This document shows, in pieces, positions 1-64,000 of a stretch of DNA of 64,000 nt. This DNA comes from Nonomuraea turkmeniaca (GTDB lineage: Bacteria; Actinomycetota; Actinomycetes; Streptosporangiales; Streptosporangiaceae): contig NZ_VCKY01000014.1 of NCBI RefSeq assembly GCF_005889735.1, positions 20,441 through 84,440 of the forward strand, written 5' to 3'. The notes under the pieces were generated by a model. It did not search any database and was not told where the DNA came from. It saw nothing but the letters and a program-made list of their open reading frames with translations. The translations under genes were made by a program, and so were the position numbers. The first letter of the stretch is position 1. Each line of letters begins with the position of its first letter.

Positions 1-909
1 GCGCCGAGCGTGCCGCTGCTGGTGCCGGTCCTGCTGGTGTTCGGGGTGGCGGTCGGCGCGGTGGACGCGGGCATGAACATGCAGGGTGTCGCGGTCGAGC
101 GCAGGTACGGCATGCAGGTGCTGAACGGCTTCCACTGCGTGTGGAGCGTGTTCAGCCTGGCGGGGGCGCTGTGGGCGTCGGTCGCCGCCGATCTGCCGCT
201 GCCGGTCGTCATGGCGGTCCCCATGGTCTTCGCGGTGGCGGGCTCGCTCTACGCCGGGCGGGACCTGTGCACGATTCAGGAGGAGAAGGTCGAGAGCACG
301 ACCTCCCGGGCCGAGGGCAGATTCCCATGGCGGCCGATCCTCCCGCTCTGCCTGGCCATGGCCTTCCTGTACATCGGCGACGCAGCCGTCTCCAACTTCA
401 ACACCCTGTTCATGAAGGACGTCCTGGCGGCGGGACCGCAGGTCATCCCGCTGGCCTACGCGGCGTACCAGGCCACCACGCTGGCCGTCCGGCTCGGCGG
501 CGACGTCGCGGCCAGGCGATACGGCCCCGCCGCCATCGTCAGGATCGGCGGGGTGATCGCCACGCTCGGCTTCCTGGGCGTCGTGCTGGCCCCGAACCAG
601 CCACTCGGCATCATCGCGTTCGGCCTCACGGGGATGGGGCTCGCGGTGGTGGCGCCGCAGTCGTTCTCGGCGGCCGGCAAGCTCGACCCGGCCGGGACCG
701 GAGTGGCCATCGCCAGGGTGAACCTCTTCAACTACGTCGGCTTCATCGTGGGCGCGGCGCTGGTGGGCGGCATCGCGGACGCCACGGACATGCGGATGGC
801 GTTCATCGCCCCGCTGGTGTTGTCCGCCGCCATCATCGTGCTGGCGCCGGGATTCCAGCCAAAGAGCTTGCAGCCGAAGCAGGCCGCGGAGCCGTACCAC
901 AAGCCCTGA
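1..909 (+). CDS. MFS transporter, C-terminal part (cut by window edge)
   Basis: The reading frame is open from the first base, so the gene begins upstream and about 302 residues are visible. The protein is strongly hydrophobic, with roughly eight membrane spans. Polar loops such as RYGMQVLNGFH and the central charged loop after RDLCTIQEEK fit the middle loop of a 12-TM major facilitator. Small-residue-rich helices (GLTGMGLAVVAPQ, GFIVGAALVGGIAD) are typical of MFS sugar/drug permeases. Substrate cannot be inferred. It converges on ychF with only a short gap, and I see no obvious terminator there. Confidence 0.8.
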   Translation, partial: APSVPLLVPVLLVFGVAVGAVDAGMNMQGVAVERRYGMQVLNGFHCVWSVFSLAGALWASVAADLPLPVVMAVPMVFAVAGSLYAGRDLCTIQEEKVESTTSRAEGRFPWRPILPLCLAMAFLYIGDAAVSNFNTLFMKDVLAAGPQVIPLAYAAYQATTLAVRLGGDVAARRYGPAAIVRIGGVIATLGFLGVVLAPNQPLGIIAFGLTGMGLAVVAPQSFSAAGKLDPAGTGVAIARVNLFNYVGFIVGAALVGGIADATDMRMAFIAPLVLSAAIIVLAPGFQPKSLQPKQAAEPYHKP

Positions 910-934
910 TCGGGCGCCCGGCCGCCGGCCGCGG

Positions 935-2011
<1,077 letters not shown>

Positions 2012-2090
2012 GGAGCTCAAGTTTACGTGCTCGGCGTAACGAGCGTGTCGGGCGGGAACGGCGTGCCGAAGTCCTGCAATCATCGATGGA

Positions 2091-3347
2091 GTGGACGTGG
2101 TCGCGCTTCTCATCGGTCTCGCCGTCGGTCTCCTCATCGGGTTCCTGGTGGCCAGGACGCGGGCTGCGGTGCGGGTGGCCGAGGCCGACGCGCGGGCCAA
2201 GAGCGCCGCGGAAAAGCTCGTCTACGTCGAAGAGCAGCTGGCCGAGCGCTTCCAGGCGCTGTCCACGCGCGCGCTCGACGTCAACAACGTACGTTTCCTC
2301 GAGCTGGCCGAGACCAGGCTGGCCGCCAGCCGCGCGGAGGCCACGGGTGACCTCGAGCAGCGCAAGCAGGCCGTCGAGCACCTGGTCGAGCCGCTGAAGG
2401 ACGCGCTCGCGCGGGTCGAGGCGCAGCTGCGTGACACCGAGTCGGGGCAGCGCGCGGCGCGGGCGGAGCTGGCCAAGCAGATGGAGTTCGTCCGCCAGAG
2501 CCACGAGCAGTTGCGGTCCCAGACCACCGCCCTGGTCAGGGCCCTGCAGCGGCCGGAGGCCCGCGGCCGGTGGGGCGAGCTGCAGCTGCGCAGGGTCGCC
2601 GAGATCGCCGGCATGCAGCGCTTCTGCGACTTCGACGAGCAGGTCACGGAGGGCTCCATGCGGCCCGACATGGTCGTGCGGCTCGCGGGCGGCAAGAACA
2701 TCGTGATCGACTCCAAGGTCTCGCTGGCGGCCTACCTGGAGGCCGCGGAGGCGTCGGACGAGTCGCTGGCCACGGTCCGGCTCGACGCGCACGCCAGGCA
2801 CGTGCGCGAGCACATCGACAGGCTGGCCGCCAAGGCCTACTGGCAGGCGTTCAACCCGTCGCCGGAGTTCGTGGTGCTGTTCATCCCCGGCGAGGCGTTC
2901 CTGGCGCCGGCGCTCGAACGCGATCCCGGGCTGCTGGAGTACGCCATGGCGCGGCGCGTGCACATCGCCACGCCGACGACGCTGATCACGATGTTGCGCA
3001 CCGCCCACTACGCCTGGCAGCAGGCCGCGCTGAGCGAGAACGCGCGGGCGGTGTTCGAGCTGGGCAAGGAGCTCTACGAGCGGCTGTCGTCGCTGGGCAG
3101 GAACGTCGACGCGCTGGGCAAGGCGTTGACCCGTGCCGTGGAGGCGTACAACAAGTCGGTCGGATCGCTCGAAAGCCGCGTCCTGGTCACGGCGCGCAAG
3201 CTACACGATCTGGGCGTGGTGGACGGCGATCTCGACGCCCCCGAGATGCTCGACGGGCTCCCGAGACCCCTGTCATCCCCCGAACTACTCGAAACGTCGC
3301 CTCTGCTTTCGGGCTCGAACGGTAAGTTGGCTCACGGGTCGCAGTAA
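2091..3347 (+). CDS. rmuC: DNA recombination protein RmuC
   Basis: 418 aa from GTG 2091. One N-terminal membrane segment (residues ~3-22) is followed by a long charged coiled coil (~25-160). The RmuC nuclease-fold domain then shows GRWGELQLRRVAEIAGM, RPDMVVRLAGGKNIVIDSKV (the D...DxK-type catalytic strand) and HVREHIDRLAAKAYW. RmuC limits inversions and rearrangements at repeats in E. coli; the biochemistry is not settled. It lies divergent to ychF with an 80-bp gap, a neighbourhood common in actinobacteria. Confidence 0.93.
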   Translation: MDVVALLIGLAVGLLIGFLVARTRAAVRVAEADARAKSAAEKLVYVEEQLAERFQALSTRALDVNNVRFLELAETRLAASRAEATGDLEQRKQAVEHLVEPLKDALARVEAQLRDTESGQRAARAELAKQMEFVRQSHEQLRSQTTALVRALQRPEARGRWGELQLRRVAEIAGMQRFCDFDEQVTEGSMRPDMVVRLAGGKNIVIDSKVSLAAYLEAAEASDESLATVRLDAHARHVREHIDRLAAKAYWQAFNPSPEFVVLFIPGEAFLAPALERDPGLLEYAMARRVHIATPTTLITMLRTAHYAWQQAALSENARAVFELGKELYERLSSLGRNVDALGKALTRAVEAYNKSVGSLESRVLVTARKLHDLGVVDGDLDAPEMLDGLPRPLSSPELLETSPLLSGSNGKLAHGSQ

Positions 3348-3372
3348 ACGGGGCCAGAATGGGGGCGGTCCA

Positions 3373-3882
3373 GTGGGGGAGAAAGGCAGGCGTTCGGCTG
3401 TCAGGCTGACGGCACGCGGTGCCATCGCGCTCGCCCTGGTCGCCACGCTGGCGGGCTACGTGCTGGGGGCGCTGATCGACGTCCAGGAGGTGGTGGGCGC
3501 GGCCTTCGTCCTGGCCAGCCTGCTGGGGGTGCTCCTGGTCAACCGGCGTGAGCTGCTGTCGCTGGTGGTGACGCCGCCGCTGGTGTTCTTCTGCGCCACG
3601 TTGTTCGTCGAGCTCGGGCGGGCGTTCGGCTCGGTCTCGATCGTGCAGTCTCTGGCGCTCGGTCTCTACACGTCGCTGACGCGGGGCGCGCCGTGGTTGT
3701 TCGCCGGCTCGGCCATCGTGCTGGGCGTGGCGTGGCGGCGTGGGCTCCGGGACAACGTACGTGACCTGCGGGAGGAGCTGAAGGCGGGCGCGGAGGTGCC
3801 GCGCCCGCGCCAGCCGTTCGTGCCCGAGCCCGAGGGCTACTTCGAGCCCAAGGTGTACGGGACGCCGCGCGGTGAGGACTAG
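3373..3882 (+). CDS. DUF6542-type small membrane protein
   Basis: 169 aa from GTG 3373. The in-frame reading upstream overlaps rmuC and looks non-coding. Four predicted hydrophobic spans: IALALVATLAGYVLGALI, AAFVLASLLGVLLV, LVVTPPLVFFCATLFVEL and the WLFAGSAIVLGVAW region. A cytoplasmic tail rich in Pro and Glu follows. This matches the actinobacterial DUF6542 family, which usually sits between rmuC and ispH/ychF and has no assigned function. It begins 25 bp after rmuC and is probably cotranscribed. Confidence 0.75.
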   Translation: MGEKGRRSAVRLTARGAIALALVATLAGYVLGALIDVQEVVGAAFVLASLLGVLLVNRRELLSLVVTPPLVFFCATLFVELGRAFGSVSIVQSLALGLYTSLTRGAPWLFAGSAIVLGVAWRRGLRDNVRDLREELKAGAEVPRPRQPFVPEPEGYFEPKVYGTPRGED

Positions 3883-3911
3883 CCGCGCGGCGAGGACCAG
3901 TCGCTCAGTCG

Positions 3912-4880
3912 CTAAGAGACGATCCTGAGGTCCTTGCGCAGCTCGTGCGGCAGGGCGAAACGCATGCTCTCCTGCACCGGCTCGACCTCGGTCACGTCGC
4001 CGAACCCGTGCTCGGCCAGGTGTGCGAGCACCTCCTCGACCAGCTCTTCGGGGACCGAGGCGCCGCTGGTCACGCCGACCGTGGTGACACCCTCCAGCCA
4101 CTCGTCGCGGATGAAGCCCGCGTTGTCGACCAGGTAGGAGGCGTCGGCGCCGTAGTCCTTGGCCACCTCGACCAGGCGCTTGGAGTTGGAGGAGTTCTCC
4201 GAGCCCACCACGATCACCAGCTGCGCCTCGGCGGCGATCTCCTTGACCGCGATCTGCCGGTTCTGGGTGGCGTAGCAGATGTCGTCGCTCGGCGGGTCGA
4301 TCAGGTTGGGGAAGCGCTCCTTGAGCTTGGCCACGGTCTCGGTGGTCTCGTCGACCGACAGCGTGGTCTGCGACAACCAGATCAGCTTGCTCGGGTCCTT
4401 CACCTGGACCTGGCCGACCGAGTCGAGCCCGTCGACGAGCTGGATGTGCTCGGGGGCCTCACCGGAGGTGCCCTCGACCTCCTCGTGGCCTTCGTGCCCG
4501 ATCAGCAGGATCTCGTAGTCCTGGCCCGCGAACCGCTTGGCCTCGTTGTGCACCTTCGTGACCAGCGGGCAGGTGGCGTCGATGGTGCGTAGATTGCGCT
4601 GCTTCGCCTCGATATGCACGGCCGGTGAGACGCCATGGGCGGAGAAGACCACGATCGCGCCCTCGGGGACCTCCTCGGTCTCCTCGACGAAGATGGCGCC
4701 CCTGGCCTCGAGTGTCTTGACGACGTGGGTGTTGTGGACGATCTGCTTGCGTACGTAGATCGGGGCGCCGTACTGCTCCAGAGCCTTCTCGACCGCTACC
4801 ACGGCTCGATCGACTCCGGCACAGTAGCCCCGTGGCTTGGCTACGAGGACTCGGCGGGAAGTGGGGGTCTGGGGCTCCAT
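3912..4880 (-). CDS. ispH: 4-hydroxy-3-methylbut-2-enyl diphosphate reductase
   Basis: Last enzyme of the MEP isoprenoid pathway, reducing HMBPP to IPP and DMAPP with a [4Fe-4S] cluster. The three cluster cysteines are visible in [10 protein letters not shown] (N-terminus), [12 protein letters not shown] (middle) and ICYATQNRQ (C-terminal third). The substrate-binding [16 protein letters not shown] and [12 protein letters not shown] motifs are present. I chose ATG 4880 (322 aa), which has a GAAAG purine run just upstream; ATG 4907 would add nine residues. It is divergent from the lipid-droplet-type gene. Confidence 0.95.
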
Positions 4881-4979
4881 ACTTTCTATGCTACGTGGAG
4901 CGGCCATCAGGCCCGCGCGTGCGTGGTCGTCCGCGGTTTGCCAGACTGGCCGTCCCATACAACCTCCCAGGGAGACGTC

Positions 4980-5957
4980 ATGTCCCTCAGCGACGTGATA
5001 CGCAACATCGCCAAAACCGTCACCAACAAGGACGAGCTGAAGGAGAAGGCCAAGGACCTTCCGCTCATGCTCGTCCAGTCCACGCTCAGCGCCGCAGGTC
5101 AGGCGCTGCTGCTGGTGGACCGGGTGAAGAACTCGATCAAGGGCCTCGGCAACAAGGAGGAGCGCGAGGAGGAGCAGATTTCCCGTACCTCCGCCGCCGA
5201 CCAGGTGGCCGCGCCCGCGGACGAGGACAAGCCCGCCCGCAAGGAGCCGGTCATCTTCTCGCCGCGGCCCGGTGCCGCCGAGCCGAACGGCGTCGCCAAG
5301 ACCAAGCCCGACCCGGTCATCTTCGCGCCGGCGGGCAAGGAGGAGCCGGTCGCCACCGCGGAGCCCGAGGCTCCTGCCGCCGAGCCCGAGGTCCCTGCCC
5401 AGCCGGCCGCCAAGACCGAGACGGCGCCCAAGCCGGTCGCCAAGACGGAAGCCGCCCCCGAGCCGGTCGCCGAGACGGAGGCGGCCTCCAAGCCCGCTAC
5501 CAAGACGGAGGCGGCCTCCAAGCCCGCTACCAAGACGGAGACGGCCTCCAAGCCCGCTACCAAGACGGAGACGGCCTCCAAGCCCGCTACCAAGACGAAG
5601 GCGGCCTCCAAGCCCGCCGCCAAGACGAAGGTCGTGGACGAGCCCGCCCCTGCAGCTGAGCCGAAGGCCGCTCCCGCCGCGCCCAAGGCCGTCGCCGAGC
5701 CCGCCGTCGAGGCGCCCGCCGCTCCGGAGGCCGTGGCGGAGCCGGTGGTCGCGGAAGCGCCTGAGCAGGCCGCCAAGCCGACCGAGCCGCTGCCCGGGTA
5801 CGACGAGATGACCGTCGCCTCGCTGCGCGCCAGGATGCGCGGCAAGACCGCCGAGCAGATCGGCGACTTCCTGGCCTACGAGCGAGCCACGCAGGGGCGT
5901 CCCGAGGTGGTGCGGATGTTCGAGAACCGCCTCGCCAAGCTGCAGGCCGGAGAGTAG
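4980..5957 (+). CDS. Lipid-droplet-associated-type protein with Pro/Ala/Lys repeats
   Basis: 325 aa from ATG 4980 with a GGGAGA ribosome site. The N-terminus (residues 1-55) is an amphipathic helical region ([20 protein letters not shown], then [19 protein letters not shown]). The middle is low complexity, EPV/KTE/KPA-rich, with a 30-bp unit repeated four to five times (5481-5630). The C-terminus is a compact helical module ([20 protein letters not shown]...), resembling a SAP/Rho-N type fold. Proteins beside xseA with this layout are annotated as lipid-droplet-associated (MLDS-like) in Streptomyces and Rhodococcus. That assignment is by recall of family and position, not a search. Confidence 0.65.
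5481..5630 (+). repeat. 30-bp in-frame tandem repeat ([10 protein letters not shown] unit)
   Basis: Units start at 5481, 5511, 5541 and 5571 and differ at one or two bases, with a more diverged fifth unit at 5601. Each encodes ten residues of the type [10 protein letters not shown]. Length variation between strains is likely because the copies are nearly identical at DNA level. Confidence 0.9.
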
Positions 5958-5983
5958 TCGGAGCGAGCCCGTAGTCTTCCGCC

Positions 5984-7195
5984 ATGACCGAGAAGACCTC
6001 GCCCGAGTCCCCCCTTCCGATCCGCACGGTCCTGCAGATGGTGGGCGGCTGGATCGGCAGACTCGGCATGGTCTGGGTCGAGGGCCAGATCACCGATCTG
6101 AGCGCCCGCGGCGGCACGGTGTTCCTGACCCTGCGCGACCCGGTCGCCAACGTGTCCGCCAGGGTCACCGCTCCGCGCGGCGTCTACGAGGCGGCGGTGC
6201 CGCGACCGGTCGACGGCGCCAAAGTCGTCATGCAGGTGAAGCCGGACTTCTGGGTCAACAAGGGCTCGTTCGCCTTCACCGCGCTGGAGATCCGCCCGGT
6301 CGGCGTGGGCGAGCTGCTGGCCAGGCTGGAGCGGCTCAGGCAGCTGCTGGCCGCCGAAGGGCTCTTCAGCGCCGACAGGAAACGGCGGCTGCCGTTCCTG
6401 CCGGGCACGATCGGGCTCATCTGCGGCCGCGACTCCGCGGCCGAGCGCGACGTGCTGGAAAACTCCCGCCGGCGCTGGCCCGCCGTGCGGTTCAAGGTCG
6501 AGGAAGTTGCCGTCCAGGGACCCTACGCGGTGGGCGAGGTGACCGAGGCGCTCCGCAAGCTGGACGCGGACACCGAGGTCGACGTGATCGTCGTCGCCCG
6601 CGGCGGCGGCTCTCTGGAGGACCTCCTGCCGTTCTCCGACGAGACGCTCGTCCGCACGGTGGCCGCCTGCCGCACGCCCGTCGTGAGCGCGATCGGCCAC
6701 GAGCAGGACAGCCCGCTGCTCGACATGGTGGCGGACGTACGCGCGTCCACCCCCACCGACGCCGCCAAGAAGGTCGTGCCCGACGTGGGTGAGCAGCTGA
6801 CGCTGGTGCGCCAGCTGCGCGACCGGGGGCGCAGGGTGGTGAGTGGCTGGCTCGACCGCGAGATGTCCTGGCTGACGTCCGTACGCTCGCGGCCCTCGCT
6901 GGCCGATCCCGTACGCGAGCTCGAGCGCAGGGCCGAGCAGGTCGAGTCGCTGCGCGACCGGGGCAGGCGCTCGTTGTCCGGCTCGCTCGACCGGGCCGCG
7001 GACGACCTGGTCCACCTGCGGGCCCGCCTGATCGCGCTGTCCCCGGCGGCCACTCTGGAGCGCGGGTACGCCATCGTCCAGCACCCGTCGGGTGAGGTGG
7101 TGCGCCTGGCCAAGGACGTGGCGCCCGGCTCGCCGCTGACGATCCGCCTGTCCGACGACAGACTGAACGTTCGGGTGGAAAACGAGGGCACATAG
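5984..7195 (+). CDS. xseA: Exodeoxyribonuclease VII large subunit
   Basis: 403 aa from ATG 5984. The N-terminal OB-fold is at residues ~15-105 ([24 protein letters not shown]). The XseA catalytic domain follows, with [46 protein letters not shown] and [26 protein letters not shown], all hallmark motifs. A C-terminal coiled coil has paired ERR...DRGRR repeats. With XseB it degrades single-stranded DNA to oligonucleotides. Unusually, xseB is not adjacent but lies 1.7 kb downstream on the opposite strand. Confidence 0.96.
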
Positions 7196-7220
7196 CAGGT
7201 TCGAGGTCTACGTTCGGGAC

Positions 7221-7577
7221 ATGAGAGGACTCGTGCAGGTCGCCCAGCACGCCGACGACCTCGACAGGGCCACGGCTTTCTACCGCGAAGTGCTCGGCCT
7301 GCGGCACATCGCCACCTACCGGCCGCCTGGGCTGGCCTTCTTCGACCTTGACGGCGTACGCCTGCTGATCGAGAAGAGCGCGCACTCGGCGGTGCTCTAC
7401 CTGGCCTCCGACGACCTCGAGGCGGATGTGGCCCGGCTGCGTGCCCACGACGTCGCGATCGTCGAGGAGCCGCATCTGATCTTCACCGACGACGGCACGT
7501 TCGACACGCCGGGCAGGGAGATCCGCATGGCCGCGTTCAAGGACTCCGAGGGCAACCTGCTCTGCCTCATGACCTGA
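7221..7577 (+). CDS. VOC (glyoxalase/bleomycin-resistance fold) protein
   Basis: 118 aa from ATG 7221. A single VOC domain with paired beta-alpha-beta units: VAQHADDLDRATAFYREVLGL at the start and FKDSEGNLLCLMT at the end. The metal-site pattern has a His near the N-terminus (QHA) and a terminal Glu in SEGN. Probably a small metal-dependent enzyme or a resistance/sequestration protein; substrate unknown. It starts 25 bp after xseA and may be cotranscribed. Confidence 0.85.
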   Translation: MRGLVQVAQHADDLDRATAFYREVLGLRHIATYRPPGLAFFDLDGVRLLIEKSAHSAVLYLASDDLEADVARLRAHDVAIVEEPHLIFTDDGTFDTPGREIRMAAFKDSEGNLLCLMT

Positions 7578-7624
7578 GCCCCGCATGCGGCAGACGGCCG
7601 CGGCGGCGCTGTCGGGCGGGAGCC

Positions 7625-8227
7625 CTACACGCGGGTGACGGCCGCGGCGAGTGCCGTCAGTCCGGACTTGATCGCCTCGATCGTCATGCCGCGTTCCTCG
7701 GTCTGCAGGGCGATCAGGCGGGCGTTGATCGGCGCGAGCAGCGCGTCGGCCAGGAACGGCGCGTCGGCGTCCGGGCGGGCCTCGGCGAGCAGCGTGGCCA
7801 GGTGGATGTGGTGCACCCGGTAAGGCCCGCTGAACCCGCCCTTCTTGCCGCCCTGCTCCAGCAGCAGGAACAGCTCCTGCTGCGCCGCGATGCGATCGAC
7901 CAGCGCGTGCAGGAACGCCGTGACCCGCTCGCCGGCCGGGGCCCCGGGCCCGAGCGGTGGCGGGCCGGCGAAGAACGCCGACTGGAAGCGCCGTTCCCGC
8001 TCGTCGAGGAGCGCGAAGACCAGCCCGTTCCGGTCGCCGAAGCGCCGGTAGACGGTGCCCACGCCGACGCCCGCCACGCGGGCCACCTCGTCGAGCGACA
8101 GGTCGCCGGCGCCGCGCTCGGCGATCATCCGGGACGCCACATCGATGATCTTTTGGCGGTTGCGCGCGGCGTCGGCCCGTTCCGGCTGGGGCTGCCCGAT
8201 CAGGGGCAACTGTCGACGTTCGGGCAC
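7625..8227 (-). CDS. TetR family regulator, divergent from the oxidoreductase gene
   Basis: 200 aa from GTG 8227. The N-terminal helix-turn-helix is clear: RQKIIDVASRMIAERGAGDL, then LDEVARVAGVGVGTVYRRFG. The C-terminal ligand domain is helical with no recognisable ligand class. It is divergent from the deazaflavin-type gene at 8310. The 82-bp gap holds two copies of an AACCGGAG/CTCCGGTT palindrome (8248-8295), a plausible operator pair controlling both genes. Confidence 0.9.
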   Translation of the reverse strand: MPERRQLPLIGQPQPERADAARNRQKIIDVASRMIAERGAGDLSLDEVARVAGVGVGTVYRRFGDRNGLVFALLDERERRFQSAFFAGPPPLGPGAPAGERVTAFLHALVDRIAAQQELFLLLEQGGKKGGFSGPYRVHHIHLATLLAEARPDADAPFLADALLAPINARLIALQTEERGMTIEAIKSGLTALAAAVTRV

Positions 8228-8247
8228 GGGTGGAGCATACAGGTTGT

Positions 8248-8295
8248 AACCGGAGGCTTCTCCGGTTAATCTCCAAACCGGAGAACTCTCCGAGT
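8248..8295. promoter_or_regulatory. Tandem TetR operator palindromes
   Basis: Site 1 (8248-8267) is a perfect inverted repeat AACCGGAG-gctt-CTCCGGTT. Site 2 (8276-8295) is AACCGGAG-aact-CTCCGAGT, with one intact arm and one two-mismatch arm. Starts are 28 bp apart. Both lie between the divergent starts at 8227 and 8310, so a bound regulator could cover both promoters. The link to the adjacent TetR protein is inference. Confidence 0.8.
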
Positions 8296-8309
8296 CTGAG
8301 GAGCCGAGA

Positions 8310-8723
8310 ATGCCCAACGAGTTCAACCAGCAGATCATTGATGAGTTCCGGGCCAATGAAGGCCGGGTCGGCGGCATGTTCGAAGGCTCGCCACTGGTGC
8401 TGCTCACCACGACTGGAGCCAAGAGCGGCCGGGCGGTCACCACGCCGGTGATGTATCTCATGGACGGCGAGCGCTACGTCGTCATCGCCTCCAACGCCGG
8501 GGCGGACAACCATCCCGCCTGGTACCACAATCTGCTGGCCACGCCCGAGGCCACCGTGGAGGTCGGCACCGAGACGTTCGAGGCCAAGGCGGCCTTCATC
8601 GAGGGTGAGGAGCGCGACCGGCTCTACGCCAGGATGGTGGCGCAGGCGCCGGGCTTCGCCGAGTACGAGGCCAAGACCAGCCGCCGCATCCCCGTGGTGG
8701 CCCTGCTGCCCCAGGCCGCCTGA
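8310..8723 (+). CDS. Nitroreductase-family deazaflavin (F420)-dependent oxidoreductase
   Basis: 137 aa, DDN/split-barrel type. The motif set TTTGAKSGRAVTTPVMYLMDGERYVV, ASNAGADNHPAWYHNL and PEATVEVG is characteristic of the F420H2-binding family that includes Mycobacterium Ddn. These enzymes reduce quinones and nitro compounds or similar substrates at the membrane or in the cytosol. It is divergently paired with a TetR gene, so inducible expression by a substrate-like ligand is plausible. Confidence 0.9.
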   Translation: MPNEFNQQIIDEFRANEGRVGGMFEGSPLVLLTTTGAKSGRAVTTPVMYLMDGERYVVIASNAGADNHPAWYHNLLATPEATVEVGTETFEAKAAFIEGEERDRLYARMVAQAPGFAEYEAKTSRRIPVVALLPQAA

Positions 8724-8887
8724 ACGTCCCTCGCGTCAGGGCGCCCCAGGGGGTCGCGTCGTCGAGCGTGGCGTTCGCGGAGGGGCGCGTCGTCGAGCGT
8801 CGCGCGCTCGCGAGGCCGGGCCGTCGAGAGCGGCGCGCGCAAAGGGCGGGTCGTGCGCGGCGCGTGCCAGGGTGGGCCGGCGGCCGG

Positions 8888-9124
8888 TCAGAAAGGCGCG
8901 TCGTCGGCGCCTGAGGTGGGCTCGGAGCGGCGGGCCATCGCGGCGGCGAGCTTGACCCTGGCGCCCTGGAGCCACTCTTCGCAGACCGCCGCCAGCTTCT
9001 CCCCGCGCTCCCAGAGCTCGATCGACTGCTCCAGGGTGAGCCCGCCGGTCTCCAGGCGGCGCACCACCTCGGTCAACTCCTCGCGGGCCTGCTCGTATGA
9101 GGGCGCCTTCTCGTCTGCTGCCAC
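8888..9124 (-). CDS. xseB: Exodeoxyribonuclease VII small subunit
   Basis: 78 aa from GTG 9124, chosen because AGGGTGG lies five bases upstream; GTG 9130 or 9133 is possible. The core SYEQAREELTEVVRRLETGG, LTLEQSIELWERGEKLAAVC and EWLQGARVKL is the XseB helical hairpin. It binds XseA to form the ssDNA exonuclease. It is in the opposite orientation to xseA and separated from it by three unrelated genes, whereas the two are normally one operon. Confidence 0.93.
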   Translation of the reverse strand: MAADEKAPSYEQAREELTEVVRRLETGGLTLEQSIELWERGEKLAAVCEEWLQGARVKLAAAMARRSEPTSGADDAPF

Positions 9125-9359
9125 GGTCACCACCCTAGACGGGCCGGCCGACATCCGCCGCGCGGTGTTCAATCCACTCACTCCGAGTGTTCATTCGCTA
9201 CGCTAAGTCGCCGTCGGTGGATGGCCGCGATCGCCTGCTACGGCGTCTGACTTCCAGGAGCGCTGTGATGTCTGATCCCGGGACAAATGATGCGTCAACC
9301 ACTTTGGGCCCCTACGCGTCGAATCGTCACGGCGTTCACGCTGACTCGGGAGGCCCCTC

Positions 9360-9686
9360 ATGATCCGTCGCATCATCCGGAAACGACGCCCTGCGCCCAC
9401 GCTGGCGGGCATCAGCCTGGAGGAGGAGCTCGCCCTGATCAGGGTCGAGCTCATGTACGGCCTGCGCGTCAACCGCGAGGCCTACCTCCGCAGGAAGGTG
9501 GACGAGCGCAACGAGATGACCAGCCGCATGCGGGAGAGCGACACCGCCGACATGCTGGCCGACCTGCGCGGCTCGCTCGAGCGGGCGGTACGCCCCACGG
9601 TGGTGGACCTCCAGAGCCGGACGACGGTCGTGGACCTGCAGAGCCGGCGGCAGACGCGGCCGACACAGGACCCGGAGCCCGCCTGA
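9360..9686 (+). CDS. Small conserved-looking protein of unknown function
   Basis: 108 aa from ATG 9360 with GGGAGG at the right spacing. Very basic N-terminus (IRRIIRKRRPAP), then an acidic/helical middle (LEEELALIRVELMYGLRVNREAYLRRKVDE) and a C-terminal duplication of TVVDLQSR. No membrane segment and no recognised domain. High third-position GC supports coding. No function assigned. Confidence 0.6.
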   Translation: MIRRIIRKRRPAPTLAGISLEEELALIRVELMYGLRVNREAYLRRKVDERNEMTSRMRESDTADMLADLRGSLERAVRPTVVDLQSRTTVVDLQSRRQTRPTQDPEPA

Positions 9687-10014
9687 CGCACCCCTCCGCT
9701 CGCGCCCCATGCCGAATGCGCAAGGCGTGAGAGTCCATGCCTATTTTGGTCAGGAATCCATGGCGGCCGCGCTAGGCGATATTAGGCGTTTTGCCTGGTC
9801 AAAAGCCGATTCAACCGGGAAGTGACAGGAATCGGCATCGGGGCCTGTCATCCTGCCCCGGTTTGCCGTGAGGGCGGTCATGCCTGCAGCATGGGCGTGG
9901 CTTTCCTGGAACAATGGCGGAGACCGGATAGGGTGACTACTTCACCGCGGATGATGGGGATCGGCAACGGACGACACCGCGCCAGCCGGGGGGATCGGCG
10001 CGAGCGGAGGCGTG
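9687..10014. other. 328-bp gap: leader with competing hairpins before the secretion locus
   Basis: No convincing gene. It holds an 8-bp hairpin GCCGATTC/GAATCGGC (9805-9812 with 9829-9836), a 6-bp hairpin CGGGGC/GCCCCG (9839-9844 with 9855-9860), and an alternative stem GACAGG/CCTGTC (9824-9829 with 9844-9849) that overlaps both, so the structures exclude each other. This could be a structured 5' leader for the downstream operon. It matches no riboswitch class I can recognise. Confidence 0.4.
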
Positions 10015-11031
10015 ATGGCTCGTAGGTCTACCGTCCAGCACGATCCTCGGATCGCTGACGGGCCTGGGCTTTCCGCAACCCTGGACACGGCTGACTTCGA
10101 CGCGCCGCCACCACGCAGGCCGCGCCGTGGCGGCTGGTCCGGTAGCGGTGGGCGGTGGCTGGTGTGGACGGGCCGCATCATTCTCTGGGCGCTTATCGTG
10201 GTTATCGTGGTGAATGGGATCCGTGCCCCATTTGAGCGGTTTACCCAGCAAGAAGCGGTAACGCCCAATGGTGTCGCGGTGGCGAACAATGGATTCCCGG
10301 TGGACCGGGGCATGGCTTTCGCTGCTCAGTTCGCCGGGGTCTATCTCAATTTCAGCCCCGAGGACGATGCCAGCAGGTCACGCAAGCTGGCGGCGTTCCT
10401 GCCCGACGCCTCGGACCCGCGCATGGGCTGGGACGGCGTGGGCAAGCTGGCGGCCGTCGCCATCCAGCCGTACGACATCGAGACGACCGACGCCCACAAC
10501 GCGGTGGTCAGCGTGGCCTTCCAGTCCGGTCCGCGGAGGCTGATGTTGTCGGTGCCGATCTACTACTCCGGCGAGGACGAGGCCAAGAGGTTCGTCGTCT
10601 CCGGCCGCCCGGCCATCCTGCCCGCGCCCGCCCCGGCCGAGCTGCCCCAGGTGGCGCCGCCGGAGACCGACGACGCGGCCGCCGCCGAGCTCAAACCGCA
10701 ATTGGAGGGCTTCTTCAAGGACTACGCGTCCGGCGACGCCGCCGGGCTGCAGCGCTACGTGGCCGCCGGCAAGACCCTGCCGAGCTTCGGCGGCGCCTTC
10801 ACCTTCGCAGAGCTCAAGAAAGTCGTGGTGCCTGTGGGGGGTGCCACTCGAGAGATCCAGGCGGTCGTCGTGTGGGTCGTGCCGAACGGCGAGGCCCAGG
10901 CCACTCCCAACGCCACCGACCCGGCCGCGGTCGGCGCGCGTTTGGAGCAGGCCTACCGGCTTACCGTCGAGAAGCAGGGCGACAAGTGGTTCGTCGCCGA
11001 CATCCGTGGCGCCGGCCGGGTCGTTGACTAA
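10015..11031 (+). CDS. TcpC/VirB8-like conjugal-transfer-type membrane protein
   Basis: 338 aa from ATG 10015 (GGAGG four bases upstream; GTG 10012 is the alternative). A short cytoplasmic basic/proline segment, one membrane span (ILWALIVVIVVNGI, residues ~55-70) and two extracytoplasmic NTF2-like repeats form the protein. The first repeat spans ~90-200; the second begins at LKPQLEGFFKDYASGDAAG and ends VEKQGDKWFVADI. This is the TcpC layout of Gram-positive conjugation systems, where it scaffolds the channel. First gene of a colinear secretion-type cluster. Confidence 0.8.
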   Translation: MARRSTVQHDPRIADGPGLSATLDTADFDAPPPRRPRRGGWSGSGGRWLVWTGRIILWALIVVIVVNGIRAPFERFTQQEAVTPNGVAVANNGFPVDRGMAFAAQFAGVYLNFSPEDDASRSRKLAAFLPDASDPRMGWDGVGKLAAVAIQPYDIETTDAHNAVVSVAFQSGPRRLMLSVPIYYSGEDEAKRFVVSGRPAILPAPAPAELPQVAPPETDDAAAAELKPQLEGFFKDYASGDAAGLQRYVAAGKTLPSFGGAFTFAELKKVVVPVGGATREIQAVVVWVVPNGEAQATPNATDPAAVGARLEQAYRLTVEKQGDKWFVADIRGAGRVVD

Positions 11032-11076
11032 AGGCCCGGCCGCGCTGCCGATCGGTACCCCCCGGGAGGACGAGAA

Positions 11077-11358
11077 GTGACCTTGAAGACCGTAATGCTC
11101 ACCTTGATCGAAATGTCGCCGACGCCCACGTCGACCGGCATCGACACCGGAGGGCTCGCCGACTTCCTGCGCGCGTTCTTCGCCCCGCTGTTCCTCGTCG
11201 TCGTCTCCGTGGTGGCGCTCTTCTTCCTCTTCACCCGCGAGATCACGCGATTCGTGCAATTCCTGATCCTGGCCGTGGCCATCGGGGTGATCTTCTACGT
11301 TCCCAACATCATCGAGGTGACGGCGAAGGCAATCGCGGGCGCACTGGGCATCAGATAA
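11077..11358 (+). CDS. Small two-span membrane protein of the secretion cluster
   Basis: 93 aa from GTG 11077 with GGGAGGA upstream. Two hydrophobic segments: LFLVVVSVVALFFLFT and FLILAVAIGVIFYVPNII, followed by a short tail ending ALGIR. Size and position between the TcpC-like and TcpE-like genes recall TcpD or a VirB2/VirB3-type subunit, but there is no diagnostic motif. Spacing to both neighbours is short, consistent with one operon. Confidence 0.75.
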   Translation: MTLKTVMLTLIEMSPTPTSTGIDTGGLADFLRAFFAPLFLVVVSVVALFFLFTREITRFVQFLILAVAIGVIFYVPNIIEVTAKAIAGALGIR

Positions 11359-11416
11359 AGGGTTGGGATCGTCCAGCGGCGGTCATACACGAGCGGGTGG
11401 AGAGGAGGAGGACCGG

Positions 11417-14400
11417 GTGGACCTGCCCACGTATACGAACATCTGGCGGATCGAGAAGCGGCTCTACAAGCTGTACGACCTACGCCTGCCGATGCCGCTG
11501 CCGATCGTCTGGATCGGCGTCTTCGTCGGGGTGTTCATTCCGTGGTCCCTCCTGCTGATCCTGGTGGGCGTGCCGGTGGCGATGCCGTGGCACGTGCTGT
11601 TCCTGGTGCCGCCGGGGATCGTGACGTGGCTGTCGACCCGCCCCGTCATCGAGGGCAAGCGGCTCACCGAGCTGCTGGAGTCCCACCTGCGCTACCTGGG
11701 CGAGCCGAAGGCCTGGTACCGCCTCACGCCCATGGCCGAATCCGAGACGATCACCTTCTCCGCGCGCGTGTGGCGTACCGCCCCCGCGCGGGCCAAGTCC
11801 AAGCGGCCGAGCAAGAGCCGTCATCCGCAACGCAGGCGTCAGGACCAGCGGATCGCCGGGCCGCGCCAGGTGCGCCCCGCCGTCGCCGCCGCGGCCGCGG
11901 CGGCCGGCCACGCTCCGGTCGCCGAACCGGCTGCCACGCGCACCGGCTGGGGCGCCCGACGCGGCGCCGCCGCACCCGCTCTCAAGGCTCAGGCCCCCGC
12001 CCCGGCACGGCACGATGAGGGGCTCTCCGGGGGGCGCGGACACCATGAGGACCTGCCGCTGGTCGTCGTGCCCGGGGAGGAAGCGCCCGGTATGACGTCG
12101 CCGCCGGTCGAGCGCGAGCCCGCGGACCGGAGAGAGAGTTCCAGGACGGCGGACCGGAGAGAGATTTCCAGGACGGACGACGCCAGGACGGGCGGCGCCT
12201 CGACGCGCGGTGGGACGGACGGCGCCTCGACGGATGGCGGTCGGAGGGCCGGCGGCAAGCGGGCTGGTGGCCGGCGACTGTCCGCCCGGGAGGCCGCAAG
12301 CCAACAGGCCGCGCTCCGCGAGGCCGCGCGCCGTGAGGCGGCCACTCGCGAAGCGGCGCTTCACGGCGCCTCGGGCCAAGAGGCCCCCGGCCGTGAGAAC
12401 GCCGGCCGGGCGACTGGAGCTCCCGAGACCGGGGGGCATGTGGGCACGGGTCCGGAGGCGGCGGGCCGTCCGGGCATGGGTCCCCAGAGCGTGGCACATG
12501 CAGGCACGGCCCATGCGGACGCGGATCCCGAGACGGCAGGCCGCGCGGCCACAGGTCAGGAGTCCGCGGCTCGTGCGGCCACAGGTCAGGAGTCCGCGGC
12601 TCGTGCGGCCGCAGGTCAGGAGTCCGCGGCTCCTGCGGCCACAGGCCAGGAGCCAGCGGCCCGTGAGACCGGTGGCCGGGAGAGCGGGGCTCCGGAGGGT
12701 GGCGAGCGCACTGGCGATCACGCGGCGCCTGGCGAGGAGGAGGCCGCGCCTGGGGCGGTCGTGCCGATCAAGGCGGCGCAGAGCCGCAAGTCTGCCGCGG
12801 GCAAGCCGATCGACACCGAGGCTCTGCGGCGGCTGAGGAAGCTCGCGGCCAGCGCGGACGCGCCGGGCGATACGGCGACCGGTCGTAGGGAGACGGCGGG
12901 CCGGGTCGAGGGCGAGCGGCGCGAGGACGAGGTCGCGCGAGACCAGCACAGGAAGGGGCAGCCGCCCAGGCTGGGACCCGCGCTGGTGCTGTCGGGCACT
13001 CAACGGGTCTGGCCGCCGCTCGACCCGGACGCCAAGCCTTTGCCTCGGCCGGGCGTCTCCCGCCCCGACCATCAAGACTCCGACCACGTCGCCGGCGAGG
13101 AAGTCAGGGCCGCAGATGCGCCCAGCGGGTCGGCCGCGGTGGTCGACACGCCGTCCGAGGGTGCCGGTACGCACGGGCCGGACGCGATCGCCGATGCACC
13201 GGACGGCGCGACGACCGCGGAGGACGTGACGGCTCAGGAGTCCCACGACATCAGTGCCGTCGGAGAGCGGCCGACCGCGACGCAGGGCCCGGGCACGGGT
13301 GGTCGGGGTTCGTCGGAGACGACGCGGAGCCCGGGCACGGGTGGTCAGGGTTCGTCGGACACGACGCAGAGCCCGGACGCCGGCGGTCGGGGTTCGTCGG
13401 ACGTGGAGCAGAGCCGGGGCGCGGCCGGTCGCCGTCGGACGGCTCCGGCGGAGGCGGGTGACCGGCCCAGGCTGACGCCGGTCCCGCCGGACCGCATCAT
13501 GACGGGCGAGGACACGACAAGCGACCGCGTGGCGTCGGCGCGCGGTGCGGCGGGCGGTCGCGAGTCGGTGGAGGCCGGTGAGCGGCCGAGGCCGGAGCCG
13601 GATTCCACCGGTCGGCCCGCACCGCCCACACACGACCGACCTGCGGCGGTGCGGCACGACCGGCCCGCAGCGCCCACACACGACCGGCCTGCAGCGGTGC
13701 GGCACGACCGGCCCGCAGCGCCCACACACGACCGACCCGCAGCACCCACGCACGACCGACCAGCAGCGCCCACGCACGATCGGCCGCCGGCGGCGGACCC
13801 GGTCGGTGACCGGGGCGGGACGGTTGGTGGGCTGGTGGGGCCGGTGCCGGTGCCCAGGCCTGGTGAGGCGCGGGTGCGCAGGGTCGAGTCCGTGATCGGG
13901 CGGGACTCCGGCGGCTGGCGGCGGATCGCTCAGGTGGTCGTCGGTGGCACCAACGTACGGTCCGACGGGTCCGAGATCGACGAGGCCAGGGCCAGGGCCG
14001 TGTTCAGCGGCAGCCGCAGGATCGTGGTCCTGGGCTGCACCGGCGGCGCCGGGCAGAGCACCACGGCTCTCATGCTCGGCCACACCTTCGCCACCTACCG
14101 CGACGACAGGGTCGTGGCCGTCGACGCCAACACCGGCGGCACCACCCTGACCAGCAAGATCCAACCAGAAACCCCGGAAACTCTCACTTCGCTGCTGTCC
14201 GGGCTCGACCGGGTCAGCGGCTATCTCACCATGCGCGGATACACCACACGGACGGCCTCCGGGCTGGAGGTGATCAGCGCGGACACCGACGCGGGCGCCG
14301 AGCAGCGTCTGGCGGACCGGTCCTTCTTCTCCGACCACCGGCTGGGCGAGTCCATGCGCCTGCTGGACCGTCACTACAAGCTGGCCGTGATCGATCCGGC

Positions 14401-14827
14401 CGCCGCGCTGGCGGCCCGGCTCCTGCCGTACGCGGACCAGCTCGTCCTGGTGGTTCCGGCGAGCGAGGAGGCGTCGGAGGCGGTGGCGATGACGTACGAG
14501 TGGCTCGACGGGCACGGCTGCGCGGAGCTGCGCAGACGGGCGGTGATGGTGGTCAACGGCGTGAGCAGGCGTTCGATGACCGACGTCGAGCAGGCGGAGT
14601 CGGTGGCCAGGGGCAGATGCCGGGCCATCGTCAGGGTCCCCTGGGAAGACGATCTGGCGCCAGGTGGGGCCGAGATCGTCGATCCCGGGCAGTTGCGCGC
14701 GGCCGGGCGGCGGGCCTATCTCGCCCTCGCCGGTGTTGTGGTCGCGGGCTTCGCGGCACAGACCGTACGACCGAGCGAAGAGGAGTTGGCGAGTGACCCC
14801 CCGGGCACGAGAATCGGTGAGCGTTAA
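11417..14827 (+). CDS. TcpE-like membrane domain fused to a ParA/MinD-like domain
   Basis: 1136 aa from GTG 11417, preceded by an AGGAGG-type site. Residues 1-130 are TcpE-like: the TYTNIWRIEKRLYKLYDLRLP segment, two spans (~32-70) and an EGKRLTELLESHLRYLGEPK amphipathic end. Residues ~150-820 are low-complexity Ala/Gly/Arg/Glu with DNA repeats. Residues ~870-1130 are a ParA/MinD/EspI-like fold: IVVLGCTGGAGQSTTALML, VVAVDANTGG, KLAVIDPAAALAARLL and LVVPASEEASEA. The P-loop lysine of GxGK[S/T] is Gln here (GAGQST) and the first signature Lys is Thr, so nucleotide hydrolysis is doubtful. Probably a membrane-tethered organiser of the channel. Confidence 0.8.
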   Translation: MDLPTYTNIWRIEKRLYKLYDLRLPMPLPIVWIGVFVGVFIPWSLLLILVGVPVAMPWHVLFLVPPGIVTWLSTRPVIEGKRLTELLESHLRYLGEPKAWYRLTPMAESETITFSARVWRTAPARAKSKRPSKSRHPQRRRQDQRIAGPRQVRPAVAAAAAAAGHAPVAEPAATRTGWGARRGAAAPALKAQAPAPARHDEGLSGGRGHHEDLPLVVVPGEEAPGMTSPPVEREPADRRESSRTADRREISRTDDARTGGASTRGGTDGASTDGGRRAGGKRAGGRRLSAREAASQQAALREAARREAATREAALHGASGQEAPGRENAGRATGAPETGGHVGTGPEAAGRPGMGPQSVAHAGTAHADADPETAGRAATGQESAARAATGQESAARAAAGQESAAPAATGQEPAARETGGRESGAPEGGERTGDHAAPGEEEAAPGAVVPIKAAQSRKSAAGKPIDTEALRRLRKLAASADAPGDTATGRRETAGRVEGERREDEVARDQHRKGQPPRLGPALVLSGTQRVWPPLDPDAKPLPRPGVSRPDHQDSDHVAGEEVRAADAPSGSAAVVDTPSEGAGTHGPDAIADAPDGATTAEDVTAQESHDISAVGERPTATQGPGTGGRGSSETTRSPGTGGQGSSDTTQSPDAGGRGSSDVEQSRGAAGRRRTAPAEAGDRPRLTPVPPDRIMTGEDTTSDRVASARGAAGGRESVEAGERPRPEPDSTGRPAPPTHDRPAAVRHDRPAAPTHDRPAAVRHDRPAAPTHDRPAAPTHDRPAAPTHDRPPAADPVGDRGGTVGGLVGPVPVPRPGEARVRRVESVIGRDSGGWRRIAQVVVGGTNVRSDGSEIDEARARAVFSGSRRIVVLGCTGGAGQSTTALMLGHTFATYRDDRVVAVDANTGGTTLTSKIQPETPETLTSLLSGLDRVSGYLTMRGYTTRTASGLEVISADTDAGAEQRLADRSFFSDHRLGESMRLLDRHYKLAVIDPAAALAARLLPYADQLVLVVPASEEASEAVAMTYEWLDGHGCAELRRRAVMVVNGVSRRSMTDVEQAESVARGRCRAIVRVPWEDDLAPGGAEIVDPGQLRAAGRRAYLALAGVVVAGFAAQTVRPSEEELASDPPGTRIGER
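12541..12660 (+). repeat. 30-bp in-frame repeats in the TcpE-ParA linker
   Basis: The unit gccacaggtcaggagtccgc plus ggctcgtgcg recurs about four times with few changes and encodes ATGQESAARA. A second repeat block of THDRPAAVRHDRPAAP type lies at about 13620-13790 in the same gene. Both fall in the disordered linker between the membrane and ParA-like domains. Confidence 0.85.
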
Positions 14828-14874
14828 GTGAAAAGGCGAGCAGGCATGGCCCGTTCATGCGCCGAGGGGGCGGC

Positions 14875-17352
14875 ATGACCAGGGCGTCCCGAGCGCACCA
14901 GCGCCTCGCGGTCCGCTACTTCGACGACCGCATCCTGCTCACAGACACCTGTGCATGGGCGTACTTCCGCCTCCCGACGGTCAGCTACGAGTTCGTCACG
15001 CCCGAGGAGCGTGAGGCGCTGGCCACCAACATCACGATCGCGCTGGCCGCGATCAGGATGCCCGACGCAGAGGTCCACCTGAGGGTCGTGCACCGCACGT
15101 ACCCTGCCGCGGAGTGGGCCATGGCGCTCAATGCCACGTCCGATGAGGGGCCTGGCTGGCGCGACTACCTGGAGGAGATGTACCGGCACGTCTGGGCCAA
15201 GGACTTCTGGACGAAGGAGGTCTATCTCGGCGTGCGGTTGGGCCCGCGGGGCAAACAACTCGGCAGCGGTGTGCTGGCCCAGCTCTTCGGCTTCTACCAG
15301 AAGACCGAGAAGGCGCTCGGCATGGAGGACGGCCACGTACCCGACAGCGAGATAGGGCGGTGGACCGAACAGGCCGAACGCCTGGGCCGAGCGCTCGCAT
15401 CGAGCGCTCTGTACGCTCGGCACGCCACCTCCGTCGAGGTGGCGTGGTTGTTCCAGCACGCGGCCGCGGGCGCGCTCGGCGACCCGCCGCCGTCGGCCAG
15501 CCCGCGGCGGCGCTGGGGCAGGGGCGAGATCGAGTCGCTGGTCGAGGGCGAGATCCACAACGGCAGGTCGCTGCTGCGGATCGTGCAACCGCAGGGCGAC
15601 TCGTACGTGGCCTACCTGTCGTTCGCCCGCTTCCCCGATCTGATGCCGTTCCCTGACGGCGAGCCGTGGCTGCACTTCGCCGACCAGCTGCCGTTCCCGG
15701 TGGAGGTCTCGTCGCGGATGCGGCTGATCCCGCCGGTCAAGGCGTCGAAGGACGTGGCGCGCAAGCTGGCGCACGCCCGCGACATGGACCACCACATCCG
15801 CGAGGCCGGCGCGGAGGCGCCGCTGGCGCTGGCCGAGCAGATCGACGCGGCCCGCATGCTGGAGCACGGCATCACGAAGGAGCGGCTGCCCTTCGTGTAC
15901 GGCTGGCACCGCCTCATCGTGGCGGCCCCGACCGAGGAGATCTGTGTGCAGCGGGTCGAGGCGGTCGTCGAGCACTACCGCGACATGGGCATCGACGTGG
16001 TCAACTCGACCGGCGACCAGTTCTCGCTGTTCTGCGAGGGGCTGCCGGGCGAGAAGGTGCGCGTCAACGCCTACGCCCAGCGCCAGCCGCTGCGCACGAT
16101 CGCGGGCGGCATGGCCACGGCGACCGTGGATCTCGGCGACCGGCTGGACGAGGGCAGCGAGGGCTGGCTGGGCCCGTACATCGGCGAGACCGTCGGCCGC
16201 GCCCGCAGCATCGTGCATTTCGACCCGCTGGTGGCGGCCACCCGCAACCGGCCGACCGCCATCGCGATCACCGGCGAGCCGGGCGGCGGCAAGACCACGC
16301 TCGCCCTGCTGATGATCTATCAGATGGCGTTGCGCGGCGTGACGGTCGCGGTGATCGACCCGAAGGGCGACGCCGAGTCCCTGGTGAAGCTGCTGGAAAA
16401 GCGGGGCCGCAAGGCCAGGATCATCCCGCTCGGCTCGGCGGCGCCCGGCCTGCTCGACCCGTTCTCGTTCGGCGACGACATCGCGGCGAAGAAGACCATG
16501 GCCACGGAGACGCTGCGCCTGCTGCTGCCGCGGATGTCGGAGGAGCGCGAGTCGGCGATGATCCAGGCGGTGGCCGCGGTCTCCAACCAGCCCGACCCGT
16601 CGCTCGGCAAGGTCGTGGACCACCTGGAGCAGGCCGACGACCCGGCCTCGAAGAACCTTGGCGCGGTGTTGCGCTCGATGTCGGAGATGCACCTGGCCAG
16701 GCTCTGCTTCGACCCCTCCGGCGGCGACCAGATCGACACCGAGGGGTGGACGACCGTGTTCACGCTGGGCGGGCTGACGCTGCCCGACGTGGCGACGGGC
16801 AGGGAGGACTACTCCTACGAGCAGCGACTGTCGGTCGCCCTGCTCTACCTGGTGTCCCAGTTCGCCCGCCGGCTCATGAACGGCCTCGACCGGCGTGCCC
16901 CGAAGGCGATCTTCCTGGACGAGGCGTGGGCGATCACCTCCACGCCCGAGGGGGCCAAGCTGGTGCCCGAGGTCAGCAGGATGGGCCGCTCCCGCAACAC
17001 CGCGCTCGTGCTGGTCTCGCAGAACGCGGGAGACCTGCTGAACGAGCAGGTGACCAACTGCCTGTCGTCCGTCTTCGCGTTCCGGTCCACCGAACGGGTG
17101 GAGGTGGACCACGTCATGTCCCTGCTCGGGGTGGAGTCTTCGGAAGAGCACAAGGCCGCGCTGCGCTCGCTCGGAAACGGCGAATGCGTATTCCGTGATC
17201 TGGATGGCAGGGCGGGCCGGATCGGAGTAGACCTGATCTCCGAGGAACTTCACCGTTGGCTCGACACGAACCCGACGCACGACAAACCCGACGGCAGCGG
17301 GCATGATGATCTTCAAGGGGGCGTGGGCAGGGCGCAGGAGGTACGGTCATGA
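14875..17352 (+). CDS. VirB4/TraE-type conjugation ATPase
   Basis: 825 aa from ATG 14875 (MTRASRAHQR..., GAGGGGGCGGC upstream; ATG 14857 is the alternative). The N-terminal half is the VirB4 CagE/TrbE-like domain. Walker A is ITGEPGGGKTTL at residue ~465, with VIDPKGDAESLVKLL after it. Walker B is KAIFLDEAWAI at ~677, followed by GRSRNTALVLVSQNAGDL. VirB4 powers substrate transfer and channel assembly at the inner face of the membrane. Its last four bases overlap the next start. Confidence 0.9.
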   Translation: MTRASRAHQRLAVRYFDDRILLTDTCAWAYFRLPTVSYEFVTPEEREALATNITIALAAIRMPDAEVHLRVVHRTYPAAEWAMALNATSDEGPGWRDYLEEMYRHVWAKDFWTKEVYLGVRLGPRGKQLGSGVLAQLFGFYQKTEKALGMEDGHVPDSEIGRWTEQAERLGRALASSALYARHATSVEVAWLFQHAAAGALGDPPPSASPRRRWGRGEIESLVEGEIHNGRSLLRIVQPQGDSYVAYLSFARFPDLMPFPDGEPWLHFADQLPFPVEVSSRMRLIPPVKASKDVARKLAHARDMDHHIREAGAEAPLALAEQIDAARMLEHGITKERLPFVYGWHRLIVAAPTEEICVQRVEAVVEHYRDMGIDVVNSTGDQFSLFCEGLPGEKVRVNAYAQRQPLRTIAGGMATATVDLGDRLDEGSEGWLGPYIGETVGRARSIVHFDPLVAATRNRPTAIAITGEPGGGKTTLALLMIYQMALRGVTVAVIDPKGDAESLVKLLEKRGRKARIIPLGSAAPGLLDPFSFGDDIAAKKTMATETLRLLLPRMSEERESAMIQAVAAVSNQPDPSLGKVVDHLEQADDPASKNLGAVLRSMSEMHLARLCFDPSGGDQIDTEGWTTVFTLGGLTLPDVATGREDYSYEQRLSVALLYLVSQFARRLMNGLDRRAPKAIFLDEAWAITSTPEGAKLVPEVSRMGRSRNTALVLVSQNAGDLLNEQVTNCLSSVFAFRSTERVEVDHVMSLLGVESSEEHKAALRSLGNGECVFRDLDGRAGRIGVDLISEELHRWLDTNPTHDKPDGSGHDDLQGGVGRAQEVRS

Positions 17353-19619
17353 AGATCCGGCTATCCCGACGAGTCGCGTTGGTTCTTGCGCTGATCACCG
17401 GCATCCTCGTGGTGCCGCTGGTCATCGGAGGCGTTTCGGTTCCGGCCGCCGCGGCGCCGTGTGACCTCTCGGGTCCGCTCACCCCCGAGGTGGTGGGCGG
17501 CGGCACCGACGGCCTGATCCAGGCGCCGATCCCGCCGACCGGGGCCCCGACCACCAACTACGCGCAGTTCGGCATGAGCGGCCAGTTCTGGCACACGCAC
17601 GAGCTGGGCTGCTCCGAATACGTCGCCGTGCTCGGCAACATGTGGGCCAACGGCATCTTCACCGCGGCCAAGGCCATCGACCGGCTGACGATCACGACGT
17701 ACCAGGCGGCGGCGACCGAAGGACCGCTCCAGGCCATCAAGGACGTCGTCGACGACATCGTCACGAGGCTCGCCGACGCCATGTACTGGGACTTCCTCCA
17801 GCCGGTCGTGATCCTCGGCGCGATCTGGCTGGCCTGGTACGGCCTGATCCGCAAGCGTGCCACCACCACCGCCGAAGGCGTGATCTGGATGGTGCTGGCG
17901 GTCACCGTGGCGGTCTGGTTCTTCAGCCGTCCCGGCGACTTCACCGGCATGGGCAAGATCGTCACCGACAAGACCGGCGAGGTCGTCAACTCGGCCTTCT
18001 CCGGCCTGCCCGGCGCGGGCGGCGCCTCCTGCCTGCCTCCGCCCGGCGCCACCACTCCGGAGGTCAGGGCGGGCGGGTACGGCCAGACCGGCACGCCGGG
18101 CATCGACCAGAACGCCGACGCGCTGTGGTCGACGCTCGTCTGCAAGCCGTGGCTGGTGGGCCTGTTCGGCACCGCCGACCCGCAGCAGCCCATCGTGCGT
18201 GACTGGGGCCGCAAGGTGCTGGAGATGCAGTCGATCCCGCCTGCCGTGGCCGGCCAGCCGGCCCCCGACGTGGGGGCCCGCCAGCAGGAGTACTCCGCGC
18301 TGGCCGACAAGCTCAGGAACGACCCCCGCTACACGGTCTTCTCCGGCCGCGACTGGTCCAACAGGCTCGGCGTGGCGGTCGGCGCGTTCATCGCCGCCAT
18401 CGTGGCCGGGCTGCTCATCTTCCTGGTGGCGGTCTCGCTGCTGGTGCTGAAGGTCGGCTTCCTGCTGCTGCTGATCCTGGGACCGATATTCCTGCTGATC
18501 GGCGTGCATCCGGGCAGCGGCCGCATCGTCGCCATGCGCTGGGTGGAGATGCTCATCGGCACACTGCTCAGACAGGCCGTGCTGACGATCGTGCTCAGTG
18601 TGCTCGTGTACGGGTACGCCCTGATCATCTCCACGGCCATGCCATGGGGCATGCAGGTGTTGTTCATGGCCCTGCTGACGATCGCGGTGTTCTTCTACCG
18701 GCGCCCGTTCCAGCACCTGTTCGCCTCGATCAACGGCCACACGGTCGCCACCCGCATGCTCGGCGAAGCCGCGAGCTCGCCCGTGCTGGAGCGGTCGGCG
18801 GGCGTGCTGCCGCCGGTCGCGTCGGCCAGGATCGGCCGCTGGGGGCTGCGTAAGGCCGAGCCCCTCATCAGGGCGGCGACCGCGGCCAACCCGGGCGGGG
18901 CGGCGGCCACGACGGCCGCGGCGGCAGGACAGGCCCGGATGCGCGCCGAGGAAGGCGAAGGCGCCACCTCCGGCACCAGGATCCCGGCCACGGCGGCCCC
19001 GCTCGACACCGACCACCAGGGCGGCAAGGCGGGCGGCCGGGCGGCGACGGAGCCGCGCAGGGGCACTGCGCCGCCGCTCAACCTGGGAGGTGCGGCCCGT
19101 ACCCGCGGTCCCGCCGCCGGTGGGCCCCGCCTGGGCGGCACGGGCGGCCCACGGGTGGGCGGCACCTCGTCGAACGGCAGCTCGGCGAACGGCGTCTCCT
19201 CGAACGGTGGCGCGTCGGGCGGCGGCTCGTCGTCGGGCGGCGGCTGGTTCGGCGGCCGGTCGGGCGGCGGCTGGGCGTCACGAGGCGGCTCGACCGGCGG
19301 CTCGCGTACCGGCTCCACGCGTGGGTCGAGGTTCAGCGGCTCGGGTGGCTCGCGTTCGGGCGGCACGCCCTCCCGGGGCTCGGGCGGCGGCGGCCTGTTC
19401 GGCGGTGGCTCGAGCGGCGGCGGATCCCGTTCCGGCGGGGCCAGGCCGAGCGGCGGCGCCCCCAGGTCGGGCGGACCCCGCATCTTCGGCGGCTCCGACG
19501 AGCCGGCCCCGCGCGCGTCCGAGGCGCCGCCGCTGTGGCTGCGCAGCAGCCGTAACGGCGGCTCCAGCGACCCGTCCGTGCCCTTCTGGCTCAAACCGAA
19601 CAACCCGGACAAGGACTGA
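17349..19619 (+). CDS. VirB6/TrbL-like polytopic membrane protein
   Basis: 756 aa, start overlapping virB4 by ATGA. An N-terminal signal-like segment ends at VPAAAAP. An extracytoplasmic region follows, then about six spans including LQPVVILGAIWLAWYGLI (~145), VIWMVLAVTVAVWFF (~177) and a dense hydrophobic block at residues ~335-455 (FIAAIVAGLLIFLVAVSLLV onward). The last ~200 residues are Gly/Ser/Arg-rich repeats (GGSRSGG type), probably disordered and cytoplasmic. Topology and position match the VirB6/TcpH channel subunit. Confidence 0.8.
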   Translation: MKIRLSRRVALVLALITGILVVPLVIGGVSVPAAAAPCDLSGPLTPEVVGGGTDGLIQAPIPPTGAPTTNYAQFGMSGQFWHTHELGCSEYVAVLGNMWANGIFTAAKAIDRLTITTYQAAATEGPLQAIKDVVDDIVTRLADAMYWDFLQPVVILGAIWLAWYGLIRKRATTTAEGVIWMVLAVTVAVWFFSRPGDFTGMGKIVTDKTGEVVNSAFSGLPGAGGASCLPPPGATTPEVRAGGYGQTGTPGIDQNADALWSTLVCKPWLVGLFGTADPQQPIVRDWGRKVLEMQSIPPAVAGQPAPDVGARQQEYSALADKLRNDPRYTVFSGRDWSNRLGVAVGAFIAAIVAGLLIFLVAVSLLVLKVGFLLLLILGPIFLLIGVHPGSGRIVAMRWVEMLIGTLLRQAVLTIVLSVLVYGYALIISTAMPWGMQVLFMALLTIAVFFYRRPFQHLFASINGHTVATRMLGEAASSPVLERSAGVLPPVASARIGRWGLRKAEPLIRAATAANPGGAAATTAAAAGQARMRAEEGEGATSGTRIPATAAPLDTDHQGGKAGGRAATEPRRGTAPPLNLGGAARTRGPAAGGPRLGGTGGPRVGGTSSNGSSANGVSSNGGASGGGSSSGGGWFGGRSGGGWASRGGSTGGSRTGSTRGSRFSGSGGSRSGGTPSRGSGGGGLFGGGSSGGGSRSGGARPSGGAPRSGGPRIFGGSDEPAPRASEAPPLWLRSSRNGGSSDPSVPFWLKPNNPDKD

Positions 19620-19621
19620 AC

Positions 19622-20242
19622 ATGGCGCAGCCAGGTGACAGGCGAGGGCTGGCCTTCGCCGCCATCGTCGTGGTCATCGCCGCGGTCGGCGTCTACCTCA
19701 CGTGGGCGGACAACGCGGACCCGGCCCGGCCCGCGCCCCAGGCCACCCGCGCCACCAGCGTGGCCGTGGCGTCCAGCACGCCGCTCGCGACCGCGAGCAC
19801 CGCGCCGTTCGACGTCTACACCTACCTGCCGATGAAGAAGGAGCAACTCGCCGCGGCGGCGGACGTGGCCGAGCGGTTCACCTCCACGTACGGCACGTTC
19901 AGGTACGACGAGAATCCGGCCGCGTACGCCGACCGGATCAAGGCGTACACCACCCCTGAGCTCGCCACCGCCCTGACCCGCACGATCACCTCGGCGGGCA
20001 CCATCGAGCAGAACCGCAACGACGAGATCGTCTCCACGGCCACGGCCAGGCTCAAGGAGATCAGGCAGATCGAGAAGAACTCCATCGTCTTCGTCGTCGT
20101 CGGGACCAGACAGGTCGCCGCGAAGAGCGGCGGCAAGCAGCTCACCGAGGAGTACGCGGTCACGGTCAGCCAGTCGGGCACCGACTGGCTGATCTTCGAC
20201 ATCATGCCGGCCGCCGAGGGCCAGTTCGGGGACGAAGGGTGA
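19622..20242 (+). CDS. Single-span VirB8/NTF2-like protein of the secretion cluster
   Basis: 206 aa from ATG 19622, two bases after the previous stop. One N-terminal span (LAFAAIVVVIAAVGVYLTW), a short Pro/Ala linker, then an NTF2-like fold at ~75-200: ADVAERFTSTYGTFRYDENP, YADRIKAYTTPELATAL and EEYAVTVSQSGTDWLIFDIMPA. Probably a second VirB8-like periphery subunit alongside the TcpC-like protein. The terminal TGA overlaps the GTG start of the next gene. Confidence 0.75.
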   Translation: MAQPGDRRGLAFAAIVVVIAAVGVYLTWADNADPARPAPQATRATSVAVASSTPLATASTAPFDVYTYLPMKKEQLAAAADVAERFTSTYGTFRYDENPAAYADRIKAYTTPELATALTRTITSAGTIEQNRNDEIVSTATARLKEIRQIEKNSIVFVVVGTRQVAAKSGGKQLTEEYAVTVSQSGTDWLIFDIMPAAEGQFGDEG

Positions 20243-21333
20243 ACGTCTCGCGAACGCGCCTCGCCCTGCTGATCGGCCTGGCAGGGGTGCTGCTGCTGGT
20301 GCTGGTCGTGGTGTCGCCGATGGTGCTGATCTCGATGCCGTCGTTCCTCAGCGAGGGCCGCACCTCCATCGACTGTGCGGACACCGCGCAGGTTCAAGAG
20401 GCCTCCGACTCGGCCACCGCCGACATTCCCGCCGAGTACCTGGAGCTGTACAAGGAGCACGGCGAGAAGATCGGCGTCCAGTGGAACATCCTGGCCGCCG
20501 TGGGCAAACGCGAGACCGACCACGGCCGCTCCAAGCTGCCCGGAGTCAGGAGCGGCACCAACTACGCGGGCGCGGCCGGGCCGATGCAGTTCCTGATCTC
20601 CACCTGGGGCGGCAAGGCCAGGGTCCCGGTGTCGTCGACGTTCAACGGGTACGCCTCCGACGGTGATGGTGACGGCATCGGTGACGTGTACAACCCGGCC
20701 GATGCGATCCTCGGCGCCGCGAAGATGCTCAAGCGCAACGGGGCGCCCGAGAACGTGCGGCAGGCGCTGTTCGTCTACAACCGCGCCTGGTGGTACGTGG
20801 ACCAGGTCGAGGAGATCGCCAGGAAGTACGCCAGGTCCGGGGACGTGAAGGTGCCGCCGCAGGCCGAGGAGGAGTGCGACGACTCGCTGGTCGAGGCCGC
20901 GCCGAGCGACGTCGTGGCCAAGATCATGGAGTTCGCGCTGGCGCAGCGCGGCAAGCCGTACCTGTGGGGTGGCACCGGACCCGACGCGTTCGACTGCTCG
21001 GGCGTCATCTTCGCGGCCTACCGGTCGGCGGGGTTGACGATCCCGCGGACGACGTTCCTGCAGTGGCCGTTCGGGGTGAAGGTGTTAGCGGGTCAGGAGC
21101 AGCCGGGCGACCTGGTGTTCTTCAACGCCGGGCCGGGCACGTCGGCCGACAGCCCCGGACACGTCGGGCTGGTGGTGTCGAAGGGCAAGATGCTCGAGGC
21201 CCGGTGCCGGCTGTGCGGGCCGATCAAGGTCACCAGCTACGAGGCCCGCGGCAACCGCGTCGGCTTCACTCGTCCCCTGCAGAACCCTGACGTGCTCGAG
21301 CAGCTGAAGAAGCTGCAGAATCCTGCCCGATGA
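20239..21333 (+). CDS. Lytic transglycosylase + NlpC/P60 peptidoglycan hydrolase
   Basis: 364 aa from GTG 20239 (GTGA overlap). One N-terminal span. The transglycosylase domain (~60-190) has WNILAAVGKRETDHGRS with the catalytic Glu, then YAGAAGPMQFLISTW. The NlpC/P60 domain (~235-350) has the catalytic Cys in FDCSGVIFAAYRSAG and the His in SPGHVGLVVSKG. This two-domain wall hydrolase is the Gram-positive VirB1 counterpart (TcpG/CwlT type), opening the wall for the secretion channel. Last cluster gene with a clear T4SS role. Confidence 0.92.
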   Translation: MNVSRTRLALLIGLAGVLLLVLVVVSPMVLISMPSFLSEGRTSIDCADTAQVQEASDSATADIPAEYLELYKEHGEKIGVQWNILAAVGKRETDHGRSKLPGVRSGTNYAGAAGPMQFLISTWGGKARVPVSSTFNGYASDGDGDGIGDVYNPADAILGAAKMLKRNGAPENVRQALFVYNRAWWYVDQVEEIARKYARSGDVKVPPQAEEECDDSLVEAAPSDVVAKIMEFALAQRGKPYLWGGTGPDAFDCSGVIFAAYRSAGLTIPRTTFLQWPFGVKVLAGQEQPGDLVFFNAGPGTSADSPGHVGLVVSKGKMLEARCRLCGPIKVTSYEARGNRVGFTRPLQNPDVLEQLKKLQNPAR

Positions 21334-21346
21334 GGAATCACAACGT

Positions 21347-21745
21347 ATGAGCAAAGTCGTGGTGGTCGTGGCGGCGGTGATCGTCGCCGAGGGCGGCCGG
21401 GTGCTGGCCGCCCAGCGTGCGGCGCCGGTGGCGGTCGCGGGTGGCTGGGAGTTCCCCGGCGGCAAGGTGGACCCGGGGGAGAGCGAGGTCGAGGCGCTGA
21501 TCCGGGAGTGCCGCGAGGAGCTCGGGGTCGAGATCGCGGTGGGCGAGCGGGTGGGCGGTGACTGGCCGCTGTCCGAGGGGTACGTGCTGCGGGTCTGGCT
21601 GGCCTCGATCGCCGAGGGGACGCCGGAGCCCAGGGAGCATCTGGCGCTGCGGTGGCTGGGGCCCGGGGAGTATTTCGACGTGGACTGGCTCGGGGCGGAT
21701 TTGCCGATCATGAAGACCGTCGAGAGCCTGATCCCGCCCGACTGA
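21347..21745 (+). CDS. NUDIX hydrolase, MutT-like
   Basis: 132 aa. The Nudix box is complete: GGKVDPGESEVEALIRECRE followed by ELGVE, preceded by GWEFPG. Such proteins hydrolyse oxidised or damaged (d)NTPs or other nucleoside diphosphate derivatives. It begins 13 bp after the wall hydrolase and is probably cotranscribed, though it has no obvious secretion role. Confidence 0.92.
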   Translation: MSKVVVVVAAVIVAEGGRVLAAQRAAPVAVAGGWEFPGGKVDPGESEVEALIRECREELGVEIAVGERVGGDWPLSEGYVLRVWLASIAEGTPEPREHLALRWLGPGEYFDVDWLGADLPIMKTVESLIPPD

Positions 21746-21749
21746 GTCC

Positions 21750-21787
21750 GTCACCTTCTGTGACATGATGATTACTAGACGTAGTAA
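21750..21787. promoter_or_regulatory. Palindromes upstream of the exported-protein gene
   Basis: Two inverted repeats precede the gene at 21821: GTCAC-cttct-GTGAC (21750-21764) and TTACTA-gacg-TAGTAA (21772-21787), the latter perfect and AT-rich in a GC-rich setting. They may be regulator sites or part of the promoter. No cognate regulator is identified. Confidence 0.5.
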
Positions 21788-21820
21788 CGGGTGATCTGTC
21801 GCAGCGGGGGAGTGGGAGTG

Positions 21821-22990
21821 ATGCGTCGTGGCTGGATCCTTGCCGGTGTGGTGATCCTGGCGGCGGTGCCTTCCGTGCCTTTGGCCGCGACCGGCGTGTC
21901 GCTGGTGGTGGAGCGGGTGAGCCGGGACGCCGGCGATGCGGGGAAGTGGGTCAGGACCGGGGACGTGCAGCGGTTCAGGGTGCGGTTGAACGGGATGGCC
22001 AGGGGGGCCAGCGTGGCGGTGGCCGCCAGCCCGGTGGAACTCGCCGACCCCAGCCTGCCGGCTGGCGGGCGGGCATCCGACGGGGCCGGCACGCAGACGG
22101 ACCGGACCCCCGCGCTCGACGTGCAGGTGAGCCGGACCCCCGGGTCCGACGTGCAGGTGGGCGGGACGGCCGAGAGCGACGTGCAGGTGAGCCGGACCCC
22201 CGGATTCGACGTGCAGGTGAGCCGGACGGCCGGAAGCGACGTGCGGGTGAGCCCGACGGCCGGGGACGTGGCCGGCCGGGGCGAGACGGATGCGGCTGGC
22301 GGGAGCAGGTGGGAGTTCTCCGGACCGGCGACGAAGCGCCGCTCCGCGAAGGGGAGGGCACACGATCCGAAGCTGACTTTGCCCCAAGCCACACCGCGGC
22401 AGACCGTCCACAGCGCGTCCGCGCAACCGTCTCCCCGCACGTCGGTTCGGGCCGTTCCCGGCACGTCGGTTCGGGCCGTTCCCCGGGCGTCGGCTCGGGT
22501 CGTTCCTCGGACGTCGGCTCGGGTCGTTCCTCGTGCGTCGGTTCGGGCCGTTCCCGGCACGTCGGCTCAGGCCGTTCCCGGCACGTCCGAGCTGGCGTTC
22601 CCCACCGCGTCCGTGCAGACGCTCCCCACCGCGTCCGCTCGAGTCGTCGTCAGCCCGCCCGAGCAGACCCTTCCCGATGTCTCTCTCCAGGACCTCGAGG
22701 GCGTGCCCACGATCGCCGCCTCGCCCGCGCCCGGCATCATCCCGTCCCCCCAGATCGCCGCACCCCCGGGAGCCGAGACCGCGCCGGGCGTCGAGACCGC
22801 GCCGGGAGTCGCGCCCCTGCCGTGGGAAATCGCCGCCGCCACGAAGCGGACCCAGCCGACCGGACCAGTCAATCCGTTGAAGGGTCCCATGGGCCATGCG
22901 ATGGCGATCGGCGGCATCGGGGCGCTGCTAGGGGCCTTGTGGCTCATTGTCACGGTACAAAGGCATCGGAAGCGTAGAATGGTGTTGTAA
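21821..22990 (+). CDS. Exported low-complexity protein with C-terminal membrane anchor
   Basis: 389 aa from ATG 21821 with GGGAGTG upstream. Signal-peptide-like N-terminus (RRGWILAGVVILAAVPSVPLAATG). The middle contains two repeat families: DVQVSRTPGS-type (~95-140) and SVRAVPGT/SARVVPRT-type (~205-265). The C-terminus has one span (HAMAIGGIGALLGALWLIV) followed by a basic tail (QRHRKRRMVL), like a stop-transfer anchor. There is no clear LPxTG motif. No family recognised; perhaps a surface component associated with the secretion locus. Confidence 0.6.
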   Translation: MRRGWILAGVVILAAVPSVPLAATGVSLVVERVSRDAGDAGKWVRTGDVQRFRVRLNGMARGASVAVAASPVELADPSLPAGGRASDGAGTQTDRTPALDVQVSRTPGSDVQVGGTAESDVQVSRTPGFDVQVSRTAGSDVRVSPTAGDVAGRGETDAAGGSRWEFSGPATKRRSAKGRAHDPKLTLPQATPRQTVHSASAQPSPRTSVRAVPGTSVRAVPRASARVVPRTSARVVPRASVRAVPGTSAQAVPGTSELAFPTASVQTLPTASARVVVSPPEQTLPDVSLQDLEGVPTIAASPAPGIIPSPQIAAPPGAETAPGVETAPGVAPLPWEIAAATKRTQPTGPVNPLKGPMGHAMAIGGIGALLGALWLIVTVQRHRKRRMVL

Positions 22991-23019
22991 TCCGGTCTTT
23001 ACTGTTACTTTGACCCGAC

Positions 23020-23025
23020 TAGTAT
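23020..23025 (+). promoter_or_regulatory. Candidate -10 box for the 23066 gene
   Basis: TAGTAT at 23020-23025, with a weak TTTACT about 16 bp upstream (22998-23003). A transcript starting near 23031 would carry the GGAGGG site before GTG 23066, which supports that start over the in-frame TTG/ATG at 23030/23036. Confidence 0.35.
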
Positions 23026-23065
23026 TCCCTTGACCATGGTTCCGGGACGACGGCGGAGGGCTCCG

Positions 23066-24310
23066 GTGGCACGCAGGCGAGCGACGGCCATGTCCGCGAT
23101 CGTCCTGGCGCTGGGACTGACCGGCGCCGGTGCGACACCGTTCATCGTGCAGAGCGCGAGCGCGTCCGTGACGGCGTACGACCCCCCTGTCGAGCCCTGC
23201 GACGTCGCCGACCCGGCGTGTGAGTCCGACCCCCAGACCACGGTCACGGTGACCACGACGTTAGGCACGCCGACGCCCGAGGAGGACCCGGAGACGACGG
23301 TCACCAAGACCGTCACCGCGTCGCCGACGAAGCCCACCAAGTCCGCGACGCCGACGAAGTCCACCGCTCCTCCGCCCTCCACCACCCCGGAGACCACCCC
23401 CACGCAGAACCCGCAGCCGGTGCCCACGCAGAGCGTCGAGCTTCCGACCACCGCGTCGACCACGCCCGAGGCGAGCGTCGAGATGCCGGTCGTCACGCCG
23501 ACGACGACCGCCCCCGTGGTGCCGACGGAGACGCAGCCGGCCACCTCCGAGGAGGTGCCGCTGGAGTTGCGTGGCGCGGCTCCGGAGTTCGACCAGCGGA
23601 CGCTCACGCAGAAGCTCAGCATCCCTGCGCTGGTCCTGGTCCTGCTCGCGCTCTTCGCCGTGCTGATCTTCGAGGGCCGGCTGCGCCGGATGGCCCACGC
23701 GGCCGCCGTACGGAAGGCGGGACCGCCGATGGGCGGGCCGCGTCCGGACCTGCCACCCGGCGGCTACCCGGCCGGTCCGGGGTACGCCGCGCCGGGTTAC
23801 CCGGGCGCCACCGCGTACGCGCCGATCATCAGTTTCGTGCCGGTGCAGACGTACCCGAGCGGCCAGGTCTACCAGGACGTCGCACATCCGTACCCGCCGC
23901 AGGGCTACGCGCAGGAGCCGCCGCCCGCGGCGCCGCCCGAGCCGCCTCCCGTGGTGCTGCACCCGGACGAGTTCGACTCCTACAACTACGAGCCGCCCAA
24001 GCCCAAGGAGTACCGGGACCCGTTCGAGCCGCTGGTCTCCCCGGCCGACATGCCGGCGGGCGGTGGCAGCCCGATCGAGGACGGCCACGAGCACCCGCTC
24101 GGCCCGGCCTCCGCGGCGGAGTCCGGTGACTCCGAGCCGTGGCAGGGCCCGTCATTGTTCGAGCCGGCGCAGCGGCCCGCGCAGGAGTACGAGCCACCGC
24201 CGTACCTGCCTGCCGACGAGGACGTGACGGCCGTGCAGCCGCTGCCGCAGCAGGAGCGGACCAAGGAGATGCCGGACTCCGAGCGCGACCGTTTCCGCCG
24301 CTCGGAGTAG
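23066..24310 (+). CDS. Exported Thr/Pro-rich single-span membrane protein
   Basis: 414 aa from GTG 23066, chosen for GGAGGG five bases upstream. Signal-like N-terminus (AMSAIVLALGLTGAGATPFI). The extracellular Thr/Pro-rich stalk runs ~35-175. One span lies at ~190-212 (SIPALVLVLLALFAVLIFEG). The cytoplasmic tail is rich in Pro/Gly/Tyr (GGYPAGPGYAAPGYPG, YEPPKPKEYRDPFEP). No enzymatic motif. It sits at the end of the secretion-type cluster, convergent with sdhB; role unknown. Confidence 0.65.
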   Translation: MARRRATAMSAIVLALGLTGAGATPFIVQSASASVTAYDPPVEPCDVADPACESDPQTTVTVTTTLGTPTPEEDPETTVTKTVTASPTKPTKSATPTKSTAPPPSTTPETTPTQNPQPVPTQSVELPTTASTTPEASVEMPVVTPTTTAPVVPTETQPATSEEVPLELRGAAPEFDQRTLTQKLSIPALVLVLLALFAVLIFEGRLRRMAHAAAVRKAGPPMGGPRPDLPPGGYPAGPGYAAPGYPGATAYAPIISFVPVQTYPSGQVYQDVAHPYPPQGYAQEPPPAAPPEPPPVVLHPDEFDSYNYEPPKPKEYRDPFEPLVSPADMPAGGGSPIEDGHEHPLGPASAAESGDSEPWQGPSLFEPAQRPAQEYEPPPYLPADEDVTAVQPLPQQERTKEMPDSERDRFRRSE

Positions 24311-24326
24311 CCGCCCAGAACACGCT

Positions 24327-24356
24327 GAGGGGGCTGGACACCCGTCCAGCCCCCTC
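24327..24356. terminator. Bidirectional terminator hairpin
   Basis: A perfect 13-bp stem (24327-24339 with 24344-24356, GAGGGGGCTGGAC and its complement) closes a four-base ACCC loop between convergent genes. There is no U-tract, as is usual for actinobacterial terminators. Confidence 0.85.
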
Positions 24357-24370
24357 GATCGTGTGCCGGC

Positions 24371-25123
24371 CTACTTGGCGCGCTTGAAGATCTTGTTGCC
24401 CAGCCACACCAGCGGGTCGTACTTGCGGTCCACCACGCGCTCCTTCATCGGGATCAGCGCGTTGTCGGTGATCTTGATGTGCTCGGGGCAGACTTCGGTG
24501 CAGCACTTGGTGATGTTGCAGTAGCCCAGCCCGTGGTCCTGCTGGGCCGACTCCTGCCGGTCCGCCACGTCATACGGGTGCATGTCCAGCTCGGCGATCC
24601 GCATGAGGAAACGGGGACCGGAGAAGTTGGTCTTGTTCTCCTCGTGGTCGCGGATCACGTGGCAGACGTTGTTGCACATGAAGCACTCGATGCACTTGCG
24701 GAACTCCTGGGACCGCTCGACGTCGACCTGCTTCATCCGGTAATCGCCGGGCTGTACGTCGGCCGGCGGCGTGAAGGAGGGGACCTCCCTGGCCTTCTGG
24801 TAGTTGTACGAGACGTCGCTGACCAGGTCCTTGATGACGGGGAACGTCCGCATCGGCGTGACCGTGATGGTCTCGTCCTCCTCGAAGGTGGACATGCGGG
24901 TCATGCAGCCCAGCCGGGGCTTGCCGTTGATCTCCATGCTGCACGAGCCGCACTTGCCCGCCTTGCAGTTCCACCGCACCGCCAGGTCGGGCGCCTGCGT
25001 GGCCTGCAGCCGGTGGATGATGTCGAGGACGACCTCGCCCTCGTTGACCTCCACGGTGAAGTCCTCGAGCTTGCCCTCGCCGCCCTCACCACGCCAGACC
25101 TTGAACTTTGCCTTGTAGCTCAT
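24371..25123 (-). CDS. sdhB: Succinate dehydrogenase/fumarate reductase iron-sulfur subunit (Sdh1-like)
   Basis: 250 aa. [2Fe-2S] ligands are in WNCKAGKCGSCSMEINGKPR...GCMTRM. The [4Fe-4S] and [3Fe-4S] ligands are in KCIECFMCNNVCH and CNITKCCTEVCPEHI. It passes electrons from the flavoprotein to the membrane subunit. Start overlaps the sdhA stop by ATGA. The gene order membrane-A-B matches the mycobacterial Sdh1 operon (Rv0249c-Rv0247c). Confidence 0.93.
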   Translation of the reverse strand: MSYKAKFKVWRGEGGEGKLEDFTVEVNEGEVVLDIIHRLQATQAPDLAVRWNCKAGKCGSCSMEINGKPRLGCMTRMSTFEEDETITVTPMRTFPVIKDLVSDVSYNYQKAREVPSFTPPADVQPGDYRMKQVDVERSQEFRKCIECFMCNNVCHVIRDHEENKTNFSGPRFLMRIAELDMHPYDVADRQESAQQDHGLGYCNITKCCTEVCPEHIKITDNALIPMKERVVDRKYDPLVWLGNKIFKRAK

Positions 25124-27021
25124 GACTTCGCTATCCCGTCGAACTCGGTCATCTCTTCGTCGGTGAGGTATTTGCTCAGCTCACCCCGATCGAACAGGCT
25201 GATCAGGTCGTCACGCATGGGCGGCTGGACCTTCTCCTCGACGGTGACCGTCGAGCCGTCCTCGGTGGAGCAGACGAGTAGCTTGCGGCGCCAGTCGGGA
25301 TTCATCCCGGGGAAGTCGTCACGGGTGTGGCCGCCGCGGCTCTCCTGGCGCAACAACGCGGCCTTGGCCACGCACTCCGAGACCAGCACCATGTTGCGCA
25401 GGTCGATCGCGAGGTGCCAGCCGGGGTTGTAGATGCGCGAGCCGGCCGCCCCGACCAGGCGGACGCGTTCCTTGAGCTTCTCCACGACCTGGAGGGCCTC
25501 GGAGATCTCCTCGGCCTTGCGGATGATGCCGACCAGATCGTTCATCGTGCGCTGGAGCTCGTGGTGGACCTCGTAGGGGTTCTCGCCGTCGCGGCCCAGC
25601 GGCGCCACCGCCTCAGCGTGCGCCTCGTCCACCAGCTCGGGCGCGACCTTGGGCCGGGCCTTGAGCCCGTCCACGTACGCCGCCGCGCCCGCGCCCGCCC
25701 GGCGACCGAACACCAGCAGGTCGGACAGGGAGTTGCCGCCGAGCCGGTTGGAGCCGTGCATGCCGCCGGACACCTCGCCGGCCGCGAACAGGCCGGGTAC
25801 GGCCGCCGCGCCGGTGTCGGCGTCCACCTCGACACCGCCCATGATGTAGTGGCAGGTCGGGCCCACCTGCATGGGCTCGGCGGTGATGTCGACGTCGGCC
25901 AGCTCCTTGAACTGGTGGTGCATCGACGGCAGCCGCTTCTTGATCTCCTCGGCCGGGAGCCGGGTGGAGACGTCCAGGAACACGCCGCCCTGCGGTGATC
26001 CGCGCCCGGCCTTCACCTCGGCGTTGATCGCGCGGGCCACCTCGTCACGCGGCAGCAGCTCCGGCGGGCGCCGGTTGTTGGCCTGGTCGGTGTACCAGCG
26101 GTCGCCCTCCTCCTCGGTGGTCGCGTACTTGTCCTTGAACACGTCGGGGATGTAGTCGAACATGAAGCGCTTGCCCTCGGAGTTGCGCAGCACGCCGCCG
26201 TCACCGCGGACGGACTCGGTGACGAGGATGCCGCGCACGGACGGAGGCCAGACCATCCCGGTGGGGTGGAACTGGATGAACTCCATGTTGATCAGGTTCG
26301 CGCCGGCCAGCAGGGCCAGGGCGTGGCCGTCGCCGGTGTACTCCCAGGAGTTGGAGGTGACGACGTACGACTTGCCGATGCCGCCGGTGGCCAGCACCAC
26401 GGCCGGCGTGTCGAAGAGGATGAAGTTTCCGGACTCGCGCCAGTAGCCGTACGCGCCCGAGATCCGGTCGCCGTCCTTGAGCAGCCGCGTGACCGTGCAC
26501 TCGGCGAAGACCTTGATGTAGGCCTCGTAGTCGCCGTGGTTCTCGTAGTCCTCCTGTTGGAGCGCGACGACGCGCTGCTGCAGCGTGCGGATCAGCTCCA
26601 GCCCGGTACGGTCGCCCACGTGTGCGAGCCGTGGGTACTCGTGCCCGCCGAAGTTCCGCTGGCTGATCTTGCCGTCCTTGGTGCGGTCGAACAGAGCGCC
26701 CCAGGCCTCCAGCTCCCACACCCGGTCGGGCGCCTCTTTGGCGTGCAGCTCGGCCATCCGCCAGTTGTTGAGGAACTTGCCGCCCCGCATGGTGTCGCGG
26801 AAGTGCACCATCCAGTTGTCGGCCGAGTTGACGTTGCCCATCGCGGCGGCCGCGCCACCTTCGGCCATGACCGTGTGCGCCTTGCCGAACAGCGACTTGC
26901 AGACGATCGCCGTCCGCTTGCCCTGCTGGCGGGCCTCGATCGCGGCGCGTAGTCCCGCGCCGCCCGCGCCGATGACGACGACGTCGTATTCGTGACGCTC
27001 TGTGTTAAGCGAGTTGTCCAC
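25120..27021 (-). CDS. sdhA: Succinate dehydrogenase flavoprotein subunit (Sdh1-like)
   Basis: 633 aa from GTG 27021. The FAD-binding Rossmann motif VVIGAGGAGLRAAIEARQQG is at residues ~15-35. The FAD-linking His is in KAHTVMAEGGAAAAMG. Active-site elements are FIQFHPTGM, SVRGDGGVLRN, GPTCHYIMGGVEVD and GEVSGGMHGSNRLGGNSL. It oxidises succinate to fumarate at the cytosolic face. It begins 12 bp after the membrane subunit gene. A second, more distant sdhA lies 7.6 kb away. Confidence 0.95.
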   Translation of the reverse strand: MDNSLNTERHEYDVVVIGAGGAGLRAAIEARQQGKRTAIVCKSLFGKAHTVMAEGGAAAAMGNVNSADNWMVHFRDTMRGGKFLNNWRMAELHAKEAPDRVWELEAWGALFDRTKDGKISQRNFGGHEYPRLAHVGDRTGLELIRTLQQRVVALQQEDYENHGDYEAYIKVFAECTVTRLLKDGDRISGAYGYWRESGNFILFDTPAVVLATGGIGKSYVVTSNSWEYTGDGHALALLAGANLINMEFIQFHPTGMVWPPSVRGILVTESVRGDGGVLRNSEGKRFMFDYIPDVFKDKYATTEEEGDRWYTDQANNRRPPELLPRDEVARAINAEVKAGRGSPQGGVFLDVSTRLPAEEIKKRLPSMHHQFKELADVDITAEPMQVGPTCHYIMGGVEVDADTGAAAVPGLFAAGEVSGGMHGSNRLGGNSLSDLLVFGRRAGAGAAAYVDGLKARPKVAPELVDEAHAEAVAPLGRDGENPYEVHHELQRTMNDLVGIIRKAEEISEALQVVEKLKERVRLVGAAGSRIYNPGWHLAIDLRNMVLVSECVAKAALLRQESRGGHTRDDFPGMNPDWRRKLLVCSTEDGSTVTVEEKVQPPMRDDLISLFDRGELSKYLTDEEMTEFDGIAKS

Positions 27022-27033
27022 TGAAAGCTGTCC

Positions 27034-27819
27034 TTACGCGTACGGGAAGGCGACGATGCCCTTGGCCACCAGGCGGACATAGAGGTCGGCGCCCATGACG
27101 GAGAACATCGAGGCCCACGCGAGGGGTTGGTGCTTGGCGTTGAGCTTGGAGACGAACGTCCAGGCCCGGTAACGCAGCGGGTGACGGGAGAAGTGGTTGA
27201 GCCGGCCCGCCGTGATGTGCCGGCAGGAGTGGCACGACAACGTGTAGGCGTTGATCAGGACCGCGTTGAGCAACAGGATCCAGGTGCCCAGGCCCAGCGG
27301 CTTGTGAACGAGCGCCAGGACGGCGTCGTAGGCCAGGATGAGGCCGATCAAGATGGCCGCGTAGAAGAAGTACCTGTGGACGTTCTGGAGGATCAGCGGG
27401 AACCGCCGCTCGCCGGTGTACTTGCCGTGCGGCTCCTGCACGGCGCACGCGGGCGGCGACAGCCAGAACGAGCGATAGTACGACTTGCGGTAGTAGTAGC
27501 ACGTCAACCGGAACCCGCCGGGCAGCCCCAGGATCAGCAGCCCGGGCGGCAGCGCGTACCAGTCGCCGAAGGGCGCCAGACCGAGGAACCGCGCGCCCTC
27601 AGGGCACGAGGTCGCCAGGCACGGCGAGCTGAACGGGGCTATGTACGGCTCGACGAAGTAGCTCTGGTCGATGATCGCCCATACACCGTAGACGAGGAAC
27701 GAGCTGAGCCCGAGGAATGTCAGCAGCGGGGTCAGCCACCATCTGTCGGTGCGCAGAGTGCGCACCTTGATTTGCGCACGCTGCCTTCTGACCGGAGCTT
27801 CGGGCGTCGTCTGGGTCAT
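27034..27819 (-). CDS. sdhC: Succinate dehydrogenase membrane subunit, Sdh1 type
   Basis: 261 aa from ATG 27819 (GGAGAGG six bases upstream). Five hydrophobic spans, including PLLTFLGLSSFLVYGVWAII, YFFYAAILIGLILAYDAVL and GTWILLLNAVLINAYTL. It carries CYYYRKSYYRSFW and a Cys/His cluster TLSCHSCRHITAGRLNH just after a span. The size, position and Cys/His cluster fit the mycobacterial Sdh1 anchor, for which a membrane-embedded Rieske-type cluster has been reported. Assigning these residues as ligands is inference. It carries electrons to menaquinone. Confidence 0.82.
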   Translation of the reverse strand: MTQTTPEAPVRRQRAQIKVRTLRTDRWWLTPLLTFLGLSSFLVYGVWAIIDQSYFVEPYIAPFSSPCLATSCPEGARFLGLAPFGDWYALPPGLLILGLPGGFRLTCYYYRKSYYRSFWLSPPACAVQEPHGKYTGERRFPLILQNVHRYFFYAAILIGLILAYDAVLALVHKPLGLGTWILLLNAVLINAYTLSCHSCRHITAGRLNHFSRHPLRYRAWTFVSKLNAKHQPLAWASMFSVMGADLYVRLVAKGIVAFPYA

Positions 27820-27955
27820 CGCGGACCTCTCCACCTCCCGCGGACCCTGTTCGCGCGGCGGGTCCGTGGTTTCGTTTCGCTGGGCGCGCGTACGTGCGGA
27901 ATCCCGCTCAAGCGCGCGTTGGTGGGGGATACGTTACGACGACCGCATCTAGATT

Positions 27956-27971
27956 TGTGAGCGGGGTCACT
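27956..27971. promoter_or_regulatory. CRP-like site upstream of the Sdh1-type operon
   Basis: TGTGA-gcgggg-TCACT matches the CRP consensus TGTGA-N6-TCACA at nine of ten defined positions. It lies about 137 bp upstream of the membrane-subunit start and is the only obvious palindrome in that gap. CRP control of the mycobacterial Sdh1 operon has been proposed, which makes this plausible. Confidence 0.6.
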
Positions 27972-28013
27972 CACTTTTTCGATGACTGGCTGTGATTCCT
28001 GTCACGTAGGCCG

Positions 28014-28463
28014 TCAGGGGCGCTGCCCCTGGGCCGGCAACTTAACCACAGTCACGAAAAAATCATCGATCTGCCGGACAACCCGGATAAATTGCTCAAA
28101 GTCCACCGGTTTCGACACATAGGCGTTGGCGTGCAGCCGGTAGCTGTGGAGGATGTCCTCCTCCGCCTCAGACGTCGTCAGGATCACCACGGGTATGGTC
28201 GCCAACGTATTGTCCGCCTTGACCTCCCGCAGCACCTCCATGCCGCTCATCCGCGGCAGGTTGAGGTCGAGCAGGATGAGGTCAGGCCGTGGCGCGTCGG
28301 CGTAACCGTCCTCCCGGCGCAGGTACGCCATCGCCTGCTCGCCGTCGTTCACCACGTTGAGGCGGTTGCGTACCTTGTTGTAGTCGAAGGCCTCCTTGGT
28401 GAGCAGGATGTCGCCCTGGTCGTCTTCCACCAAAAGCACCTCGATCGGGCGCCATTCAGTCAT
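28014..28463 (-). CDS. Single-domain response regulator (Rcp1-like receiver)
   Basis: 149 aa from ATG 28463, overlapping the kinase stop by eight bases. One receiver domain: acidic pocket [10 protein letters not shown], phospho-acceptor Asp in [13 protein letters not shown], Thr in [12 protein letters not shown] and Lys in YVSKPVDF. No output domain. This type normally shuttles phosphate from a partner kinase such as the one encoded immediately upstream. Last gene of a three-gene signalling operon. Confidence 0.92.
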
Positions 28464-29601
28464 CGTCGTCTCCAGCCGCAGGGAGCGTCCAGCGGAACGT
28501 CGCCCCCTGGCCCTCCACACTATTGTCGAGCCACATCTGTCCGCCGTGATACTCGACGATCTTGCGGCACAGCGCCAGGCCGATGCCAGTCCCTGGATAC
28601 ACGTCCCGGGGGTGGAGCCGCTGGAAGATGAGGAAGATACGGTCGGCGTACTTCAGCTCGACCCCGATGCCGTTGTCCGAGCAGCTGAACTCCCACATGT
28701 CGCCGGAGCGCTCGGCCCCGATGTGGACGCGCGGGGGCGCCTCGGAGCGGAACTTGATCGCGTTCTCGACGAGGTTCTGGAACAGCTGGGTCAGCTGCAG
28801 CCGGTTGCCCTTGACCTTGGGCATGTCGTCCCTGGTGACCGTGGTCTCGGTGTCCTCGATCGTGGCCGACAGGTTGTCCAGCGCCTGGTTCAGCGCTTCG
28901 CCGGAGTCGGTCACGGTGCGCTCGCCGGTGACCCGGCCGACCCTGGAGAAGTCCAGCAGGTCGTTGATCAGCAGCTGCATGCGTTTCGCGCCGTCCACGG
29001 CGTAGTGGATGTACTGCCTGGCCCGCTCGTCGAGCTGCGTGCTGTAGCGCTGCTCCAGCATCTGGGTGAAGCTGGCGACCTTGCGCAGCGGCTCTTGCAG
29101 GTCGTGGCTGGCCACGTACGCGAACTGCTCCAGCTCGCCGTTCGACCTGCGCAGCTCCTCGGTCTGGTCGGCGGCCACGCGCCAGGCCGACACGATGCGG
29201 TCGCGCATGGCGTCGATGTGGCTGGACAGCTCGGCCAGCTCCGCCGGGCGGTCCACGTGCAGCGGGTGGTCGAAGTCACCGGCGGCGACCTGGCGGACCT
29301 GGTCGGTGAGCTGGTCGATGGGCTTCAGCACGGCGTAACGCACGATGACCGCCAGCCCGACGCCGCAGCCCAGCAACACCGCGAAGAGCACGATCAACGC
29401 CACGTTGAGTCGCCCGATCTGCGCGGCCACGTCCGCCCGGGGGCCCAGCGCCTGGGCCTGGGAGAGCATCACCATGGTGACCACGACCCCGGCCGCGAAC
29501 GCCACGCCGGCCACCGCGCCGGTGAACATGAACCACTGGGCGACCGGCAGCCTGCCCAGCCCGACAGGCTCCTTGGGCGGCGGCAGCGGGTGAATGCTCA
29601 T
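28456..29601 (-). CDS. Membrane sensor histidine kinase with HAMP domain
   Basis: 381 aa. Two N-terminal spans ([20 protein letters not shown] and [20 protein letters not shown]) with only a short loop between, so little external sensing. HAMP follows at ~85-135. The phospho-acceptor His is in [19 protein letters not shown]. The ATPase domain has the N-box [27 protein letters not shown] and [18 protein letters not shown]. Resembles phytochrome/CHASE3-type kinases that pair with Rcp1-like receivers. Coupled by overlap to both neighbours. Confidence 0.93.
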
Positions 29602-30734
29602 TCTCGTCTCCTGCTCACCAGGACCACGGCCAGATCATCGCTCAGTGTGCCCACATGTCTGATCAACCGGTCAAGGTCGATCGCGCGGTGCCGGCGCACC
29701 AGGTCGACCAGGCCTTCCACGCCCAGAAGCTCGTTGCGCTCGCCCACGGCGGCCTCGATCAGGCCGTCGGTGTAGAGCATCATTGACCACTCGTCGCCCA
29801 GCGGCACGTCGATCACCGACCATTCCGCGTCCGGGAAGATCCCGAGCGGCGGTCCTGACGGGGTGTCGGCGACCACATCGACGGCGCCGTCGCGGACCAG
29901 CACCGGCGGTGGATGCCCGACCACCCGCATCCTGGCGTACTTCAGGTCAGGGGTGATCGTCGCCATGCACAGGGTCGTGAAGATCTCCGGCGCCTTGCGC
30001 TCGGCCCGCAGCAGGGCGTCGAGCGTTCGCAGCAACGTGTCACCGGTCTGCCCGGCCAGCACGAGCGTGCGCCAGGCGATGCGCATCGCCACGCCGAGCG
30101 CGGCCTCGTCGGGACCGTGCCCGCACACGTCGCCCACCACGACGTGCACCGACCCGTCAGGGGTCTGCACCGCGTCCAGGAAGTCCCCGGCCAGCGTGCC
30201 GCCGCTGCCCGGCAGGTAACGCGTCGTGTGCTCGATCGCGTCGGTGTGCAGGAGTGCGACGGGGAGCAGGCCCCGCTGCATCCTGGCGTTCTCCTTGGCG
30301 ATCAGCTCCGCCTGCACGAGCCTGAGCTGGGTCTGGTCGGCCCGCTTGCGCTCCATGGCGTACCGGATGGCCCGGGCCAGCAGGCGTGCGTCGACGTCCT
30401 GCTTGATCAGGTAGTCCTGCGCCCCCGCCTGCACGGCTGCGACGCCCACGTGGACGTCCCGCAGCCCGGTGAGCACCAGCACCGCCGCGTGCGGCGCCAG
30501 TGCGAGCACCTCCTCCAGCGCCTCCAGCCGGCTCGCGTCGGGCAGCGACAGGTCGACGAGCACACACTGGATCTTGGAGGTCAGCTTGGTCTTGGCCTCC
30601 TGGAGGCTCCGCGCCCGGAAGATCTTCGGCGGCGCGACAGCCTGCTGGAGCAGCTCCTCGACGAGGAACGCGTCGCCGTCGTCGTCCTCGACGAGGAGCA
30701 GCGTCAGCGTTTCAGAGAGATTTGCTGTCACCAC
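29598..30734 (-). CDS. Receiver domain fused to SpoIIE/PP2C serine phosphatase
   Basis: 378 aa from GTG 30734 (GTGAGG upstream). Receiver domain at ~10-125 with LLLVEDDDGDAFLVEELL, phospho-acceptor Asp in QCVLVDLSLPDAS and Lys in YLIKQDVDA. A short linker helix leads to the PP2C/SpoIIE domain, with GGTLAGDFLDAV, VVVGDVCGHGPDEAA and WSMMLYTDGLIEAAV carrying the metal-binding Asp residues. Such RsbU-like proteins link phosphorelay to anti-anti-sigma dephosphorylation. First gene of the signalling operon; its stop overlaps the kinase start. Confidence 0.92.
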   Translation of the reverse strand: MVTANLSETLTLLLVEDDDGDAFLVEELLQQAVAPPKIFRARSLQEAKTKLTSKIQCVLVDLSLPDASRLEALEEVLALAPHAAVLVLTGLRDVHVGVAAVQAGAQDYLIKQDVDARLLARAIRYAMERKRADQTQLRLVQAELIAKENARMQRGLLPVALLHTDAIEHTTRYLPGSGGTLAGDFLDAVQTPDGSVHVVVGDVCGHGPDEAALGVAMRIAWRTLVLAGQTGDTLLRTLDALLRAERKAPEIFTTLCMATITPDLKYARMRVVGHPPPVLVRDGAVDVVADTPSGPPLGIFPDAEWSVIDVPLGDEWSMMLYTDGLIEAAVGERNELLGVEGLVDLVRRHRAIDLDRLIRHVGTLSDDLAVVLVSRRRE

Positions 30735-30767
30735 TTCGCCTCACCGGGACATTGGAGATGTTGCTGC

Positions 30768-31697
30768 TCATTCTGCGATGAGGTCTACCCCTTGCGGAAG
30801 CGTGCCCTCATGCCCAGCTTCCACCACAAAGGTGAGCAAGGTCTCCCTGAAGGCTTGAGCAGCCGTGGTCGGCTCGACGTCCTTGCGGTGTGCCAGTGCG
30901 ATCGTACGGCTCAGCCCTGGCGGTGCGAGCGGCGTACCGGAGAGACCGGGCCGCCCGTCGAGCACCATGGAGGGCACCACGGCCACCCCCAGCCCCGCCT
31001 CCACGAACCGCAGCACCGCGTCCATCTCGCCGCCCTGCACCGCGAACCTGGGCTCGAAGCCGGCCTGCCGGCACGCCGCCAGCGTCGCCTCCCGCAGGTC
31101 GTAGCCGTGCCGGAACATCACCATCGGCCGCCCGCGCAGATCCTCGATCTCCCAGTACGGGCGCTGCGACGGCTCGTGCGAATGGGTGACGACCACGAGG
31201 TTCTCCCGCAGGATCTCCTGCGTCACCAGCGCGGGGTCGTCGCTCTGCAACGGCATGATGATCAGCGACAGGTCGAGCTGCCCCCGCGCCAGCGCCCTGA
31301 CCAGGTCCCGCGAGCCGCCCTCCTCGACCAGCAATTCGATCCCCGGGTACGCACGATGGAAGCGGGCCAGCGCGTCCGCCAGCAGCCCCGCGCAGAGCGA
31401 CGGCGTGGCACCGAGCCGCACCCTGCCCCTTCTGAGCCCCGCCAACTGGGCCACCTCCTGCCGGGCGGTGTCGGCGTCGGCGAGGATGCGGCGCGCGAGC
31501 GGCAGCAGCGCCTCCCCGGCCGGGGTCAGCGTGACGTTGCCGCGCGCCCGGGAGAACAGGGGAGCTCCGAGGTCGGTCTCCAGTGCCTTGATCTGCTTGC
31601 TCAGCGACGGCTGCGCGACCCGCATGCGCTCGGCGGCCTGAGTGAAATGCCTGGTCTCCGCGACGGCGACGAAGGAGGCGAGTTGTTGCAGCTGCAT
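30768..31697 (-). CDS. LysR family regulator divergent from the second sdh operon
   Basis: 309 aa from ATG 31697 (GAGGAAA upstream). HTH at residues 1-60: MQLQQLASFVAVAETRHFTQ, AAERMRVAQPSLSKQIKALE. The effector domain is the periplasmic-binding-like fold, starting at GRVRLGATPSLCAGLLADAL. Divergent placement 133 bp from sdhC and a T-N11-A palindrome between them suggest it controls sdhCAB and itself in response to a metabolite. The ligand is unknown. Confidence 0.93.
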   Translation of the reverse strand: MQLQQLASFVAVAETRHFTQAAERMRVAQPSLSKQIKALETDLGAPLFSRARGNVTLTPAGEALLPLARRILADADTARQEVAQLAGLRRGRVRLGATPSLCAGLLADALARFHRAYPGIELLVEEGGSRDLVRALARGQLDLSLIIMPLQSDDPALVTQEILRENLVVVTHSHEPSQRPYWEIEDLRGRPMVMFRHGYDLREATLAACRQAGFEPRFAVQGGEMDAVLRFVEAGLGVAVVPSMVLDGRPGLSGTPLAPPGLSRTIALAHRKDVEPTTAAQAFRETLLTFVVEAGHEGTLPQGVDLIAE

Positions 31698-31756
31698 GTG
31701 ATTTTCCTCGCATCGGCCCACCTGATCGTCTGGAAAAGGCCGCACATACCAGCATC

Positions 31757-31771
31757 ATAGCCTCTGGCTAT
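31757..31771. promoter_or_regulatory. LysR-box (T-N11-A) between lysR and sdhC
   Basis: ATAGCC-tct-GGCTAT is a perfect 6-bp-arm inverted repeat containing the LysR signature T-N11-A (T 31758, A 31770). It lies in the 133-bp gap between divergent lysR and sdhC, 60 bp upstream of sdhC. Binding by the adjacent regulator is inferred. Confidence 0.7.
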
Positions 31772-31830
31772 GGAAACCAGGCGTGTGATGACTTGGACGG
31801 ATCATCGCTGCGTATCTAGCTTGAGGAAAC

Positions 31831-32580
31831 GTGACTGCGACGATTGAGCGTGGCGCCGCCACCGCGCCGGTTCCCGCTCCCAAGAGCACTCCAACGCGTA
31901 AGAAGCCCGGCGGGTTCCTCGGCTCGTCGAACGGCAAGAAGGCCGTGATGGCCGTCACGGGCGCCGTGATGGTGCTCTTCCTCCTCGCCCATATGCTCGG
32001 CAACCTCAAGATCTTCCTGGGCAAGGACTCCTTCAACGACTACGCGCACGCGTTGCGCACGTTGCTCGAGCCGCTGCTGCCGTACCGGACGCTGCTGACG
32101 ATCCTGGAGGTCGGCCTCGTCGCGTCAGTCGTCCTGCACATGTGGGCCGCGATCTCCCTGGCCCGGCGGGCCGGCAAGGCCAGGCCGGTCAAGTACGTCG
32201 CCAAGAAGCCGCAGGCGAACGGCTACGCCACGCACATCATGCGGTTCGGCGGCCTGACGATCGCGCTCTTCGTGGTCTGGCACCTGCTCGACCTGACCTT
32301 CGGCGTCGTCAACCCCAAGGGCTTCGACTCCGCTCCGGCCGACCGGATGATCGCCGGCTTCGAGCCGTCCCGGTGGTGGGTGACGCTCATCTACTTCGTG
32401 GCCGTCGTCATGGTCGGCCTGCACCTGCGACACGGCATCTGGAGCGCCGTGCAGACGCTCGGCTGGGCCAACCGCAACCGCTACCGCGTTCTGAAGGCTT
32501 CCGCCGCGCTGGTCTCGGCCGTGCTGGTGGTCGGCTTCCTGGCGCCGCCCCTCGCGATCACGTTCGGAGTTGTCAAGTGA
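31831..32580 (+). CDS. sdhC: Succinate dehydrogenase cytochrome b subunit (b558 family)
   Basis: 249 aa from GTG 31831 with GAGGAAAC upstream. Five spans. Conserved His residues sit in [41 protein letters not shown] and [17 protein letters not shown], the expected haem-b ligand positions of the single-subunit diheme anchor seen in Bacillus/Corynebacterium-type enzymes. It is unrelated in sequence to the membrane subunit of the minus-strand operon. First gene of sdhCAB. Confidence 0.93.
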
Positions 32581-32663
32581 AGAGCGAACCCGACGCGGTG
32601 AGCGGAGTGGACACGCGACGAAGGAGTGGGTCCGCGGAGCGAATGAGGAGCGGTGAGCGACCA

Positions 32664-34592
32664 ATGAGCAGGTACACGGAAGGTCCGGAGATCCGGGACG
32701 CCAAGGCTCCTGCCGGTCCTATCGAGGAGCGGTGGGAGAAGCGGAAGTTCTCCGCGAAGCTGGTCAACCCGGCCAACAAGCGCAAGCTCACCGTGATCGT
32801 CGTCGGCACCGGCCTCGCGGGCGGCTCGGCCGCGGCGACGCTGGGCGAGCTGGGCTACAACGTCAAGTCGTTCTGCTACCAGGACACGCCGCGCCGCGCC
32901 CACTCCATCGCCGCGCAGGGCGGCATCAACGCCGCCAAGAACTACCGCGGCGACGGCGACAGCATCTACCGGCTGTTCTACGACACGGTGAAGGGCGGCG
33001 ACTTCCGCGCCCGCGAGTCGAACGTCTACCGCCTCGCCCAGGTCTCGGTGAACATCATCGACCAGGCGGTGGCCCAGGGCGTGCCGTTCGCCCGCGAGTA
33101 CGGCGGCCTGCTCGACACCCGCTCGTTCGGCGGCGCCCAGGTGTCCCGCACGTTCTACGCCCGCGGCCAGACGGGCCAGCAGCTGCTGCTGGGCGCGTAC
33201 CAGGCGCTGGAGCGGCAGATCGCCGCTGGGACCGTGACCATGCACACGCGGCATGAGATGCTCGACGTGATCGTCGCCGACGGGCGGGCGCGCGGCATCA
33301 TCGTGCGCGACATGGTGACCGGTGAGATCGAGCGCCACCTGGCCGACGCCGTGGTGCTGGCCACCGGCGGCTACGGCAACGTGTTCTTCCTGTCCACCAA
33401 CGCCAAGGGCTGCAACACGACGGCGATCTGGCGGGCGCACGAGCGTGGGGCGTACTTCGCCAATCCGTGCTACACGCAGATCCACCCGACCTGCATCCCG
33501 GTGTCGGGCGAGTACCAGTCGAAGCTGACGCTGATGTCGGAGTCGCTGCGTAACGACGGCCGCGTGTGGGTGCCGCTGCGCAAGAACGACACCCGCGCCC
33601 CCGGTGACATTCCGGACGACGAGCGCGACTACTACCTGGAGCGGATCTATCCCGCCTTCGGCAACCTCGTCCCCCGCGACATCGCCTCCCGCGCCGCCAA
33701 GAACGTCTGCGACGAGGGCCGCGGCGTCGGCCCCGGCGGGCTCGGCGTGTACCTGGACTTCCGGGACGCCATCAACCGCCTCGGCCGCGACGCCGTGGAG
33801 AAGAAGTACGGCAACCTCTTCGAGATGTACGAGCGCATCACCGGCGAGAACCCGTACGACGTGCCGATGCGCATCTACCCGGCCGTGCACTACACCATGG
33901 GCGGCCTGTGGGTGGACTACGACCTGCAGTCGACGATCCCCGGCCTGTTCGTCATCGGTGAGGCGAACTTCTCCGACCACGGCGCGAACCGCCTCGGCGC
34001 CTCCGCGCTGATGCAGGGCCTGGCCGACGGCTATTTCGTCCTTCCGACCACCATCGGCGACTACCTGGCCGCCGGCCCGTTCGGCGACGTCGACGACGAG
34101 GCCATCGCCGAAGCCGAGATCAAGGTCAGGAACAAGATCGACCGCCTCCTGTCCGTGAACGGCACCCGCACCCCCGACTCCTTCCACCGCGAGCTGGGCA
34201 AGCTCATGTGGGACTACTGCGGCATGGAGCGCACCGAGGAGTCGCTGCGCAAGGCCCTGGAGCGCATCCCCGAGCTGCGCGAGGAGTTCTGGCAGAACGT
34301 CAAGGTGACCGGCACCTCCGAGGAGCTCAACCAGGTCCTGGAGCGGGCCGGACGCGTCGCCGACTTCTTCGACCTGGCCGAGCTCATGTGCCTGGACGCC
34401 CTGGTCCGCACCGAGTCCTGCGGCGGCCACTTCCGCGCCGAGTCCCAGGACGCCGACGGCGAGGCCCTGCGTGACGACGAGAACTTCGCGCACGTCTCGG
34501 CCTGGGAGTTCTCTCCTTCCGGCGAGCCGGTGCTGCACAAGGAAACGCTCGAGTACGAGTACGTCAAGATGACCCAGCGGAGTTACAAGTGA
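32664..34592 (+). CDS. sdhA: Succinate dehydrogenase/fumarate reductase flavoprotein subunit (second copy)
   Basis: 642 aa from ATG 32664 (GGTGAG six bases upstream; ATG 32643 is possible). FAD site [20 protein letters not shown]. The FAD-linking His is in [20 protein letters not shown]. Active-site motifs: [47 protein letters not shown] and [18 protein letters not shown]. Membership of the Bacteroides/Bacillus-like clade fits its b558-type partner. Its stop overlaps sdhB by GTGA. Confidence 0.95.
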
Positions 34593-35329
34593 ACCTGACC
34601 CTGCGCGTTTGGCGTCAGAGCGGCCCTTCCGACGATGGCCGGATGGTGACGTACAAGGTGGAGGACGTGTCCCCGGACATGTCCTTCCTCGAGATGCTCG
34701 ACGTCCTCAACGAGCGCCTCATCCTCGAGGGCGACGACCCGATCGCCTTCGACCACGACTGCCGTGAAGGCATCTGCGGCATGTGCGGCATGGTCATCAA
34801 CGGCGTCGCCCATGGCGAGCAGCGCGCCACGACGACCTGCCAGCTCCACATGCGCCACTTCGAGGACGGCGCCACGATCACCATCGAGCCGTGGCGGGCG
34901 GCCCCGTTCCCCGTCGTCAAGGACCTGGTCGTGGACCGCAGCGCCTTCGACCGCATCATCCAGGCCGGCGGCTTCGTCTCGGTCCCGGCCGGCTCTGCCC
35001 CGGACGCCCACAGCGTCCCCGTACGCAAGGAAGACGCGGACGCCGCCTTCGACGCGGCCACCTGCATCGGCTGCGGCGCCTGCGTGGCCGCCTGCCCGAA
35101 CGGTTCGGCCTCGTTGTTCACCGCCGCCAAGATCACCCACCTGAGCCTGCTCCCGCAGGGCCAGCCGGAACGCCTGTCGCGCGCCAAGGCCATGGTGGAC
35201 CAGATGGACGTGGAGGGCTTCGGCGGCTGCACGAACACGGGCGAATGCACAGCGGTGTGCCCCAAGGGGATTCCGCTGGAGACGATCGCGCGGATGAACA
35301 GCGACTACCTGAAGGCGAACGCCAAGTAG
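34589..35329 (+). CDS. sdhB: Succinate dehydrogenase iron-sulfur subunit (second copy)
   Basis: 246 aa from GTG 34589. [2Fe-2S] site [20 protein letters not shown]. The two C-terminal cluster motifs are [18 protein letters not shown] and [18 protein letters not shown]. Completes the sdhCAB operon, followed by a clear terminator at 35334. Confidence 0.95.
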
Positions 35330-35333
35330 GCCC

Positions 35334-35369
35334 ATCCCGTCGGCCCGTTGTCACATGGGCTGACGGGAT
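35334..35369. terminator. Terminator after the second sdh operon
   Basis: A 13-bp stem (35334-35346 with 35357-35369; ATCCCGTCGGCCC paired with GGGCTGACGGGAT, one G-U) closes a ten-base loop between sdhB and the convergent TetR gene. Confidence 0.8.
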
Positions 35370-35443
35370 CCCATCACGCGCTCTGCCTCCCACACGTCCG
35401 GCGGCGGTGGCCGCTCCCAGCGTGGACGCCTGAATCGGGCACC

Positions 35444-36085
35444 CTAGGGCGAACACTCCCGCATGATGCGTACGAGCTCCTCCGGCCGCACAGGCGGCTC
35501 AGGCAGCGGATGAGCCGCCGCCGCCCGGAACCCGTCCAGCAGCAGGGCCAAATGCCGCCGCCAAGCCTGCGGCCGCACCGCCCCCGTGGCCTCGACCGTA
35601 CGGGCGATGCCCCAGGTGACGAACGCCATGTCCTCGAGCGTGCAGTCCTCGCGCAACGCCCCGGCCTCCCGGGCCCGCGCCAGGATCCGCTGCATCAGCT
35701 CATACCCCCGCGCGTGGTCCTCCGAAGGCGGCGCGACCTGCGGGACCCGGCGCGAGACGAGGTCGTTGTAGCCCCGGTCGGCGGCCTGCAGCTCACAGAC
35801 CCGCTCCAGGAAGTGCACCAGCCCGTCCCATGGATCCGCCATCTCCAGGGCATGCTCCGCGATCCGCGCCACCGTGGCCGTCCGATCGGCGAAGACGGCG
35901 TCGATGAGGTCGTTGCGGCTCGGGAAGCGGTTGTAGAGGGTGCCGCTGCTCACCCCGGCCGTACGCGCGACCTCGTCGAGGGCGACGTCCAGGCCTCGGG
36001 TGGCGAACAGGTCGCGGGCGGCGGCCACCAGCAGGTCCCGGTTTCGCTGCGCGTCTCTGCGTAGGGGCTTGGCGTGCGTCGGCAT
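35444..36085 (-). CDS. TetR family regulator, divergent from the SDR gene
   Basis: 213 aa. HTH: RDLLVAAARDLFATRGLDVA, then LDEVARTAGVSSGTLYNRFP. The C-terminal domain includes the YELMQRILARAREAGALRED helix typical of AcrR-like regulators with the TetR_C_33/SBD-like domain. It is divergent from the SDR gene, and an AAGTTGA/TCAACTT palindrome lies between them. Confidence 0.9.
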   Translation of the reverse strand: MPTHAKPLRRDAQRNRDLLVAAARDLFATRGLDVALDEVARTAGVSSGTLYNRFPSRNDLIDAVFADRTATVARIAEHALEMADPWDGLVHFLERVCELQAADRGYNDLVSRRVPQVAPPSEDHARGYELMQRILARAREAGALREDCTLEDMAFVTWGIARTVEATGAVRPQAWRRHLALLLDGFRAAAAHPLPEPPVRPEELVRIMRECSP

Positions 36086-36143
36086 GCGCCCATCGTACCG
36101 AAGTTGAGAACGGTCCCAAGTTGTGGCACTCTGCAGGAGCTGA

Positions 36144-36165
36144 AAGTTGATGGAATAGTCAACTT
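36144..36165. promoter_or_regulatory. Operator-like palindrome between TetR and SDR genes
   Basis: AAGTTGA-tggaatag-TCAACTT, a perfect 7-bp-arm repeat with an 8-bp spacer. Further half-sites AAGTTG occur at about 36104 and 36118. It lies about 25 bp upstream of the SDR start, so it would overlap the SDR promoter. Confidence 0.75.
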
Positions 36166-36189
36166 AGCTGGATCGATTAAGGAGTCGTC

Positions 36190-36912
36190 ATGCCCACAAC
36201 GCTCGCCATCTTCGGTGCCGGCCCAGTCCTGGGCCTGTCCGTCGCCCGACGCTTCGGCCGCGAGGGCTTCCGCGTCGCACTCGTCGCACGTACCAGGAAG
36301 AACCTCGATCACCTCGTCGCCGAACTCGCCCGCGACGGCATCGAGGCGACCGGCTTCACCGCCGACGTCTACGACCGCGACCAGATCGCGAACGCCGTGA
36401 CGGCGATCAAGGACGCGTACGGGCGGATCGACGTCGCGGAGTTCAGCCCTGGTGGTGGCGACATGGGGGAGGGGATCGTGCCGACGCTCGACGTCGACAT
36501 CGAGAACACCCAGCTGATCCTGGATCGTTTCCTGCTGTCGGCGATCGCCCTGGTGCGGCAGGTGCTCCCCGACATGATCGAACGGGGCGACGGCGGCATC
36601 CTCTTCACGGCGGGGCAATCCGGCATCCATCCGGTCCCGTTCCTCGGGAACGTGGGCATGGCGCAGGCCGCGCTACGCAACTACTTCCACACGCTCAACA
36701 CCGTGCTCGCCGACAAGGGCGTCTACGTCGGGGCGGTCAACGTCGGCGCGCTGATCGAGGGCAGCGTGCCGCACCAGGCCATCGCCTCGTCCCGTGAGCC
36801 GCTCGGCTTCGAATCGGAGGTCATCCACCCGGACGTTTACGCGGAGAGGTTCTGGGAGCTGTACTCCAAGCGCGACCGCGTGGAGGCTCTGGTGGGCAGC
36901 TTCGGCCGTTAG
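36190..36912 (+). CDS. SDR-fold protein lacking the catalytic Tyr/Lys
   Basis: 240 aa from ATG 36190 after an AGGAG-like site. Rossmann start LAIFGAGPVLGLSVARRFGREG and the FTADVYDRDQ cofactor-adenine region are normal. The NNAG position reads FSPGGG. The active-site Ser may be in FTAGQSGIHP, but where YxxxK is expected the sequence is GNVGMAQAALRNY, so both Tyr and Lys are absent. It may bind NAD(P) without classical SDR chemistry, or act on a different substrate class. Paired with a divergent TetR regulator. Confidence 0.82.
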   Translation: MPTTLAIFGAGPVLGLSVARRFGREGFRVALVARTRKNLDHLVAELARDGIEATGFTADVYDRDQIANAVTAIKDAYGRIDVAEFSPGGGDMGEGIVPTLDVDIENTQLILDRFLLSAIALVRQVLPDMIERGDGGILFTAGQSGIHPVPFLGNVGMAQAALRNYFHTLNTVLADKGVYVGAVNVGALIEGSVPHQAIASSREPLGFESEVIHPDVYAERFWELYSKRDRVEALVGSFGR

Positions 36913-37088
36913 ATTGGCGCGGGCGCCGGCCTAGGTCTCCTGTACGGGCGTCGCGTCAGGGCAAGACCCTCATGCTCGCACTCGTGGCACAGGAAACCGG
37001 CGGGCCACGCGAAAGAGACGATCTCCGATCCGTCGCCGTGCGCCGCCCCCGTTTCGAGGATCTCGCCCGGCAGTGGTGCTTCCTGCAT
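36909..37088 (-). CDS. Possible small protein or remnant with CxxC-like motif
   Basis: 59-residue reading from ATG 37088: begins MQEAPLPGEILETG and contains AGFLCHECEHEGLALTRR. Third-position GC is high in this frame, which favours coding, but no ribosome site is evident, its end abuts the SDR stop, and I recognise no family. It could be the C-terminal scrap of a lost gene. The rest of the 36913-37178 gap holds only the inverted repeat described next. Confidence 0.3.
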   Translation of the reverse strand: MQEAPLPGEILETGAAHGDGSEIVSFAWPAGFLCHECEHEGLALTRRPYRRPRPAPAPI

Positions 37089-37143
37089 GCGTCCAGCGAC
37101 ACGCTCAACGCGATGCAACGAGGGCGCCGGGAGAGCATGTTGG

Positions 37144-37175
37144 CTAATTTGTATGTCGCCAAGCATACTAATTAG
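37144..37175. promoter_or_regulatory. AT-rich inverted repeat abutting the ATPase start
   Basis: CTAATTTGTATG (37144-37155) and CATACTAATTAG (37164-37175) pair at 11 of 12 positions across an 8-bp spacer, ending at the base before GTG 37176. The right arm contains a TACTAAT -10-like box, so transcription may be leaderless and repressed at this site. The base composition contrasts sharply with the surroundings. Confidence 0.65.
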
Positions 37176-37178
37176 GTG

Positions 37179-38672
37179 ATGAAGCCATCGAGAGTGTTGT
37201 CCCGCGACACTGAGTGGGCAGCCCTTGCCCAGTTCGTTCAGCGTCGGGATCCTCGCCTCCGGCTCGGCATCGTGTCGGGGCGGCGTCGCGTCGGGAAGAG
37301 CTTTCTGATTCGAGCGCTCGCCGAGGTCTCTGACGGCCTCTATGTCTCCGCTGTCGCGGAGGAGGGCGTTGTAGCGGCGCGTCGCCGGTTGGCCTCCGAG
37401 ATCGCGCGCTACGCGGGCATCGGCCCAGAGCTGGTAGCGGATGCGAGCTGGGAGTCGCTCCTCTCCACCGCAATCGAGCTCACGGCCCGTCGTCGAGGGG
37501 TGTTCGTCATCGATGAATTGCCGTACTGGATGGCGCACTCTCCGGAACTACCCGGCCTGCTCCAGCTGCTCTACGACCAGGCTCAGGCGGGCCAGGGCGC
37601 GACGGGTGGGCGAGTGATCGTCTGCGGATCGGCCATGTCGGTGATGAACGATCTGCTCTCCGGTACGAAGGCGCTGCGCGGGCGGGCGGCGATCGATCTT
37701 CGTCTGCGTCCCTTCGACCTGGCCACAACCGCGCGCTACTGGGGAATCGGCGACCCGGCCGCCGCCCTGCGGGTGCATGCGCTCCTTGGTGGAGCTCCGG
37801 GCTATCGCAATCTGGCCAATGTGGATGCTCCGCAGACCACTGACGAGGTGGGCGACTGGGTATCCTCCACCGTGCTGGATCCAAGGCAGGCGCTCTTCTC
37901 CGGCAGTGAGGCGGAGTATCTGCTGCGTGAGGATCCCAAGTTCACAGGGAGCGCCCTGCACTACGCGATCATCAACGCGGTCGCGAACGGCGCCACCAGC
38001 CCGGCGAAGATCGGTGGGTTGCTGGAGCAGCCGCGCTCGTCGCTGACCCGCCCCATCGACGCGCTGGTGAGCGCTGGCTACCTGAGGCACGACACCGATC
38101 CACTCTGGGAGAGGCGGCCGGTGATCACGATCGTCGATCCCATCGTGCGTTTTCACAACCTGGTTACGGTGCCGCAGCGCGATCTCGTGGAGACCGGGCA
38201 GTCAGCGGAGGCCTGGCGGCGTTCGCGACCTACCTTTGTGGCGCGCATCCTGGGGCCTCACTTCGAGAGTTGTGCCCGAGCGTGGCTCCGGGGCCAGGCC
38301 GACCCAGCACTGCGAGGACACGCCGGCGTGGTGACGGGAACCGTCGTCAACGATCGGAAAGGACAGAAGCACGAGATCGACATCGTGGCACTGGACAAGC
38401 GGGCGGGAAGAGCGGAGATCCGTCTCATCGGGGAGGCCAAAGCGACGGTGACCCGCCGGAGCACGGCCGATCTCGATCGTCTCGACCGGCTCAAAGAGCT
38501 GCTGGCAGAGCAGGGGCATGACGCCGGGTCGGCGGTCCTTGCCCTGTTCTCGATGGAGGGTTTCCAGCCGGACCTGGTCAGCACAGCGCGGCGCAGGAGG
38601 GATGTCCTGCTGGTCGACCTGCCTGTTCTCGTCGATGCCGACGATCCGGTCGTCATGCCTGCGGGTCGGTGA
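37179..38672 (+). CDS. ArcR/DUF234-type AAA ATPase with C-terminal nuclease-like domain
   Basis: 497 aa from ATG 37179 (GTG 37176 is possible). The N-terminal P-loop is IVSGRRRVGKSFLIRALAE. Walker B is GVFVIDELPYWM and the sensor-type segment is VIVCGSAMSVMNDLL. A winged-helix region (ATSPAKIGGLLEQPRSSLTR) precedes a DUF234-like C-terminus with the PD-(D/E)xK pattern HEIDIVALD...LIGEAKAT. Such STAND-like ATPases are widespread, mobile and mostly uncharacterised, with proposed roles in regulation or defence. Codon GC looks slightly lower than neighbours, and it appears to be a solitary insertion. Confidence 0.85.
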   Translation: MKPSRVLSRDTEWAALAQFVQRRDPRLRLGIVSGRRRVGKSFLIRALAEVSDGLYVSAVAEEGVVAARRRLASEIARYAGIGPELVADASWESLLSTAIELTARRRGVFVIDELPYWMAHSPELPGLLQLLYDQAQAGQGATGGRVIVCGSAMSVMNDLLSGTKALRGRAAIDLRLRPFDLATTARYWGIGDPAAALRVHALLGGAPGYRNLANVDAPQTTDEVGDWVSSTVLDPRQALFSGSEAEYLLREDPKFTGSALHYAIINAVANGATSPAKIGGLLEQPRSSLTRPIDALVSAGYLRHDTDPLWERRPVITIVDPIVRFHNLVTVPQRDLVETGQSAEAWRRSRPTFVARILGPHFESCARAWLRGQADPALRGHAGVVTGTVVNDRKGQKHEIDIVALDKRAGRAEIRLIGEAKATVTRRSTADLDRLDRLKELLAEQGHDAGSAVLALFSMEGFQPDLVSTARRRRDVLLVDLPVLVDADDPVVMPAGR

Positions 38673-38760
38673 AGCCCCTTTTCCGGTGTGCGTAACAAAG
38701 AGGGGGTTCGGACCACTTCCTGGTGTCAGAAGAACGTATCCGGAGCGAAGGGGCTGGGCG

Positions 38761-39327
38761 GTGGCGGATGATGCGGACCGGTTCACCGGCATGTACGACG
38801 AATGCCGGCAACGCGTCTGGGCCTACGTGGTCAGTCGCGCGGGACGGCAGGTCGCGGACGAGGTGGTGAGCGAGACGTTCGCGATCGCCTGGCGGCGGCT
38901 CGACGACGTGCCCGAGCCGGCTCTGCCGTGGCTGCTCGGCGTGGCCAGGAACATCCTGCGCGACAACGTACGGGCCGAGGCGCGCAGGGAGGCGCTGGCC
39001 GCGGAGCTGCGGGCCTGGACCGAGGGCGATGTGGCCGATCAGGTGACCGAGCGGATCGGGGTGTTGCGGGCACTGGCGGCGTTGCCTGAGGACGATCGGG
39101 AGATTCTCGTGCTGGTCGCGTGGCACGGGTTGTCGCCGAAGGAGGTGGCCCAGGTGATCGGCTGCTCGTCCGCGGCGTACCGGGTCCGCCTGCATCGAGC
39201 TCGTAAGCGGCTCAAGCAGGCGATGGACGACATCGAGGGCCAGGCGCCGGTTTACGTGCGGGACCGCGGCCAGGCGGCGCGGCCGCCCCTGCCTCACGTC
39301 CGGAACTACACCGAGGAGTTGTCATGA
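38761..39327 (+). CDS. ECF-type RNA polymerase sigma factor
   Basis: 188 aa from GTG 38761 with a GAAGGGG-type site. Region 2: FTGMYDECRQRVWAYVVSRA, ADEVVSETFAIAWRRLDDVP and WLLGVARNILRDNVRAEARR. Region 4: LAALPEDDREILVLVAWHGL, SPKEVAQVIGCSSAAYRVRL HRARKRL. Its stop overlaps the start of the downstream membrane protein gene, which is probably its anti-sigma or output partner. Confidence 0.95.
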   Translation: MADDADRFTGMYDECRQRVWAYVVSRAGRQVADEVVSETFAIAWRRLDDVPEPALPWLLGVARNILRDNVRAEARREALAAELRAWTEGDVADQVTERIGVLRALAALPEDDREILVLVAWHGLSPKEVAQVIGCSSAAYRVRLHRARKRLKQAMDDIEGQAPVYVRDRGQAARPPLPHVRNYTEELS

Positions 39328-40505
39328 ACCCGATCGACGAGCTTCGGGCCGCTCGGCCCGCTCACCTCGGCGACCGTCCGGTGGACGAGCGCACCAGAGC
39401 CGCCGAGCTGTCCTATGCCATGTCCCGGCCGAGGCAGGCGCAGCGGCGGCGGCGCAAGGTCGTGCGGCCGGTGTGGAGGCTCGGGCTGGCGGGGGCCGCG
39501 GCGGCCGTGACCGCGGTGGTCCTGGTGATGGCGGGGAACGGGGCCGCGCCGACCCCGCGGGCGCCGGACGGTGGCGGCCTGGTCGCCACCACCCCGGGCG
39601 GCACCCGTTCGACGGCGAACCCGGAGGGCACTGCCGCGCCGCGGGTCACGTTGTCGGCGCGGGACGTGCTGCTGGCCGCCGCCGCGAAGGCCGACCGGCA
39701 GACGGAGCGCACCGGCGACTACTGGCACACGGCGTCGGTGAGCCGGTCGCTGTTCACCGTGGCGAAGGGCGGCTACGACATGGTGCAGGAGAGCCGGCAC
39801 GAGATGTGGACGCCCAGCGCCACCGGCGGCGAGCAGTGGAGCCGCAGCCAGTCGCTGGGAGCTCGCCCGGCCTCCGAGGAGGACAGGAAGGCGTGGGAGG
39901 CGGCAGGGTCGCCGGAGAAGGTCGAGGTCGCAGAGCCGGGCAAGCGTGGTTCGCTGGCTCTGGAGACCGAGACGGCACCGGGCAAGATGCGGACCAGCCG
40001 CAGCCCTCTGGTGGACGGGGACAAGGTGTTCTGGCTGGGCCGGAACGTGACGATGAAGGATCTGCGCGGGTTGCCGAGCGACCCGGACGACCTCAAGAAG
40101 TGGCTGCTGCGGTCGTACGAGGGGCATGACACGGAGTCCTCGAGCCCGATGGCCTCCGACGTCTGGTTGTTCAAGGTCAGCGCGGGCCTGATCACGGACA
40201 TGCCGGTGACGCCGCGGGTGCGGGGTGCGGCGTTCCGCATGCTGGCCGAGCTCGACACCGTCAAGGTCGTCGAGAACCTCACCGACGCCGAAGGCCGCCA
40301 GGGCACGGCCGTCTCGATCGAGGAGCGCGTCAAGGGCGGCGCTGTCCTCGAGAACCGGCTGATCTTCGACGAGTCGACCGGCCGGGCCCTCGCCAACGAG
40401 TACGTCGTGGTGAAGCCCGGCGGGTTGCAGGCGGGCTTCGAGCCGGGCGAGGTGTTCATCTCCACCGCGGTGCTGGAGGCCGGCTGGACCGACGACAAGC
40501 CGTGA
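39324..40505 (+). CDS. CU044_5270-type membrane protein, partner of the ECF sigma factor
   Basis: 393 aa from ATG 39324 (ATGA overlap). A cytoplasmic N-terminus of ~55 residues begins NPIDELRAARPAHLGDRPVD. One span (LGLAGAAAAVTAVVLVMAG) follows. The large extracytoplasmic domain has TGDYWHTASVSRSLFTVAKG, FRMLAELDTVKVVENLTDAE and a terminal YVVVKPGGLQAGFEPG. This is the actinobacterial CU044_5270 family, usually encoded directly after an ECF sigma gene. Anti-sigma activity is likely but not shown. Confidence 0.85.
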   Translation: MNPIDELRAARPAHLGDRPVDERTRAAELSYAMSRPRQAQRRRRKVVRPVWRLGLAGAAAAVTAVVLVMAGNGAAPTPRAPDGGGLVATTPGGTRSTANPEGTAAPRVTLSARDVLLAAAAKADRQTERTGDYWHTASVSRSLFTVAKGGYDMVQESRHEMWTPSATGGEQWSRSQSLGARPASEEDRKAWEAAGSPEKVEVAEPGKRGSLALETETAPGKMRTSRSPLVDGDKVFWLGRNVTMKDLRGLPSDPDDLKKWLLRSYEGHDTESSSPMASDVWLFKVSAGLITDMPVTPRVRGAAFRMLAELDTVKVVENLTDAEGRQGTAVSIEERVKGGAVLENRLIFDESTGRALANEYVVVKPGGLQAGFEPGEVFISTAVLEAGWTDDKP

Positions 40506-40506
40506 C

Positions 40507-40527
40507 CGACCGGCTGTAAGCCGGTCG
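40507..40527. terminator. Hairpin after the sigma/partner operon
   Basis: CGACCGGCT-gta-AGCCGGTCG, a perfect 9-bp stem with a three-base loop, starts immediately after the stop codon at 40505. Confidence 0.75.
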
Positions 40528-40560
40528 TCAGCGAACAAGCGGTGACCGCCCGCCGGGAAG

Positions 40561-40591
40561 AGCCCGCCAGACCTATCCGGTCTGGCGGGCT
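40561..40591. terminator. Strong hairpin overlapping the 3' end of the HTH gene
   Basis: AGCCCGCCAGACC-tatcc-GGTCTGGCGGGCT, a perfect 13-bp stem with a five-base loop. The stop and last codons of the minus-strand HTH gene lie inside it. It can terminate both converging units. Confidence 0.85.
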
Positions 40592-40983
40592 TCGTCGTTG
40601 GCGTTGGTGCGGATCTGCTGGATGCGTTGTTTGGTGAGCCCGAGCAGCTCCCCGATGTCCCCGTCCGACAGGCCCAGCTCGTGCATGTGCTTGACCCGTT
40701 TCTTGAGCGTGCGCGTGTAGTCCTCGGCGATGGCGGCGGCCTGGCGCTGGAGTGCGGCGAAGTCGTCGAGGTCCTGCTCGGACAGGCCGGGCAGCGTGTA
40801 GTGGTAGACGGGGGTCGGCGGCTGGGCGCGATCGGCGAACAGGAACGGCAGCCCCGCGGCGACATCCCCCTGGAGTTCCTTCAGCGTACGTGCCGACATG
40901 CCGCCGGCCACGCCGTCCACCTGGGCGAGCCACAAGTTGCCAGCCATGGTGACGTGGACGTCGACGCGGTCTGCGGGGGTCAT
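40573..40983 (-). CDS. HicB-like N-terminus with C-terminal HTH, small regulator
   Basis: 136 aa from ATG 40983 (GGAG six bases upstream). Residues ~8-50 form a HicB-like beta fold (VDVHVTMAGNLWLAQVDGVA, then MSARTLKELQGDVAAGLPFL). Residues ~80-130 are helical with a sigma-region-4/HTH-like element, HMHELGLSDGDIGELLGLTK QRIQQIR. It lies 21 bp downstream of another small gene on the same strand. The pair resembles a toxin-antitoxin or autoregulated cassette, but no toxin fold is evident. Confidence 0.6.
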   Translation of the reverse strand: MTPADRVDVHVTMAGNLWLAQVDGVAGGMSARTLKELQGDVAAGLPFLFADRAQPPTPVYHYTLPGLSEQDLDDFAALQRQAAAIAEDYTRTLKKRVKHMHELGLSDGDIGELLGLTKQRIQQIRTNANDEARQTG

Positions 40984-41004
40984 CGGTTTCTCCAACCCAG
41001 GTCG

Positions 41005-41280
41005 TCAGTCCTCTAGCCAGTCGTCGCCGAACAGGTGCGCGAGCCCTTGTTCGAGGGAGTCCACCAGCCGCGGGGTCTCCCGAGGGTACAGCGGGACGAT
41101 CGCACGGGCCGCCACGCGGCCCTCGGCATCCCATAGCAAGAGGAATCGCTGCCGCTGCGTCGTTTCCGCCCAGTCGCAGCGCAAGCCATGGAGGTGGGAG
41201 AGCCCGATGATCCGATCGCGGATGGCCGCGTACTCGTCTCGTTCCACCACACGCGGCAGACTATATCTCTTGTCTACCAT
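41005..41280 (-). CDS. Small protein of unknown function upstream of the HTH gene
   Basis: 91 aa from ATG 41280 (begins MVDKRYSLPRVVERDEYAAI). Mixed alpha/beta with GLSHLHGLRCDWAETTQRQR, FLLLWDAEGRVAARAIVPLY and an acidic C-terminus LAHLFGDDWLED. I recognise no family. A palindrome with CGACAAG/CTTGTCG arms sits immediately upstream of the start, suggesting autoregulation with its HTH partner. Confidence 0.6.
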   Translation of the reverse strand: MVDKRYSLPRVVERDEYAAIRDRIIGLSHLHGLRCDWAETTQRQRFLLLWDAEGRVAARAIVPLYPRETPRLVDSLEQGLAHLFGDDWLED

Positions 41281-41298
41281 CGACAAGTGGTCTTGTCG
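41269..41298. promoter_or_regulatory. GACAAG/CTTGTC repeat cluster at the small-gene start
   Basis: CGACAAG-tggt-CTTGTCG (41281-41298) is a perfect 7-bp-arm palindrome touching the start codon at 41280. A third half-site CTTGTC lies at 41269-41274 within the first codons. It sits between this gene and the upstream TetR stop (41299). Confidence 0.65.
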
Positions 41299-41946
41299 TC
41301 ATGATCGCTCACGCGTGTCGGGTCCCCAAGCGTGGAGGAACGTCCGCACCGCGGCCTCTGCCACCTCGCGGAGTTCCGTGTCCTCGAGCGTCCGGGTGCC
41401 CAGTTGGGAGCGGGCCTCCAGGGGGCCGAGGAGCAGGGCCATGAGCTGCTCGGCCGCCAGATCGGGGTCGGTGGCCCGCAGGCGGCCTGCGAGTGTGAGC
41501 CTGGCCAGCCGGTCGGCCAGGGCCTGGTTGAGCCGGTCGGGCCCGCTCTCCACGACGATGTCGAGAATGTCGGGGAACCTCGTGACCTCCGAGTAGAGGA
41601 GGCGGCGCAACGCGCACGAGCGCTCGTTGGTGTGCAGGCGCAACAGCGCGTGGGCGACGTCCTCCAGAGAGGCGCGCAGGTCCTCGGCCGGGTTCGCCAG
41701 CGGCTCCAGGGCGGCGAGGCGGTCGTCGAGCGCGGTCCGCGCGCCGGCCTCCATCGCGTGCTTGAACAGTGTGGCCTTGTCGGTCAGGTGGTTGTAGACC
41801 GTCGGCTTGGCCACGCCGGCCTCGTTGGCGATCTCTTGCACGCAGGCCTGGGCGTAACCCTGGCGGGCGAACACGGTGAACGCGCCCTCCAGGATCGCCT
41901 GCCGCTTGTCGATTCGGCCACGCGAGGTCGTGCCACTGCTGCTCAT
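41299..41946 (-). CDS. TetR family regulator of the divergent MFS exporter
   Basis: 215 aa from ATG 41946. HTH: KRQAILEGAFTVFARQGYAQ, ACVQEIANEAGVAKPTVYNH. A typical all-helical ligand domain with C-terminal LMALLLGPLEARSQLGTRTL follows. Divergent from an EmrB/QacA-type MFS gene with GGTTCAA/TTGAACC repeats between them, a classic drug-efflux repressor arrangement. Confidence 0.9.
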   Translation of the reverse strand: MSSSGTTSRGRIDKRQAILEGAFTVFARQGYAQACVQEIANEAGVAKPTVYNHLTDKATLFKHAMEAGARTALDDRLAALEPLANPAEDLRASLEDVAHALLRLHTNERSCALRRLLYSEVTRFPDILDIVVESGPDRLNQALADRLARLTLAGRLRATDPDLAAEQLMALLLGPLEARSQLGTRTLEDTELREVAEAAVRTFLHAWGPDTRERS

Positions 41947-41964
41947 GCCTCTGATTGTACTTAT

Positions 41965-42035
41965 GGGTTCAAATACATGGACCTCAAGGTTGTATAAGAA
42001 CGGATGTGGCAATTAAGTTGAACCAATGAGTTCAA
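41965..42035. promoter_or_regulatory. TTGAAC-type operator repeats between TetR and MFS
   Basis: TTGAAC-caatga-GTTCAA (42018-42035) is a perfect 6-bp-arm palindrome that covers the ATG at 42026. A further half-site GGTTCAA lies near 41965. Because the palindrome overlaps ATG 42026, the real MFS start could be ATG 42044. Confidence 0.7.
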
Positions 42036-43447
42036 ATGACCGCATGGACGGACGTCTCCTCGGAGTGATCTTCGTCGTGCTGCTCGGCGGGCTGCTGGGC
42101 ATCCTCAACAGCACGATGGCCGCCGTCGCCGCCGACACGCTGGCCGGGGCCTTCGGCACGTCGCTGAGCACGATCGGCTGGACGTCCACCGGGTTCCTGC
42201 TGGCCGTCACGGCCACCATCCCGTTCACCACCTGGGCCGTCGACCGATTCGGCGGCAAACGGCTGTGGCTGGCCGGGCTGCTGGTGTTCCTGGCCGGCTC
42301 GCTCGGCGCCGGACTGGCCTGGAACGTCGGCAGCCTCATCGCCTTCCGCGTCCTGCAGGGGTTCGGGGCCGGGCTGCTCGATCCGCTGGTGCTGATCCTC
42401 CTGGCCCGCGCCGCTGGACCGCACCGCGCCGGGCGGGTGATGGGACTGATGGGCGTGGTGTTGTCCCTCGGTCCCGTGCTCGGCCCGATCGCGGGCGGAG
42501 CCGTGCTCGACAGCCTGCCGTGGCGGTGGATGTTCCTGCTCAGTGTGCCCGTCGGCGCGGTCGCGTACGTGCTGGCCCAACGTGTGATCCCGGCCGACGG
42601 GCACGCGGAGGCGCAGCGGGCGGGGCTCGACGTGGTGGGGCTGGCGCTGCTCGGGCCCGGCTTCGCGGCCGTCGTGCTGGCCCTGTCGCAGGCGGCCGAG
42701 CAGGGGGCGTTCGCCGCCTGGCAGGTGCTGCTCCCTCTGGGCGCGGGCGTCGCGGTGTTGCTCGGGTACGCGGTCCACGCGCAGCGGCGTGGCCGGAGAA
42801 GCGTGTCACCTCTGATCGACCTGCGGTTGTTCGCCAACCGGGGATTCAGCGCGAGCGTCACGATCATGGGGCTGGGCGGGCTGTCGCTCTTCGCCGTCCT
42901 TTTCGCGCTGCCCCTGTACTACCAGCAGGTGCACGGCCACGGCGTGCTCGCCGCCGGGCTGCTGATGGCCCCGCTTGGGCTCGGCGGCGCAGTCGCGATG
43001 CCGCTGGCCGGGCGGATGTCCGACCGGGTCGGCGCCCGCGGGCTGGCCGCCGGCGGCGCGGCCGCGGCGGTGGCGAGCGGGCTGACCTTCACCTGGATCG
43101 GCCCGGATACCGCCGAGGTGTGGCCGGCGCTGGCGGCCTTCGCGCTCGGCCTGGGCAGCGGCTGCTTCAGTGCGCCCACCATGGGATCGCTCTATCGCAC
43201 ACTGCCGGGGCCCATGGTGGCGCAGGGCAGCTCAGTGCTCTACATGCTCAACCAGCTCGGCGCCGCACTCGGCGTGGCCGTGGTCACACTCATCCTGCAG
43301 AACGCGGGCGACCCCATCTCCGGCTTCCACGGCGTCGCCTGGCTCGCCGTGGCCGCGGTCGCGATCGTCCTGGTCGCCATCCCCCTCCTGCCCGGCAGGC
43401 CACAGGCGCCGGTCAAGCAAGAGGTCCTGGCGAAGACGTCATCTTGA
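42026..43447 (+). CDS. MFS drug exporter, DHA2 (EmrB/QacA) type
   Basis: 473 aa from ATG 42026 (ATG 42044 possible). Fourteen-span pattern. Motif C-like VLSLGPVLGPIAGGAVLDSL, the motif-A-like loop WAVDRFGGKRLWLAG and the periodic GFGAGLLDPLVLILL fit DHA2 exporters. It probably expels a lipophilic drug or metabolite using the proton gradient. Controlled by the divergent TetR gene. Confidence 0.9.
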   Translation: MSSNDRMDGRLLGVIFVVLLGGLLGILNSTMAAVAADTLAGAFGTSLSTIGWTSTGFLLAVTATIPFTTWAVDRFGGKRLWLAGLLVFLAGSLGAGLAWNVGSLIAFRVLQGFGAGLLDPLVLILLARAAGPHRAGRVMGLMGVVLSLGPVLGPIAGGAVLDSLPWRWMFLLSVPVGAVAYVLAQRVIPADGHAEAQRAGLDVVGLALLGPGFAAVVLALSQAAEQGAFAAWQVLLPLGAGVAVLLGYAVHAQRRGRRSVSPLIDLRLFANRGFSASVTIMGLGGLSLFAVLFALPLYYQQVHGHGVLAAGLLMAPLGLGGAVAMPLAGRMSDRVGARGLAAGGAAAAVASGLTFTWIGPDTAEVWPALAAFALGLGSGCFSAPTMGSLYRTLPGPMVAQGSSVLYMLNQLGAALGVAVVTLILQNAGDPISGFHGVAWLAVAAVAIVLVAIPLLPGRPQAPVKQEVLAKTSS

Positions 43448-43544
43448 TTGGTTCGATAGTGAGTCCAATTTTGAAAGATTGGCTCTGGGAAGGGGGCGCC
43501 AACGCCGATTGCATGGGTCCTGGATATTCGAGAAGGAGAACGTC

Positions 43545-43885
43545 ATGAAGCTCGAAACGCCTGCCGCAGTGTCGATCCCGCAGGTCATCCGTACCCTGCC
43601 AGGACCGTTCCAGCAACGGGAGCTGGCGCGGGCGAACGACGCCGTGGTGCGGCTGGCCCAGTTGCACGGCGAGTTCCCCTGGCACGATCAGACGAGGACG
43701 AGCTGTTCCTGTGCTGGGACGGCACGTTCAGGATCGAGATCGAGGGAAACGACCCCGTCACCATGGTCGCGGGCGACGTCTTCGTCGTGCTGAAAGGGCT
43801 GCGGCACCGGCCGGTGGCGGACGAGCCCGCGCACGTCCTGCTGGTGGAGCCGGCCAACACCGAGCAGTACGGCAACCGGCACTGA
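43545..43885 (+). pseudogene. Cupin-domain protein interrupted by a frameshift
   Basis: ATG 43545 opens MKLETPAAVSIPQVIRTLPG and runs to HGEFPWHDQ. The cupin continues in another frame as DEDELFLCWDGTFRIEIEGN...VAGDVFVVLKGLRHRPVADE to the stop at 43885. The total of 341 bases is one short of 114 codons, and one extra base near 43689 would restore the metal-binding HxH..DEDELF motif. Either a recent mutation or a sequencing error. An upstream GGAGAAC site and a CCAAT/ATTGG repeat (near 43468-43485) are intact. Confidence 0.8.
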
Positions 43886-43957
43886 TCAGGTCGCGGCGGG
43901 TATGGGAGCTCTGGCCAGGTAGATCGAGTTCAGCGCTCCGGAAGGAGGCGACACGAC

Positions 43958-44282
43958 ATGACGTACCACGAGACCCGGTATCCGATCAGGATGTGGGCCG
44001 AGCCGGACACGGCCGACCCGCAGGCGATGCAGCAGCTGGACTTCACAATTCCTGGACAACCTGGCCTGCCTGCGGGGAAAGCTGGAGCAGGCCGTGCCTG
44101 TCGGGTTCCAGCACCACAAGCGTCCGGTCGATCCCGGGCAGGTCTTCGGGATGAAGACGGCCGGGTGGACGGAGTTCTGGGCGGACTTCGACGAGCTGGT
44201 GCCTGCCGTGCAGGCCCGGCGAGAGCGTGCCGAGGTGCAGATGCGGCTTCACGTCACTGCTGAACTAGGTCTGCGCTCCTAA
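43958..44282 (+). pseudogene. Remnant of a second rtcB gene (internal deletion, frameshift)
   Basis: A GGAGG site precedes ATG 43958 (MTYHETRYPIRMWAEPDTAD, PQAMQQL), matching the start of E. coli-type RtcB (PVKMW...QQL). At about 44036-44049 the frame changes and the text resumes as FLDNLACLRGKLEQAVPVGF, then MKTAGWTEFWADFDELVPAV. That corresponds to the family's LPENLAELRQAIETAVPHG region about 55 residues further on. The catalytic remainder is gone. This is a different RtcB subtype from the intact gene at 45726. Confidence 0.7.
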
Positions 44283-44338
44283 GGCCAGTCGACACTTCTA
44301 TAGTCAACCAAGTCGGAGTGTCGCCATAGGATGCCTCG

Positions 44339-44908
44339 GTGATCGACGGTGATGACCTCGCGTACAAGATGATTTTCTCTCACGCGGACGAGGCGATCGA
44401 CGAGTACTGGACCAAACTCGGTGGTCAGCCCGTTTGGCTGGAAAAACCGCAGTGGCCGCGCTGCTGGCGGCATGAGCGTCTCATGGGGTTCATCGGGCAG
44501 TTCCGGTTGCCCGGCCGGCAGATCCGGATGGCTTACCTGTTCATGGACAACGAATCCGAGGAATCGTGGAGCCCGGAAGGCGGGGAGAACGCGCTCATCG
44601 TGCAACCGGGCCGGATTCCGCCCTTCGTGCAGGCAGTCGGCGCCGCCACCGGCGAGAGCCTCGTGAACGAGTTGTTCGTCGACCTGGAGGAGATCGAGCA
44701 GTCGACAGCCCCGCGGTGGGGGTCTCAAATGCTCGGCACTCCTACCTGGTGGCAGGACGAGGAGTATCCAGCGGGCGTATGGACGTACTTCTTCCAGCTC
44801 CGCAACTCCGAGAACGGCATGTACGACACATTGTTCGCCGAAAGCGGGGCGGGTTACGGCTTCCTCAGCCCCGACGAGCAGGAGGGGCGCTTCCTGTGGC
44901 AGTGCTAA
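44339..44908 (+). CDS. DUF1963 (YwqG-like) protein
   Basis: 189 aa from GTG 44339. The family pattern is visible: YWTKLGGQPVWLEKPQWPRC, MGFIGQFRLPGRQIRMAYLF, ALIVQPGR, and a C-terminal GAGYGFLSPDEQEGRFLWQC. DUF1963 proteins are cytosolic and of unknown function. No operon partner. Confidence 0.75.
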   Translation: MIDGDDLAYKMIFSHADEAIDEYWTKLGGQPVWLEKPQWPRCWRHERLMGFIGQFRLPGRQIRMAYLFMDNESEESWSPEGGENALIVQPGRIPPFVQAVGAATGESLVNELFVDLEEIEQSTAPRWGSQMLGTPTWWQDEEYPAGVWTYFFQLRNSENGMYDTLFAESGAGYGFLSPDEQEGRFLWQC

Positions 44909-44995
44909 ATCACCGCAGGGGAAGGCGGCTGATCTTCGTGCGAGCCGGGTTCACCAGAACACAGCAATGCCCACGGGGTCGCTGATGGGTGCCAA

Positions 44996-45025
44996 GCGAT
45001 GAAGTGCTGTACAGCACTTCATCGC
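44996..45025. repeat. 30-bp perfect palindrome
   Basis: GCGATGAAGTGCTGT is followed directly by its exact complement, with no spacer, ending at 45025. It lies in the 290-bp non-coding gap 44909-45198, where I find no convincing gene. It could be a dimer-binding operator, a recombination site or a stable RNA hairpin. There is no U-tract and no flanking direct repeat. Confidence 0.85.
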
Positions 45026-45198
45026 CTCGCACGATCACGCGTGGCCGGGTCCGGTGGGCCATGGAGCGGGAAGCACGGTTCCTTGCAGCCTCTGCCCGAG
45101 CGCGAGCTGCGGTCGCAGCAGGGGCCATGCTTCTGCACTCACAAGGATCTCCTCATCACCTGGCAGAGTAACGCGAGTGCTGAGAGGACACTGCTCAA

Positions 45199-45516
45199 AT
45201 GCGGTACTTCCGGCGACGATGGGATGAGGACCGGGGCGATCAATATGCGAGTTGGGGGACGTCGACGTCGTACCTGGCCCTCGATGAAGAGGGTTACGCC
45301 CACGTGCAAGTCGAGGCCTACGCCAACGGCACAGTGATCGCTTACGACGCGGAAGAGCCGGAGTACGAGGATCAGTACGGCTTCCTTACCTACGCTCAGT
45401 TGGATCTCAGCGAGTTTGCTCCGTACGAGATCGGTGAACTCGAGTTCTTCCAAGAGCTGAGCCGGCTGCGCCCGATGAACCTGCGAGTTGGTCAGGCCTG
45501 GCCTCCTGACAGGTGA
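45199..45516 (+). CDS. Hypothetical protein
   Basis: 105 aa from ATG 45199 (GAGAGGAC upstream). Acidic, beta-rich: WGTSTSYLALDEEGYAHVQV, YANGTVIAYDAEEPEYEDQY, then LSEFAPYEIGELEFFQELSR. Resembles small actinobacterial DUF6881-like immunity-type proteins in composition, but I cannot assign a family. The next 209 bp to rtcB contain no recognisable element. Confidence 0.6.
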   Translation: MRYFRRRWDEDRGDQYASWGTSTSYLALDEEGYAHVQVEAYANGTVIAYDAEEPEYEDQYGFLTYAQLDLSEFAPYEIGELEFFQELSRLRPMNLRVGQAWPPDR

Positions 45517-45725
45517 GATCTCATGTTCCGTTGCTGTTCCGTGAGAGCTCCGAAACTCGCGGGAAGTAGACGAGATAGTCGTAGGCATACCTCATGCTCT
45601 GCGGCATGGTCAGGCCCGCCTGATCCCTCAGGTACCTGAGACCTACGCCGGAGATCACCCAGATCTAGGGGATGCCTCGTGCCCAGCGTCGCTTCGCTGG
45701 TGTTCGCGAGACATCCCCGTTGGGG

Positions 45726-46880
45726 TTAACCCTTGTAGTTGAAGATCTGGCGCAAGGTGTGCTGGACCTCGACCAGGTCCTTCTGGTCGGCCATTACCTG
45801 ATCGATCGGCTTGTACGCCTCAGGGTGTTCATCCACCAAGGCGGCAGCCCGATCGCTGTTCCAGGTTCGACCGCTCATGGCCTCGGTCAAGGAAGTAGCT
45901 GAAAGCTCTCGCTTCGCCTTCGTGCGGGACATACGACGGCCCGCACCGTGGGAGCAAGAGTTGTACGACTCCGGGTTTCCACGACCCCGCACGATGTACG
46001 AGCGAGTACCCATCGAGCCCGGGATCACGCCTTCATCGCCCCTGTCAGCCTTGATGGCTCCCTTGCGGGTGATCCAGAGGGACTTGCCGTAGTGGGTTTC
46101 CTGCTGGGTGAAGTTGTGGTGGCAGTTAATGGTGCGGACGCGCTGGCCCTTGCCGACGACCTTGAACAGGGCGTTGATCAGTACCTTGTCCATGCGGGCG
46201 CGCGAGGCCATGGCGTAGTGCTGGGCCCACAGCATGTCCTCGATGTACGCGGTGAACTCCGGCGTGCTCTGCACGAGGTACGCGAGGTCCGGATCCTCCA
46301 GGCCCACCTCCTGCTTCTTCATCAGCTTCTTGGCGCCCGTGATGTGCATCTGGGCGAGCTGGTTGCCGATGCCGCGGGAACCCGAGTGCAGGACCGTCCA
46401 GACGTGGTCACGCTCGTCGAGGCAGACCTCGACGAAATGGTTGCCGGAGCCGAGGGTGCCGAACTGCTCGGCCACCTTCTTGGTCTGCTTCGGGTTGAGG
46501 TCGGTGTAGGGCAGGCCGAGGTCGCTGAGGGTGCGGTCGATCGACGGGTCGTCGTGGCCCTTGCCGACGCCGGCGGGGATGCGGTGCTCCACCATCGGCA
46601 TCAGGGCCGCGAGGGTGTCGGGCAGATCCGCGGCCGTGAGCGTCGTTTCCGTGGCCACCATGCCGCAACCGATATCCACGCCGACGGCGGCGGGAATGAT
46701 CGCGTTTTTAGTGGGGATTACCGAGCCGACCGTCGCACCGATGCCGACGTGTGCGTCGGGCATGAGAGCGACGTGGCCGGAAACGAACGGCAGGCGGGCA
46801 GCGCGTGCGGCCTGCGTGATCGCGCCTTCGTCGATCTCGCTGGCCCACGACAGCAGGTTCGGTGCGGGCTGGTTCGGCAT
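45726..46880 (-). CDS. rtcB: RNA 3'-phosphate/5'-OH ligase RtcB
   Basis: 384 aa from ATG 46880 with GAGGAG upstream. All active-site motifs are present: metal ligands in VGVDIGCGM, FGTLGSGNHFVEV, VLHSGSRGIGNQ and INCHHNF; the guanylated His in NSCSHGAGRRMSRTKAK. The C-terminus YKPIDQVMADQKDLVEVQHT LRQ is typical. It joins RNA 2',3'-cyclic phosphate or 3'-phosphate ends to 5'-OH ends using GTP and Mn2+. It is divergent from 47637-48368 and the permuted tRNA-like elements, suggesting a shared RNA-joining pathway. Confidence 0.95.
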   Translation of the reverse strand: MPNQPAPNLLSWASEIDEGAITQAARAARLPFVSGHVALMPDAHVGIGATVGSVIPTKNAIIPAAVGVDIGCGMVATETTLTAADLPDTLAALMPMVEHRIPAGVGKGHDDPSIDRTLSDLGLPYTDLNPKQTKKVAEQFGTLGSGNHFVEVCLDERDHVWTVLHSGSRGIGNQLAQMHITGAKKLMKKQEVGLEDPDLAYLVQSTPEFTAYIEDMLWAQHYAMASRARMDKVLINALFKVVGKGQRVRTINCHHNFTQQETHYGKSLWITRKGAIKADRGDEGVIPGSMGTRSYIVRGRGNPESYNSCSHGAGRRMSRTKAKRELSATSLTEAMSGRTWNSDRAAALVDEHPEAYKPIDQVMADQKDLVEVQHTLRQIFNYKG

Positions 46881-47636
46881 GTAAGTAATCTCCTCACTGG
46901 TTCGTGATCAGTTTGGCGGGACCAGGGAGGAATTCCCACTTATTTTATCGAATGTGGGTTATGCCGATTGTGGGAGTCCGTCATCCGGGTGCGCGGGCTG
47001 AGGTCGTACCTCACCCCGATACCGCATTTGTCTGTGTCCCTCGGTCGGCGTCGATTCCGTCCTTCCGCACTGGCGTCCGGCCAGGTGGAAGGGGCCGAGA
47101 CCGATCGGCGTGACGATGGACTTGACGCCTCGGTCGGGGCACACAATCGGGCAGCTATCGGGGGCGGGGACAGTGCGGCTGTGGGTTGATCAACCGGTTG
47201 GGTGCGGCCATGTGCGGAGGTCGAGCTGAAGACACCAGCAAGGCCACGCATCGGGCGCAGGCTCGACGAGAGCTCGGGGCGAACGGCAGAGACCACCCGC
47301 AGATCGGCAGATGCCGGCCGACAGACACTCAAGCTCAAGGTCTTCATCGACCCCTGCCATGCGAGCAGTAAAGGTGAGAGGCATGTCGGGAGCCTATTGA
47401 CCGGTCCTTGCCAGCGGCAGCGTGGTGATTGAGCTGATACCGCGCGTCCGACGGCAGCGACACCGAACATTGCCCGCCTGCCTCACTCCGTATCGAGCCC
47501 TACTACGCACCCGGTGATCGTGCTGATAAGGAAGCGGTCACCGAACTCCCGCAGCTGGAGGCGGCTCATAGCAGATGAGCCTGATTCGCCCCAATATTCG
47601 GTGTTGTGCGGCACGGTAGGACGCTAGGTTCGTGCC
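46881..47636. other. 756-bp non-coding gap between rtcB and the divergent unknown gene
   Basis: Short readings in it have no ribosome sites or coding character. An AT-rich stretch at 46935-46960 holds an rtcB promoter candidate: TAAAAT on the minus strand (46942-46947) inside a CCCAC/GTGGG inverted repeat (TCCCAC...GTGGGT). A GGTTGATCAACC palindrome lies at 47184-47195, overlapping CAACCGGTTG. The remainder is featureless to me; it is long enough for a small RNA. Confidence 0.45.
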
Positions 47637-48368
47637 GTGACCAAGCTCAACCAGATCCTCGCCGTCGAGAAGGGCGTCAAGGCCGATGTCCAGCGCAAGG
47701 TGACCGACGTCTACCACACGGTGCAGAAGGCGCCTCTGCTGTCGGGCATCTCGCGCACCTACCAGCCGATCGACGACGAGGGAGAGCAACTGCCGCCGGA
47801 GTCGACCAGGGTGCAGGTGAAGGTCGAGGACGCCGTCAAGGACGCGGCGGACGCCCTGACGCGGCTGTTCGACGTGACCGCCACCAAGGACGTCGCGAAC
47901 TGCTCGGCCAAGGCCGACGTCGTCGTAGACGGGCGAGTTCTCCTGGAAGGCGTCCCGGTCACGTACCTGCTGTTCCTGGAGAAGCAACTCGTCGACCTGC
48001 GCACGCTGATCTCGAAGCTGCCCACGCTGGACCCGTCCGAGACATGGACGCGGGACGAGAACACCGACACGTGGCGCACCGAACCGGTCAAGACCACCCG
48101 CACCAAGAAGGTGCCACGCAACCACGTGCTCGCGGAGGCGACCGAGCATCACCCGGCGCAGGTGCAAGTGTTCACCGAAGACGTGGTGGTGGGCTACTGG
48201 ACGAAGATCGCCTTCTCCGGCGCTGTCCCGCAGCGGCGCGTCAACGAGCTGCTGGATCGGCTGACCAAGCTTCAGGATGCGGTGAAGTACGCCCGCGAGG
48301 AGGCCAACAGCGTCGAGGTCGCTGACCGGCGGATCGGCGACGCCCTGTTCGGCTACCTGCTCGGGTAG
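47637..48368 (+). CDS. Conserved protein of unknown function linked to rtcB and the tRNA-like elements
   Basis: 243 aa from GTG 47637 (AGG at -9; possibly near-leaderless). N-terminal helical VEKGVKADVQRKVTDVYHTV, then SGISRTYQPIDDEGEQLPPE, DVTATKDVANCSAKADVVVD, a hydrophobic VPVTYLLFLEKQLVDLRTLI helix and a basic TTRTKKVPRNHVLAEATEHH segment. The C-terminus is helical, ending DRRIGDALFGYLLG. I recall close homologues across actinobacteria annotated only as hypothetical or a DUF (DUF7873 from memory). Directly followed by the two permuted tRNA-like elements, so probably cotranscribed with them; a nuclease or RNA-binding role is a guess. Confidence 0.75.
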   Translation: MTKLNQILAVEKGVKADVQRKVTDVYHTVQKAPLLSGISRTYQPIDDEGEQLPPESTRVQVKVEDAVKDAADALTRLFDVTATKDVANCSAKADVVVDGRVLLEGVPVTYLLFLEKQLVDLRTLISKLPTLDPSETWTRDENTDTWRTEPVKTTRTKKVPRNHVLAEATEHHPAQVQVFTEDVVVGYWTKIAFSGAVPQRRVNELLDRLTKLQDAVKYAREEANSVEVADRRIGDALFGYLLG

Positions 48369-48380
48369 CCTGCGAAGACC

Positions 48381-48399
48381 CCCGCCCCAAGTGGGCGGG
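48381..48399. other. Hairpin between the unknown gene and the tRNA-like array
   Basis: CCCGCCC-caagt-GGGCGGG, a perfect 7-bp stem 13 bases after the stop codon. It may be an attenuator, partial terminator or processing signal separating the mRNA from the tRNA-like RNAs. Confidence 0.6.
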
Positions 48400-48415
48400 T
48401 GCGCAAGGAGCGCAA

Positions 48416-48545
48416 GCTGAAGATGAAGCTCAGCCTGAACAACGGTGACAGCGGAGGTTCGATCCCTTCCCCCGGCACTGCGGGCCGGGGTAGCCCAGAT
48501 GGTAGAGGCAGCCGATCAGTCTCAGACTCTCGCTCCAGATTCAGC
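48416..48545 (+). tRNA. Circularly permuted tRNA-like element 1 (3' half first)
   Basis: Order: anticodon 3' strand CGGT (48443-48446), T-arm GGAGG-TTCGATC-CCTTC (48453-48469), acceptor 3' strand CCCCGGC (48470-48476), loop ACTGCGG, acceptor 5' strand GCCGGGG (48484-48490), TA, D-arm (48493-48509), anticodon 5' strand GCCG (48511-48514). Acceptor pairing is 7/7. tRNA tertiary marks are present: T8-A14, G15-C48, G18G19, TTCGA loop. The flanks pair too: GCTGAA/TTCAGC (48416-48421 with 48540-48545), TGAAGC/GCTCCA with one mismatch, and CTGA/TCAG (48435-48438 with 48516-48519) beside the anticodon stem. If T 48516 is U33, the anticodon would be CAG (Leu); this is uncertain. CCA is not encoded. 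Confidence 0.8.
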
Positions 48546-48572
48546 ATTGCCGTCGGATACCAGATCGATCGG

Positions 48573-48676
48573 GTGAAGGCAGTGATTGTCGAGATGCGGG
48601 TTCGACTCCCGCTGGGTGCTCCACGTGCGCCCATGGCTTAATGGCAGAGCGCGACATCGTAACGTTTGACCTTCGC
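48573..48676 (+). tRNA. Circularly permuted tRNA-like element 2 (3' half first, CCA encoded)
   Basis: Order: flank GTGAAGG (48573-48579), anticodon 3' strand TGTCG (48587-48591), variable AGAT, T-arm GCGGG-TTCGACT-CCCGC (48596-48612), acceptor 3' strand TGGGTGC (48613-48619), T73, CCA (48621-48623), CGT, acceptor 5' strand GCGCCCA (48627-48633), TG, D-arm GCTT-loop-GAGC (48636-48650), anticodon 5' strand CGACA (48652-48656), flank CCTTCGC (48670-48676). Acceptor 7/7 with one G-U (G3-U70). Anticodon stem 5/5. T8-A14, A15-T48 and G18G19 are kept. Flanks pair 7/7 with one G-U. GTGA/TCGT can form a 4-bp helix next to the anticodon stem. If T 48657 is U33, the anticodon would be CGU (Thr); uncertain. 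Confidence 0.85.
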
Positions 48677-48714
48677 TCTTAAACGGCGCTGGTGCCACGA
48701 CATGACGGCTCACA

Positions 48715-48747
48715 GACCCCCGGGATTTAGGGCATTTCCCGGGGGTC
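48715..48747. terminator. Terminator after the tRNA-like array
   Basis: GACCCCCGGGA (48715-48725) pairs perfectly with TCCCGGGGGTC (48737-48747) across an 11-base AT-containing loop. It closes the unit made of the 47637 gene and the two tRNA-like elements. Confidence 0.85.
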
Positions 48748-48816
48748 GCTCCATGCGCGGCCGCGCCGGCGGTCACGACGCCTGGTGCCGGCCGAGCACG
48801 GTGACGGTTCGCGGGG

Positions 48817-49677
48817 TTACGGCTTGAGCACCTTGGCCAGGCTGGTGAGGCTGTCCTGGCCGTGGCCGGCGGCGATGCCGCGACGGAAGAGGTCCAGGAC
48901 GGCCGCAGGGAGAGAGCTGTCCACCCCGGACGCCCGCGCGGTGTGCATCACGTGCTCGAGGCTGGCCGCTCCCATGGCCAGGGTGTCCACGTCGCCCTCA
49001 TGGTTGCCGGCGTCGATGCGCGGGGCGTAGAACTCCAGGAAGTACCGGAAATCCATGGTCTTCACGGCGTGAGGAAGGAACTGCTGCGCCGAGATGCCGT
49101 TGGCTTGTGCCACCGCCTGGCCGTGCAGATAGCCGACCAAACCGGTCCAGAACATGTCGATCCCGATCTGGTAGAACAGCGCCGCCAGGCCCGGGTCCTC
49201 GCCGAGGTAGTCGATCCCGGTCAGGACCTCAAGGGCGGCCCGGTGGGTCTCGATCGCCTCCTTGGGGCCGCTGTAGTACGTCACGGCCTCTGGAGTGCCG
49301 ATGGCCGGGGGCGGCACCTGTACGCCGCCGGTGATCTGCACGGCGCCGCGGGCGGCCGTCCACTCCGCCGCCTCGCGAGCCTGGGTGGGGGTGTCGGAGG
49401 TGAGGTTGGCGATGGTACGGCCGGCCAGGGCCGCGGGAGCCTGCTCCAGGATGGCGTACACGGCGGCATAGTCGGTCAGGCTCAGCACCACCAGGTCGTT
49501 GGCCTTGAGCGCGGCCTCTACCGTGTCCGCCCGGTGAGCACCGCGGGCCACCAGCCCGTCGGCCTTGGCCGGCGTGCGATTCCACAGGGTGACCTCGTAG
49601 CCCTTGTCCAGGTAGGTGCCGGCCATGGCGTGGCCCATGGGGCCGAGACCGATGACGGTCACCGACGTGGCAGTCAT
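48817..49677 (-). CDS. Imine-reductase/6PGDH-like NAD(P) oxidoreductase
   Basis: 286 aa from ATG 49677 (GGAGGAATCT upstream). Rossmann VTVIGLGPMGHAMAGTYLDKG, NADP-specific WNRTPAKADGLVARG and DLVVLSLTDYAAVYAIL. The all-helical C-terminal dimerisation domain has YQIGIDMFWTGLVGYLHGQA and GHGQDSLTSLAKVLKP. This fits the IRED clade of beta-hydroxyacid dehydrogenases, which reduce cyclic imines or related substrates. Divergent from a TetR gene with shared operator repeats. Confidence 0.88.
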   Translation of the reverse strand: MTATSVTVIGLGPMGHAMAGTYLDKGYEVTLWNRTPAKADGLVARGAHRADTVEAALKANDLVVLSLTDYAAVYAILEQAPAALAGRTIANLTSDTPTQAREAAEWTAARGAVQITGGVQVPPPAIGTPEAVTYYSGPKEAIETHRAALEVLTGIDYLGEDPGLAALFYQIGIDMFWTGLVGYLHGQAVAQANGISAQQFLPHAVKTMDFRYFLEFYAPRIDAGNHEGDVDTLAMGAASLEHVMHTARASGVDSSLPAAVLDLFRRGIAAGHGQDSLTSLAKVLKP

Positions 49678-49696
49678 AGATTCCTCCACTGACTAA

Positions 49697-49755
49697 AACG
49701 AACGCTCTATTTAGCGAGGACCCTAGCACATCACTAGAACGAACGCTCTATTCAG
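49697..49755. promoter_or_regulatory. Two near-identical operator repeats between IRED and TetR
   Basis: AACGAACGCTCTATTTAG (49697-49714) and AACGAACGCTCTATTCAG (49738-49755) differ at one base and are 41 bp apart. Each contains an imperfect palindrome of the form TAGAACGAACGCTCTA. One copy lies near each divergent start, so one repressor probably controls both directions. Confidence 0.8.
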
Positions 49756-49767
49756 TAGGATGACGCC

Positions 49768-50349
49768 ATGAGGACCAAGCACGAGATCGGCACCAGGGAA
49801 CGGATCGTCCGAGCCACATCCCGCCTGATGCAGCGGCAGGGCTACGAGGCGACCGGCCTGAAGCAGATCTCCCAGGAGGCCGAGGCCACCCTGGGCTCCG
49901 TCTACCACTTCTTCCCAGGAGGCAAGACGGAGCTGGCCGTCGCAGCCGTCCAACATGGGGACAGGGAGTTCGCCGAGCTCCTGCGCGCCTGCTTGGACCG
50001 GGTGGACGACCCCGCTGCGGCGATCATCGAATGCGCCGGCGAGCTGGCCGTGGGTCTACGCGACTCCGGATGGCTGGACGGGTGCCCCATCACCACCATG
50101 GCCCTGGAGAGCGTCGGTCGCGTGCCGGGCATCCAAAGCGCCTCCGAGGAGGCCTTCGCGAACTGGCGGGGCTTGGTCAGCGACAAGCTCCGCCGTTCGG
50201 GCTTCTCCGAGGACGTCGCGCGCGACCTCGCGCACACGGTGATCAACACGCTCGAAGGGGCGGAGATGTCTGCCCAGGTGTCGCAGAGCGAGACACCCTT
50301 GCACCTTGCGGGCAGGCATCTGGCCCGGCTGATCGACTGCTACCGCTGA
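49768..50349 (+). CDS. TetR family regulator (divergent from IRED)
   Basis: 193 aa from ATG 49768. HTH: RERIVRATSRLMQRQGYEAT, GLKQISQEAEATLGSVYHFF P. The C-terminal domain has the LDGCPITTMALESV motif typical of LmrA/YxaF-like TetR regulators (TetR_C_16-like). Likely represses the IRED gene and itself through the paired repeats. Confidence 0.92.
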   Translation: MRTKHEIGTRERIVRATSRLMQRQGYEATGLKQISQEAEATLGSVYHFFPGGKTELAVAAVQHGDREFAELLRACLDRVDDPAAAIIECAGELAVGLRDSGWLDGCPITTMALESVGRVPGIQSASEEAFANWRGLVSDKLRRSGFSEDVARDLAHTVINTLEGAEMSAQVSQSETPLHLAGRHLARLIDCYR

Positions 50350-50395
50350 ATGTCCGTCGCGCTCACTCTGGGGCGGCGCTACGGAACGCGGCTAC

Positions 50396-51217
50396 TCAGG
50401 GAGGTGACCCGCCAGGGCGCCAGGCGCCCTGGGCGGCGGCCTTCGTGGCGTAGGTTTCGAAGGGTTTCGGCGGGCGGCCCGTCACCTGGCGCACGGTCTC
50501 GGAGACCGGCTGGTCGCCGAGGTCGCGAAGCGCGGCGAACGCCTTGACCTCGCCCATCGCCTGCTCCGAGATGTCCATCGCCGCCAGGTAGTCCTCGTCG
50601 CCGCCCCGGTAGCGGACCTCGCGGCCGGCCGCCCGTGCGATGACCTCCACGGCCTCCCCGAACGTCAGCGAGCGCGGCCCCGTGACCTCGTAGCTCCGCC
50701 CCGCGTGGCCGTCCTCCGTGAGCGCGGCGGCGGCGACGGCCGCGATGTCGCCGGCGTCCACGAACGCCTGCCGCGCCTCGCCCATCGGCACCACCACCTC
50801 GCCCGCCATGATCGCGGGCTGCAAGAACCCCTCGTCGAAGTTCTGGTCGAACCAGCTCGGCCGCAGGACCGTCCACTCAGCGCCCGAGTCGCGCACCGTG
50901 CGCTCGGCGGACATCAGGCGCTCGTCGCCCATGGCCTCGATGGCCCCGCTGGACAGCAGCACGATGCGCCGGACGCCCCGCTCGACGGCCAGCGACACGA
51001 ACTCCGGGGCGACCGGCGTGCCGTCGGGAGCCATGAGGTAGATGCGGGAAACGCCGGCCACCGCGGGCTCCCAGGTGTCCGGGCGGGACCAGTCGAAGGT
51101 GGTCTCGCCGCTCCTGGACGCCCTGAGCACGGCGTGCCCGGAGGCACGCAGCAGGCCGGTCACGCGCCGGCCGGTGGTGCCGGTCGCGCCGAGAACAAGG
51201 ATCGTGTGCTCAGCCAT
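50396..51217 (-). CDS. NmrA-like NAD(P)-binding protein (atypical SDR)
   Basis: 273 aa. N-terminal TILVLGATGTTGRRVTGLLR is the GxxGxxG of atypical SDRs. RIVLLSSGAIEAMGD, EWTVLRPSWFDQNF and YEVTGPRSLTFGEAVEVIAR are typical of the NmrA/QOR2-like group. The YxxxK dyad is absent, as usual for NmrA-like proteins, so it may sense redox or act as a reductase. Followed by the small kinase region on the same strand. Confidence 0.88.
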   Translation of the reverse strand: MAEHTILVLGATGTTGRRVTGLLRASGHAVLRASRSGETTFDWSRPDTWEPAVAGVSRIYLMAPDGTPVAPEFVSLAVERGVRRIVLLSSGAIEAMGDERLMSAERTVRDSGAEWTVLRPSWFDQNFDEGFLQPAIMAGEVVVPMGEARQAFVDAGDIAAVAAAALTEDGHAGRSYEVTGPRSLTFGEAVEVIARAAGREVRYRGGDEDYLAAMDISEQAMGEVKAFAALRDLGDQPVSETVRQVTGRPPKPFETYATKAAAQGAWRPGGSPP

Positions 51218-51226
51218 GACCCCGAG

Positions 51227-51377
51227 TCAAGCAAACACCACCGACAGATCCGTCACAGGCGGCGCGGGGGCGCGGGCGTCCTCGCCCGCGGGCTCCCCGA
51301 GCAGGTCGCGGCGGGTCTGGCCGCGAATGCCCGGCTCGTCGCCGGTCAGCAACCAGTCGATCGCCGCCCGCCAGTGA
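51227..51377 (-). pseudogene. N-terminal scrap of a lost gene
   Basis: This minus-strand frame reads NDHWRAAIDWLLTGDEPGIR, then GQTRRDLLGEPAGEDARA before a stop. That resembles the start of actinobacterial squalene-cyclase-like/prenyltransferase-repeat proteins (WLLxxDPxxRWxTxRDLxG), but it ends after ~45 residues and no start codon is in frame where the upstream kinase stops. I treat it as a remnant left by a deletion; recognition is from memory. Confidence 0.45.
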
Positions 51378-51998
51378 TCATTCGCTCCAGGAGGCCGTGG
51401 TGTCGAGGCGGCGGTGCCAGAGCTTCTCGCCGCCCCCGCCCGGCTCCCAGCGGGCGCAGAAGTCGAGCAGGTCCCGGCAGCGGGCCAGCATGGCCGCCTG
51501 GCGCTCCGACCAGCCGGGGACGGGGCCGTCGTAGGCGGCGAAGAAATGCCGGAGCAGCGGCACATGCTCGGGGTGGTGGCTGCGGATGATCCACTCGCAC
51601 CACGCGAGGTCCTCGACCGGCAGCCCCGGATGGGCCCACTCCCAGTCCAGGATCGCGGTCGTCCTGAACGTGGCCGGGTCGAACAACATGTTCTGCGGGC
51701 CGAAGTCGCCGTGCACGATGCCCAGCCTGTGGATGCCGCCCAGGACCCGGCCGCACTCCGTGAGCACCTCCACCGCCCGGCCCTCGTCCAGGAGGTCCTG
51801 GCCGTGGGCGCCGGAGACGAAGCGGGTGGTCAGGCTCGTCTCGGTGATCTGGTGAACGCGCGGGACCGGGACGCGGCCGCGTAGCCGGCGCAGGTATCTG
51901 CTCTCCGTGCGCAGCCTGAACGCCGCGTCAGGGCCCTGGTAGCACTTCACGACCAGGGCGTCGTCGCCGACCGTGCTGTTGGTGTACCCGTGCTTCAC
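51378..51998 (-). CDS. Aminoglycoside phosphotransferase-family small kinase
   Basis: 206 aa from ATG 51998. The N-lobe is shortened (DDALVVKCYQGPDAAFRLRT). The catalytic loop is GIVHGDFGPQNMLFD and the metal-binding Asp is in AILDWEWAHPGLPVEDLAW. The family phosphorylates small-molecule hydroxyls (aminoglycosides, choline, homoserine, macrolides). Substrate not predictable. Confidence 0.9.
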   Translation of the reverse strand: MKHGYTNSTVGDDALVVKCYQGPDAAFRLRTESRYLRRLRGRVPVPRVHQITETSLTTRFVSGAHGQDLLDEGRAVEVLTECGRVLGGIHRLGIVHGDFGPQNMLFDPATFRTTAILDWEWAHPGLPVEDLAWCEWIIRSHHPEHVPLLRHFFAAYDGPVPGWSERQAAMLARCRDLLDFCARWEPGGGGEKLWHRRLDTTASWSE

Positions 51999-52046
51999 AA
52001 GGGTCGATTCTGGCGCACGGAGACCCCTCCCGGGAGCCGTGGCGCG

Positions 52047-52727
52047 CTACCTCGGCCGCCTCCGATACACGATGTAAGGACGGAACAAATAGCCCAACGG
52101 GGCGGAAAGCGCGTGCACCAGGCGGCTGAACGGGAAAAGTACGATCAGCACCATCCCGATCAACGTGTGCACCTTGTAAAGGCCGCTCGCGTGCGCCATC
52201 GCGGTCACATCCGGTTGCAGGATGAGCACGCCGCGGAACCAGGGTGCGACCGTGGTCCGATAACTGACCTCGCTCGGCACGAACCCCGCCACCGTCGTCA
52301 CCACGCCGGAGAGGATCGCCAGCGCCAGGACCGCGTACATGGTCTTGTCGTTGTTCGTGGTCGCCAGGAACACCGGGCCGACGGTGCGACGGCGGTAGAT
52401 CAGCAGGCCCACCGCCACGAGCGTGGCCAGGCCGGCGATCCCGCCCCAGGTGAGCGCGTTCACGTGGTAGGCGTGGTTGCTCACGCCGATGGCCTCCATC
52501 CAGTTCCGCGGGATGAGCAGGCCGGTGATGTGGCCGACGATCACGAAGAGCAGCGCGTAGTGGAACAGCGGGCTCGCCACGCGCAGCAGCCGGCTCTCGT
52601 AGAGCTGGGAGGAGCGGGTGGTCCAGCCGAACTTGTCGTAGCGGTACCGCCAGATCAGGCCGCCGACGAAGATCACGATCGTGATGTACGGCGCCACGAT
52701 CCACAACATGCTCTCGCCCCAGCTCAC
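52047..52727 (-). CDS. narI: Respiratory nitrate reductase gamma subunit (cytochrome b)
   Basis: 226 aa from GTG 52727, overlapping the narJ stop by GTGA. Five spans. Haem-ligand His residues appear in SPLFHYALLFVIVGHITGLL and, near the C-terminus, GLYKVHTLIGMVLIVLFPFS RLVHAL. RYRYDKFGWTTRSSQLYESR is the family signature. It oxidises menaquinol and passes electrons to NarH. Confidence 0.95.
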   Translation of the reverse strand: MSWGESMLWIVAPYITIVIFVGGLIWRYRYDKFGWTTRSSQLYESRLLRVASPLFHYALLFVIVGHITGLLIPRNWMEAIGVSNHAYHVNALTWGGIAGLATLVAVGLLIYRRRTVGPVFLATTNNDKTMYAVLALAILSGVVTTVAGFVPSEVSYRTTVAPWFRGVLILQPDVTAMAHASGLYKVHTLIGMVLIVLFPFSRLVHALSAPLGYLFRPYIVYRRRPR

Positions 52728-53278
52728 GCGTACCTCCCCACGGTCTCGGCGGGCGGCCCGCCCGCGGCCAGGCGGCCGGCCGCCGCGCGCTGGGCGGCGG
52801 TGAGCGGTGGGAGCGCGGCGCACACGGCGCCGATGACGTGCGTGTACGGCGACTCGCGTGCCGTCAGGGCGGCGAGCAGCAGCTCCAGCCCCACGCGGTG
52901 TTCGGCGAGGAGCCCGGCCCCGGAGGGGTCGACCGCGGCGAACTCCAGCACGACCGGCAGGAAGTCCGGCAGTTCGTCGTCCATCAGCTCCCATCCCGCG
53001 GCGCGGTAGCGGCGTTTCAGCGCGGCCAGCGACTCGCCCCGGCGCCGGGTGTCGCCGTCGGTGTAGTAGGTCAGATAGAGGCAGCAGCGCCGGTTCAGGT
53101 CGAATGTCTCCACGTAGTGCGCGGCCAGTTCGCCGGGACCCAGCTCGGCGGCCCGGGCCAGGAACTCGGCGAAGTACGGCTCCGCCGCCTCCCTGATCAG
53201 CTGCAGCCGCCGCCAGAACCGTTCGTCGGGGTAGGCCAGCAGGTGCGCGGCCGCCTGCCAGAGCGCGGGCTCGGTCAT
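52724..53278 (-). CDS. narJ: Nitrate reductase assembly chaperone NarJ
   Basis: 184 aa from ATG 53278 (overlaps narH by ATGA). All-helical TorD/NarJ fold: LWQAAAHLLAYPDERFWRRL, YVETFDLNRRCCLYLTYYTD GDTRRRGESL, ELPDFLPVVLEFAA. It assists molybdenum-cofactor insertion into NarG and is not in the mature enzyme. Confidence 0.95.
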   Translation of the reverse strand: MTEPALWQAAAHLLAYPDERFWRRLQLIREAAEPYFAEFLARAAELGPGELAAHYVETFDLNRRCCLYLTYYTDGDTRRRGESLAALKRRYRAAGWELMDDELPDFLPVVLEFAAVDPSGAGLLAEHRVGLELLLAALTARESPYTHVIGAVCAALPPLTAAQRAAAGRLAAGGPPAETVGRYA

Positions 53279-54879
53279 GATTTCTTCCTCCGTGGCGGGA
53301 AGAGGCCCGCCGGGGTGCCGCGGCCGTCCCAGTTGAGGAGGTTCACCCGGTCGTGGGTGATCTCGTCGCTGGTCTGGCGCTCCTTCAGGCCGTGGAAGTT
53401 CTCGATCGAGACCGGCACGGGACGGCCCGACGCCTCGCCGAACGGCTGCTGCATGCCGGGCCCGCCGTCGTAGTCGAGGCTGCACACGCCCTCCTCCACG
53501 ACCCCTGGCGGGTTCCCGTACGCGGTCGGGATCACGTAACGCTCGTCGTATCTGGCCAGGGCCAGCAGCCGGTACATGTCGCGCAGTTCGTCCTCCGACA
53601 GGCCCGCGTCGGGCGGGACCGGGTGCGGCTCGCCCAGGTTGACCGCCCGCATGTACGAGCGCATCGCGGCCAGACGGCGCAGCGCGGTGTTCACCGGCGC
53701 GGGGTCGCCCGCGGTGAACAGCTCGGCCAGGTAGCCGACGGGGATGCGCAGCGCCTCGATGGCGGCGAACAGGTTGACCGCGTCCTCGCCGTCGTGGCCC
53801 GTGCCGGCGAGCGCGTCCACGACGGGGGAGAGCGGCGGGACGTACCAGACCATGGGCAGGGTTCGGTACTCCGGGTGCAGGGGGAGCGCGATCCGGTATT
53901 TCTTGATCAGCTGGTACACGGGCGATCTGCGGGCGGCTTCCACCCAGTCGGGCGGCAGGTCGGCACTGGCGACGGCCGGGTCGTCGGGGTCGATGAAGAC
54001 GTCCAGCTGGGCCTCGTACAGATCGCGTTCGTCAGGGACCGAGGCCGCCGCCGAGACGCGGTCGGCGTCGTACAGCAGGACCCCGAGGTAGCGGAGGCGG
54101 CCGACGCACGTCTCCGAGCAGACCGTCGGCAGGCCGACCTCCACCCGCGGGTAGCAGAACGTGCACTTCTCGGCCTTGCCGGTCTTGTGATTGAAATACA
54201 TCTTCTTGTACGGGCAGCCCGTCACGCACATGCGCCAGCCCCGGCAGCGGTCCTGGTCCACGAGCACGATGCCGTCCTCCTCGCGCTTGTACAGCGCGCC
54301 TGACGGGCAGGAGGCCACGCATGACGGGTTGAGGCAGTGCTCGCAGATGCGCGGCAGGTAGAACATGAACGCCTCTTCGAACGACAGCTTGACCTGGTCC
54401 GACACCTGCGCGAGCACGGGGTCGGGCGACGGGTCGCCGCCGAGGCTGTCGTCCCAGTTCGCGCTCCAGCTGATCTTCGTGGGCTCGCCGCTGATCAGTG
54501 ACCTGGGTGGGGCGACGGGGATGTCGCTGGAGAGGGGCGCGTTCGTGAGGTTCTCGTAGTCGTACGTCCAGGGCTCGTAGTAGTCCTGGATGGACGGCAT
54601 GATCGGGTTGGCGAAGATGGTGAGCAGTTTGCGCAGCCGGCCGCCCGCCCGCAGTTCGAGCTTGCCCTTGCGGTTGAGGGTCCAGCCGCCGCGCCAGCGG
54701 TCCTGGTCCTCGTACCGTCTGGGGTAGCCCTGGCCGGGGCGGGTCTCGACGTTGTTGAACCAGACGTACTCGACACCGGGCCTGTTGGTCCAGGTCTGCT
54801 TGCACGTGACCGAGCAGGTGTGGCACCCGATGCACTTGTCCAGGTTCATCACCATGGCGATCTGGGCCATGATCCGCAT
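53275..54879 (-). CDS. narH: Respiratory nitrate reductase beta subunit (Fe-S)
   Basis: 534 aa from ATG 54879. Four cluster motifs: CIGCHTCSVTCKQTW, ICEHCLNPSCVASCPSGALY, CRGWRMCVTGCPYKKMYFN and KCTFCYPRVEVGLPTVCSET C. Trp within the third motif (CRGWRMC) marks the [3Fe-4S] cluster. It relays electrons from NarI haem to NarG. Start shares one base with the narG stop (TGATG). Confidence 0.96.
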   Translation of the reverse strand: MRIMAQIAMVMNLDKCIGCHTCSVTCKQTWTNRPGVEYVWFNNVETRPGQGYPRRYEDQDRWRGGWTLNRKGKLELRAGGRLRKLLTIFANPIMPSIQDYYEPWTYDYENLTNAPLSSDIPVAPPRSLISGEPTKISWSANWDDSLGGDPSPDPVLAQVSDQVKLSFEEAFMFYLPRICEHCLNPSCVASCPSGALYKREEDGIVLVDQDRCRGWRMCVTGCPYKKMYFNHKTGKAEKCTFCYPRVEVGLPTVCSETCVGRLRYLGVLLYDADRVSAAASVPDERDLYEAQLDVFIDPDDPAVASADLPPDWVEAARRSPVYQLIKKYRIALPLHPEYRTLPMVWYVPPLSPVVDALAGTGHDGEDAVNLFAAIEALRIPVGYLAELFTAGDPAPVNTALRRLAAMRSYMRAVNLGEPHPVPPDAGLSEDELRDMYRLLALARYDERYVIPTAYGNPPGVVEEGVCSLDYDGGPGMQQPFGEASGRPVPVSIENFHGLKERQTSDEITHDRVNLLNWDGRGTPAGLFPPRRKKS

Positions 54880-57800
54880 CAGTAACGTACCTCCTGGGAC
54901 CTGCGTCGGATGGTGGTGAGCTCGTCGCGCTGGTTGCCGGTGGGCCCCAGGTAGTTGAAGGCGTACGAGAGCTGGGCGTAGCCGCCGATCATGTGGGTCG
55001 GCTTGATGAGGACCCTGGTCAGCGCGTTGTGGATGCCGCCGCGGCGGCCGGTGGCCTCCGACTTCGGCACGTCGATCAGGCGGTCCTGGGCATGGTGCAT
55101 GTAGACCGTGCCCGGCGGCATGCGGTGGGAGACGATCGCCCGCGCCACGACCACGCCGTTGCGGTTGACCGCCTCGATCCAGTCGTTGTCGGCCACCCCG
55201 ATCCTGGCCGCGTCCTCGACGGACATCCAGATCGTGGGGCCGCCGCGGGAGAGGGACAACATGAGCAGGTTGTCCTGGTACTCGGAGTGGATCGACCACT
55301 TGCTGTGCGGGGTCAGGTACCGCAGCGTGCCGGTCTCGCCCAGCAGCGCGGCCAGGTCCAGCGGGGGGCGGTAGATCGGCAGCGCCTCGCCGTACTCGTG
55401 CATCCAGTCATGGTCGAGGAAGAAATGCATGCGGCCGGTGAGGGTGTGCCAGGGTTTGCCGTTCTCGACGTTGATCGTGAAGGGGGCGTAGCGGCGGTCG
55501 TGCGACTCCTTGCCCGACCACTCGGGGCTGGCGGCGACGTGCACCGGCCTGGCCTGGGTGTCGGAGAAGACGATCCGGTGCCCCTCGTGGGCCAGGCCGT
55601 CGAGGTCGGTGCCGGTACGTTCGGCGAGTTGCCGGAAACCCTGGGCGGCCAGGCGGCCGTTGCTCACCCCCGACAGGGCCAGGATCGCCTCGCAACACTT
55701 GGAGTCGGTGTCCAGCTCGGGCCTGCCCTTGGCCACGCCGCGCGGGACGAGGCCGCACCGCTGGCCCAGCCAGGCGACCTCCTCGTCGGGAAGGAAGGTC
55801 ACCCCCTTGACCGGGAGGCCGAGCTTCTCCGTGAGCGGGCCGAGCGCGGCCAGTTTCTCGGCGATCGCGCCGTAGTCGCGTTCGACGAGCTTGAGGTCCG
55901 GTCCGACGTCCCTGGCCAGCTCGCCTGGGGTGTCGTGCTGGTGTGCCACCGCGACCACGTCACGGCGGACGCCCAGGTGCTCCTTGGCGAGGTCGCTGAA
56001 GGCGCGGGCGATGAGGTGGAAGGCGGTGAAGTCCGTCTTCGTCTGCCATGGAGGGGAGATCGCCGGGTTGAACGCGTGCACGAACGGGTGCATGTCCGTG
56101 GACGAAAGGTCGTGCTTCTCGTACCAGGTAGCGGCGGGGAGCACGATGTCGGAGAAGACCGTCGAGGACGTCATCCGGAAGTCGAGAGTGAGGAGCAGAT
56201 CCAGCTTGCCCGTCGCCGCCTCCTCGTCGGGGTGCTCCAGGTTGGAGGTCGCGCCCAGGAGATGGTGCAGGAAGTACTCGTCGCCCTTGGCGGAGGAGCC
56301 GAGGAGGTTCGAGCGCCAGAGGGTGAGCACGCGTGGCCAGTTACGCGGGTCGTCCGGGTGCTCGGCGGCGTACCCGAGCCGGCCCGCGCGCAGCTCGGCG
56401 CGGGTGTGGGCGATGGGGTCGGCCGCGTCGCCGAGGTCCAGCGGGTTGCGGTCGAATGTCGGGGACATCGGCATCCAGCCGTTCCGCACGGCCTCCGTGA
56501 TGAGGTCGGCGGTGTGCTTGCCGCGGAACGTGCCACGGGCGAGCGGCGAGGTGAGCTCGCCGGCGTCGAAGCGGTCGTAACGCCACTGGTCGGTGTGCAG
56601 GTACCAGAACGGCGTGCCGGGGGTCTGCCGGGGCGGGCGTGACCAGTCCGTGGCGCCCGCCAGCAGTGCCCATCCGGTCTGCGGGCGGCATTTCTCCTGG
56701 CCCACGTAGTGCGCCCAGCCGCCGCCGTTGCGGCCCTGGCAGCCGGTCAGCAGGAGCAGTGACAGGAACGCCCGGTAGATCGTGTCGCCGTGGAACCACT
56801 GCGTGGTGCCCGCCCCGAGAATGATCATGCAGCGGCCGTTCGAGGCCTCCGCCGTCCTGGCGAACTCCCTGGCGATCCTGACCGCGCGGTCGGCGGGCAC
56901 GCCGGTGATCGGCTCCTGCCAGGCCGGCGTGTACGGCTGCGCCACGTCCTCGTAACCGGTCGGCCAATCGCCGGGCAGCCCTTCCCTCCGGACTCCGTAC
57001 TGGGCCATCAGGAGGTCGAACACCGTGGTGACGAGGTGGTCCCCGATCCTGGTCACCGGCACGCCGCGGTGGCACACGCCGCCGCCGTCGAAGCGGGGTA
57101 GCAGGACTTCCTTCGGCTCACCGCGTCCGTGGAGCGTGAGCTCCGGGTCGGTGTCGAGGTTGAGGTTCCAGCGGCCCTTGCCGGACTCCGTCCAGCGGAA
57201 GCCGACCGAGCCGTTCGGCACCACCGGCACGCCCTCCCGCGACATGAGCACGGTCTTCCACTCGGCCGCCTCCTCGCTGGAGCCCAGGTCGCGTGCCGTG
57301 AGGAACTTGCCGGGTACGTAGGTGTTCTCGTTCCGGTCCAGCCGTACCAGGAAGGGCAGATCGGTGAAACGCTTGACGTAATCGGTGAAGAACGGCGTCT
57401 CGCGGTCGACGAAGAACTCCTTGAGAATGACGTGCCCCATGGCCATCGCCAGCGCGCCGTCCGTCCCCGGCCGCACGCTCAGGAACTCGTCGGCGAACGT
57501 GGCCGCGTCGTTGTAGTCGGGGCTCACGACCACGACCTTCTGGCCCCGGTAGCGGGCCTCGGCCATCCAGTGGGTGTCCGGGGTGCGGGTGACGGGGACG
57601 TTCGCGCCCCACATCATCAGGTACGCGGCGTCCCACCAGTCCGCGGACTCCGGCACGTCGGTCTGGTCGCCGAACACCTGAGGGGAGGCCACCGGCAGGT
57701 CGGCGTACCAGTCGTAGAAGGAGAGCATCGCGCCGCCGATGAGCGACACGAACCTGGAGCCGATCGCGTGGGAGACCATCGACATGGCCGGGATGGGGGA

Positions 57801-58373
57801 GAACCCGGCGATGCGGTCGGGGCCGTAGGCCTTGATGGTGTGGACGTGGGCGGCGGCGATCATCTCGGTGGCCAGGTCCCAGGTGACGCGGATGAGGCCG
57901 CCGTGGCCGCGAGCCTTCTGGTATTTCTCCCGTTTTTCCGGATTTGTCGTGATTTCGGCCCAGGCGGCCACCGGGTCGCCCAGGCGTTGCCGTGCCTCCA
58001 GGTACATGTCGACCAGGACGCGGCGGGCGTACGGGTAGCGGATTCGGGTCGGCGAGTAGGTGTACCAGGAGAAGGCGGCGCCGCGCGGGCAGCCGCGCGG
58101 CTCGTACTCGGGGCGGTCGGGGCCGACGCTCGGGTAGTCGGTCTGCTGGGCCTCCCAGGTGATGATGCCGTCCTTGACGAAGACCTTCCAGGAGCACGAA
58201 CCCGTGCAGTTCACGCCATGCGTGGAGCGGACCACCTTGTCGTGGCTCCACCGGTCCCGGTAGAAGGCGTCACCCTCGACACCGCCCGTCAGGTAGACGG
58301 CCCGCAGGTCGGGGCTCGTGGCCGACCTGCGTAGGAACCGGCCCATCTTCAGTAGGACGTCCTCCGCGCTCAT
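54879..58373 (-). CDS. narG: Respiratory nitrate reductase alpha subunit (Mo-bisMGD)
   Basis: 1164 aa from ATG 58373. FS0 cluster His-Cys motif STHGVNCTGSCSWKVFVKDG with a fourth ligand in EPRGCPRGAAFSWYTYSPTR. The Mo-ligand Asp region is YDWYADLPVASPQVFGDQTD followed by VPESADWWDA. The full catalytic domain follows, with LGAGTTQWFHGDTIYRA and the C-terminal GGYAQLSYAFNYLGPTGNQRD. It reduces nitrate to nitrite at the cytosolic face. First gene of narGHJI, divergent from narK. Confidence 0.97.
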   Translation of the reverse strand: MSAEDVLLKMGRFLRRSATSPDLRAVYLTGGVEGDAFYRDRWSHDKVVRSTHGVNCTGSCSWKVFVKDGIITWEAQQTDYPSVGPDRPEYEPRGCPRGAAFSWYTYSPTRIRYPYARRVLVDMYLEARQRLGDPVAAWAEITTNPEKREKYQKARGHGGLIRVTWDLATEMIAAAHVHTIKAYGPDRIAGFSPIPAMSMVSHAIGSRFVSLIGGAMLSFYDWYADLPVASPQVFGDQTDVPESADWWDAAYLMMWGANVPVTRTPDTHWMAEARYRGQKVVVVSPDYNDAATFADEFLSVRPGTDGALAMAMGHVILKEFFVDRETPFFTDYVKRFTDLPFLVRLDRNENTYVPGKFLTARDLGSSEEAAEWKTVLMSREGVPVVPNGSVGFRWTESGKGRWNLNLDTDPELTLHGRGEPKEVLLPRFDGGGVCHRGVPVTRIGDHLVTTVFDLLMAQYGVRREGLPGDWPTGYEDVAQPYTPAWQEPITGVPADRAVRIAREFARTAEASNGRCMIILGAGTTQWFHGDTIYRAFLSLLLLTGCQGRNGGGWAHYVGQEKCRPQTGWALLAGATDWSRPPRQTPGTPFWYLHTDQWRYDRFDAGELTSPLARGTFRGKHTADLITEAVRNGWMPMSPTFDRNPLDLGDAADPIAHTRAELRAGRLGYAAEHPDDPRNWPRVLTLWRSNLLGSSAKGDEYFLHHLLGATSNLEHPDEEAATGKLDLLLTLDFRMTSSTVFSDIVLPAATWYEKHDLSSTDMHPFVHAFNPAISPPWQTKTDFTAFHLIARAFSDLAKEHLGVRRDVVAVAHQHDTPGELARDVGPDLKLVERDYGAIAEKLAALGPLTEKLGLPVKGVTFLPDEEVAWLGQRCGLVPRGVAKGRPELDTDSKCCEAILALSGVSNGRLAAQGFRQLAERTGTDLDGLAHEGHRIVFSDTQARPVHVAASPEWSGKESHDRRYAPFTINVENGKPWHTLTGRMHFFLDHDWMHEYGEALPIYRPPLDLAALLGETGTLRYLTPHSKWSIHSEYQDNLLMLSLSRGGPTIWMSVEDAARIGVADNDWIEAVNRNGVVVARAIVSHRMPPGTVYMHHAQDRLIDVPKSEATGRRGGIHNALTRVLIKPTHMIGGYAQLSYAFNYLGPTGNQRDELTTIRRRSQEVRY

Positions 58374-58385
58374 ACCCCCACTTCA

Positions 58386-58408
58386 TCACAGAAAGTAGCT
58401 CTCTGTTA
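58386..58408. promoter_or_regulatory. Palindrome in the 45-bp narG-narK gap
   Basis: ACAGA (58388-58392) and TCTGT (58402-58406) flank nine bases, extended by T/A at 58386/58408 (TcACAGA...TCTGTtA). This is the only symmetric element in the short divergent gap and could serve both promoters. It fits neither the CRP nor Rex consensus well. Confidence 0.5.
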
Positions 58409-58418
58409 CACAGGGTAT

Positions 58419-59582
58419 ATGTCTGAGCTTCGTAAAGGTCAGGTGCGGAACCTGGCGCTGGCCACGATGGCGTTCGCCGTCACGTTCTGGGCGTGGAACC
58501 TGATCGGGCCGCTGGCGGGAAGCTACAGCAGGCGGCTCGGGTTGTCGCCGACGCAGACGTCGTTGCTGATCGCGATCCCGGTGCTGGTCGGTGCTCTGGG
58601 GCGGATCCCCGCGGGGATGCTGGCCGACCGGTTCGGCGGGCGGCGCATGTTCGCCGTCGTCTGCTTCGCCTCCATCGTGCCGGTGTTGTTCGTCGGGTGG
58701 TCGGACTCATACGGGTGGCTGCTGTTCTGGGGATTCCTGCTGGGCATTCCGGGCACGTCGTTCGCGATCGGCATCCCGTTCGTGAACGCCTGGTACGAGC
58801 CCGCCCGCCGGGGCTTCGCGACCGGCGTGTTCGGGGCAGGCATGGGCGGGACCGCGCTGTCGGCGTTCTTCGAGCCGCGCCTGGTGGAGGCCTTCGGGCG
58901 AGCGACGGCGCATGTGCTGATGGCAGTGCTGCTGGCGGTGACCGGCGTGATCATGCTGGTCGCGAGTCGCGACTCGCCCCGCTGGTCGCCCACCACCGCC
59001 TCCGGCCCGGCGGCCCGGGAGGCGGTGCGTATCAAGGCGACCTGGCAGTGCGCCTTCCTGTACGCGGTCGCGTTCGGCGGATTCGTGGCGTTCTCCACGT
59101 ACCTGCCGTCGTTGCTGGAGAACATTTACCGGTTCGCCCTGACGGACGCCGGACTGCGTACGGCCGGATTCTCGATCGCGGCCGTGTTGTCCAGGCCGCT
59201 GGGCGGCACACTCTCCGACCGGATCGGGGCCGTGCGGGTGTTGCTGATCGCGTTCGCCGGGATCGCGGTCATGGCGCTCGTGCTGGCCGCGCGGCCGCCG
59301 CTCGAGGTGCCGGCCGGGACGAGCTTCGTGCTCATGGCCTTCTTCCTGGGGCTGGGGACAGGCGGCGTGTTCGCGCTGGTGGCCAAGCTCGTGGAGGCGT
59401 CCAAGGTGGGCACGGTGACCGGGCTCGTGGGCGCGGCCGGCGGGCTGGGCGGGTACTTCCCGCCGCTCGTGATGGGGGCCGTGTACAGCGCCACCGGGGC
59501 GTACACGATCGGGTACGTGCTGCTGACGGTCACGGCCCTGGTGGCACTGGTGTACACGTGGCGGGCCTTCCGTGCCGTCTGA
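58419..59582 (+). CDS. narK: Nitrate/nitrite transporter NarK
   Basis: 387 aa from ATG 58419. Twelve spans. The nitrate-signature-like helices are SFAIGIPFVNAWYEPARRGF ATGVFGAGMGG (NS1-type) and LGLGTGGVFALVAKLVEASK VGTVTGLVGAAGGLGG (NS2-type). An Arg in each lines the substrate path in NarK (see ...YEPARRG). It probably exchanges nitrate for nitrite for the adjacent reductase. Confidence 0.94.
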   Translation: MSELRKGQVRNLALATMAFAVTFWAWNLIGPLAGSYSRRLGLSPTQTSLLIAIPVLVGALGRIPAGMLADRFGGRRMFAVVCFASIVPVLFVGWSDSYGWLLFWGFLLGIPGTSFAIGIPFVNAWYEPARRGFATGVFGAGMGGTALSAFFEPRLVEAFGRATAHVLMAVLLAVTGVIMLVASRDSPRWSPTTASGPAAREAVRIKATWQCAFLYAVAFGGFVAFSTYLPSLLENIYRFALTDAGLRTAGFSIAAVLSRPLGGTLSDRIGAVRVLLIAFAGIAVMALVLAARPPLEVPAGTSFVLMAFFLGLGTGGVFALVAKLVEASKVGTVTGLVGAAGGLGGYFPPLVMGAVYSATGAYTIGYVLLTVTALVALVYTWRAFRAV

Positions 59583-59710
59583 CCGCGGCCGGGTCTTCAG
59601 CGGCGGCGCCGGGCAGCCGCCCGATCCCCCTCGGCGGTCACCGGCAGCCGCTGGCGGCGCGCGAAAACCGTTTGCCGGGCCGGGGGACGCCTTGTCAACC
59701 TTGAGTCTCT

Positions 59711-61849
59711 ATGCGCTCCCTTCCTGAGGCCGATCCCGGCGTGCCCGACATCCGCAGCCCGCTCCGCTACCTGTGGTGGACCGCGCGGCGGCAGGCGCCA
59801 TCCCTGTTCGCGGGCATCGGCTACGCGACCCTGTGGTGGCTGGTGCAGGCCTTGATGCCGGCCGTGCTCGGGAAGGGCATCGAAGCCGTCACCGCCAAGG
59901 ACACCGAGGCGCTGCTGACCTGGGCGTCCATCCTGTTCGGGCTCGGGTTGCTGCAGGCGTTCGGCGGGGTCATGCGGCACCGGCTGGCCGTCTACAACTG
60001 GCTGGCCGCCGCGTACCGCACCGTGCAACTGACGGCCAGGCAGGCCGCCAGGCTCGGCGCCACGCTGCCGAAACGGCTCTCGACCGGCGAAGTCGTCAGC
60101 GTCGGCAACTCCGACATCGCCCACATCGGCAGCTCCATGGACATCCTGCTGCGCGGCATCGGCGCCATCGTGGCAATCATCACCGTCACCGTGATCCTCA
60201 TCTCGACCTCGCTGCCGCTCGGGCTGCTCGTGCTGTTCGGCGTGCCGCTCATGGCCGTCGCCGTGGGGCCGCTGCTCAGGCCCCTGCACCGGCGGCAGGC
60301 CAAGCAGCGCGAGCTGACCGGCGAGTTGTCCACCAGGGCCGCCGACATCGTGGCCGGCCTGCGGGTGCTGCGTGGCATCGGCGGCGAGCAGGTGTTCGCC
60401 GAGCGTTACCGGGAGGAGTCGCAGCGGGCGCGGCAGGCCGGCGTACGCGTGTCCCGCGTCGAGTCGGTGCTCGAAGGAGCCCAGATCCTGCTGCCCGGCC
60501 TGCTCATCGCGATCGTCACAGGCATCGGCGCCTCCTTCGCCGTGGCCGGGGAGATCCCCACCGGGCAACTCGTCGCGTTCTACCTGTACGCGGTGTTCCT
60601 CATCGGTCCCATGCGCACGCTCACCGAGATGGCCGACAAGCTCACCAAGGGGCACGTGGCGGCCGGGCGGGTTATCCGCATCCTGTCCATGGAGCCCGAG
60701 GTCCAGGGCGGTCACGGGAGCAGCGAGGGCGGGGTGCTGCGGGACTCGTACAGCGGGGTCACGGTGCAGCCGGGCGTGCTCACGGCGATGGCCGCGAGCG
60801 CGCCCGAGGACGCCATCGCCATCGCCGACCGGTTGGGCCGCTATACCAGCGGGGACGTCACGTTCGGGGCGGCCGACCTCAGCACCCTGCCGCTGGACGA
60901 GGTCCGCCGCCGCATCCTCGTCGCCGACAACGCCGCCCGCCTCTTCACCGGCCGCCTCCGCGACGAACTGACCATCCCCACCAGCCCGGCCGCCGGCACT
61001 GCCGCGACCGTCCACGCCGGCCCGGTCGTCGGCAGCGCCGTGACCGGCGACACCAGCGCGAACGCCGGCACCGACGCGATCGTCCGCACTCACTCGAGCC
61101 TTCACACTGACGTCGCTCTCAACCCGAAAGCCGGCCCCGACTCCGGCCCCGACTCCAAAGTCGGGTCGGACCACCGGCCGGCCGCTTCCGGCCGGTTGGA
61201 CGCCCCCGTTCCGGCCGGTACTCCTGGGGGACGGGGCGGCCGGGCAGGCAGCGGCGGCTCGGACGGCGGCGGCTCCAAGAATGCGCATGACGAGGCTGGG
61301 GGCGAAATGGCGGCCCATGGCGGGCTGACCGATGGCGGGTTGACGGACGGCGGGTTGACCGATGGGTTGACGGGCGGCGGGTTGACGGGCGGCGGGCTGG
61401 CCGATGGCGGGCTGCGGGTGTGGGACAGCGGGGTCGCCGACGATGAGCGGATGCGCGAGGCGCTTTACACGGCCTGTGCCGACGACATCATCGAAGCTCT
61501 GCCCGATGGGCTCGACACGTGGGTGGCCGAGGCGGGGCGGGAGTTCTCCGGTGGGCAGCAGCAGCGGCTGCGGCTGGTCAGGGCGCTGCTGGCCGACCCC
61601 GAAGTGCTCATCCTGGTCGAGCCCACCAGCGCCGTGGACGCCCACAGCGAGGCCCGCATCGCCGAGCGGCTGGCCAAGAGCCGCGTCGGCAAGACCACGC
61701 TGATCTGCACGACCAGCCCGCTGGTCCTCGACCGTACGGACCACGTGATCTACGTCGAGGACGGCCGGGTCCTCGCCGAGGGCACGCACCGGCAGCTGCT
61801 GGACAGCTCGCCCGAATACGCGGCGACCGTCACCCGTGGAGAGGACTGA
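59711..61849 (+). CDS. ABC exporter half 1 with degenerate nucleotide-binding domain
   Basis: 712 aa. Six-span exporter domain at ~20-320. The NBD keeps the signature FSGGQQQRLRLVRALLADPE and the glutamate of LILVEPTSAVD. It lacks Walker A (VTVQPGVLTAMAASAPEDAI where GxxGxGKST should be), the Q-loop Gln and the H-loop His (CTTSPLVLD). A ~140-residue Ala/Gly/Ser-rich insert with GGLTDGGLTDG repeats interrupts the NBD at ~430-570. Works only as a heterodimer, presumably with the product of 62031-63791. Confidence 0.9.
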   Translation: MRSLPEADPGVPDIRSPLRYLWWTARRQAPSLFAGIGYATLWWLVQALMPAVLGKGIEAVTAKDTEALLTWASILFGLGLLQAFGGVMRHRLAVYNWLAAAYRTVQLTARQAARLGATLPKRLSTGEVVSVGNSDIAHIGSSMDILLRGIGAIVAIITVTVILISTSLPLGLLVLFGVPLMAVAVGPLLRPLHRRQAKQRELTGELSTRAADIVAGLRVLRGIGGEQVFAERYREESQRARQAGVRVSRVESVLEGAQILLPGLLIAIVTGIGASFAVAGEIPTGQLVAFYLYAVFLIGPMRTLTEMADKLTKGHVAAGRVIRILSMEPEVQGGHGSSEGGVLRDSYSGVTVQPGVLTAMAASAPEDAIAIADRLGRYTSGDVTFGAADLSTLPLDEVRRRILVADNAARLFTGRLRDELTIPTSPAAGTAATVHAGPVVGSAVTGDTSANAGTDAIVRTHSSLHTDVALNPKAGPDSGPDSKVGSDHRPAASGRLDAPVPAGTPGGRGGRAGSGGSDGGGSKNAHDEAGGEMAAHGGLTDGGLTDGGLTDGLTGGGLTGGGLADGGLRVWDSGVADDERMREALYTACADDIIEALPDGLDTWVAEAGREFSGGQQQRLRLVRALLADPEVLILVEPTSAVDAHSEARIAERLAKSRVGKTTLICTTSPLVLDRTDHVIYVEDGRVLAEGTHRQLLDSSPEYAATVTRGED

Positions 61850-62030
61850 CCGATGCCTCGGACCTATCGGGAGCGCCGACGCGTGCCCGTACTCGATCGG
61901 GCTGGCATGCACTTGCCCTGGCCATCGCGGCTATATCGGCGTGCGCCTTGGTCCTCTCCGGAAGGGGTGGACATGTCCTTGCCGTCTCGGGAGTGTCGGC
62001 GCACGCCCTCGCTCTCAGGAGGACTGACTC
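61850..62030. other. 181-bp spacer with degenerate direct repeats
   Basis: Three diverged copies of about 60 bp, each centred on cgggagNgNcgNcgcNNgccc-type sequence (near 61868, 61928 and 61988), fill the space between the two ABC halves. A short reading from ATG 61853 across it (RERRRVPVLDR, SRLYRRAPWSS, SRECRRTPSLS) reflects the repeats and is probably not a gene. An AGGAGG site for the next gene lies at the end. Confidence 0.5.
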
Positions 62031-63791
62031 GTGGCTCGTGAAATCCTCCCGGTCGCCGACCGGAAGCAGGTGCGCGCCTACGCCAGGCGGCTGACGCTCA
62101 AATACCCGCGCCGGCTCGCGGTGACTCTCCTCCTGCACGGGCTGGCCGCCGTGGCCGGGCTGGTCGTGCCGTGGCAGCTCGGTGGCCTGGTCGAGAACGT
62201 CGAGCGCGGCGCAGAGGTCAACATCGCCGCCGTGGCCGCCGCCATCGGTGGGTTCCTGCTGCTGCAAGGCGTGCTCATGAGGTACGCCGTGCTGGCCTCC
62301 GCCAAACTCGGCGAGAAGGTGCTGGCCGAGCTGCGTGAGGAGTTCGTGGACCAGGTGCTCGCCCTGCCGTTGTCCACGGTCGAGCGGGCCGGGTCCGGCG
62401 ACCTGATCACCAGAACGTCGCGCGACGTGGACTCCTTGTCGCGCACCGTCCGGCACGCGGTGCCGGAGACGCTGATCGCGATGGTCACGTTCCTGATCAC
62501 CATGGGCGCGCTGGTGCTGGTCAGTCCGCTCCTCATGCTTCCGATGCTGGTCGCGGGCCCGGTGCTCTGGGTGGCCACCCGCTGGTACCTGAAGCGGGCG
62601 CGCGACGGTTACCTGCGCGAGAACGCCGCATACGCCGACATGACCGAAGGGCTGGCCGAGACCGTCGAGGGCGCCAGGGCGGTGGAGGCGCTGGGCCTCC
62701 AGGAACGCCGCCGGGCGCGTACCGACGGCGACATCGGGCGCTCGTACGCGGCCGAGCGGTACACGCTCGGATTGCGCGTCAGGTGGTATCCCGCCGTAGA
62801 GCTGGGCTACGTCATCCCCGTGGTGAGTGCGCTGCTGGTCGGCGGGCTCTTCTACGCCAACGGCTGGGTGACGCTCGCCCAGGTGACCGCCGCCGCGCTC
62901 TACGCTCAGCAGCTGATCGACCCGCTCGACAGGTTTCTGATGTGGATCGATGAGCTGCAGGTGGGCGGGGCCGCCATGTCGCGGCTCCTCGGTGTGGCCA
63001 ACGTGCCCGACGACCGGGTGGCCTCCTCCACACAGCCCTCCGGAGAGCTGCTGGAGGCCTCCGACGTCCGGTACGCCTACCGTGAGGGCCGCGACGTGCT
63101 CCACGGCGTGTCGCTGACCGTCCAGCCGGGCGAACGGCTGGCCATGGTGGGGCCCTCCGGGGCGGGCAAGTCCACGCTGGGGCGCTTGCTGGCGGGCATT
63201 CACGGGCCGCGTACCGGCTCGGTGAACGTGGGCGGCGTGCCACTCGTGGACCTGCCGCTGAACGACCTGCGGGGCCACGTAGCGCTGGTCACCCAGGAGC
63301 ATCACGTGTTCAAAGGCACCGTACGTGACAACCTCCTGATCGCCCGGCCCGACGCCGATGACGCGGCGGTACGCAAGGCGCTGGAGGCGGTGGACGCGCT
63401 CGACTGGGTGCGGGAGCTGCCTTCCGGGCTGGAGACGGAGGTCGGGTCCGGCGGGCACGCCATCTCACCTGCCCACGCCCAGCAACTGGCGCTGGCCCGG
63501 CTGGTGCTCGCGGACCCGCACACCCTGGTCCTGGACGAGGCCACCTCCCTCATCGACCCTCGGGCAGCCAGGCACCTGGAGCGGTCCCTGGCCGCTGTGC
63601 TGGACGGGCGTACGGTGATCGCGATCGCGCACCGGCTGTACACGGCGCACGACGCGGATCGGGTGGCGGTCGTGGAGGACGGACGGATCAGCGAGCTGGG
63701 ATCGCATGACGAGCTGGTCGCCGAGGGCGGCTCCTATGCTGCGCTGTGGACCAGCTGGCACGGAACCCCGACCGCCACCGCCCGGTCCTGA
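62031..63791 (+). CDS. ABC exporter half 2 with intact Walker motifs
   Basis: 586 aa from GTG 62031 (AGGAGG upstream). Six-span domain at ~25-320. The NBD has Walker A MVGPSGAGKSTLGRLLAG, Q-loop VALVTQEHHVF, Walker B TLVLDEATSLID and H-loop IAIAHRLYTAHDADRV. The signature is degenerate (ISPAHAQQLALARLV instead of LSGGQ). This mirrors half 1, so one composite ATP site is complete and the other dead. Substrate unknown. Confidence 0.92.
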   Translation: MAREILPVADRKQVRAYARRLTLKYPRRLAVTLLLHGLAAVAGLVVPWQLGGLVENVERGAEVNIAAVAAAIGGFLLLQGVLMRYAVLASAKLGEKVLAELREEFVDQVLALPLSTVERAGSGDLITRTSRDVDSLSRTVRHAVPETLIAMVTFLITMGALVLVSPLLMLPMLVAGPVLWVATRWYLKRARDGYLRENAAYADMTEGLAETVEGARAVEALGLQERRRARTDGDIGRSYAAERYTLGLRVRWYPAVELGYVIPVVSALLVGGLFYANGWVTLAQVTAAALYAQQLIDPLDRFLMWIDELQVGGAAMSRLLGVANVPDDRVASSTQPSGELLEASDVRYAYREGRDVLHGVSLTVQPGERLAMVGPSGAGKSTLGRLLAGIHGPRTGSVNVGGVPLVDLPLNDLRGHVALVTQEHHVFKGTVRDNLLIARPDADDAAVRKALEAVDALDWVRELPSGLETEVGSGGHAISPAHAQQLALARLVLADPHTLVLDEATSLIDPRAARHLERSLAAVLDGRTVIAIAHRLYTAHDADRVAVVEDGRISELGSHDELVAEGGSYAALWTSWHGTPTATARS

Positions 63792-63825
63792 CGAGCGGCT
63801 GGTCCGAGGACGCCGGTGCGTGGTG

Positions 63826-64000
63826 TCAGCACTTTGTCGGGTGGGAGGGCAGGGTGCGGTCGGTGAAGTAGCGGTTGATGTGGGTGCGGGCGCAGGCGTT
63901 GTTGCCGTAGAGGGTGTGGCCCGGGCCGTCATGGTAGACAGTGGCGCTGCCCGGGATCTGGGAGAGGACGCGGGTCACCGCGTCCGACTCGCACCAGGCG
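63826..64000 (-). CDS. Alpha/beta hydrolase, TAP-like C-terminus (cut by window edge)
   Basis: Partial: the last 57 residues, read from the window end to TGA at 63826. AWCESDAVTRVLSQIPGSAT, VYHDGPGHTLYGNNACARTH and INRYFTDRTLPSHPTKC match the TAP C-terminal domain of secreted actinobacterial alpha/beta hydrolases (tripeptidyl aminopeptidase-like), with the catalytic His in GPGHT and the usual terminal Cys. It converges on the ABC gene. Confidence 0.8.
   Translation of the reverse strand, partial: AWCESDAVTRVLSQIPGSATVYHDGPGHTLYGNNACARTHINRYFTDRTLPSHPTKC

Follow-up and report, generated by a model that had tools for sequence, protein, structure and literature searches.

Permuted tRNA genes, in which the 3′ half precedes the 5′ half, are a feature of algae and archaea, and G3-U70, the alanine identity pair, is a defining feature of tmRNA. 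Bacterial Y RNAs reportedly mimic tRNA as well, as Chen is said to have described in RNA in 2014. In excerpts of a review (PMC8394870), the Y RNA YrlA mimics tRNA with a permuted tRNA-like head and combines a basal stem, which binds Rsr, with a tRNA-like domain, which tRNA enzymes modify and which binds PNPase. Tandem Y RNAs and an RNA-binding protein are encoded together in the Salmonella rsr-yrlBA-rtcBA operon, according to part of the text of PMC7790460. Two-piece tmRNA, as described in passages of PMC3978253, is likewise found in bacteria, and its tRNA-like domain shows circular permutation at the acceptor end.

The locus compared here with these systems lies in a 64,000-nt stretch of Nonomuraea turkmeniaca DNA (the window), for which an original prediction from the letters alone had proposed two tandem permuted tRNA-like genes and had known of no permuted tRNA gene described in bacteria. 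That view holds only in part, since YrlA (RF02553; PMC8394870, in excerpt) and two-piece tmRNA (PMC3978253, in excerpt) were already known as permuted tRNA-like RNAs of bacteria. The two permuted cloverleaves themselves are present where they had been placed, as seen in the window sequence and in a pattern scan that gave two matches on both strands of the window versus two in total in 200 dinucleotide shuffles. Both are on the plus strand and follow the order T-arm, 3′ acceptor strand, linker, 5′ acceptor strand, D-arm; these elements occupy 48453-48469, 48470-48476, 48477-48483, 48484-48490 and 48491-48509 in module 1 (48453..48509), and 48596-48612, 48613-48619, 48620-48626, 48627-48633 and 48634-48650 in module 2 (48596..48650). 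All seven acceptor pairs form in both modules, with a single G-U in module 2; T8-A14 is seen in both, and G18G19 is seen as well; and at 15-48, module 1 pairs G with C, module 2 A with U. They are two distinct permuted tRNA-like structures, simple duplication being excluded, and both are conserved 3′ of homologues of the gene at 47637-48368.

Two outcomes had been named as speaking against the prediction, namely rotated sequences scoring no better than shuffled controls and pairings left uncompensated in homologous loci, and the opposite was found for each. Thus, when the elements were rotated, with the loop built from flanking bases at the cut and CCA appended, ARAGORN called both as tRNA (tRNA-His in one case, no determined anticodon in the other) and none of 1000 shuffled rotations, and in homologous loci the pairing is kept by compensatory change. 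Read linearly, neither of the two pieces was called, as had been expected. ARAGORN called no tRNA or tmRNA across the window, where a divergent tmRNA could escape it, and no Rfam family reached its cut-off anywhere in the window. The only Rfam family matches at cut-off in eight further stretches were three ordinary tRNAs elsewhere.

The cloverleaves lie within a predicted RNA region of ~380 nt on the plus strand, directly after the gene for a DUF7873 protein. The region opens with a 5′ hairpin, P1 (48381..48399; CCCGCCC/GGGCGGG in the window sequence), which has like hairpins at the same place in other loci, followed by a small GCGC hairpin (48401..48413) from the consensus fold of 69 loci. 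Domain 1 (48416..48545 in the consensus fold) consists of helix B1/B2 (48416-48438 with 48522-48545) and the 4-bp stem P3 (48443-48446 with 48511-48514), bearing module 1. In the consensus of 69 actinobacterial loci, a segmented helix (GCUGA/UCAGC, CUG/CAG, AGC/GCU and CUGA/UCAG) leads to a stem of 4 bp, placed where a tRNA has its anticodon stem, and the T-arm, acceptor and D-arm follow. Domain 2 (48549..48709, from consensus fold and covariation) bears module 2; here a long stem with interruptions leads to P5 (48588-48592 with 48652-48656), which has 5 bp and likewise takes the place of the anticodon stem, and then to T-arm, acceptor and D-arm. The lower stem of domain 2 is made up of an outermost part of 6 bp (48549-48554 with 48704-48709), placed from the consensus fold alone, a second part (48559-48563 with 48689-48693) and a 9-bp helix (48571-48579 with 48670-48678). 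The RNA probably ends in a terminator-like 3′ hairpin with an 11-bp stem (48715..48747). The motif GGNTA occupies the loop of the best 3′ hairpin in 89 of 119 loci, versus 5.5% of shuffled loops, and is missing from the window's own hairpin loop; it is retained from actinobacteria to phages, for example in L175, L090 and L062.

The covariation alignments comprise 30 of 37 chosen loci, from 66 candidates, with the most divergent viral and phage loci absent. Over these 30 loci, 95.9% of the cells of domain 2 are paired versus a shuffled mean of 76.0, and double changes are found in 217 cells versus 63.4 in the shuffles. The figures for domain 1 are 94.7% of cells paired versus 87.1, and, for the whole domain, 63 double-change cells versus 14.0. 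None of 500 shuffles equalled either domain on any of five measures, and sliding the partners by 1-3 columns lowers the pairing to 33-48%. The two heads each have a covarying cloverleaf, with double changes at all seven acceptor pairs in module 1 and in module 2, and the basal stem of domain 2 covaries as well. Pairing in P3 amounts to 80-90%. Double changes occur in only two of the 15 pairs of the B1/B2 helix, the remaining pairs being nearly invariant.

A covariance model of domain 2, R1, was trained on 30 rows that include the window, 25 named-genome loci, three viral contigs and one phage record. In the window, itself a training row, R1 gives a full-length match at 48544-48702 (157.2 bits). 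A scan of named genomes found 502 DUF7873 relatives, and the counts given here are for the closest 80 of the 502, from Nonomuraea, Planotetraspora, Herbidospora, Sphaerisporangium, Streptomyces, Actinomadura, Streptacidiphilus, Kutzneria and other genera. In all 80 loci, 25 of which trained the model, R1 matches over its full length at 87-169 bits, and the RNA lies close 3′ of the DUF7873 gene on the same strand. Such a search of other actinobacterial genomes had been proposed with the original prediction, and it finds the RNA at the DUF7873 homologues. The conserved permuted pair thus stands, and the finding goes beyond it, to a conserved RNA locus that accompanies DUF7873 in bacteria and phages alike.

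The close pairing of RNA and gene is also seen in a set of 59 genomes (the window's own, 35 of the same genus and 23 more distant). DUF7873 was matched in 13 of them, all of the window's genus, at 14 loci, and the 14 strong R1 matches (130-169 bits) fall in exactly these 13 genomes, one of the genes being a remnant; the next best match is partial, at 54.1 bits. Matches down to E 0.001 extend to 32 of the 59 genomes, in a scan whose stricter filters and 50 scored candidates per genome could let RNAs without DUF7873 escape. Two weak whole-model matches without DUF7873 were seen in the same genus, at G035:C33:153219-153362 (40.7 bits) and G018:C190:4887-5019 (35.6 bits). A draw across the phylum found DUF7873 in six of 296 genomes, and a plasmid collection held four records with it. 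By protein, the family includes Nostoc and other cyanobacterial members and one Kofleriaceae protein.

Both modules are usually kept. A strict pattern scan found the two in 13 of the 14 loci of the genus and a single module in L013, where the module 1 acceptor stem has five of seven pairs. At this locus (L039/L013, G029:C11) DUF7873 is a short remnant with a stop, and the RNA persists with a damaged module 1 acceptor stem. Loss of the gene thus need not remove the RNA, which may act in its own right or else be decaying. Among 114 loci (the closest 80 of 502 from named genomes, plus the viral ones), two or three pattern matches lie downstream in 89, one in 20 and none in five, two of these five being viral contigs that end inside the DUF7873 gene. 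Module 1 is missed by the pattern in 11 of the closest 80, ten from Streptomyces and one from Sinosporangium (L092), and in the three inspected (L090, L101 and L112) the flanking stems are retained and a short hairpin replaces the module. Module 2 escaped the pattern in L087 and L099, as did both modules in L045, L047 and L048; in these loci R1 recovered module 2. As a separate observation, 25 of the closest 80 loci receive a linear tRNA call from ARAGORN that is false (Phe, Ala, Leu or undetermined); in the three inspected it joins the 5′ hairpin to T-arm 1, ~29-42 nt past the DUF7873 stop, as in L094, L100, L104 and other Streptomyces, so that spurious tRNA annotations may exist at these Streptomyces DUF7873 loci.

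The DUF7873 gene of the window (47637..48368, plus strand) encodes the predicted partner protein, of 243 aa, which matches PF25283 at 394.7 bits (E 2.3e-118; cut-off 27) and thus belongs to a family of more than 7000 proteins. No match was found to the NCBIfam, PHROGs or PADLOC models tested. An AlphaFold2 model with good local confidence (pLDDT 93, pTM 0.67) has long helices and long beta strands, and structure comparison gave no clear known relative and no fold match suggesting a nuclease. In the open-access PMC literature we found no mention of DUF7873 and no description of a system of DUF7873 with a two-headed RNA. Elsewhere in the same genome, another DUF7873 gene is accompanied by a permuted pair of its own (L025/L014, contig C157). 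A gene for the RNA ligase RtcB lies 0.8 kb upstream of DUF7873 in the window (45726-46880, minus strand).

Are the modules tRNA genes? As such they would be permuted genes whose transcripts, once processed, are joined by a ligase such as RtcB to give working tRNAs; the original prediction had spoken of permuted tRNA-like genes. ARAGORN's acceptance of the rotated sequences as full cloverleaves and the RtcB gene 0.8 kb away fit this reading. However, clustering of the neighbourhoods puts RtcB next to DUF7873 in one of 14, and neither consensus fold has an anticodon loop; from the place of the anticodon stem, the strands extend into further, conserved stems. The acceptor ends were compared in 93 of 124 loci, those with two pattern matches at normal spacing. 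C74, whose retention again suits a tRNA gene, is kept in 84 of 93 module 1 linkers and 92 of 93 module 2 linkers, A73 is kept in 85 of 93 in module 1, and NCCA is present in 23 of 93 and 27 of 93 linkers of modules 1 and 2, respectively. Against this, the module 1 acceptor is closed by a 4-nt loop in 12 of the 93, and module 1 is the one missed by the pattern in 11 of the closest 80 of 502 loci. The lack of an anticodon loop, the 4-nt loops and the missing module leave tRNA-gene identity unsupported, and we regard it as very improbable; what stands is the permuted tRNA-like structure. Likewise, compared with the permuted tRNA genes of algae and archaea, the 3′ half does precede the 5′ half, but an anticodon loop is absent, nothing indicates that a mature tRNA is made, and the heads sit on long stems. 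By title, no bacterial permuted tRNA gene was among the open-access PMC matches listed for permuted tRNA and RtcB.

The same 93 loci give the remaining tRNA-like positions. At the tertiary (Levitt) pair 15-48, module 2 has A-U in 81 loci and G-C in 12, with no exception; module 1 has A-U in 76, A-C in 13, G-C in two and something else in two. Module 1 linkers are 23-48 nt long in 14 loci. Because C74, and in module 1 A73, are kept, some factor that recognises tRNA probably reads the acceptor end. Given that the acceptor ends retain this tRNA-like N73-C74 start, recognition or cleavage by RNase P is a plausible prediction from the sequences.

A relationship to two-piece tmRNA was weighed as well, as that RNA has the same circular permutation of a tRNA-like domain at the acceptor end (PMC3978253, in excerpt), and phage locus L180 has a fragmentary beta_tmRNA match (24.8 bits; cut-off 84). 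Here, by contrast, there are two heads rather than one and a link to DUF7873, and no tmRNA was called by ARAGORN in the window, with the caveat that a divergent one could escape. The alanine-type G3-U70 pair is not conserved, occurring in one of 30 loci in module 1 and six of 30 in module 2. We consider kinship with tmRNA exceedingly remote.

The head itself is of a known, YrlA-like kind, because the Rfam YrlA model RF02553 covers module 2 end to end (48570-48682, model positions 1-114, 30.7 bits, below the cut-off of 69) and YrlA has a tRNA-like domain. In both RNAs the permuted head runs T-arm, acceptor hairpin, D-arm (the order is given in excerpts of PMC8394870 and also by the Rfam alignment), and a basal stem is formed from 5′ and 3′ parts, here the lower stems, covarying in domain 2. 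The RNAs might accordingly be plain YrlA Y RNAs acting with cellular Ro60/Rsr, with DUF7873 a mere neighbour or minor cofactor. The best YrlA scores, 27.4-35.7 bits in ten of 11 bacterial DUF7873 loci scanned (none in L046) and 31.3-37.6 bits in five of seven phage loci scanned (none in L176 and L178), can be read this way, although all remain under 69. A Ro60 gene is present in the window's own genome (G000:C207), and Ro60 was matched in eight of the 13 DUF7873 genomes with the Pfam model and a genus-specific Ro60; in the other five, however, no intact Ro60 was detected, neither query matching in G012, G024, G027 and G034 and only a 27-residue fragment being found in G032. Within neighbourhoods of 14-20 kb, Ro60 lies near DUF7873 at two of 14 loci, L030 and L033, ~7-8 kb away.

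Moreover, the Ro60 loci of the genus bear their own, different Y RNAs, which score 39.8-44.5 bits at best against RF02553, likewise under 69, and share mainly the tRNA-like head with R1. Most of their matches cover R1 positions ~48-111, the head alone, and a few are weak and full length (L041, 32.1 bits; L023/L040, 23.5 bits). Six of the eight pattern matches at these Ro60 loci have 4-nt acceptor loops, whereas the acceptor loop of the DUF7873-linked RNA keeps N-C74. Unlike YrlA, the latter has two heads in most loci, basal stems largely not shared in the R1 comparison and, in most relatives, a 3′ hairpin with a GGNTA loop, and it is tightly tied to DUF7873 instead, with no Ro60/Rsr gene at the locus. 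We therefore think the plain YrlA explanation unlikely, if worth keeping in mind. The RNA is very probably a DUF7873-linked, Y-RNA-like structured RNA. Its tandem elements and the nearby RtcB gene in the window recall the Salmonella rsr-yrlBA-rtcBA operon (PMC7790460, in part), unlike which RtcB is found in one of 14 DUF7873 neighbourhoods and no Ro60 gene is present at the window locus.

Concerning the window's own genome, the Ro60 (TROVE) gene on G000:C207 has a permuted tRNA-like Y RNA 5′ of it (L026, 5840-6250), with a pattern match at 6001 and apparent extra copies with a repeated flank motif; it is below the YrlA cut-off and differs from the DUF7873-linked pair. The open-access PMC literature yielded nothing on Ro60 and Y RNA in Streptomyces.

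The family extends to viruses. Seventy-three annotated phage records encode DUF7873, many of them close kin, from phages of Gordonia, Arthrobacter, Rhodococcus, cyanobacterial, Klebsiella/Serratia, Rhizobium and Vibrio hosts. A scan of viral contigs gave 34 DUF7873 loci, of which two end inside the gene and 32 are usable, with near-duplicates among them (L146/L170, L158/L159, L162/L163 and L154/L155). At E up to 0.001, R1 was found in 32 of the 32 usable contigs (29 full length; three trained the model) and in nine of ten phage records (five full length; one trained the model). The matches in L144 and L179 are weak, those in L179 lying ~2 kb from the DUF7873 gene, and Vibrio phage L183 has no R1 match. 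The RNA stretch carries no RNA annotation in any of the nine R1-positive phage records; in phage Ziko a small hypothetical gene overlaps it.

In seven of the ten phage records DUF7873 is in or beside tRNA genes, within ~2.5 kb. The gene sits inside a tRNA array in Phendrix, NiceHouse and Rhizobium TM2_3B and at the array end in Mimi. ARAGORN found tRNAs in the examined stretch of seven of ten phage records; among the viral contigs it did so in 18 of 32, where a few calls may be this RNA, miscalled. The phage setting hints at a possible tRNA-related role. In an unannotated gap of the Phendrix tRNA array (Gordonia phage, L174 572-1100), we also noted an Rfam tmRNA match of 89 bits.

The same setting could suit a counter-defence or toxin-antitoxin system, in which the RNA would be a decoy or antitoxin, DUF7873 the toxin or controlled protein, and phage tRNAs would be shielded from host nucleases. 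Its patchy occurrence in bacteria (13 of 59 relatives; six of 296 in the phylum draw) and the lack of any other gene family common to more than five of the 14 DUF7873 neighbourhoods are compatible with this. Nevertheless, the heads offer no anticodon loop as bait for anticodon nucleases, the protein matched no defence library and no nuclease-pointing fold, and protein and RNA are strongly conserved, which would be unusual for fast-evolving conflict systems. We judge this explanation decidedly unlikely.

A further possibility, suggested by the position near the 3′ side of the gene, on the same strand, in the closest 80 of 502 named bacterial loci, is a 3′-UTR element that sets the stability or level of the DUF7873 mRNA by recruiting tRNA-binding proteins. 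Arrangement is looser in some loci, however: in viral contig L152 the RNA (6939-7232, minus strand) is on the opposite strand to DUF7873, ~1.2 kb away, in L179 it is ~2 kb off, and in G029 it persists where the gene is degraded. A 3′-UTR role is hence quite improbable.

We lean towards a Y-RNA-like, Ro60-independent RNP, in which DUF7873 likely binds the long basal stems of the two-headed RNA. The region would be transcribed with both tRNA-like heads on one RNA, and the DUF7873 protein would grip the basal stems, giving a Y-RNA-like particle that does not need Ro60. By analogy, the heads may serve as docking sites for tRNA-handling proteins, such as RNase P, tRNA-modifying enzymes, PNPase or a phage factor, and the particle might direct how RNA or tRNA is processed or degraded, in the way that YrlA does for Ro60/Rsr.

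More broadly, we see it as evenly balanced whether this is an undescribed RNP machine, a Ro60-free counterpart of the Y RNP that actinobacteria share with large phages carrying tRNA genes, cyanophages among them, and that uses both permuted heads together to hold tRNA-handling enzymes. The locus contributes a structured RNA, widespread and not covered by any Rfam family at cut-off in the stretches scanned, and offers a testable role for more than 7000 unexplained DUF7873 proteins. If the proposal is true, permuted tRNA mimicry in bacteria and phages would extend beyond Ro60 particles and tmRNA, and large phages would maintain a system of this kind within or next to their arrays of tRNA genes.
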